Notes under the pieces: generated by a model | What the model was told of the DNA's origin: nothing | What the model saw: the letters and a program-made list of their open reading frames with translations, nothing else | Databases searched by the model: none | Virus record (IMG/VR): IMGVR_UViG_3300045993_000696 | Location: 1 to 21,759 of that record | DNA length: 21,759 nucleotides | Source of the DNA: a virus | Strand: one strand, 5' to 3' | Shown here: positions 1 to 21,759 of the stretch, in pieces | Layout: every line of letters starts with the position of its first letter | Position numbering within the stretch: the stretch's first letter is position 1 | Program-made: the position numbers and the translations under genes

Positions 1-441
1 AAGTGCTGCCGTCATTAGGGATTTACCAGCACCAGTAGCGGCAAGAATAAATCCACCTGCTCCTTCAATACACATGTTAACGCATTCAACTTGATATGGG
101 CGCATGAACACAGGTTTGTCTTTTAGGATAACATCCCCAAACATATCCTCTGATGCTCTAATTGTTGGATGCGCTACTTGAATTCGATTGTCAACCAATT
201 CGATTTCATATCCCCACTTCTCAATGAATGGGAGAATTCTATCTAACAAACGCATGTATGTTTTGCCAGTCTTTTCAAAGAAGCGGATTTTACCATCCCA
301 TCTGCCCATTTTATAAGTGGGAGCAAAGAAGTAGCCGTCCTTAAAGATGCCAAATTCTTTCCAGAGATATTCAGTATGATTAGGTTGAAGTCCAGTGATA
401 AAACACCACACTTCATCCTTTACATTGATGTAAGCCTTCAT
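1..441 (-). CDS. uvsW: UvsW-like recombination DNA helicase, N-terminal part (runs off the window edge)
   Basis: Reading from ATG at 441 down to base 1 gives 147 residues with no stop, so the C-terminal part of the gene lies outside the window. The N-terminal segment (DGYFFAPTYKMGRWDGKIRF, residues 35-54) matches the T4 UvsW N-terminal DNA-binding domain, which carries a similar DGYRFNPRF...GNWDGRIRL stretch. A helicase Q-motif-like RPYQ lies at 114-117, and Walker A ATGAGKS spans 135-141. UvsW is a superfamily 2 helicase that unwinds branched DNA and R-loops in phage recombination-dependent replication. The start overlaps the stop of the upstream 86-aa gene by four bases (ATGA), and uvsY lies nearby, as in T4. 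Confidence 0.9.
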   Translation of the reverse strand, partial: MKAYINVKDEVWCFITGLQPNHTEYLWKEFGIFKDGYFFAPTYKMGRWDGKIRFFEKTGKTYMRLLDRILPFIEKWGYEIELVDNRIQVAHPTIRASEDMFGDVILKDKPVFMRPYQVECVNMCIEGAGGFILAATGAGKSLMTAAL

Positions 442-698
442 TGTGGAGTGCAGAGGAAATGTCTGTTCAGATTTTGTTCATCGATATATTTGCTTACTGC
501 TATGTTATAACCGCTCCCCGCAGAAAGACACACAAAAAGCTGCATTAAATATGCTAGTTCTAGTGTGGTTATATCCTCAGAAGGCTTAAAATCATACTTA
601 AACCGTGATTCCTGATCATATATGGAAATGTTTGGGGAGACGAATGCCCGAGTAATAGTGTAATATGATTCTGATGGAATAGTAACTGTGTCATTCAT
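438..698 (-). CDS. Small protein of unknown function between uvsW and uvsY
   Basis: This gene encodes 86 residues starting MNDTVTIPSESYY. I chose the ATG at 698 over an upstream TTG/ATG-type extension because CAGGACG sits a suitable distance upstream and a minus-strand late promoter ends at 752. The extension would run through that promoter. The stop overlaps the uvsW start by four bases, so translation is probably coupled. No domain is recognised. The middle (LELAYLMQLFVCLSAG) is hydrophobic enough to be a buried helix but is short for a membrane span. T4 also has tiny open frames between uvsY and uvsW, but I cannot show homology to them. Confidence 0.7.
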   Translation of the reverse strand: MNDTVTIPSESYYTITRAFVSPNISIYDQESRFKYDFKPSEDITTLELAYLMQLFVCLSAGSGYNIAVSKYIDEQNLNRHFLCTPQ

Positions 699-751
699 AG
701 TATTACGTCCTGCATTTCTGCAGGTCTCAAATTTGTTATTAGATTTAAAAT

Positions 752-763
752 TATTTATAAATA
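752..763. promoter_or_regulatory. Overlapping divergent T4-type late promoters
   Basis: The bases TTATTTATAAATAA contain TATAAATA on the plus strand (756-763) and TATAAATA on the minus strand (759-752), sharing four bases. TATAAATA is the T4 late promoter octamer recognised by the gp55 sigma factor. The plus copy lies 33 bases before the GIY-YIG endonuclease start. The minus copy lies 54 bases before the 86-aa gene that leads into uvsW. Both spacings allow a short leader. Only one polymerase could use the site at a time. Confidence 0.6.
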
Positions 764-795
764 ACTTTAGTTGGATGATAGCAGGAAGGATATAC

Positions 796-1521
796 ATGAA
801 TAAGTATTTTACATATTGTCTTGGTGACCCAAGAAAACCGAATAATAAATATCCAGGCGGATATGAGCCCTTTTATATTGGTAAGGGTGCTGGGCGAAGA
901 ATAGATGACCATATTAGAGATGCTAAAAGTACTTCGAAAAATACACCAAAGTTAAACAAGATAAGAAAAATTTTTAGTGTGGGCTTAATTCCAGTGATTA
1001 CAATACTTAAAGATAATTTATCAAACATTGATGCTGAAAATTTAGAAATTTATTATATCAAATTATTTGGCAGATTAGATTTAGGAACAGGAATTTTAAC
1101 CAATCTTACCGATGGGGGTGATGGGACAATAGGATATAAAATTACTAATGAAACTAGAGCTAAGCTTTCAAAAATTACAAAACAGGCCCACATAGATGGT
1201 AAATTTGAAAATGCAAAAGATAAAATATCCGGCATACCCCGAGATAAAGTAACTAGAGCCAAAATAAAAAATACATTAACCGGAGTTAAACACACTCCTG
1301 AGCGGCGAAAAAATATAAGTGAAGCACGAAAAAAGTATTGCACTGAAATTTCCAATTTAACAAAATACAAAATTATTAATCCTGAAGGAAATGAATTTTT
1401 GATTATCTTTGGTAGATCAAATATTGAAATTTTAGGGTATGAAAAACTTTATCCTTCAATATTAAAAAATAGACCTCTACTTCACGGAAGATTTAAAGGA
1501 TGGCAAATGCTAAAGTATTGA
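796..1521 (+). CDS. GIY-YIG homing endonuclease (free-standing)
   Basis: This is the only plus-strand gene and encodes 241 residues. The start at 796 follows a strong AGGAAGGA ribosome site at 783-790, and upstream in-frame codons lie before the promoter. The N-terminal module has a degenerate GIY-YIG core: YFTYCL at 4-9, PFYIGKGAGRR at 25-35 with candidate catalytic Arg34/Arg35, and ENLEIYYIKLFG at 82-93 supplying the metal-binding Glu. The C-terminal half carries NUMOD3-like DNA-contact modules near 115-130 and 163-179. Such Seg-type enzymes cut related phage genomes and spread by repair. The gene is inserted against the grain between uvsY and the uvsW-proximal gene. Its last 12 bases overlap the end of uvsY head to head. 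The A/T-rich, lysine-rich coding sequence differs from its neighbours, which is consistent with mobility. Confidence 0.85.
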   Translation: MNKYFTYCLGDPRKPNNKYPGGYEPFYIGKGAGRRIDDHIRDAKSTSKNTPKLNKIRKIFSVGLIPVITILKDNLSNIDAENLEIYYIKLFGRLDLGTGILTNLTDGGDGTIGYKITNETRAKLSKITKQAHIDGKFENAKDKISGIPRDKVTRAKIKNTLTGVKHTPERRKNISEARKKYCTEISNLTKYKIINPEGNEFLIIFGRSNIEILGYEKLYPSILKNRPLLHGRFKGWQMLKY

Positions 1522-1971
1522 ATCTTGAAGCTCAGCAACCCGTAATTTAGTTATATTACTGATCATCCAGTTCATAGTTTTAAGTCCTTCAACAATTGAA
1601 CTAACATTACTTTTTAGTAAGGTCACTTCAATAATGATTTGATTCATCTCGACTATTTCTTTTTCGCTGGCGATGTATGCCTGAATATCTCTAGTCGAAA
1701 GCGAGCGCTGGTAACCTTCTAGATATTTCTTCCAGAACTTACCAATCTTTTTCTCTTTGATGTTGTTCAACCATTCTTCAAGAGCTTTCAGCTCTTGATA
1801 TGATTGGTCGTATGATGCTTGATTCTGTGGGAGTGTGCGGGCGATTTCTTCTAGCCTTCGACCTTCAAGTTTGAAGATTGGCTCAGCAGCTTTAATCTTG
1901 TCTTCATACTTGGGAAGTATATTCAATACCTCATCAAGCTTTTCTTCTTCTAGCAATAATAGGAAACTCAT
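1510..1971 (-). CDS. uvsY: UvsY-like recombination mediator
   Basis: This gene encodes 153 residues; T4 UvsY has 137. The C-terminal half (AYIASEKEIVEMN near 98-110, then SSIVEGLKTMNWMISNITKLR) resembles the T4 segment LSADKDVLKVDTSLQYW...LDAIKSRGFAIKHIQDMR. The N-terminal half is a charged, coiled-coil-like helix set with the W-L-N-x-I-K pattern near 87-92. UvsY helps load UvsX onto gp32-coated single-stranded DNA. All three proteins are encoded here, which supports the assignment despite low identity. AAGGG precedes the ATG, and the start overlaps the stop of the IscA-like gene (ATGA). The final few residues are encoded in the overlap with the convergent endonuclease gene. Confidence 0.75.
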   Translation of the reverse strand: MSFLLLLEEEKLDEVLNILPKYEDKIKAAEPIFKLEGRRLEEIARTLPQNQASYDQSYQELKALEEWLNNIKEKKIGKFWKKYLEGYQRSLSTRDIQAYIASEKEIVEMNQIIIEVTLLKSNVSSIVEGLKTMNWMISNITKLRVAELQDSIL

Positions 1972-2237
1972 TCTGACCCTTTTGTTATTATAAAATCACC
2001 ACTAGCATAATCAAAGTCAATAGATGCCTTCTTCAATTGCTGAAGAGTTGGGACATCAGTGAATACTTTTGGTGAATTAGAGATCATTATATCACTAATA
2101 GACAGAGAAGAAAACAGAAAGTCGATGTTAAAACCCCCAGACCTGCCTGCTGTTAAACTAACGGCTACACAATCTGGGGTTTTTTCTATTAAGCTATTGA
2201 TTTTGGCCCGTGCACAATATGTTATATAGCTATTCAC
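1968..2237 (-). CDS. IscA/HesB-fold protein lacking the cluster cysteines
   Basis: This gene encodes 89 residues from a GTG start. The GTG is preferred because any ATG lies past the conserved core, and the previous gene stops six bases upstream, which suggests coupling. The pattern resembles A-type iron-sulfur carriers: an N-terminal helix (ARAKINSLIEK), a strand AVSLTAGRSGGFNIDF in place of the usual xxxSGCSGxxYxxxF, then SPKVFTDVPTLQQLKKASIDFDYASGDFIITKG, which fits the family's VxVDxxSLxxLxGxxIDYxxxxxGxGFxxxNP. The cysteine of SGCSG is replaced (GRSGG) and the C-terminal CxC tail is absent, so cluster binding by the usual ligands is not possible. HesB-like genes occur in some T4-like cyanophages. 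The role here is unknown, and its place between uvsX and uvsY suggests a recombination or structural accessory. Confidence 0.55.
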   Translation of the reverse strand: MNSYITYCARAKINSLIEKTPDCVAVSLTAGRSGGFNIDFLFSSLSISDIMISNSPKVFTDVPTLQQLKKASIDFDYASGDFIITKGSE

Positions 2238-2243
2238 GGCAGG

Positions 2244-2438
2244 TTAATCTTCAGCGACTGTGCCCATTTGAGCAATGACGTCCTTGATTTTCTGTTGGAG
2301 CTTGCGAGGAGAAGAAAAAACTTCTCGTGATATTTCAGTAGTTTCATTACCTTCAACAATGATTACTACTGGATAGGTTAGAATAAATCCGCCTGTAACG
2401 ATTTCAATCGTCAATTGTTCACCATAAGTGCTTTTCAT
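2244..2438 (-). CDS. Small protein of unknown function downstream of uvsX
   Basis: This gene encodes 64 residues beginning MKSTYGEQLTIEIVTGG. I chose the ATG at 2438 because AAAGGAA lies five bases upstream. An earlier in-frame start at 2468 would overlap the uvsX end and has no comparable site. The protein reads as alternating short beta strands (LTIEIVTGGFILTYPVVIIVEG) followed by a charged helix (SPRKLQQKIKDVIAQM), so it is probably a compact alpha/beta protein. I recognise no family. The ribosome site overlaps the uvsX stop codon, so it is likely co-expressed with the recombinase. Confidence 0.7.
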   Translation of the reverse strand: MKSTYGEQLTIEIVTGGFILTYPVVIIVEGNETTEISREVFSSPRKLQQKIKDVIAQMGTVAED

Positions 2439-2448
2439 TTTGATTCCT

Positions 2449-3495
2449 TTATTCTTCGTCAGGAGCAATATCTTCTGTTACTACTTCATCTGACATTTCA
2501 ACTGGGGTGCAAAGAGGATGCTCAAACAACCTTTCGGCAATTTCAGCGGTTATTTCCTTAGGCTTAAACTTAATGCTCTTACCATCAGGAAAATCGGCCC
2601 GAACAGAATGTCCATCTTTTACAAGTACACCCATGTCGGTTAACATCTGAACAAGACCACTAAATGGACTCATCCCTGAACTATATGGAACTTCCAATTC
2701 AATCTTGGTTCCTAGTTTTGCGAAACGAGATTTGTAAGTCTCAAATCGCATTCTAACCCCAACAACTTCCGTTTCGTCTTTCAACTTCAACTTTGTGATG
2801 AGGCCGATAATCGAGCTGCTGAACTTAGTGCTGTTTGTAATAGCCCAAGCTCCATCACCCAACATAACGTCTTGTGGATATACGTGGTCAGTACAGATAA
2901 CTGCGGCGGGTAACCGTGCAATTGATCCGACTAGCATACGCAACATACTCTTGTTACGCTTGGCACGAATACCTTGATCTGATTTGATAGTCCCGTCTTT
3001 TCCATAGTTCTCAAATTCAGTAGTGGTGCTAAGCATCGCCAATGAATCGATAACCACTAGAACTTTAGGGGTTTCTTTGCTATCTTTACCGTATGTTTTG
3101 ATATAGCTACCAAAGAAATCAGAACAGATTCTGTTGACGTCTTCAATAGTTGTGACTTGGAAGTAAGTGAGCTTGTCTTCACCAACATCAATACCAATCT
3201 TTGATAGATATTCAGTATCAATAGCGTTTTCAGAGTCCAAAATCAACAGGTGGAACCCGTCATCTTGAGCGCTCTTCATACAGTTAGAAGAAATAAAACT
3301 CTTACCACTACCGCTTGGGCCAGCAAACAATGTAATGCGACCAAGAGGGATACCCTTGTTAAAGCTTCCGCTTAGTGCACGATTGAGAGCATAGTTGCCA
3401 GTAGAAATCCAAGCTTGAGGTCCGCCCAATCCACTATTAATGGTATCGACCTTCGCCAAACTTTTCTTAAATGCATCTAGAAATGCTAATGCCAT
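2449..3495 (-). CDS. uvsX: UvsX RecA-like recombinase
   Basis: This gene encodes 348 residues; T4 UvsX has 391. Walker A GPSGSGKS is at 59-66, the catalytic Glu region LDSENAID at 86-93, Walker B VLVVIDSL at 145-152, and a RecA-like DNA-binding loop precedes AVICTDHVY at 198-206. The order and the IxTGxxxLNxAL-like N-terminal segment (STGNYALNRALSG, 31-43) fit the phage UvsX branch of RecA/Rad51 recombinases. It forms the strand-exchange filament with help from UvsY and gp32. The C-terminal tail is acidic (EVVTEDIAPDEE), as in RecA-type proteins whose tail tempers DNA binding. The ribosome site AAGGGG lies inside a perfect hairpin, suggesting translational control. Confidence 0.93.
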   Translation of the reverse strand: MALAFLDAFKKSLAKVDTINSGLGGPQAWISTGNYALNRALSGSFNKGIPLGRITLFAGPSGSGKSFISSNCMKSAQDDGFHLLILDSENAIDTEYLSKIGIDVGEDKLTYFQVTTIEDVNRICSDFFGSYIKTYGKDSKETPKVLVVIDSLAMLSTTTEFENYGKDGTIKSDQGIRAKRNKSMLRMLVGSIARLPAAVICTDHVYPQDVMLGDGAWAITNSTKFSSSIIGLITKLKLKDETEVVGVRMRFETYKSRFAKLGTKIELEVPYSSGMSPFSGLVQMLTDMGVLVKDGHSVRADFPDGKSIKFKPKEITAEIAERLFEHPLCTPVEMSDEVVTEDIAPDEE

Positions 3496-3498
3496 AAA

Positions 3499-3539
3499 AT
3501 TCCCCTTAAAAGGGGAATGACAGAGGGTAGTTATCCCTC
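3499..3539 (-). promoter_or_regulatory. Tandem hairpins between gp32 and uvsX, one enclosing the uvsX ribosome site
   Basis: On the transcribed strand, ATTCCCC pairs with GGGGAAT (3518-3512 with 3505-3499), with up to nine base pairs if the TT/AA steps close. The 3' arm contains the uvsX Shine-Dalgarno AAGGGGA, six bases before the ATG, and is followed by TTT. A second stem, GAGGG with CCCTC (3539-3535 with 3527-3523), precedes it. The structure could mask the uvsX ribosome site, or act as a weak intrinsic terminator after gp32, or both. The sequence alone does not decide between these. Confidence 0.55.
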
Positions 3540-3557
3540 AATCATTCCTAAATTGAT

Positions 3558-4448
3558 TTACTCAGCGGCTGCTTTAGCTTTGGCGCGAGCACGTAGTTGT
3601 TCAAGAACTGAACCAGCTTTTGGAACTGCGGCTTCTTCCTTAGGAGCTTCTGGAGCTGCTGGAGCTGCTTCAGCTTTTGGAGTTTCTGCAGCCTTAGTAG
3701 GTGCTTTCCAACCAGTAGTCTTAGGAGCTTCTTCTTCATGATGATCACCACCGAAAGCTTGTCCAGTTTGATCAGCCATCAGCATAGCTTCGACTGTTGC
3801 ACGATCGAGCTTTTCACCGCGATAGTCAGAGAGATTGAAGAGCTCAAGTTGCTCAATGATTTCATCTTCCAAATCAGATTGCTTAGGAGCAAAGCTGGAT
3901 GTGGTATAAGATGCATACTGACCGTTCTTAGTCTTCTTAATGCGGAAGTTGTAGCCACCCTTAAGTTCGTATGGAGGATTTTCCAAATCACCAGATTGGA
4001 ATGCAGCTTGAATCTGCTTGAACACCGCTGGTCCGAAATCAATCAACTTAACCAACTGTGATTGGTCATGCTCGATTGGGGATTCGACAACGATAACTTG
4101 TCCAATGTAAGATTTCTTGCGGTAGTACTTCTTACCCATTTCGTCGTTCTTCTCATCGTAGTACTTACGAGAGAGTTGGCAGATTGGGCAGTCTTCGCCA
4201 TGCATAGAGAGACATGGGACGGTTTTCTTTTGACCGTTAACAATCAACTCGTGCTGAAGATTTTCAACCAAGAAACCGAGATTGTTTTCTTCATCAAGGT
4301 CAGGCAAGAACCGGACCACAGCAGTAGCATCATCTGGCATTTTCCAGAAGGGATACTTTAATTTCCAAGATTGATCGCCACCTGAACTGGTGGTCTTTTT
4401 CTCAAATGCAGATTTGAGGGCGTCGAGTTTGCTTTTTGCGTCAGACAT
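3558..4448 (-). CDS. 32: gp32-type single-stranded DNA-binding protein
   Basis: This gene encodes 296 residues, close to T4 gp32 (301). The basic N-terminus (MSDAKSKLDALKSAFEKK) resembles the cooperativity domain. WKLKYPFWKMPDDATAVVRFLPD (28-50) matches the [20 protein letters not shown] start of the T4 core. A zinc-binding set is proposed as His66, Cys79, Cys87 and Cys90, against His64, Cys77, Cys87 and Cys90 in T4; the context VPCLSMHGEDCPICQ also matches. The tail from about 233 is Ala/Pro/Glu-rich, probably disordered. It ends in LEQLRARAKAKAAAE, a basic tip unlike the acidic tail of T4. AGGAG precedes the start. Gp32 coats single-stranded DNA and organises UvsX, UvsY and replication proteins. 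Confidence 0.92.
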   Translation of the reverse strand: MSDAKSKLDALKSAFEKKTTSSGGDQSWKLKYPFWKMPDDATAVVRFLPDLDEENNLGFLVENLQHELIVNGQKKTVPCLSMHGEDCPICQLSRKYYDEKNDEMGKKYYRKKSYIGQVIVVESPIEHDQSQLVKLIDFGPAVFKQIQAAFQSGDLENPPYELKGGYNFRIKKTKNGQYASYTTSSFAPKQSDLEDEIIEQLELFNLSDYRGEKLDRATVEAMLMADQTGQAFGGDHHEEEAPKTTGWKAPTKAAETPKAEAAPAAPEAPKEEAAVPKAGSVLEQLRARAKAKAAAE

Positions 4449-4488
4449 ATAAATTCTCCTAAAATTAAAATTACAAAATAATAAAAAC

Positions 4489-4599
4489 GTAGCTGAATTG
4501 CTACATAGTTATTTATAGACCGTCAACCAGAAATTCAACAGGATAGTAGCTTTGCTACCAAGTCATCTTATTTTTATTATTGACGGCATTGCACCGTCA
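4489..4599 (-). promoter_or_regulatory. Structured 5' leader of gp32 with three hairpins
   Basis: On the transcribed strand, three stems lie between the gp32 promoter and start: TGACGG with CCGTCA around a seven-base loop (4599-4581), GTAGC-AAA-GCTAC (4558-4546), and a second GTAGC with GCTAC around AATTCA (4504-4489). The same five-base arms occur in both of the last two, so alternative pairing between them is possible. T4 gene 32 mRNA has a folded leader used for autogenous translational repression, so this is a reasonable candidate for the same role. I see no obvious T-rich tail that would make any of them a terminator. Confidence 0.45.
4510..4517 (-). promoter_or_regulatory. T4-type late promoter for gp32
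   Basis: TATAAATA reads on the minus strand from 4517 to 4510, 62 bases before the gp32 ATG. It matches the T4 late octamer exactly. Transcription from here would omit the two upstream hairpins of the leader. Confidence 0.6.
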
Positions 4600-4639
4600 T
4601 TTGATGTTTTCAAATACGTTAATATTTGAAAGTAAGACT

Positions 4640-4668
4640 ATTATACTATAATAGCCCTACCAAGTAAA
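4640..4668 (-). promoter_or_regulatory. Sigma70-like early promoter for gp32
   Basis: TTTACT (4668-4663) and TATAAT (4645-4640) are separated by 17 bases on the minus strand. The -10 is a perfect consensus and the -35 matches four of six bases. The stretch TAAGTTTACTT around the -35 recurs at the promoter near 8924-8952, and in both places the TAA is the stop codon of the preceding gene. The start site would fall near 4633, giving gp32 a leader of about 185 bases. Confidence 0.6.
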
Positions 4669-4669
4669 C

Positions 4670-5194
4670 TTAAAAAGGATATTTAAGTTTGTCAGTTCCG
4701 TTCACAGTGACCAGTGCATCAACCTCAGAGCCGAGAAGCAGAGATTGCTGAGTCATGAACATGTTACGAACAACCGATTCAGGTACTGACTTATCGCCAC
4801 GAGTAACCTGACGATCAAGAACCACCTGAAGTGGAGTGTACACTTCGATGCCAGCGATCTGGAAGCCCTTACCACGAACATCGTTGATCCAGCGAGCACG
4901 AGACTTGCGAGTCAGATTGGTATTGTCGATGACAATAACATCCGCCTTCATTACCTCTTGCCACACTGAAGTAACAAACAAATTGAAATCAACTGGGTTT
5001 TCAGTTGCATACTTAAATGCAGCAGCGTAAACATCAGTTATCAATGGGTCGCCAAAATGGCGAAGCATCAACAGATCAAGGCGACAGCGATCCAGAGAGA
5101 ACACCTTTACTCCGGCGTAGTGTTCAACAATCTTTTCAACGATCGAGGACTTACCACAACCGGAAACACCAACCATTAGATAAGCTTTCTTCAT
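4670..5194 (-). CDS. 5'-OH polynucleotide kinase (PseT kinase domain only)
   Basis: This gene encodes 174 residues from the ATG at 5194, which has GGGAAG upstream and forms ATGA with the HD gene stop. An upstream in-frame ATG would overlap that gene and lengthen the N-terminus past the P-loop strand. Walker A GVSGCGKS is at 9-16, with Lys15 and Ser16 at the same numbers as T4 polynucleotide kinase. SLDRCR places Asp35 and Arg38 like the T4 general base and its partner. DNTNLTRKSRARW (90-102) and DRQVTRGDKSVP (127-138) match the T4 DTNLNPERRLAW and lid RNSKRGTKAVP. The T4 C-terminal 3'-phosphatase domain is missing. The enzyme should phosphorylate 5'-OH ends of RNA or DNA, probably in repair with the adjacent HD protein. 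Confidence 0.85.
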   Translation of the reverse strand: MKKAYLMVGVSGCGKSSIVEKIVEHYAGVKVFSLDRCRLDLLMLRHFGDPLITDVYAAAFKYATENPVDFNLFVTSVWQEVMKADVIVIDNTNLTRKSRARWINDVRGKGFQIAGIEVYTPLQVVLDRQVTRGDKSVPESVVRNMFMTQQSLLLGSEVDALVTVNGTDKLKYPF

Positions 5195-5796
5195 AGTACT
5201 TCCCATTCTTTCATCCAAGCATCCACTTCAGCGAGATGCTTTTGTTGTTCATCAGCAATACGACCATGTTGATCGCATAGTAGTAGGTCAAGCCATGCAC
5301 GGTGTCCAGGTTCTCCAAGACGTTGCATGAATGCCTTCTTAAGGTTCACCCTCTTCTTCATATCCTTCATCGACCATGGCACATGATACTCAAGCATCAT
5401 GGCGATGTTTGAAACATCAGCCAGATCAAATCTCAGAAGACCTTCAACTGCATTTGGATTTGACATTGCAAAATCCACCCATAGACGAGCAGAATACTGT
5501 TCATGCCCACCATACGAACGGTAAACTCCCTTTTCTGGGGATTCCTTAACCACTTGGGCCATTGGTTTCCCGATATCATGCATAAGGCAAGCAACCATCG
5601 TTAGCATTCTCTGGTTTTCAGTACGAGAGTTGAACAGATTATCTGTGTACCACTTCAGAAGCATCTGAGTGTGCACCCCAGTATTCTCTTCCCGGTGCCA
5701 TGGGCTATCCTCGCGAGTGTTCACCATATCCAGCCACAGCTTCGTCTTGCGAAAACCCGCAAAGAAATCTCCAAATCGTTCAGTTACGTCCGTCAT
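5191..5796 (-). CDS. HD-domain phosphohydrolase, probable end-healing partner of the kinase
   Basis: This gene encodes 201 residues with a full HD metal set: His42 (NTGVHTQMLL), His73-Asp74 (CLMHDIGKP), His98 (GGHEQYSARL), His138 (EYHVPW) and Asp175 (LLLCDQHGR). The motif wording, especially HREEN...VHT and CDQHGR, resembles the HD domain of bacterial CCA-adding enzymes, which has 2',3'-cyclic phosphodiesterase and phosphatase activity. Bacterial HD-Pnk fuses such an HD domain to a polynucleotide kinase, and here the two are separate genes overlapping by four bases. I infer that this protein prepares 3' ends by removing 2'/3'-phosphates. A nucleotide phosphohydrolase role (as in YfbR-like dNMP phosphatases) remains possible. 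Its start overlaps the previous gene by 17 bases. Confidence 0.75.
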   Translation of the reverse strand: MTDVTERFGDFFAGFRKTKLWLDMVNTREDSPWHREENTGVHTQMLLKWYTDNLFNSRTENQRMLTMVACLMHDIGKPMAQVVKESPEKGVYRSYGGHEQYSARLWVDFAMSNPNAVEGLLRFDLADVSNIAMMLEYHVPWSMKDMKKRVNLKKAFMQRLGEPGHRAWLDLLLCDQHGRIADEQQKHLAEVDAWMKEWEVL

Positions 5797-5995
5797 TTTC
5801 TATTCTTTCTTTCATCTTCATAATGAGCTTTGACATTGCCTTTTTCCATAAAAAGTAATCTACCTCATGTTCAATATCTTTTATAAAAATATGAAACTCT
5901 CCAGTTTTTACTGCATGTTCATTTATCAAAACTTCATTAATGCATTTTGTCAACCACTTTGAACTCTCTGGTGACATGTGTTTAAAGTGCTGCAT
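5780..5995 (-). CDS. Small protein of unknown function
   Basis: This gene encodes 71 residues starting MQHFKHMSPESSKWL. The ATG shares its A with the stop of the preceding gene (TAATG), a common coupling junction. The sequence is mostly amphipathic helix and becomes very basic at the C-terminus (KLIMKMKERIENDGRN). I recognise no domain. The 17-base overlap with the HD phosphohydrolase start suggests co-translation with the end-healing pair. Confidence 0.6.
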   Translation of the reverse strand: MQHFKHMSPESSKWLTKCINEVLINEHAVKTGEFHIFIKDIEHEVDYFLWKKAMSKLIMKMKERIENDGRN

Positions 5996-6192
5996 TATTT
6001 CTTCTTAAACTGCATACACAAAGTATCTGGTAATTCCTCAAACATATAGCAGTGTGGGTTCACAAAGCCAGCAGAATCAAATGTTAGATTGCTCGGGTGA
6101 TACTGACATTCTTTGCAAGCTTCAGGGTCTGGCGGTAATGAAACCGAAGCAGCGGTAGCAATATCCCACACCAGTTTTTCCAAGTTAATCAT
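5995..6192 (-). CDS. Small cysteine-containing protein, possible zinc binder
   Basis: This gene encodes 65 residues. Four cysteines are placed as CKEC at 26-29, Cys48 (NPHCYMF) and Cys59 (DTLCMQF), with His47 adjacent, a spacing that could hold one zinc ion or an iron-sulfur cluster. AGGATGGA within the end of the preceding gene supplies the ribosome site, and the start codon directly follows that gene's TAA. No family is recognised, and the metal-binding idea rests only on the cysteine pattern. Confidence 0.65.
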   Translation of the reverse strand: MINLEKLVWDIATAASVSLPPDPEACKECQYHPSNLTFDSAGFVNPHCYMFEELPDTLCMQFKKK

Positions 6193-6522
6193 TTAATCCA
6201 TCCTCGACATAGCCTTAGCATCGATTCCATGAGCTTGAAGAATCGCAGCAAAAGCTTTTGAACCTTCGTGCTTTGCATCCATCCACTGTGTTGGATTCCC
6301 GCTCGGATTCCATATCATGTAACCACCTTCGACAGTATCAATCTTGCCCTGACCCATTTGCTTCAGGGTTTTAACATAAAGACCCGTTGCTGGTCTGATC
6401 TTTACCCAAGAAAATCCGCATGGATACCATTGCCCCGGATTGGCATCGATCATTGCCTGTGTTGCTGAACGTGCTTTTTCAAAAGCACCATTGATAATTT
6501 CCGCAATATTTTCAGTTACCAT
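6193..6522 (-). CDS. Conserved-looking phage protein of unknown function
   Basis: This gene encodes 109 residues with AAGGAG before the ATG. The core GQWYPCGFSWVKIRPATG (30-47), followed by GGYMIWNPSGNPTQWMDAKHEGSKAFAAILQAHG, has the look of a family I associate with other phage genomes (PCGF-W-I motif), but I cannot name a function. Trp and Gly density points to a small folded domain. It overlaps the preceding gene by 11 bases and abuts the following one. Confidence 0.75.
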   Translation of the reverse strand: MVTENIAEIINGAFEKARSATQAMIDANPGQWYPCGFSWVKIRPATGLYVKTLKQMGQGKIDTVEGGYMIWNPSGNPTQWMDAKHEGSKAFAAILQAHGIDAKAMSRMD

Positions 6523-6856
6523 TTGATTTTCTCCTTTCTTGATTTACACCGGTTAAAATACCGAGTAAAAATGCCATTACAACATCTGCATTATTTACAG
6601 GGTTGATTGAGCAATCAGAACTTTCCTTGTAAAAATTGATCATCTGCCAAGGTCCCATCCCACCAACATAGAGATAGAGTTCATAAGCATAAGCAGTTTT
6701 GATTTTCGTGTTGAATGCAAAACGTTTTTCTTTTGCTCGTTCAACAATCTGCCAGTTTTCACCAGTTGCTTCCCTAACTTCAGCCAATGTTTTATTCAAA
6801 ACATCATTAACTGTTGGGACATTCAATTCCCCATCATGTAAAAACGTTGTCATCAT
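6512..6856 (-). CDS. Protein of unknown function
   Basis: This gene encodes 114 residues; MM at the start leaves either 6856 or 6853 possible. GENWQIVERAKEKRFAFNTKIKTAYAYELYLYVGGMGPWQMINFYKE reads as an alpha/beta domain. The C-terminal DVVMAFLLGILTGVNQERRK has a hydrophobic helix that is short for a membrane anchor. No family is recognised. An AAAGG lies upstream but at long spacing. The gene heads the run that ends with the HD and kinase genes. Confidence 0.65.
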   Translation of the reverse strand: MMTTFLHDGELNVPTVNDVLNKTLAEVREATGENWQIVERAKEKRFAFNTKIKTAYAYELYLYVGGMGPWQMINFYKESSDCSINPVNNADVVMAFLLGILTGVNQERRKSNGN

Positions 6857-7009
6857 TCTATTTTAGCCTTTCACAATATCCAAATCTTGTTTCAGATTCC
6901 CGTCTATGTATTCCAATTATACACTGTTTCTCAGTTTGAAAAACAGCAGTCTCAAACCTAGAAGGGGATGCCCCACCATTGACCAAAATAACAAAAGTCA
7001 AGAGCCACA
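6857..7009 (-). promoter_or_regulatory. Intergenic region with a candidate sigma70-like promoter and inverted repeat
   Basis: This 153-base gap carries a perfect TATAAT on the minus strand (6921-6916) ahead of the 114-aa gene. There is no good -35 at 16-18 bases (GTTTTT at 17). An inverted repeat CTGTTT-N11-AAACAG (6946-6924) covers the -35 and spacer and could be an operator. A four-base-pair GGGG-CAT-CCCC stem (6974-6964) and a weak TTGAC/GTCAA stem lie just after the metallopeptidase gene, without a clear T run. Confidence 0.35.
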
Positions 7010-7411
7010 TTATACAACTAGAGCCCTTCTAAAAATGATCTCTTGCTTTGAAAAAGCTTCAAGTTCCCAGGGTTGATCGAGATAAGGGAAATCCTTTTCG
7101 TATCTTTTTCCATTCCAAACCTTAGCACCTTCACCAGTAGCTTTCAAGGTTCCATTCGCCATCTGACGAACATGAACCATTTCGTGAGCAAGAGACAATC
7201 CAAGTTCTTGATAACTTCCAGGTTTCAAAACAACCAAGAAAGTCTTTTCCTCTTTGATGTCAAAGGACGAACCCGAATGCTCATGATCGTCAACCAGAAC
7301 CATGACGGTCTTCTTGACCCGATCCAGATTCAACTGCTTGATCATGGAAGGCACCATCAACTCAAGGAACTTTTGTTCTACTTTGTTCTCAGATTCAACT
7401 ACAAATTCCAT
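7010..7411 (-). CDS. Small HExxH zinc metallopeptidase-like protein
   Basis: This gene encodes 133 residues from the ATG at 7411, two bases after the stop of the preceding gene. The much longer upstream frame reads through that gene in another frame and is rejected. LGLSLAHEMVHVRQM (70-84) holds the HExxH zinc motif, with His76, Glu77 and His80. LDQPWELEAF (111-120) provides a downstream Glu (116 or 118) that could be the third ligand, as in gluzincins. The length and layout resemble short SprT-like or minimal gluzincin phage proteins. There is no signal peptide, so a cytoplasmic or virion role is likely. The substrate is unknown. Confidence 0.7.
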   Translation of the reverse strand: MEFVVESENKVEQKFLELMVPSMIKQLNLDRVKKTVMVLVDDHEHSGSSFDIKEEKTFLVVLKPGSYQELGLSLAHEMVHVRQMANGTLKATGEGAKVWNGKRYEKDFPYLDQPWELEAFSKQEIIFRRALVV

Positions 7412-7413
7412 GA

Positions 7414-7683
7414 TCAGTCCAGATATTCGATGTGCTTCGGTTGAACCAAAGCGTACTTGCCATTCTTGCAGATTACAACTTGACCAAATTCTTGGATGTT
7501 GCGAACTGCCCAAGCAGGGATTTCGCGGCCGTTGTAAAGAGCAACTGAATCCCAAACTTCTTCCTTGTCGTACAGTTTGTCTTCTTTGGTTGTGTAAGGC
7601 CTCCAACCAGTCCAGTTGAAATAACCGCGTTCAGATTTGGGGATTTCAACTTGAATAACAGTGCCAGCTTTGATCAGAAACAT
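7414..7683 (-). CDS. Small protein of unknown function, SH3-like beta pattern
   Basis: This gene encodes 89 residues starting MFLIKAGTVIQVEIPKSERGYFNWTGWRPY. It has alternating short hydrophobic strands, an NWTGWRPYTTKED segment and a C-terminal GQVVICKNGKYALVQPKHIEYL. These suggest a small beta-barrel, but I cannot name a family. It is the first gene after the promoter at 7717-7745. It is followed after two bases by the metallopeptidase gene, so the two are probably translated together. Confidence 0.7.
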   Translation of the reverse strand: MFLIKAGTVIQVEIPKSERGYFNWTGWRPYTTKEDKLYDKEEVWDSVALYNGREIPAWAVRNIQEFGQVVICKNGKYALVQPKHIEYLD

Positions 7684-7716
7684 TTTGAGCTTTCTATTTT
7701 ATCTACCGATGTAGTT

Positions 7717-7745
7717 ATTATACCACACAACCTGACAAATGTACA
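7717..7745 (-). promoter_or_regulatory. Phage promoter of the TGTACA-N17-TATAAT type (copy 1)
   Basis: On the minus strand TGTACA (7745-7740) lies 17 bases before TATAAT (7722-7717), with TGG just upstream of the -10 (extended -10). The upstream TGTTACACTTTAA and the downstream ATCGGTAGA are shared with the promoter at 8385-8413. A stem TGTAAC-ACTT-GTTACA (7770-7755) at the end of the 195-aa gene overlaps the upstream element. Confidence 0.6.
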
Positions 7746-7765
7746 CTGTTAAAGTGTAACAAGTG

Positions 7766-8353
7766 TTACAGGTAAGCGAGTTGCTTGAAAGAAAGCGGAG
7801 TTTTGAACTTACGTTCTGTCGAGTTTAACCATTCACGGACTTGATTTGCCATCGATTGGCGAAACTCAGAACGAAACTTCTTGGTTTTCAGCAACGGAAC
7901 GACTTGTTCGTAGACACAAGCTACACGAAGCTCGGTTAGCTGTTTGAATGTAACATTACATTCACGAGCAATCTGGAATTGCTCCTGACGAAACCGACGG
8001 ATTTTCAACACCCGAGCTTTGCGGGATTGGTAAGCTTCCCACTTTTGGAACTTCTCCATGATCTCAGGAGAAGCATCCACAGAAGAACCCATGCAGGGAT
8101 ACGTCCAAAACCGAGTAGTAGCAAACTGGAAAGAGTATGCGGACTGAGTTTCCTCAGACCAAACGGTCATGTAGAAATCGCTGTCATCGTAACTGTTTTT
8201 CTCACGTTCACGAACACACATGCCTTTGTTGGATTCATATGTAACAATGACAGAACCACGATCACGTGATTCTTTGGAGTTCCACGAAAACCAGCAAACC
8301 GAACCTTCAGGGAAGGTTTCAGATTTGTTGTTAATCATGTTAATTACAGCCAT
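7766..8353 (-). CDS. Protein of unknown function, early-type gene
   Basis: This gene encodes 195 residues with CTGGAG before the ATG. The N-terminal half is rich in aromatics and beta-type sequence (VCWFSWNSKESRDRGSVIVTY; FATTRFWTYPCMG). The C-terminal half is helical and strongly basic (KARVLKIRRFRQEQFQIA; TERKFKTPLSFKQLAYL), which could bind nucleic acid or an acidic partner. No domain is recognised. It is the sole gene between two near-identical promoters, so it is probably expressed early from the upstream one. The C-terminal PLSFKQLAYL faintly recalls the capsid-targeting peptide seen elsewhere, but it is at the wrong end and lacks the Glu. Confidence 0.75.
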   Translation of the reverse strand: MAVINMINNKSETFPEGSVCWFSWNSKESRDRGSVIVTYESNKGMCVREREKNSYDDSDFYMTVWSEETQSAYSFQFATTRFWTYPCMGSSVDASPEIMEKFQKWEAYQSRKARVLKIRRFRQEQFQIARECNVTFKQLTELRVACVYEQVVPLLKTKKFRSEFRQSMANQVREWLNSTERKFKTPLSFKQLAYL

Positions 8354-8384
8354 TTTAATACTCCAGGTTTTCTACCGATGATAT

Positions 8385-8413
8385 ATTATACACTAACCTG
8401 CGCAGGTTGTACA
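8385..8413 (-). promoter_or_regulatory. Phage promoter of the TGTACA-N17-TATAAT type (copy 2) with palindromic spacer
   Basis: On the minus strand TGTACA (8413-8408) and TATAAT (8390-8385) are 17 bases apart, ahead of the 195-aa gene. The spacer contains the perfect 14-base palindrome AACCTGCGCAGGTT (8395-8408), placed where a repressor would block polymerase. Copy 1 retains one half-site, CAGGTT. Flanking TGTTACACTTTAA and ATCGGTAGA match copy 1. Confidence 0.6.
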
Positions 8414-8435
8414 CATTTAAAGTGTAACAGTTTCT

Positions 8436-8448
8436 GTAACTTAGTTAC
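8436..8448 (-). terminator. Short hairpin over a stop codon, weak terminator candidate
   Basis: GTAAC-TAA-GTTAC (8448-8436) forms a five-base-pair stem that includes the end of the 92-aa gene. It is followed on the transcribed strand by AGAAACTG rather than a T run, so it is at best a weak terminator or an mRNA 3' structure. Confidence 0.2.
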
Positions 8449-8723
8449 TTCTGGATATGCTCTTTGGTGTAATCAGAAGCTCGCATCTTTCCTGCACGAC
8501 CGGCCTTTGACCAATCGTACACTTCACCGTCTGGGGTTTTCCCATCGACAATAGAATCTACACCAAGCTTACCAACTTGATTTGGGTTTTCGCTTGCCAT
8601 ACAAATGAATGAATACTCCTTGTGCTTACGCAACACTTCCATTACTCTAAGAGCTTCATCCATTCCTTCCATTGCTTGGCCCAGTACTGTGCCATCTTCC
8701 ATCGTCCAATAAACTTTAAACAT
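8445..8723 (-). CDS. Small conserved phage protein of unknown function
   Basis: This gene encodes 92 residues starting MFKVYWTMEDG. The ATG at 8723 follows AGAGGAAA, while a longer in-frame start upstream would overlap the preceding gene more and lacks a site. The stretch SENPNQVGKLGVDSIVDGKTPDGEVYDW matches my recollection of a small protein found in many unrelated phages (ENPxxVGKxGVDxV-DGxxPDGxxYxW), whose function is not known to me. It overlaps the preceding 60-aa gene by eight bases. Confidence 0.8.
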   Translation of the reverse strand: MFKVYWTMEDGTVLGQAMEGMDEALRVMEVLRKHKEYSFICMASENPNQVGKLGVDSIVDGKTPDGEVYDWSKAGRAGKMRASDYTKEHIQK

Positions 8724-8898
8724 TTTCCTCTTTCGGTTCAACATACGGTTGTTTTTCAAATCTAAAAAGCTGAATCACCGCATCATCCTTCAACTGATTT
8801 TGTTTCTTTATTTCTTCAGCCTGAGCTCGAGTTTTAAAAATCTGCGGCTGAACTTCCCCATCTGGGGTTTTGATTGCATAACCTGTAAAAACGTACAT
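8716..8898 (-). CDS. Small protein of unknown function
   Basis: This gene encodes 60 residues beginning MYVFTGYAIKTPDGEVQPQIF, with AAGGAA upstream. It is a likely beta-hairpin followed by a charged helix (TRAQAEEIKKQNQLKDD) and then FRFEKQPYVEPKEENV. The KTPDGEV phrase also occurs in the next gene (KTPDGEVYDW), which may be coincidence. It is the first gene after the promoter at 8924-8952. Confidence 0.7.
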   Translation of the reverse strand: MYVFTGYAIKTPDGEVQPQIFKTRAQAEEIKKQNQLKDDAVIQLFRFEKQPYVEPKEENV

Positions 8899-8923
8899 GA
8901 CTATTCCTTTTAACTTAAGTTAA

Positions 8924-8952
8924 ATTATAATCAGATTACTGGAGAAAGTAAA
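8924..8952 (-). promoter_or_regulatory. Sigma70-like promoter, TTTACT-N17-TATAAT type
   Basis: TTTACT (8952-8947) and TATAAT (8929-8924) are 17 bases apart on the minus strand. The surrounding TTAAGTTTACTT matches the gp32 promoter, and as there the TAA is the stop codon of the preceding gene (here the tail chaperone). It drives the two small genes downstream. Confidence 0.55.
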
Positions 8953-8953
8953 C

Positions 8954-9322
8954 TTAAGCTGGCTTAACTGGCCAAGTTACTGAAGTCGGAAATCCTGACT
9001 GCAAAGTAATGTCACGTAGTTCTTGACGATACGGAATCCATAAATCTTTGGTGACTTGGGGGATATCATAACCCTGTGTCCAGTCGGTTTGAGTAATAAG
9101 AAAGTCGCGTTTAAATCTTACTGTCTCTGCTGTTTCTGGAATAGGAGTAAATGGGCGTTTAGCAATGACATCGCCAGTTTTAAACCATTCACCATCGTCT
9201 TCTTCAATAGTCTGAAAAAAGAGTGCATCGCTTACTTCAACAGCATCTACTGGAATAGTTGAGTGGATATCCGAATCATATCGGGTTAAAAGAACGTCAT
9301 TGACAAATTGTATGTATTTCAT
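8954..9322 (-). CDS. Tail fibre assembly chaperone-like protein
   Basis: This gene encodes 122 residues. The C-terminal pattern RDFLITQTDWTQGYDIP...WIPYRQELRDITLQSGFPTSVTWPVKP is typical of phage tail fibre assembly or tail chaperone proteins (RDxLLxxsDWTQxxDxP, WxxYRQxLRDIxxQxGFP, WPxxP). The N-terminal half (MKYIQFVNDVLLTRYDSDIHSTIP) is variable in such families. It lies one base downstream of the fibre gene, the usual position for the cognate chaperone, and its GGAG ribosome site is inside the fibre gene end. Confidence 0.75.
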   Translation of the reverse strand: MKYIQFVNDVLLTRYDSDIHSTIPVDAVEVSDALFFQTIEEDDGEWFKTGDVIAKRPFTPIPETAETVRFKRDFLITQTDWTQGYDIPQVTKDLWIPYRQELRDITLQSGFPTSVTWPVKPA

Positions 9323-9323
9323 A

Positions 9324-10202
9324 TTAAACTCCGATTGCTAACCATGTCCATAAACCAGTATTTCCATTTGTACCAGGTGTAATACTTGTTGTAGTGTAGG
9401 TTACTCCAAATTCACCTATGGCAGCACTGCCAGAATATCTTACTGCGACAGCAGAATAAATGGTGGAGAATGCAACAGGGAATGTTTGTGTTGCCCAACC
9501 AACTGGACCACTCCACTGAATTAACAATCCATTGCTTAGGCGTTGATAGCCCTTAACTGCTAAACTCGAAACTCCCAATCCGCTTGCTCCTGCTGGTCCG
9601 GTAGGACCTTGGGGACCAGTTGCACCTGTAGGACCAGCAACACTGCTAGCTGCGCCAGTTGCCCCAGTAGGACCCTGCGGACCTGTAGGACCCTGAGATC
9701 CAGTTGCCCCAGTAGGACCTTGAGGACCAGTAGGTCCAACAACACCTGTACTACTTCCAGGTACGCCCTGAGGACCTTGAGGGCCAGCCGGTCCGGCTAC
9801 AGTGCTGGCTGCGCCGGTAGGACCCTGAGGTCCTTGTGGACCCTGAGGTCCAGTTGCTCCAGCTACTCCAATAGATTTTATCCATCCATAACCAGGTGTT
9901 TCTGAGGTATGATAGACAGTAACACTTCCTGCAGTAGTAGGGTCAACACATACATAAAGAATATTTTCAGTTGTTTTAAACCATAACTGTCCTATCGTGG
10001 GATGGGCTGGTGGAGTTGTAGCAGCAAAATGCTCTAAAAGATGTAGAAAATTTTCTTGCTGAATTTCTCCATAGTTAACAACACCTTGTCCTGTGAGGAC
10101 TAAGGGTGAATGTGTAGTATCCGTAACCCCATCAGCAAGGGTAAATTGCGTCTTTCCTAAAGCGCTATTATTACTTGCCCAATCAATAATGAATGCTGTC
10201 AT
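9324..10202 (-). CDS. Tail fibre protein with collagen-like repeats
   Basis: This gene encodes 292 residues. Residues 44-86 ([18 protein letters not shown]...[17 protein letters not shown]) resemble a virion-attachment domain common in myovirus fibres (YGxxxxENFLxLLExFA, GQLWxxT). Residues 112-210 form a collagen-like Gly-X-Y shaft rich in GPTGPQ and GPTGAT triplets, broken by three Ala/Ser/Val spacers ([21 protein letters not shown]). From 217, [18 protein letters not shown]...FPVAFSTIY resembles the C-terminal tip domain of many fibres. It should trimerise and mediate host recognition at the tip. GGAG precedes the ATG, and a late promoter overlaps the terminase end upstream. Confidence 0.85.
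9573..9869 (-). repeat. DNA repeat tract encoding the collagen-like shaft
   Basis: Short imperfect nine-base units, seen on the plus strand as variants of GGACCTGTAGGACCTTGAGG, repeat through this stretch. They encode Gly-Pro-Thr-Gly-Pro-Gln triplets. The tract is prone to slippage or recombination that would change shaft length in nine-base steps without shifting frame. Confidence 0.8.
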
Positions 10203-10226
10203 TTATGTTCTCCAAAACTATTGGTA

Positions 10227-10234
10227 TATTTATA
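10227..10234 (-). promoter_or_regulatory. T4-type late promoter for the tail fibre gene
   Basis: TATAAATA reads on the minus strand from 10234 to 10227, overlapping the terminase stop codon. It lies 24 bases before the fibre ATG, which leaves room for GGAG and a very short leader. Confidence 0.6.
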
Positions 10235-11795
10235 AGAAAGCCCATGGAACGGGCTCATCTCCAAATTGATCTGGATTTTCCTCAGGTTGCTGATCTGCAT
10301 CTGGGTCTACAGATTCATAAACTATCTTTTTAGCAGCTTCATCATAGGAAGCTAACCGTCCTAACACCTTCATAACAACTGCCATTGCCATAATCGCATC
10401 ATCGGTGCAGCCTTCTTTAGCTTGATAAGTATTATTAATGGCAATAAAGTTCTGAAGTTCATAGATGAGATATTCGGAATGAATTTTTATTCCGCTATTT
10501 CCCTTTTCAATTAAATTTTTGAACTGCATACAAGCAAGTAGCTTAGATTTTCCAGTTGTATAACATCCTAGGCGAGTTTTTGATTCATTGTAAAGTTCTG
10601 TTCCATCTAAGTAGATACCACCATCTGGGGTATCATCATTCTGAATCATGGCAACTAATGCTTCACCGACACCGTTACGTTCGAATGACCAGATGATTTC
10701 TGATCTGCCTTTCATTTCATCCGGCTGTCTAAGCAATTTAAATAACCATTTTAACTTAGCATAGATGAGTGGGATATGAACTGTGTTATTTCTAAATTCC
10801 GCAACCTGTTCCATAGACGGATATTCTACAACCTGAATAACTGTAAAGTCCTTACTATTGCCTGTAGCTGGGTCGACCCCAATCAAATAAGTCTTTCCTT
10901 TACCACCAAGCTTTTCTTTCCAGAAGTTGAAGCCCATATTTTGGTAAAGAGGTTTAGAGGACTTAACATAACTGAGCTTGAGCGAGTCCATCAACAGAGC
11001 GTCAGATGAAATGAACTCGCATAATACTTCTTGTCTAAAACCGATTGGTCCTAACTCACCCTGCATCTGTTTGATATATTCTTCACCGCGTTCTGGGTGT
11101 AGGCTCCAAGGGAAGAATAATGGCTTGAATGAATTCTGTTCTGCTATTGCGCCCCGCCACAAGGTAGCAAATAAATCTGTATCTCCATTAGGAGTAGAAG
11201 ATATAATAGCGGAACCGCCGGTAGATAACGTAGGAGATAACGATCGCCACATCTCTGTTTGAACACGCGGTGATATGAATGCCAACTCGTCTAGGTAAAG
11301 AATAGAGATTGATAAACCCCGTCCAGTCTTTGCTGTGGTTGCTTCAGATTTAATTCTTGAGCCGTTATCAAATTCAATATTGTGCTTGTTGTAATAACGG
11401 CAACCAGCTTTAAGCCAATGTGGAAGTTCTTCGTATGCAAATCGGATACGATCCATAATTTCCATAGCGTGGCTGTTATTCTTAGAAGCAATAACGATTG
11501 TCTGGTCTCTATGGAACATTGCGTACCATAATAGATACATTGAGATGGTTTGGGTCTTACCCATCTGACGGGATATTAGCGCGATAACCCGAGTAGAGTC
11601 TTGACACGCTCTAATTAGTTCTTCTTGAAAGGGATAAAGGTCGAATAAGATTCTGCCGCGTTTTGGATGCTGCAACCAAACATATTTTCGAATAAAATAA
11701 ACCGGATCATTTTGACACTTCACGAGCTCTTGAATAAGCTCGGGCGTATATTCCGATTCAGCGTGTGCACGCTTGATTAGTTCATTACCTGCCAT
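10230..11795 (-). CDS. 17: Large terminase subunit, gp17-type packaging motor
   Basis: This gene encodes 521 residues; T4 gp17 has 610, and the N-terminus here is shorter. The ATPase domain has Walker A SRQMGKT at 75-81 (T4 SRQLGKT), Walker B with catalytic Glu ILYLDELAFI at 165-174, and coupling motif SSTPNG at 199-204 (T4 TTTPNG). The nuclease domain shows Asp308 (LIGVDPATGNSKDF), Glu372 (SFERNGVGEAL) and Asp465/Asp466 (CTDDAIMAMAV), matching the T4 Asp401, Glu458 and Asp542 triad. It cuts concatemeric DNA and pumps it into the prohead. The C-terminus is an acidic tail (DPDADQQPEENPDQFGDEP). AAGGAA precedes the ATG. No small terminase gene is visible here. Confidence 0.93.
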   Translation of the reverse strand: MAGNELIKRAHAESEYTPELIQELVKCQNDPVYFIRKYVWLQHPKRGRILFDLYPFQEELIRACQDSTRVIALISRQMGKTQTISMYLLWYAMFHRDQTIVIASKNNSHAMEIMDRIRFAYEELPHWLKAGCRYYNKHNIEFDNGSRIKSEATTAKTGRGLSISILYLDELAFISPRVQTEMWRSLSPTLSTGGSAIISSTPNGDTDLFATLWRGAIAEQNSFKPLFFPWSLHPERGEEYIKQMQGELGPIGFRQEVLCEFISSDALLMDSLKLSYVKSSKPLYQNMGFNFWKEKLGGKGKTYLIGVDPATGNSKDFTVIQVVEYPSMEQVAEFRNNTVHIPLIYAKLKWLFKLLRQPDEMKGRSEIIWSFERNGVGEALVAMIQNDDTPDGGIYLDGTELYNESKTRLGCYTTGKSKLLACMQFKNLIEKGNSGIKIHSEYLIYELQNFIAINNTYQAKEGCTDDAIMAMAVVMKVLGRLASYDEAAKKIVYESVDPDADQQPEENPDQFGDEPVPWAFL

Positions 11796-11851
11796 TTCCT
11801 TGTCCTATAGTATTACAGGATAACGTATAACGTTTTACAAACCTGATAATT

Positions 11852-11859
11852 TATTTATA
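11852..11859 (-). promoter_or_regulatory. T4-type late promoter for the terminase gene
   Basis: TATAAATA reads on the minus strand from 11859 to 11852, 57 bases before the terminase ATG. A small stem AACGT-TAT-ACGTT (11834-11822) lies in the leader between them. Confidence 0.6.
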
Positions 11860-11878
11860 GGTTGAAAGCAGGTCTATT

Positions 11879-12457
11879 TCAGGTCAAGTATACGGAAATT
11901 TCTTTTATAAGGTCTTCATGCTGAATTATTTCAAAGTGATTGGCATGAATATCTACTTGACGAGCATTAGCAATCGCTTTTTGAGATCGGATACTTACCA
12001 CCCCATCATTTTCTCTTATCATTATTGGGAGACTTCCTGACGTGCTTATGAATGCCAGATGATTTTTCCAAGAAACATTTGCTATTTCTTTAATGATGGT
12101 GGAGTTCGGACTGATGTCCCTGAGGACCTTATGTTTTGGGAAAATGAAACTTGCTCCCATTGCGGCACTACTTCCACCGAAGGGTGAAGAAATAGTTGCT
12201 ATCTTATCTACCTTCAATTCACCACGAGATGCTATCAATAGCGCTATGACCCCTCCCAAAGAATGCCCAATGATTGAGATTTTTGGGTATGCAAGTTCTT
12301 TAAGATGACCTAAGATAAAATCGTATGAATTCTCTATGCTCTGGAAACTATCATAAGCAATAAAAACTGCTTCATGGTCTGGGAGCTGTGAGTGTAGGTG
12401 GGTGAATATTCTTGGGCTACAATTAAACCCGTGAAGATAGACGATTGGGTGTTTCAT
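11879..12457 (-). CDS. Alpha/beta-hydrolase (lipase/esterase-like)
   Basis: This gene encodes 192 residues from the ATG at 12457. An in-frame TTG at 12496 would only add a basic, unalignable leader. The fold is clear: an N-terminal strand with the oxyanion motif PIVYLHGFN (4-12), the nucleophile elbow SIIGHSLGGVIALL (61-74) with Ser66, Asp151 in ENDGVVSIRSQ and His174 in HANHFEII complete a triad. Size and the NDGVV segment resemble small serine esterases or lipases. There is no signal peptide. The gene start lies inside the preceding gene (35-base overlap) without a good ribosome site, so coupling is likely. The substrate is unknown. Its place after the ART-like cluster suggests a late, possibly host-modifying role. 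Confidence 0.8.
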   Translation of the reverse strand: MKHPIVYLHGFNCSPRIFTHLHSQLPDHEAVFIAYDSFQSIENSYDFILGHLKELAYPKISIIGHSLGGVIALLIASRGELKVDKIATISSPFGGSSAAMGASFIFPKHKVLRDISPNSTIIKEIANVSWKNHLAFISTSGSLPIMIRENDGVVSIRSQKAIANARQVDIHANHFEIIQHEDLIKEISVYLT

Positions 12458-12698
12458 GAAGTATATTCGATTTTGATATTTTAATCTTTTGCGCAAAATC
12501 TAAATTGCGGCCAATAGTCATATGTCTAACTAACTCTTTCTTATAGAAAGCAACCTGTTGATTAGTAGGAGTAAAGTTGTCTTTAGTCTTACATCTATTT
12601 ATCTCATTAGCAACCATCATTTCAATCACCTCGTTGTAGTGATTTACTCTGTCGCTGGTAACAACAAATGCTGTTCGGTATGGGGTGTTATCAGACAT
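12423..12698 (-). CDS. Small protein of unknown function after the ART-like genes
   Basis: This gene encodes 91 residues beginning MSDNTPYRTAFVVTSDRVNHYNEV. The ATG overlaps the stop of the ART-like gene by eight bases (ATGTCTGA). A GTG start at 12752 would overlap by 62 bases and is less likely. It is mixed alpha/beta with a long basic helix region (NQQVAFYKKELVRHMTIGRNLDFAQKIK). No recognisable domain is present. The 3' end overlaps the hydrolase gene start. Confidence 0.6.
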   Translation of the reverse strand: MSDNTPYRTAFVVTSDRVNHYNEVIEMMVANEINRCKTKDNFTPTNQQVAFYKKELVRHMTIGRNLDFAQKIKISKSNILHETPNRLSSRV

Positions 12699-13503
12699 TT
12701 GCTTTTTGAAATTCTTTAAGGTGATTATAGAGAATAGCAATACATTTACCACCTATCCAAACTTCACTATTCTTTGCTGGTGGTTGATAGTTATTTGCTG
12801 TGAATAACTGAAATCCAGTTTTTGCTGGTGAGAATGCATCCCATATCATCGGCATAAAATTATCAAATACCTGTTCATCTGGTGGCTTGCTAGTAGTCTG
12901 CTTATACATAACTACTACCTTCTTAACTGCTGCTGGGTTTCTTTCTTTCAGCAACTTATCAAATTTCATAAAGCCTTCCATCGTCGGTTTAATTCCCAGC
13001 TCTTCCTCAAATGCCATATTAAATCCGTAAACATCGCTCTTAGCACCGAACAATTTTATCAGTGTTTTCCACATATCATTTCTATTAATAACACCAATTT
13101 TTACTCCATCGAGGGGGATAAGAGCATAGACATTATCCTTAGTATAAATGCCATGGTTGTTTTCCGCAAATCCTTCTGCAGTCGATTTACTTGTTGATGC
13201 TATAAAAGAGCGTGAGCGCTTTGGATAGTCCTTCATATCGGGGTGATTATCAAACAACACAGTGTAATGATTGGAAGTATTCTGACTTACGCGTTCAGTT
13301 TTTGATGGGTCAACGATTGCATATCCCGTTTCTCTAAGCGATGGTGCTATGGTTGTTTCGCCACGATAGAAACATATGCCATACTTTTTGTAAATGCTAC
13401 AGTCATCTTTTACAAGCCTAACAGCATTTTCCAAAGTCAAACCCTGAAATGTTGGTGCATTGCCAACTGCTGCTTCAGATAAAAATTCCTTAAAGCTTAG
13501 CAT
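12691..13503 (-). CDS. ADP-ribosyltransferase-like protein with capsid-targeting peptide (paralogue A)
   Basis: This gene encodes 270 residues from the ATG at 13503 (GAGGAAG upstream). It begins MLSFKEFLSE followed by AAVG, which fits a T4-like capsid-targeting peptide cut after L-x-E by the prohead protease. The body matches paralogues B and C. The motif order fits R-S-E ADP-ribosyltransferases: FYRGE with Arg47, SRSFIASTS with Ser103-Thr-Ser105, and a late Glu247 in KNSEVWIGGK. NHYTVLFDNHPDMKDYPKRS before the STS motif is nearly identical in all three. T4 Alt is a packaged, injected ART that modifies host RNA polymerase, so a similar role is plausible, but the target is unknown. The classical E-x-E is N-S-E here, so activity needs proof. 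Confidence 0.65.
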   Translation of the reverse strand: MLSFKEFLSEAAVGNAPTFQGLTLENAVRLVKDDCSIYKKYGICFYRGETTIAPSLRETGYAIVDPSKTERVSQNTSNHYTVLFDNHPDMKDYPKRSRSFIASTSKSTAEGFAENNHGIYTKDNVYALIPLDGVKIGVINRNDMWKTLIKLFGAKSDVYGFNMAFEEELGIKPTMEGFMKFDKLLKERNPAAVKKVVVMYKQTTSKPPDEQVFDNFMPMIWDAFSPAKTGFQLFTANNYQPPAKNSEVWIGGKCIAILYNHLKEFQKANV

Positions 13504-14275
13504 ATGCTTCCTCAAAATCATCTATCATTTTCATAGTTACGCACATGCATATCCCACTTACCCATACCTCATTATCATCTGCTAGTATTGGGAGAGTTGC
13601 TGGGGTATAGAATGCCATTCCGGTATTCTTAGGAGAGTATGCTTCCCAGATACTTTCCATAAAGTTATCTTTATACTTCAATCCTTCTGTTCCTAATTCT
13701 TGCTGAAGTTTTAGCATTGCAGATGCATTATTGTCTTTTAGTTTCTTATCGAAATCTAAAAATCCTTGGATAGTAGGTTCAATTCCCATCCACTTGAAAT
13801 ACTTGTTGAAGGTATTTATTTTACCTGTCTCACCAAAAAGTTTTATTTCGGTCATCCACATATCTTCTTTGGGGCAAACACCAATTTTTGTGCTGCTAGT
13901 CGGTATTACAACATACATCTCATGTCTCGAATCACCATATGTAAATCCCTTTGCTGTTTCATAATCAGCAGAAGCAATAAATGATTTCGATCTCTTTGGG
14001 AAGTTCGTCATCTCAGGGTGATTGTCGAAGATGACTGTATAATAGTTAGAAGTATTTTCGCTTTCACGAGAAGTAGCTGAAGTATCCACGACCCCAACAC
14101 CAGTCTTTATAAGTTCTGGCGGTAATCCATGTTCACCTCTATAGATAGGATTTCTGCCAGTAAAAGATGGACAATGCTTCTTTACGAACTCAGCTGCCTT
14201 TTCAATAGACACGCTTCTCCAATCTGGCTTAGCATCTACTGCTCGTTCTTGGATAAATTCTTTAAAGCTTATCAT
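13490..14275 (-). CDS. ADP-ribosyltransferase-like protein with capsid-targeting peptide (paralogue B)
   Basis: This gene encodes 261 residues beginning MISFKEFIQE, then RAVDAKPDW. PIYRGE gives Arg46, KSFIASADY sits at the STS position but has Ser102-Ala-Asp, and Glu236 lies in DDNEVWVSG. The stretch SRESENTSNYYTVIFDNHPEM is shared with A and C, and the C-terminal WEAYSPKNTGMAFYT is also conserved. The STS motif is degraded relative to A and C, so this copy may have changed specificity or lost activity. Its start forms ATGA with paralogue C and its end overlaps paralogue A by 14 bases, so the three are one translational unit. Confidence 0.63.
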   Translation of the reverse strand: MISFKEFIQERAVDAKPDWRSVSIEKAAEFVKKHCPSFTGRNPIYRGEHGLPPELIKTGVGVVDTSATSRESENTSNYYTVIFDNHPEMTNFPKRSKSFIASADYETAKGFTYGDSRHEMYVVIPTSSTKIGVCPKEDMWMTEIKLFGETGKINTFNKYFKWMGIEPTIQGFLDFDKKLKDNNASAMLKLQQELGTEGLKYKDNFMESIWEAYSPKNTGMAFYTPATLPILADDNEVWVSGICMCVTMKMIDDFEEAYAKL

Positions 14276-15063
14276 TTCATCGCACGTCTAAGTTGGTCCC
14301 ACATCTGCATAGTAATATACATTATCTTACCGCCAACCCATACCTCGGAAGTTTTACTGTTGCGTGGCATTGTCTTTGTAGTGTGAGCCGTGAAACCGGT
14401 TTTTGATGGGCTATATGCTTCAAAAACAAGTTTTAAAAAATTATCTGTCCATGACTTATTGCAAACATCTATGTCTAGACCATCTTTAAATCTTTCTATT
14501 GCATCTTCATTTCCGGCTTTCAATTCTTTATCGAATTTCTTAAAACTTTCAAGAGTTGGCCGTAATTTCATCCGAATAAATGAGTCATTGAATACACGAA
14601 TGCCCCAATATTCGTGGAACAAATCAATTTTAGTATCCCACATATCATCATTATTAACGAAGCCAATTTTTACACCATCAAACGGTATCATCACTAAAGT
14701 AGAATACATATCTGCAAATGCTTGAGCTCTAAATTTACTTGTTGAGGCAATGAAGGATTTTGAACGCTTTGGGAAATCCTTCATTGAAGGATTATTATCT
14801 AAAAGCATCGTATAATAGTTCATCGTGTTTTGACTTTCTCGGGTGGTCGCAGAAGTATCCACAGTTAAAAACCCTAGCGATTTAGCTCTGCGTGCCACTT
14901 CAGAAATTTCTCCACGATAAATTGGACTATCCTGTTTCAACATCCACAGTGCATCTTGACAGTGTTCATTAAGCATATCGATGGCTTGCTTAACTTCCAC
15001 TTCCTTGAAGTCTGGTTCTTTCCCGACTGCTTTTTCCTGAATAAATTCTTTAAAGCTTAGCAT
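14272..15063 (-). CDS. ADP-ribosyltransferase-like protein with capsid-targeting peptide (paralogue C)
   Basis: This gene encodes 263 residues beginning MLSFKEFIQE, then KAVGKEPDF. SPIYRGEISE gives Arg50, KSFIASTSK gives Ser107-Thr-Ser109, and Glu240 lies in KTSEVWVGGK. The TTRESQNTMNYYTMLLDNNPSMKDFPKRSKSF block matches the other copies. It is the first of three tandem copies. Its ribosome site AAGGAA (15076-15071) is made of the Lys-Glu codons of the LSFKEFL sequence that ends the preceding 72-aa gene. It is probably packaged into the head and processed after Glu10, although the next residue is Lys rather than the Ala, Gly or Ser preferred in T4. Confidence 0.65.
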   Translation of the reverse strand: MLSFKEFIQEKAVGKEPDFKEVEVKQAIDMLNEHCQDALWMLKQDSPIYRGEISEVARRAKSLGFLTVDTSATTRESQNTMNYYTMLLDNNPSMKDFPKRSKSFIASTSKFRAQAFADMYSTLVMIPFDGVKIGFVNNDDMWDTKIDLFHEYWGIRVFNDSFIRMKLRPTLESFKKFDKELKAGNEDAIERFKDGLDIDVCNKSWTDNFLKLVFEAYSPSKTGFTAHTTKTMPRNSKTSEVWVGGKIMYITMQMWDQLRRAMK

Positions 15064-15268
15064 TTAAAAATTCCTTGAATGATAAGTTCTCTTTTAAGCC
15101 CATCATCTTCTTAGCAATGCCCATTGTCAATGGCCAAAACTTACCATCACCCTCATCAACATCGTATTCTTTCTTTACGATACTTTTGGCCACGTGCCAA
15201 TAATGTTCGGCCTGACCATCCGAAATCTTTGCTTTCTTCGCAAGATGTTTGAGAGCTGCTTGGGGCAT
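15050..15268 (-). CDS. Small basic helical protein ending in the capsid-targeting motif
   Basis: This gene encodes 72 residues starting MPQAALKHLAKKAKISDGQAEHYWHVAKSIVKKE. The segment through KFWPLTMGIAKKMMGL is a small helical domain I associate with phage structural or head proteins (LAKKxGKSxxxxExxWxxAKxxxKK...FWxxxMGIxKKMLG), with no known function. The last residues are NLSFKEFLNAKL, which repeats the LSFKEFL signature found at the N-termini of the ART-like proteins but lacks the cleavage Glu. The stop falls inside the next gene, with 14 bases of overlap. GAGGATAA precedes the start and overlaps the stop of the 349-aa gene. Confidence 0.75.
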   Translation of the reverse strand: MPQAALKHLAKKAKISDGQAEHYWHVAKSIVKKEYDVDEGDGKFWPLTMGIAKKMMGLKENLSFKEFLNAKL

Positions 15269-15269
15269 T

Positions 15270-16319
15270 TTATCCTCTAGATAATTGTTTCCAGATAACT
15301 AAAGGCATAGAAACTATTTCTTTATTTCTTTGCATAAGACTAACTTTTTCACCTTCATTAAGCTCTACACTAAAGTCACCAGCCTTACCAAGAAGCTTTG
15401 GAAATTCCATATCAGTGTCATGAGCTTCAGTTAGCGGACATAATGTATCTGCTTCTGCAAAAGACATCATATCACCCTTGAACTCTGGGCAATAGCTTCC
15501 AGTTTTTGCCTTAGCATAATAAATCGCAATGCAGTTCTTGCCATCGTATGCACATAAAACACGAGCGCCATCAATAGCGGATTCATCATAGTCATTTGCA
15601 CTATCACTTACCTGTTCAAACTTACCGTAGTTTATTTTCTGAAAAGTATATTTGTCTTTCGATTCTTTAAGCTTTTTGTTAATAGCAAAGTATGCGGAAA
15701 CAAAGTCGCTTGGGAAATCTTCATCATAGCTAAAGCTGTATGAAGCAGACTTCTTACCTAAATCGGCAACTGCGATTTTATATCCAGCATCTAATACTTC
15801 TTTTTCCGTCTTAAGACCGGGCTTTACTTTTTTAGCGAGCTTTTCAGCATAGTTGCCACGATTAGCCTTTTCAGCTTTTTCTGCACCAGCCTCATCTTCC
15901 GATTCTTTCACCGGCTTTTGCTGCCAATCTTTATAGCCCATATTATATGCCTTGACATGCAAGTCATATGGTTGTTCTTTTGGCCAAGGAGCCTTCTTTG
16001 GCTTGCCAGCTAAAGCATGTTCTTTACCAAGGGCATATGCTTTGTCGTAGTCACCGGATTCATTAACACTTTCAGTTACTTCATATTCATCTTTAGGGAA
16101 ATAGTCTTTAACATATTCAGTAAGTTCAGAAGATGGGAGTTCTGCTGCCATTGTATCTGTATTCATAATACTTTTGACAATGAAGCTAACTGCTTGAGCA
16201 TACGTAGAGCCTTCAGGGATATCGGCATTGCGACAGAAGTCTTCTACCGTATCCATAATAGCATTTTTCATTTGCCCTTCTTTGAGGGCTTTCATTTGGA
16301 CTAGTTGTTTGAGTAACAT
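15270..16319 (-). CDS. Putative head-internal processed protein, companion of the 1325-aa protein
   Basis: This gene encodes 349 residues with AAAGGAATA before the ATG. I do not recognise a catalytic domain. Sites fitting T4 prohead protease specificity occur at LKE-G (13-15), VTE-S, VKE-S, LKE-S, LTE-A and LNE-G. The N-terminus MLLKQLVQMKALKEG could be a propeptide. KAYALGKEHALAGKPKKAPWPKEQPYDLHVKAYNMGYKDW is a repeat-like helical motif known to me from small phage proteins. EDEAGAEKAEKANRGNYAEKLAKKVKPG is a charged linker. The C-terminal 100 residues look folded (YSFSYDEDFPSDFVSAYFAINKKL, GARVLCAYDGKNCIAIYYAK). Its position directly after the large modular protein and before the targeted ART-like genes suggests a prohead role. 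Confidence 0.7.
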   Translation of the reverse strand: MLLKQLVQMKALKEGQMKNAIMDTVEDFCRNADIPEGSTYAQAVSFIVKSIMNTDTMAAELPSSELTEYVKDYFPKDEYEVTESVNESGDYDKAYALGKEHALAGKPKKAPWPKEQPYDLHVKAYNMGYKDWQQKPVKESEDEAGAEKAEKANRGNYAEKLAKKVKPGLKTEKEVLDAGYKIAVADLGKKSASYSFSYDEDFPSDFVSAYFAINKKLKESKDKYTFQKINYGKFEQVSDSANDYDESAIDGARVLCAYDGKNCIAIYYAKAKTGSYCPEFKGDMMSFAEADTLCPLTEAHDTDMEFPKLLGKAGDFSVELNEGEKVSLMQRNKEIVSMPLVIWKQLSRG

Positions 16320-16320
16320 A

Positions 16321-19300
16321 TTATTCCTTTGAAGATTTTACAAGCTTAATGTCTTTAGCTTTGAGTTGAACGGATTTCATACCAAAATTTGGCTGAGTGG
16401 ATTTTTCATCATGGTCATAGTCAATGGTAAAAGTCTTTGGAGAATCTCCTGCTGGACCAGTTCTGATTTCACCAATGAAACCTTCTTTACCGATGCAGTC
16501 TTTAGGACCAGAAACAATCTTTACTTTTGCACCGATTTTGTATGGGCTAAAGCCTTCATCAAGCTTGCCATCTTTACGGGTCAAGTCAATCTTGTATTGT
16601 GTCTTAGCATGGTTCCAAATCTTCTGAACAGTTAGCAAATGTTGTCTGCGTTCTCTATCACTCTTAGCCATATCGACCCAGCCTAAAGCATCTTTGTAGT
16701 CTTTACGAAGCTTAGCAATATTTTCTTCCTTGCCTTCTTCGACTGGGACAACCTTAGCAGTTCCAACCATATGGTTCTTATTGCCAATCTTTTCAGTCTT
16801 CTTGATATTTTCTAGCTTGCTTTCTTCTTCCTTGCGCTTCTTAGCAATTTCGTATGCTACTGAACCTTTGCGAGGAAATCCACCATGCTCAACAACCTTC
16901 TTTGGTGCTTTACGACCAGCATTAAGCGCAACTTCATTAGCAATCTCTTCAGAGAAATCTTCACTCGTCAGCATGTTGATGATGTCTTCATAGTCCATGT
17001 CAGCATCGGCATTGCGGTTGAAGTATGCTTGAGCCTTCTTCAACTCGGACGGCTTAATTGCTTCTGAAAGAACAACACCCTTCTCTTTGTCTTGGTCCCA
17101 AACACCATACGAACGGTCTTCACCTGGGACTTCAGCAGAGATAGTATCCTTACCACCTTCCATACGACCCTTGAACTTAATCTTCTTAGCTTGTTGAGGG
17201 TAAGAGTTTAATACTGCAGCTTTCCAGTCATCAAAGTCAGTGAATGCTTCTTCCTTCATCACTTCTTTTATTTCAAAGTGATTTACTGGGCGACCATTTA
17301 CAGTGTAAAATCCTGAACCCTTATCATACTTGGTAATCTTACCAACTCCGGACCCATCCTTTTGTGGTGGATCCATTTCAAATTTTACAACTTGTCCGAC
17401 TTTGTATTTTGGTTCTTTTGGAGCTGCACCCATTATTTTAGCAGCTAGCTTTTGCCCGAATGTTTCTTCCTTAGCTTCAACAGTCTTTATCTTTAATAAA
17501 TCTGGGTTCTTATTAATGATTGCCTTCATTTCATTTTCTGGCAATGTTGAAAAACTATCACCGGATTTCGCAGCTAATGCATCTGCCTTCTTCATGTTGA
17601 TGAGCTTACATTGCTCAGCATGATCTAAAGTAGCAAATCCAAACTCACCATGCTTTTCTTCAGCTATATTGTTAAGCATGTCCCAAGGAGATAGATTTTT
17701 ACCCTCAACTGTCTTAATCATATTGTGATAGAGACCTGTTGGATCAAGTTTATACTTGCCACTCTTCTCAGCATATTTACCCTTCTTCCATTTCTTATTG
17801 AACTCATCGCGGGTCATAGCACCAGCCATCATACGGTCAAAGTCCATTTTCTCTTTAGCTTTTAATCTTGTAGCATTCTTTTCATCTTTTTGCTGTTGTT
17901 GCCATGCTGCGTGGTCAGCATCAGTCATAGGCTTCTTCAAGGCCATATTCTTTGGCCATGGCGTATTCGTTGATTCCTTAACTTCTAACTTTTCGATATC
18001 ATAATCAATATCATAATCTCGTTTGAGTGCTCGGACTATTGCTTTTGGGGCACCCGCAATAATACTCTGTTTACCGTTGGCTTTATCTGTAACTACAATA
18101 GCACGGGACCCAGGATATGCATTGTCCTTAACAAGCTTAATGCTATATTTTTCTACAGATTCCTTAACTTGCTTTTTTACTGTCACGCTGAACCCAGTGT
18201 CCCCAAAGCGTTTGACCGAAAATCCAGCAGCTCTCAAGAGCTTCATCAAGTCAGTGCCTGCAGCTTGATCAACTGCATCATATTCGATCGTGTCTTCATC
18301 GCTGTCTTTGCCGATGTTGATAGGGAATCCGATAACAACACAACGACATGTCTTGACCTTCTTACCAGCAAATGCTTCGAAGTTAGCCAATGCAGACTTG
18401 GTAAAATCTACCTTGACTGCACCTTCAGCAACTTTCTCTGGGAATTTAGTGATAAACAATTTAGCACCCTTAACTTCACTTTCAATACCAAGTGGCTTAA
18501 GCAACTTTTGAATTTTCAAAGCATATCCACCATAAGAAGTTTGGATATAGTTTTTATCTACAACGGTAGCGTGTTTAAATGGAACATTTTTATTAGCCCA
18601 CTTATCTAGCTGAGCCATAGATGATGGGGCTGCACCTTCGCTAACTGATTCTTTGTATGTCTTACGGATTCTAAATCCAAAACCGCTCCAAGCAGAACCA
18701 TCAGTTGTGTCGAACACAAAATCATAACCGTCTGAAGTCTTGATAACAAAGTTATCGCCTTTAACTGGTTGTCCAGTAATATAACCAACCTCTTTTCTCA
18801 AATCATTTACCATCGCTTTGAATGTAGCATGAGGGATTTGACCACCAACTTTAACAAACAAATCAAACTTAGACGATGACCCGTATGAACCATGAACAGT
18901 AGTTCCATGAGCAAGTTCAATCATACCATACTTGATAGCCTTGAATGCCATCGTGTTTGGTGCTGATGGGACTGATGTTTGTCCAGCCTTAGCATGCGAT
19001 TGATAATCGTCAACGATATCTTGAAGAGTATCTTTAAGAGTCGATCTGAGAATGGTTGCTGTTAAAGTTGATTTTTTTGGTTTTTGCGACATTGTTTCTT
19101 GTTCATCACCATCATCTGAATCCCAGGTATTTTTATCATTTGGATTAAATACTGCTTCTTTAAGCTCACCAAAGTTATTGCGAACATATTCTTCTGCTTC
19201 TTCTGCAGTATCGATAGGGCCTTCGATGTCCATACCATGGCGATAATCTTTATGAATCCAGCTCATGATATCGGATGGCTTCAAGTAGCTCATGTAGGAA

Positions 19301-20298
19301 GTTCCCCACTTATAATCTGCTTTACCCTTGTATGGTTTTTCGTGCCATTTGCCACCGTCGGACTTCGTGACTAAACCAATCCAAGACTGTTGTTCGTCTT
19401 CATCGTAGAATGCTACGTAGAAAGTATCTTGTTCGTCTTGGTCAAAGATTCCATCTTCGTCATCTTCATCGCTGTCTTCTTCTCTCTTATCTGCATCTTC
19501 ATCAGACTCTTTGGTAACATCAGAAGAGTGGAATGAATATTCCTTGTTGTCTTTGAAGAGCTTAACGACTACAAACTTCTTATCTGTTCCAAACTTTGTG
19601 ATTTCGCCGGTGTCATCTTGATGCTCTACATTACCCGTGATAGCAACAACATCGCCTACTTCGCATTTGTCTGCTGTAGGGCCAATATCTTCGCGACCTT
19701 CCGTAATAATGCTCTCATACAAATCCATATTGTCCATCAAAAATGCTAGCACTTCTTTAGCGAACTTTGGAGCTGCAGCTTTTGCTTTCTTAGCGGTCTT
19801 GCTAGCGCCATAACCGGTGACAGCAAAGGTTGCTGTATCAGTAATTATCTTCAATGCTTGTGGCTTAAAATCGCCAATAGACTTTACCTTGGCCCGCTTC
19901 ATTTCCTTCTTGATATTGTCTGCAAGTTCAGCAGCATAGGTGTCATGATTGTAAGCATTGTCGATAATGTCATACAAGTCATCTTCATCTACAATCTTGT
20001 TTCTAAGCAACCACGATTCAAAATCGGTCGGTTCATTCACTGCTTCTGTAACAACAGATTCATTAACTTCACGCCACTTACCATTGTTGTAAGAACCGAT
20101 GGTTTCGTCATCATCGTACCAATCTGATACATAAAATTGTCCATTGTTCTTATTCTTATTGATGTGTTGAACAACTCCACGAGCAGCACTAATGCTTTTA
20201 GCGGTCTTATGTGCTCGAAGCAGGTCAGCTTGCATCTTATTTGACTTAGCAAGGTCAGAATCTTCAGACAATTTCAAAAGTTCTTGAGATAGTTTCAT
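16321..20298 (-). CDS. Giant modular protein, putative capsid-internal polyprotein
   Basis: This gene encodes 1325 residues, by far the largest here, with CGGAG before the ATG. I do not recognise the whole protein. It looks like a chain of small domains joined by charged linkers. KOW/SH3-like barrels lie near 212-262 (CEVGDVVAITG), 964-1012 (YKVGQVVKFE) and 1252-1320 (PYKIGAKVKIVSG). A very acidic linker lies at 263-292, and a DFDDWKAAVLNSYPQQAKKIKFKG domain at 1021-1079. Sites of the T4 prohead protease type, [LIV]-x-E before A/G/S, occur at residues 85, 200, 381, 554, 625, 713, 775, 1079 and 1248, mostly at module borders. The start MKLSQELLKLSE may be a targeting peptide. I infer a packaged precursor cut into several peptides; a scaffold-like role is an alternative. 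Confidence 0.7.
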   Translation of the reverse strand: MKLSQELLKLSEDSDLAKSNKMQADLLRAHKTAKSISAARGVVQHINKNKNNGQFYVSDWYDDDETIGSYNNGKWREVNESVVTEAVNEPTDFESWLLRNKIVDEDDLYDIIDNAYNHDTYAAELADNIKKEMKRAKVKSIGDFKPQALKIITDTATFAVTGYGASKTAKKAKAAAPKFAKEVLAFLMDNMDLYESIITEGREDIGPTADKCEVGDVVAITGNVEHQDDTGEITKFGTDKKFVVVKLFKDNKEYSFHSSDVTKESDEDADKREEDSDEDDEDGIFDQDEQDTFYVAFYDEDEQQSWIGLVTKSDGGKWHEKPYKGKADYKWGTSYMSYLKPSDIMSWIHKDYRHGMDIEGPIDTAEEAEEYVRNNFGELKEAVFNPNDKNTWDSDDGDEQETMSQKPKKSTLTATILRSTLKDTLQDIVDDYQSHAKAGQTSVPSAPNTMAFKAIKYGMIELAHGTTVHGSYGSSSKFDLFVKVGGQIPHATFKAMVNDLRKEVGYITGQPVKGDNFVIKTSDGYDFVFDTTDGSAWSGFGFRIRKTYKESVSEGAAPSSMAQLDKWANKNVPFKHATVVDKNYIQTSYGGYALKIQKLLKPLGIESEVKGAKLFITKFPEKVAEGAVKVDFTKSALANFEAFAGKKVKTCRCVVIGFPINIGKDSDEDTIEYDAVDQAAGTDLMKLLRAAGFSVKRFGDTGFSVTVKKQVKESVEKYSIKLVKDNAYPGSRAIVVTDKANGKQSIIAGAPKAIVRALKRDYDIDYDIEKLEVKESTNTPWPKNMALKKPMTDADHAAWQQQQKDEKNATRLKAKEKMDFDRMMAGAMTRDEFNKKWKKGKYAEKSGKYKLDPTGLYHNMIKTVEGKNLSPWDMLNNIAEEKHGEFGFATLDHAEQCKLINMKKADALAAKSGDSFSTLPENEMKAIINKNPDLLKIKTVEAKEETFGQKLAAKIMGAAPKEPKYKVGQVVKFEMDPPQKDGSGVGKITKYDKGSGFYTVNGRPVNHFEIKEVMKEEAFTDFDDWKAAVLNSYPQQAKKIKFKGRMEGGKDTISAEVPGEDRSYGVWDQDKEKGVVLSEAIKPSELKKAQAYFNRNADADMDYEDIINMLTSEDFSEEIANEVALNAGRKAPKKVVEHGGFPRKGSVAYEIAKKRKEEESKLENIKKTEKIGNKNHMVGTAKVVPVEEGKEENIAKLRKDYKDALGWVDMAKSDRERRQHLLTVQKIWNHAKTQYKIDLTRKDGKLDEGFSPYKIGAKVKIVSGPKDCIGKEGFIGEIRTGPAGDSPKTFTIDYDHDEKSTQPNFGMKSVQLKAKDIKLVKSSKE

Positions 20299-20323
20299 GT
20301 AATTGGTCTCCGTTACGATAGTA

Positions 20324-20331
20324 TATTTATC
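20324..20331 (-). promoter_or_regulatory. Variant late promoter ahead of the 1325-aa gene
   Basis: GATAAATA reads on the minus strand from 20331 to 20324, one base off the T4 late octamer and 25 bases before the ATG. It lies in the only gap (57 bases) within this block, where a promoter would be expected. Confidence 0.4.
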
Positions 20332-20355
20332 GTTTATCTTAAATCAGGTAATATT

Positions 20356-21000
20356 TTATAATGAATGTATGAAATCTTCCATCTCTTCACTCTTCCAGAC
20401 AGCACCATACAAGCTAAACTGATAAAATCTACTACACTTAAACATTATTTCCCCTTCGGCTTTAATAGCATCCACTAAATCAGTGTTGTGATACCAATCT
20501 GCAGCGTCCATGCTTTTGATAAGTGCGTTTGCAGCGAGTTCATTTTTTTCATCGTATGATATTTTATTATCTACATCTACTGCATTTATCCTCCACCTTT
20601 GATGATTCAGCGCGATGGTCAAATCATAAAGGTCTGGGTCCGAGCAACTAACCCATTCAAACTTACCAATGGGGAAAATAATATCGATCGGTTGAACCCC
20701 AGAATATGTTTGGGCAGTATCCTTTCTACCAGTAGCAAACATCCAATTTCTAACTGGTGCCCCAAACTTTTTAGTAAAGAAATCATTAAGAAGAGTGTGG
20801 GCGATTTTAGGTGTATTACGTGGTTCTGTTCTACCTTTCCAAGCAGTGATTTCCCAATCCTTAGTTCCTGCAGGCTGTCCTCGATACATTAGATATTTGC
20901 CCGCACTTCCCTTAAGTTGGTCTAAAGTAAAAGCACAGTCTGTCTTAAACTTTTCCAAGTTAAACTTACTGCCTTCAGTCAGGAATTCTTTGAATCTCAT
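20356..21000 (-). CDS. ADP-ribosyltransferase-like protein with capsid-targeting peptide (short subfamily, Arg type)
   Basis: This gene encodes 214 residues beginning MRFKEFLTE, then GSKF, an ideal T4-type L-x-E/G cleavage site. YLMYRGQP places Arg40 like the first ART motif. NWMFATGRKDTAQTY (85-99) sits where S-T-S is expected. AEGEIMFKCSRFYQF (181-195) supplies a proper E-x-E (Glu182, Glu184) on the last core strand. The order and spacing fit a mono-ADP-ribosyltransferase better than any other fold I can think of. The neighbouring gene is a paralogue sharing EPR-[ND]T, RNW-[ML]-F, IFPIGKF-[ED]-W and EIM motifs. The start forms ATGA with that gene. A role as an injected host-modifying enzyme is inferred by analogy with T4 Alt. 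Confidence 0.6.
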   Translation of the reverse strand: MRFKEFLTEGSKFNLEKFKTDCAFTLDQLKGSAGKYLMYRGQPAGTKDWEITAWKGRTEPRNTPKIAHTLLNDFFTKKFGAPVRNWMFATGRKDTAQTYSGVQPIDIIFPIGKFEWVSCSDPDLYDLTIALNHQRWRINAVDVDNKISYDEKNELAANALIKSMDAADWYHNTDLVDAIKAEGEIMFKCSRFYQFSLYGAVWKSEEMEDFIHSL

Positions 21001-21647
21001 TTGCGTTCTTTCAGATACAATTTAATTTTATGGAGGATTGGAGATGAGGCAGATGAATTCAACGTATTCACAGCATAAAATTTATCGCAGCGAATCATTA
21101 TTTCATTCTTAGATTTTAGACACTTATCTAAATCGTTATCGTATCTCCACTCCATTTTGTTTAATTTGGCGGTGGCATCATAGATTGCTTTCATTTTTAT
21201 TTCGCCAAATGTAAGCCCAGTAGGATTCTTTTGATTCGCACTCATATAATCTCTATTGATGAGAGCAATAAAATTTGTCATATCACGTGTCTCAGGGTCA
21301 AGACAACATATCCAATCAAACTTGCCTATCGGGAAAATCGCAACTGGATAGTCATTTGCGTAGTAATTTGCATCATGAAAATCACTGGTGGTGAAGAGCC
21401 AGTTTCTTGCTTCAGCACCGAATTTTCCTTTGAGGAATTTATTCATTACCTTGTGTTGATTAGGATCTGTATCTCTAGGTTCAGAACGTTCATGCCAGGT
21501 TCTAATATCAAATGTTTCAGGGGAGTCCTGTGAGCCGTGAAATAGAAAATGTTCGCCATCTAATCTATCTAGGACATAGGCACAATCTACCTTGAATTTT
21601 TCAAAGTCAAATTCTTTATCCTCTTTAAGGAATTCTTTGAATCTCAT
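20997..21647 (-). CDS. ADP-ribosyltransferase-like protein with capsid-targeting peptide (short subfamily, His type)
   Basis: This gene encodes 216 residues beginning MRFKEFLKE, then DKEF. It aligns along its length with the next gene (EPRDT, RNWLFTTS, VAIFPIGKFDW, NEIMIRCDKFY). At the first motif it has FLFHGSQ, with His37 in place of the Arg of YRGQ. H-G-S/T is the signature of the other ART branch (diphtheria toxin and PARP, the H-Y-E group), so this may be a real change of active-site type or simply a dead copy. The second motif is FTTS (85-88), closer to S-T-S than its neighbour. The candidate Glu is 182, in K-N-E. No strong ribosome site is visible, and the start overlaps the upstream stop (ATGA). 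Confidence 0.58.
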   Translation of the reverse strand: MRFKEFLKEDKEFDFEKFKVDCAYVLDRLDGEHFLFHGSQDSPETFDIRTWHERSEPRDTDPNQHKVMNKFLKGKFGAEARNWLFTTSDFHDANYYANDYPVAIFPIGKFDWICCLDPETRDMTNFIALINRDYMSANQKNPTGLTFGEIKMKAIYDATAKLNKMEWRYDNDLDKCLKSKNEIMIRCDKFYAVNTLNSSASSPILHKIKLYLKERK

Positions 21648-21759
21648 GTTTTATACCACCCATCGATTTTATGAGCAAGTGCTTCATCAGTCATGATTAA
21701 TGGGGCAAGATACTTTTGCTTTTCTGCTTTCAATTTTTCTAAGTTTCTTTTACCAACAA
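21644..21759 (-). CDS. C-terminal end of an unidentified gene (runs off the window edge)
   Basis: An open frame enters at the right edge and ends with TGA at 21646-21644, overlapping the next start as ATGA. The visible residues end KYLAPLIMTDEALAHKIDGWYKT and are preceded by a lysine-rich stretch (KRNLEKLKAEKQ). This is too little to identify a family. The overlap and compact spacing suggest it belongs to the same operon as the ART-like genes. Confidence 0.6.
   Translation of the reverse strand, partial: VGKRNLEKLKAEKQKYLAPLIMTDEALAHKIDGWYKT

What the first reader, a model, noticed from the sequence alone, without database searches (positions are those of the whole stretch)
12691..21647. A family of five ART-like proteins each carrying a T4-like capsid-targeting peptide
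Seen: five proteins start with MLSFKEFLSE, MISFKEFIQE, MLSFKEFIQE, MRFKEFLTE and MRFKEFLKE. Known: T4 internal proteins start with about MKTYQEFIAE, which targets them to the prohead and is cut by gp21 after L/I-x-E, and T4 Alt is a packaged ADP-ribosyltransferase. Inferred: this phage packages and injects a set of diversified ARTs, with more members than the single Alt of T4. The combination of one shared address tag with two ART subfamilies would be a modular effector delivery system.
Basis: partly seen in the sequence, partly recalled or inferred. Interest (0 to 1): 0.88.

Follow-up and report, generated by a model that had tools for sequence, protein, structure and literature searches.

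The report
Tagged, probably packaged phage enzyme family
A T4-related phage carries five related enzyme-like proteins that share a short address tag like the one phage T4 uses to load proteins into its head, so the phage probably injects them into bacteria with its DNA; related phages carry many more tagged proteins.

Summary
In detail: five of 29 window ORFs carry the N-terminal peptide M-x(1,2)-F-K-E-F-[LI]-x-E, and these five form one superfamily with two subfamilies. All four positions mapped in T4 as targeting or processing determinants match. Models of both subfamilies resemble ADP-ribosyltransferases, with low scores; a putative catalytic Glu is invariant in 74 of 74 aligned members. 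In relatives not found through the tag, 105 of 201 ART-like ORFs carry an F-K-type tag against 54 of 916 neighbours. A- and B-type proteins of one phage share the tag (52% identity, 28% between phages) but not the residues behind it. Codons vary synonymously. Tagged non-ART proteins include Zeta-type and other kinases, a GNAT and amidoligases. Atu_ph07 homologues lie in a cluster where 29 of 46 products were found in virions; which ones I could not read. Packaging, cleavage and NAD activity are not shown. Best reading: an injected effector family addressed by a T4-type capsid-targeting peptide; a new variant of a known kind.

The parts
12691..13503 (-). ArtA1, ART-like protein of subfamily A (270 aa from the tag Met), tag MLSFKEFLSE
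   Evidence: phrog_12810 E 4.8e-27, scanned with one extra residue before the Met; profile of alignment A1, E 2e-83
13474..13503 (-). tag of ArtA1 (10 codons)
13490..14275 (-). ArtA2, ART-like protein of subfamily A (261 aa), tag MISFKEFIQE; AlphaFold model mean pLDDT 91.3, residues 1-13 under 50
   Evidence: (phrog_12810 E 4.3e-31)
14246..14275 (-). tag of ArtA2 (10 codons)
14272..15063 (-). ArtA3, ART-like protein of subfamily A (263 aa), tag MLSFKEFIQE
   Evidence: phrog_12810 E 1.5e-29
15034..15063 (-). tag of ArtA3 (10 codons)
15050..15268 (-). 72-aa protein ending in a tag-like LSFKEFL; in relatives the same domain is fused in frame through the tag to an A-type ART-like protein
20356..21000 (-). 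ArtB1, ART-like protein of subfamily B (214 aa), tag MRFKEFLTE
   Evidence: phrog_11975 E 7.9e-16, phrog_15932 E 2e-11
20974..21000 (-). tag of ArtB1 (9 codons)
20997..21647 (-). ArtB2, ART-like protein of subfamily B (216 aa), tag MRFKEFLKE; AlphaFold model mean pLDDT 93.6, first 10 residues mean 55
   Evidence: (phrog_11975 E 1.3e-17, phrog_15932 E 3.5e-16)
21621..21647 (-). tag of ArtB2 (9 codons)
16321..20298 (-). 1325-aa protein between the two ART-like groups; homologues of very different length in relatives; function unknown; context only
10230..11795 (-). terminase large subunit, T4 gp17 type; best listed hits are jumbo phages; context only

Best explanation
The five genes encode a diversified family of ADP-ribosyltransferase-fold enzymes that this T4-superfamily (probably jumbo) phage loads into its prohead and injects with its DNA. 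The first 9-10 residues act as a capsid-targeting sequence: they bind the scaffolding core, and the prohead protease then cuts after the [LI]-x-E Glu, freeing the enzyme inside the head. In the new host the enzymes would use NAD+ to modify host take-over or defence targets before phage genes are expressed. Shown by sequence: the shared tag, its match to the mapped T4 determinants, its occurrence with synonymous codon change, its phage-specific matching across two subfamilies, a likely ART fold with an invariant Glu, tandem arrays in relatives. Inferred: scaffold binding, cleavage, presence in virions, injection, catalysis, targets.
For: Tag: T4 IPIII work puts targeting mainly at residues 4 and 7 and processing at 8 and 10 (PMC9026906, passages); the window tags have F, F, L or I, E there, the B tags in the same register but one residue shorter. 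T4 IPI starts MKTFKEF, sharing F-K-E-F with the window's tags. F-K-type tag on 105 of 201 ART-like ORFs against 54 of 916 others in loci found without the tag. A-against-B pairs among 182 tagged members: tag identity 0.516 within a locus group (187 pairs), 0.281 between groups (8094 pairs); next 12 residues 0.078 and 0.070; 0 of 2000 label permutations reach the difference. 143 F-K tags have 136 distinct 21-mers. The tag is the low-confidence end of both models. ART fold: model of ArtA2, 34 of 50 VIA rows are structures I recognise from their titles as ARTs (many are repeats of the same few proteins), 3 more by recall, 12 are not, and the top row (2aua, Z 6.6) is of unknown function; the rest reach Z 4.2. 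Model of ArtB2: top three of 10 rows are the rifampin ART Arr (Z 5.0, 4.7, 3.7). Motifs: A R46 33 of 38, E236 38 of 38; B R or H at residue 37 in 35 of 36, E182 36 of 36. Among 233 T4 ORFs (150 of 169 kb) the known ART ModB is the best match of the profiles of alignments A1 (E 9e-4), A2 (0.09) and A8 (0.05), and third for A7 (0.16). Atu_ph07: 11 neighbouring ART-like genes, all with a tag-like start M[RK][WL]x[QD]L, are gp53-gp63, inside CDS 31-76, of which 29 products were found in virions by ESI-MS/MS (PMC6102473, passages; numbering).
Against: No direct virion or N-terminus data for any of these proteins; the Atu_ph07 table that names the 131 virion proteins could not be read, so gp53-gp63 may be among the 17 of 46 not found. 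Foldseek alone gave no PDB match below E 0.001 for either model, all VIA Z values are under 8, which that tool says may mean only a common arrangement, and for the B model 5 or 6 of 10 rows are unrelated folds. No Pfam ART family matched the five. The first Glu of ExE is mostly lost. 45 of 227 unique ART-like ORFs match none of three tag patterns, and the loosest pattern set also hits 161 of 916 non-ART ORFs and about 20 of 201 shuffled ART-like ORFs. The window holds no capsid, scaffold or protease gene that I recognised, so tag-scaffold matching cannot be tested in this phage.
Confidence: 0.62

Rival explanations
1. The proteins are packaged through the tag, but the ART fold is used without ADP-ribose transfer: as binding proteins or inhibitors of host defence nucleases, in the way T4 IPI-III inhibit GmrSD enzymes, or as NAD glycohydrolases.
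For: First Glu of ExE mostly missing (kept in 5 of 38 and 4 of 36); T4 Ip1-3 are packaged inhibitors that share no sequence beyond the leader (PMC12373910, passages); paralogues are strongly diverged (33-44% identity within the window's subfamilies; 26-43%-type sets with Atu_ph07).
Against: The putative catalytic Glu is kept in 74 of 74 aligned members and the R/H position in 68 of 74 (33 R of 38; 27 R and 8 H of 36), which inert binders would not need; an NADase would keep them, so that half of the rival is not hurt.
Confidence: 0.22
2. The N-terminal peptide is not a capsid tag but a different sorting or interaction signal, for example to the tail, the membrane or a phage-made compartment.
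Against: Match to all four mapped T4 determinants, including the cleavage Glu; T4 IPI starts MKTFKEF; ART-like genes about 1-2 kb from the terminase gene in the window and in SCTP-2, though in Atu_ph07 they are about 30 kb away; Atu_ph07 array inside a virion-protein cluster.
Confidence: 0.12
3. The shared 5' ends are a DNA-level feature (translational coupling or recombination sites) and the peptide has no function.
For: ART-like genes are tightly packed: 98 of 212 close same-strand pairs overlap by 4 bases (overlapping loci are counted more than once), and in the window the tag DNA of ArtA3 and of ArtA1 supplies the stop codon of the gene before.
Against: 143 F-K tags have 136 different 21-mers; at the positions whose residue the search pattern fixed, synonymous codons are mixed (TTC 74, TTT 69; AAA 108, AAG 35; GAA 99, GAG 44). 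Tag flavours match within but not between phages.
Confidence: 0.03

Closest known systems
T4 internal proteins IPI, IPII, IPIII with capsid-targeting sequence (CTS)
   Same: Short N-terminal peptide with the same determinants, on different cargo; T-even relatives have at least 10 Ips, many found by the signal (PMC12373910, passages); PMC9026906 suggests the CTS as an evolutionary way to package various proteins (passages).
   Different: T4 Ip1-3 are inhibitors that share only the leader; here the cargo is a large family of ART-like proteins in tandem arrays, other enzyme families carry the tag in relatives, and the tag flavour differs from phage to phage.
T4 Alt
   Same: ART carried in the head (40 copies in the table of PMC9026906) and injected to modify host proteins.
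   Different: One 682-aa protein with another N-terminus; among the best-listed T4 hits of the profiles ModB appears, Alt does not; here 214-270 aa proteins, five in 9 kb.
Packaged ARTs of myoviruses, and polyvalent proteins (PMC9503650, PMC5512222)
   Same: ARTs, protein kinases and GNATs proposed to be injected; ARTs near terminase and head genes; phage G with at least 10 ARTs (passages).
   Different: There effectors are fused into one polypeptide, or to MuF or portal; here each is a separate protein with its own address tag. The term 'targeting sequence' does not occur in either main text.
Agrobacterium phage Atu_ph07 gp53-gp63 and the Salicola phage SCTP-2 array (genes 213-219)
   Same: Homologous proteins in tagged tandem arrays, annotated as hypothetical.
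   Different: Other tag flavours; Atu_ph07 mixes A and B types in one array, with a B-A double protein and an A-Zeta kinase fusion.

Membership tests
T4-type CTS-bearing internal (head) proteins | N-terminal peptide of about 10 residues with determinants at T4 positions 4, 7 (targeting), 8 and 10 (processing) | tested here: met
   F / F / L or I / E in 5 of 5; positions from PMC9026906, sequences
T4-type CTS-bearing internal (head) proteins | Same peptide on different proteins of one phage | tested here: met
   A-against-B tag identity 0.516 within, 0.281 between locus groups; Zeta-type kinase, other kinase, GNAT and amidoligase carriers in relatives. In the window itself only the five ART-like proteins carry the full tag
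T4-type CTS-bearing internal (head) proteins | Protein present in the virion | tested here: inconclusive
   Atu_ph07 homologues gp53-63 lie in CDS 31-76, 29 of 46 found in virions; which ones not readable
T4-type CTS-bearing internal (head) proteins | Peptide cut off by the prohead protease after Glu | not testable with these tools
   needs N-terminal mass spectrometry
ADP-ribosyltransferase superfamily | ART fold, subfamily A | tested here: met
   34 of 50 VIA rows ARTs by title, 3 more by recall, 12 not, top row of unknown function; Z 6.6 then 4.2 and lower. Weak: Foldseek alone not significant
ADP-ribosyltransferase superfamily | ART fold, subfamily B | tested here: inconclusive
   top three of 10 VIA rows Arr (Z 5.0, 4.7, 3.7), pertussis toxin at 2.3, an anti-CRISPR (6kyf) that I recall as an ART at 2.5, the other five unrelated; Foldseek not significant. 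Distant kinship to A: both profiles hit 10 of 11 Atu_ph07 proteins at E 1e-6 or better, tag columns included and one of the ten a double protein
ADP-ribosyltransferase superfamily | R/H in the first core strand, S/T in the second, catalytic Glu | tested here: met
   A: R46 33 of 38, S98 36 of 38, E236 38 of 38; B: R/H 35 of 36, S/T at 87 29 of 36, E182 36 of 36; that these are the catalytic positions is inferred from recalled ART motifs
ADP-ribosyltransferase superfamily | NAD-dependent activity | not testable with these tools
   needs enzymology
T4 Alt/ModA/ModB clade | Sequence kinship | tested here: inconclusive
   ModB is the top of 233 T4 ORFs for three of four profiles and third for the fourth, best E 9e-4, alignment mostly the YRG region
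T4 Alt/ModA/ModB clade | Glu two residues before the catalytic Glu (ExE, recalled as the arginine-specific motif) | tested here: not met
   present in 5 of 38 A and 4 of 36 B members; absent from ArtA2 and ArtB2 and from ArtA1 and ArtA3; ArtB1 has EGE
Polyvalent proteins | Two or more different domains in one polypeptide | tested here: not met
   the five window proteins are single globular domains by length and model of two; some relatives are fusions (Atu_ph07 gp53, ART-like + Zeta_toxin E 1.5e-14)

The most novel reading that the evidence does not exclude
T4-superfamily jumbo phages run a tag-addressed effector delivery system: a phage-specific peptide, matched to that phage's own scaffold and protease, sits on ten or more separate proteins (ART-like arrays, Zeta-type kinases, a protein kinase, GNATs, amidoligases; in a 642-kb phage also a lysozyme and an RNA ligase). 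New cargo is gained by acquiring the tag, perhaps by recombination at tag DNA, and the tag lets one list the injected proteins of a phage from sequence alone.
Probability: 0.5. Interest if true: 0.78.

Novelty: new variant of a known kind. Interest (0 to 1): 0.63.

Why it matters
Most jumbo-phage proteins have no known role, and it is rarely known which of them enter the host with the DNA. A tag that can be read from sequence would turn that into a testable list, here headed by a large unstudied family of ART-like proteins. The phage-specific match of the tag across two diverged subfamilies also offers a way to study how a scaffold recognises its cargo, and a source of capsid-loading tags beyond T4's.

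Tried and rejected
Sequence search for solved relatives: none for the profile of alignment A1; four weak, unrelated rows for alignment A2. Pfam: no ART family for the five. Near-identical DNA in 50,697 phage records: no match. Single-protein search of viral contigs with ArtA3: no relative.

Idea that the 1325-aa neighbour is a polyprotein cut by the prohead protease: [LIVF]-x-E occurs 23 times, shuffles give 21.1 (355 of 1000 reach it), so rejected on this measure; the 349-aa neighbour has 10 against 6.1 (62 of 1000).

DNA-element explanation of the tag: disfavoured. TATAAATA (T4 late promoter core, recalled) occurs 5 times against 1.5 expected, but none directly before the ART-like genes. Sigma-70-like sites were not above chance (33 against 35.9). 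No Rfam match, no tRNA.

A strict tag pattern made from the Atu_ph07 array, tried at each Met of the first 45 residues, finds 26 of 812 ORFs (200 shuffles: mean 1.9, maximum 7); 11 of the 26 are the array itself and some of the other 15 look like chance, so I give no cargo number for that phage. The three-pattern set used is loose: on the tag-independent loci it hits 158 of 201 ART-like ORFs, 161 of 916 others and about 20 of 201 shuffled ones, so I rely on the F-K pattern.

Limits: members of alignments A7 and A8 were chosen because they match a tag pattern (35 of 58 and 34 of 69 non-redundant candidates, plus the window's three and two), so their tag columns are not independent evidence. Phages were told apart as groups of loci that share an identical ORF (59 groups); two groups can still be one phage, which works against the difference seen. 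Loci overlap, so locus and gene-pair counts are not counts of phages. A family missing from a VIA list is not evidence.

Literature: ten searches showed, in listings and the passages opened, no paper that describes this tag on ART families of jumbo phages. Only open-licence full texts were searched; two papers on phage SPN3US that hold both 'capsid targeting' and 'jumbo phage' were not opened. No paper was read whole; PMC6102473 was seen as outline, abstract and passages, PMC11242549 as passages and its tables section, the others as passages.


Full report
NAMES. ArtA1, ArtA2, ArtA3, ArtB1, ArtB2 are the five window proteins; 'alignment A1' to 'alignment A8' are the session's protein alignments.

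WHAT IS THERE. The window is a 21,759-base IMG/VR virus record and no more of its genome is held. It has a gp17-type terminase; the best listed of 2441 matching records are jumbo phages such as PA5oct, XacN1, Stenotrophomonas phage CM1 and Sinorhizobium phage Phosso, at 39.5-41.7% identity. On the - strand lie, in transcription order, ArtB2 and ArtB1, a 1325-aa and a 349-aa protein, a 72-aa protein, ArtA3, ArtA2, ArtA1, then a hydrolase-like gene and the terminase. The A proteins match phrog_12810 (E 5e-27 to 4e-31) and the B proteins phrog_11975 and phrog_15932, all of unknown function.

THE TAG. The tags are MLSFKEFLSE, MISFKEFIQE, MLSFKEFIQE, MRFKEFLTE and MRFKEFLKE. In T4, IPII and IPIII start MKTYQEFIAE and IPI starts MKTFKEF. 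In IPIII, targeting depends mainly on residues 4 and 7 and processing on 8 and 10 (PMC9026906, passages); all five window tags have F, F, then L or I, then E in that register. In both AlphaFold models the tag is the low-confidence end: residues 1-13 under pLDDT 50 in ArtA2 and a mean of 55 for the first ten of ArtB2, in models of mean 91.3 and 93.6.

RELATIVES. tblastn with two window and two Atu_ph07 proteins against 50,697 phage records finds relatives only in Atu_ph07 (two records of it), SCTP-2 and two uncultured huge phages. Atu_ph07 has eleven neighbouring A- and B-type genes, ten starting like MRWHQLTE and one MRLFQLLE, including a B-A double protein and an A-type protein with a Zeta_toxin domain. 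SCTP-2 has a B-type array about 1.6 kb from its terminase with MKINDLLKE-like starts. In IMG/VR, 102 loci gave, with the phage loci and the window, 227 unique ART-like ORFs in 59 locus groups; 182 match one of three tag patterns, of which the loosest has a background of about one in ten, and 45 do not. 66 of 106 loci with an ART-like ORF have close same-strand neighbours of the family, up to 11 per locus (loci overlap).

TESTS OF THE TAG. (1) In loci found through body motifs, not through the tag, 105 of 201 unique ART-like ORFs and 54 of 916 other ORFs carry an F-K-type tag; shuffles of a slightly larger set of 214 ART-like ORFs give 1.6. (2) Comparing A-type with B-type proteins, which are distant relatives, tag identity is 0.516 within a locus group (187 pairs) and 0.281 between groups (8094 pairs), while the next 12 residues give 0.078 and 0.070; none of 2000 label permutations reaches the difference. 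The tag therefore goes with the phage, not with the subfamily. (3) 143 F-K tags are written in 136 different 21-mers, with synonymous codons mixed. (4) 58 of 979 non-ART ORFs of the IMG/VR loci and the window also have the tag, shuffles 6.1. Ten of the 58 were scanned: a Zeta_toxin-type kinase (PF06414, E 3.8e-13; similar P-loop proteins recur among the 58), a protein matching phrog_15752 (protein kinase, inhibitor of host transcription, 1.6e-10; I recall this as the T7 0.7 type), two amidoligases (4.5e-7, 1.2e-10), a GNAT (2.6e-5), an ART-PolyVal-like protein below Pfam's cut-off (2.9e-6), an AAA protein; three gave nothing informative.

THE 72-AA PROTEIN. ORF 15050-15268 ends LSFKEFLNAKL. 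In relatives its domain is fused in frame to an A-type protein with the tag between them, of the form GLKE-SxSFKEFLxE-ART. In the window the two tags stand back to back in different frames, and the DNA of the ArtA3 tag supplies the last codons and the stop of the 72-aa ORF. This is what recombination at tag DNA might leave, but I did not test that.

IS IT AN ART? For the ArtA2 model, VIA's top row is 2aua (Z 6.6, unknown function). Rows 2 and 3 are complexes of Rhs toxins that I recall as ARTs, rows 4-11 are PARP1, PARP10, diphtheria toxin and DarT (Z 4.0 to 3.4). Of 50 rows I count 34 ARTs by title, 3 more by recall, 12 others; many ART rows repeat the same few proteins. For the ArtB2 model the top three of 10 rows are Arr; five others are unrelated. 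Foldseek itself found nothing significant in the PDB for either model; the A model's 27 hits below E 0.001 in the viral library are phage proteins without a function name in the table, apart from one named for a Zeta toxin domain and one called chorismate mutase-like, and include Atu_ph07 proteins. The Glu is invariant in 38 of 38 and 36 of 36, the R/H position is kept in 33 (R) of 38 and 35 (27 R, 8 H) of 36; the Glu two places before is present in only 5 and 4. Among 233 T4 ORFs, ModB, a known ART, is the top hit for three of four profiles and third for the fourth, all weak. I take the fold as likely, better supported for A than for B, and the chemistry as open.

VIRION EVIDENCE. Atu_ph07 virions gave 131 proteins by ESI-MS/MS; CDS 31-76 holds 29 of them, only two predicted structural (PMC6102473, passages). 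With IF3 as the first CDS, ClpX as gp2, the topoisomerases as gp4-5 and the helicase-primase as gp70, as the paper numbers them, the ART-like array is gp53-gp63 and lies inside that cluster. The table of names was out of reach, so this is circumstantial.

KNOWN AND NEW. Known: T4 CTS and its cargo, including at least ten Ips in T-even phages, many found by their signal (PMC12373910, passages; PMC3012670, passages); packaged Alt; the proposal that ARTs of myoviruses are often packaged (PMC9503650, abstract and passages). New as far as the searches listed under Tried and rejected go: tagged tandem families of ART-like proteins in T4-superfamily jumbo phages, with a tag flavour that goes with the phage and is shared by diverged subfamilies and by other enzyme families. 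I file it as a new variant of a known kind.

Noticed in passing
L008, L124, L125 (LR756502, 642-kb uncultured phage, 440001-540000): 8 of 102 ORFs of 110 aa or more start with a T4-like [KR]..[FY]xx[FY]..E peptide (300 shuffles: mean 0.42, maximum 3); the same pattern gives 0 of 43 in a stretch of LR756508 and 1 of 148 in T4. Proteins with tag-like starts there include a lysozyme (PF00959, 4e-23) and a T4 Rnl1-type RNA ligase (2e-20).
   Followed up: partly
L007:4766-12690 (LR756508): The two ORFs that flank two tagged ART-like genes read like two parts of one family B DNA polymerase with intein-like stretches, as if the ART cassette sits inside a split polymerase gene (recalled motifs).
   Followed up: no
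window 16321-20298 and 15270-16319: The 1325-aa and 349-aa proteins have homologues of very different length in loci of the relatives; no excess of protease-like sites in the larger one.
   Followed up: partly
window 11879-12496: Alpha/beta-hydrolase-like protein (HGxN motif, recalled) near the A genes has eight distinct homologues in other ART-bearing loci.
   Followed up: no
window 752-763, 4510, 10227, 11852: TATAAATA, recalled as the T4 late promoter core, occurs 5 times against 1.5 expected, including upstream of the terminase, of the collagen-like protein and of a gp32-like gene (gene names other than terminase from recall).
   Followed up: partly
window 688-1521: A + strand ORF among mostly - strand genes reads like a GIY-YIG homing endonuclease (recalled motif).
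   Followed up: no
window 9324-10202: Collagen-like G-x-y repeats in a probable tail fibre protein just downstream of the terminase (role recalled).
   Followed up: no
L004:3169-4257 (Atu_ph07 gp63): The tagged 362-aa protein has about 120 extra N-terminal residues that look like a GNAT domain before a B-type ART-like domain (recalled).
   Followed up: no

Follow-up and report, generated by a model that had tools for sequence, protein, structure and literature searches.

A probable gp21-processed, head-internal polyprotein of modular design in a lineage of giant T4-superfamily phages

The window analysed here, a 21.8-kb virus fragment (21,759 nucleotides), carries on its minus strand an open reading frame of 1325 residues at positions 16321 to 20298; the plus strand over the same interval contains 35 stops. 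Other genes of the window encode a T4-type large terminase, a RecA-like protein, an ssDNA-binding-like protein and a run of proteins with leaders of the MISFKEFIQE type, and no S77 prohead protease is encoded within the fragment. Judged by terminase, its nearest named relatives belong to the giant phages of the T4 superfamily, PA5oct, XacN1 and Atu_ph07 among them. Whole-protein searches of Pfam, PHROGs and INPHARED with the 1325-residue protein gave no match. Its modules and its neighbours are listed in Table 1, where an arrow marks the predicted cut after Glu and CTS denotes a capsid targeting sequence. The neighbouring 349-residue protein has a module in common with a head-operon protein (L070 11857-13254). 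Leaders of the form M..FK.F[IL]x have Glu at P1 in 45 of 46 cases, and T4 IPI starts with MKTFKEF.

Table 1. Modules of the 1325-residue protein and neighbouring genes in the window
Feature	Coordinates	Strand	Remarks
Leader, residues 1-12, MKLSQELLKLSE↓D	20263..20298	-	possible second type of CTS; function inferred
Module 13-80, ends VNE↓S80	20059..20262	-	BLAST block 1-81; common to L002, L079, L003, L010
Module 86-200, helical, bounded by VTE↓A85 and ITE↓G200	19699..20043	-	
Module 201-381, KOW-like part and DTFYVAFYDE domain, ends LKE↓A381	19156..19698	-	BLAST block 198-384; site
Module 382-554, ends VSE↓G554	18637..19155	-	site
Module 555-625, ends VAE↓G625	18424..18636	-	site
Module 626-713, ends VKE↓S713	18160..18423	-	BLAST block 623-714; common to L003 309-402 only
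Module 714-775, ends VKE↓S775	17974..18159	-	site
Region 776-1016, helical part and KOW-like part near 960-1012	17251..17973	-	
FTD module 1017-1079 (FTDFDDWK...VLSE), ends LSE↓A1079	17062..17250	-	most widespread module
Modules 1080-1188, end VEE↓G1188	16735..17061	-	BLAST blocks 1077-1136, 1142-1184
Module 1189-1248, ends LDE↓G1248	16555..16734	-	site; BLAST
C-terminal KOW-like module 1249-1325	16324..16554	-	BLAST blocks 1232-1324; SH3-like folds, not significant
349-residue second probable polyprotein, MLLKQLVQMKALKE↓G...	15270..16319	-	9 sites vs 1.6 expected
72-residue module	15050..15268	-	in L002, L003, L009 fused via LKE↓(A/S)...CTS to ART-like module
CTS-bearing ART-like protein, MLSFKEFIQE↓K	14272..15063	-	phrog_12810
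CTS-bearing ART-like protein, MISFKEFIQE↓R	13490..14275	-	
CTS-bearing ART-like protein, MLSFKEFLSE↓A	12691..13521	-	
CTS-bearing internal protein, MRFKEFLTE↓G	20356..21000	-	phrog_11975
CTS-bearing internal protein, MRFKEFLKE↓D	20997..21647	-	

T4 gp21 cuts after L/I-x-E, and leaders of 10-19 residues target cargo (PMC9026906). The leader of the 1325-residue protein fits a CTS in length and motif and is conserved in the relatives L002, L079 and L010. It does not belong to the FKEF type, and in the L003 ortholog the corresponding position is not Glu. Similar leaders of the form M[KL]LL..L..[LI].E occur in head genes of relatives.

A sequence-only reading had described the frame, without its strand, as one chain with cut sites at residues 85, 200, 381, 554, 625, 713, 775, 1079 and 1248, often lying in linkers between apparent small domains, some of them KOW-like. 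The frame and all nine sites are present, and three further [LIV]xE[AGS] matches, at 80, 195 and 1188, had been missed. That reading had also proposed counting sites against shuffled sequences and comparing domain borders with sites. The count exceeds the shuffles: the protein has 12 matches, whereas 5000 shuffled versions average 3.7 (sd 1.9; p=0.0002). The excess holds only if Val is allowed at P3, the strict T4 form [LI]xE[AGS], with 5 against 2.3 (p=0.07), not being significant. Among 209 ORFs of the lineage, the strongest excesses are found in orthologs of the 1325-residue protein, the neighbouring 349-residue protein and head-operon genes. An XacN1 protein encoded beside the major capsid gene has 11 sites against 3.5, and it appears to be the gp22 of that phage.

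In T4, used as a positive control, the motif marks the sites of IPII and IPIII at residue 10, IPI at 19, gp24 at 10 and gp23 at 65. The scaffold proteins gp22 and gp67 have 10 matches against 3.1 and 3 against 0.6, respectively, and gp17, gp18 and gp20 show no excess. Since gp23 has five matches besides its known cut at 65, the motif alone is no proof of cleavage.

Two AlphaFold2 models of low confidence (pLDDT 39.6 and 59.6) place the sites in stretches of lower confidence than the remainder (mean pLDDT 34 vs 49, p=0.0015), in agreement with sites in linkers between small domains. Foldseek searches with the models gave no significant match, the NusG, PsaE and CAP-Gly folds, which are SH3-like, appearing at E 0.08 or worse, and Pfam gave no match. 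The KOW-like assignment thus remains plausible but unproven, and no fold-based function is claimed because the models are of low confidence and Foldseek is without a significant match; nor is a function assigned to any single module.

BLAST comparisons show that relatives in IMG/VR contain the same modules in different numbers and orders, in blocks of 60-190 residues. The relatives are L002 (1096 residues), L079 (1002), L010 (718), L003 (465 and 377), L009 and L083 (525 and 528) and L048 (218). The FTD module, at 1017-1079 in the window protein, lies at about 265-327 in L002, 402-465 in L003 and 377-440 in L009, and in L048 it comes first after the leader and is nearly stand-alone. No relative of this module was found in contigs of GTDB genomes. 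Module 86-200 is absent from every relative found, and no relative was found for module 382-554.

The borders of these blocks coincide with the sites, as the second proposed comparison required. In 14 proteins, with a site defined as [LIVFM]xE[AGS], 42 of the 90 internal block borders have a site no more than 4 residues away; the figure for random glutamates is 14.0 (sd 3.0), and none of 5000 trials reached 42. Because a border can be counted once from each member of a pair, these counts are not all independent, and the figure for the window protein alone matters: 8 of its 13 borders are near a site, against 2.2 (p=2e-4). Roughly one block border in two is not close to a canonical site. Sites with L or I at P3 are near a border in 29 of 49 cases (5.3 expected) and those with V in 16 of 32 (3.5 expected), the tie to borders being no weaker for V than for L or I. 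Control motifs show no association with borders, whether they have a hydrophobic P1' (2/30, 3.0 expected), a polar P3 (12/81, 9.2 expected), or Asp (1/16, 1.8 expected) or Lys (3/53, 5.9 expected) at P1. Therefore, the borders follow gp21-type specificity, with Val also accepted.

Modules that are separate genes elsewhere start with a T4-type CTS (MISFKEFIxE↓), and in 10 of 13 comparisons the mature N-terminus of the separate form falls exactly behind an [LIV]xE in the fused form. The GNAT junction reads LRE↓KVNSKIFF vs VRE↓AVNDKIFF, the ART-like junction LSE↓AAIKNWDV vs ITE↓AVVKPWAV, and that of a zeta-toxin-fold kinase ISE↓STADKGIL vs VTE↓GVNDKHIF in Agrobacterium phage Atu_ph07. The exceptions are the FTD module of the window protein, which is off by one at a non-canonical MKE↓E, one Atu_ph07 protein that is off by four (SITE↓T), and the Atu_ph07 double ART-like protein AUZ94866, whose junction lacks a site. 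Several comparisons among the 13 involve homologous proteins and so are not independent. In neighbouring fusions, the GNAT, zeta-toxin-fold kinase and ART-like modules can each be found elsewhere as a stand-alone gene, whereas within the 1325-residue chain only the FTD module comes near to this, in L048.

The protease is present in the lineage. PF03420 (S77, T4 gp21) scores above cut-off in contigs G001, G002, G003 and G007, which are those of L011, L009, L048 and L012 and all carry members of the polyprotein family. In G001, genes for a portal, a major head protein and a protein located where gp22 would be are close to the S77 protease gene. The separation in the 239-kb contig is inferred to be about 23 kb. 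The polyprotein gene of the window lineage is found among CTS genes near the terminase, not between gp20 and gp23; the terminase gene of XacN1, the phage that matches best by terminase score, has no comparable group of CTS genes around it. Distant relatives of the modules occur in the head operon, in L087 (502 residues) upstream of gp21, in L086 beside gp21 and in L070 (465 residues) downstream of gp23. The ART-like array of Atu_ph07, which holds homologs of the neighbours of the polyprotein gene, starts with M[RK]WxQL[TN]E↓ and comprises about CDS 53-63 by gene order. ESI-MS/MS has detected 29 proteins of the CDS 31-76 cluster in Atu_ph07 virions (PMC6102473). By gene order alone the array is placed inside this cluster, so the link to virions is indirect.

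These observations are likely to be best explained by a head-internal polyprotein of a T4-superfamily giant phage that is processed by a gp21-type protease. The sites, their positions at borders, the module shuffling and the presence of the protease in the lineage are shown; cleavage and packaging are inferred, there being no proteomics for this lineage. The chain would enter the prohead core through its leader, as would the neighbouring CTS-bearing proteins, and the S77 protease would cut the linkers at [L/I/V]-x-E↓[A/G/S], on the C-terminal side of Glu, leaving about ten mature peptides, each 60-300 residues long. These may remain in the head with the DNA and reach the host with other packaged proteins, their fate and activities both being inferred. 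Recombination at the cut sites would allow modules to be gained, lost and reordered, and therefore one gene would give equal dosage of swappable small proteins. The chain fits the pattern of a viral polyprotein, with several folded modules per ORF separated by sites for the same virus's protease, cleavage again being an inference. The sequence-only proposal of one chain cut by the prohead protease is supported by this comparative evidence. Its label of capsid polyprotein needs amendment, since the genes around it encode CTS-bearing internal proteins rather than components of the shell; head-internal polyprotein, cargo or core, fits better. A shell protein is ruled out, as the lineage has distinct, identifiable genes for the major capsid protein, the portal and the protease.

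Alternatively, the chain could be a core, or scaffold, polyprotein of the prohead, comparable to gp67, gp68 and gp22, which gp21 cuts for no other purpose than emptying the head; its peptides would then leave and do nothing in the host. In T4, gp22, gp67 and gp68 are indeed broken into multiple pieces, most of which are removed (PMC9026906), and the module relatives upstream of gp21 (L087) and downstream of gp23 (L070) agree with a core. However, the gene of the window lineage lies among CTS-bearing enzymes away from gp20-23, the modules have the look of folded domains, and stand-alone versions of other packaged modules are found. Moreover, a scaffold of the gp22 type is an acidic coiled coil, but the modules of the 1325-residue protein are mostly neutral or basic. 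A core polyprotein is judged unlikely. Cargo is favoured over expendable core only tentatively, since related modules occur in head-operon proteins.

Less probable still is an uncut multi-domain protein of the virion or the cytoplasm, whose acidic linkers resemble sites by chance. Direct evidence of cleavage is lacking, and short Lys/Glu-rich interdomain linkers are common, but only motifs compatible with the protease at P3, P1 and P1' are associated with borders, and the exact match of junctions to mature N-termini also speaks against this reading, which is very unlikely. Placed lowest is the possibility that the sites are relics, left unused after CTS genes were fused by loss of a stop. Within fusions, L002, L003 and L009 do retain an FKEF-type leader in full (LKE↓AKSFKEFINE↓RAID). 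Most linkers, however, keep just the [LIV]xE↓[AGS] core without the FKEF part, and Val at P3 is common in linkers and not seen in leaders, suggesting selection for cutting rather than decay.

If the preferred reading of a processed head-internal polyprotein is correct, capsid targeting and gp21 processing apply not just to single cargoes, each with its own gene, but also to a modular chain of cargoes. Exact N-termini are predicted, which can be checked in existing virion spectra. Because their modules are shuffled, such proteins defeat homology searches, and a CTS or internal [LIV]xE↓[AGS] junctions would provide a sequence rule for unannotated packaged proteins of giant phages. A natural multi-cargo format for T4-based delivery would follow. 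A bolder reading, for and against which the evidence is evenly poised, is that the prohead protease acts as a polyprotein processor, a cargo chain being packaged once and cut to an injected set of fixed ratio, and that this recurs in several lineages; these may include the window group, Atu_ph07 and perhaps cyanophages, P-TIM68 and Cr30.

In the open-access literature searched, which leaves out subscription papers and preprints, no paper was found that brings together polyprotein and prohead protease. The statement in the sequence-only reading that no phage example is described needs a qualifier, since cutting into more than one piece is known for T4 gp22, gp67 and gp68 (PMC9026906). These resemble the window protein in their several gp21 fragments and, for gp22, in the same motif excess, but they are degraded and cleared scaffold encoded between gp20 and gp23, without exchangeable folded domains. 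T4 IPI, IPII, IPIII and Alt likewise have a short leader ending in [L/I]xE↓ that the S77 protease removes, their genes vary between phages, and Alt is a packaged ADP-ribosyltransferase, similar genes adjoining the polyprotein here. Each of them is one cargo per gene with its leader cut, Alt having a C-terminal cut as well, whereas the 1325-residue protein has about ten modules per chain, internal sites and Val accepted at P3. The inner-body and ejection proteins of phiKZ-type phages and SPN3US, cut by gp175/gp245, are also head-internal and cut after Glu, some at multiple sites (PMC5694885). SPN3US head proteins are cut after A-x-E (PMC5694885); the motif of this group, S/A-x-E, differs, and cutting mainly removes propeptides, release of multiple modules from one chain not being known to have been reported for them. 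The closest design in a cultured phage is Atu_ph07 AUZ94865.1 (778 residues, phrog_12810), in which a CTS is followed by an ART-like module, VTE↓G and a zeta-toxin-fold kinase module; it has no sequence homology to the 1325-residue protein and is annotated as hypothetical. RNA viruses and retroviruses make polyproteins that their own protease cuts into mature proteins, in retroviruses within the forming particle. There the protease and the virus are unrelated, and the predicted products here are small accessory internal proteins. Multi-cut T4 scaffold proteins (gp22, gp67) are already known, and so the new element is the presence of several folded exchangeable modules in one chain.

The 349-aa neighbour of the 1325-aa modular protein is likely to be a second polyprotein. 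Its sites ([L/I/V]-x-E followed by A, G or S) number 9 against 1.6 expected, an excess exceeding that of the 1325-aa protein, and one of its modules is common to a head-operon protein. In the related locus L003, an endonuclease ORF falls at the VLSE junction ending the FTDFDDWK module, thereby dividing the polyprotein into two ORFs. A 63-aa relative of module 13-80, the first after the leader, stands alone in an apparently unrelated phage context.

The zeta-toxin-fold kinase bearing a capsid targeting sequence (CTS) is probably packaged cargo; the L002 kinase matches Pfam Zeta_toxin (3.8e-13). Atu_ph07 has about eleven consecutive ADP-ribosyltransferase-like (ART-like) paralogs with the leader M[RK]WxQL[TN]E/ (slash, predicted cut). 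The R-S-E motif of such paralogs resembles ADP-ribosyltransferases by eye only, and a Pfam search gave no match. The GIY-YIG protein of the window is likely a homing endonuclease. Terminase similarity in L010/L011/L012 ends at residue 259, and the sequence continues as CCSSWASINTSIGKTTLEELYECLLE, which resembles an intein.

Coordinates of features in the window and related loci
Feature	Location	Remarks
349-aa protein	window 15270-16319	
Head-operon protein	L070 11857-13254	
Endonuclease ORF	L003 5560-6219	GIY-YIG/NUMOD3; interrupts polyprotein
Stand-alone 63-aa protein	L100 2119-2310; L101 5619-5810	FYVSDWYDCDTTVKSYFNGK
Zeta-toxin-fold kinase	L002 7003-7734; L003 1815-2549; L009 2666-3397; L048 7128-7847	CTS
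ART-like paralog array	window 12691-15063 and 20356-21647	CTS; phrog_12810, phrog_11975
ART-like paralog array	L074 9169-20277	CTS; phrog_12810, phrog_11975
LEM-3-like GIY-YIG protein	window 688-1521	NUMOD3 motif
Tail-fibre protein	window 9324-10202	collagen repeats; C-terminal domain gp53-like
Terminase with intein-like sequence	L010/L011/L012 10001-10885	
Large modular proteins, other T4-like phages	L087 6186-7694; L105 2841-5861; L102 3819-5867; L103 3471-5519	no annotation

The large proteins of other T4-like phages, including P-TIM68, Cr30 and S-SKS1, have modules in common; that of L087 is encoded between portal and gp21, and some adjoin a CTS-bearing cytidylyltransferase (P-TIM68 leader MKSFTSFFTE/A). 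It is possible that these large modular proteins represent the same polyprotein design in cyanophages.
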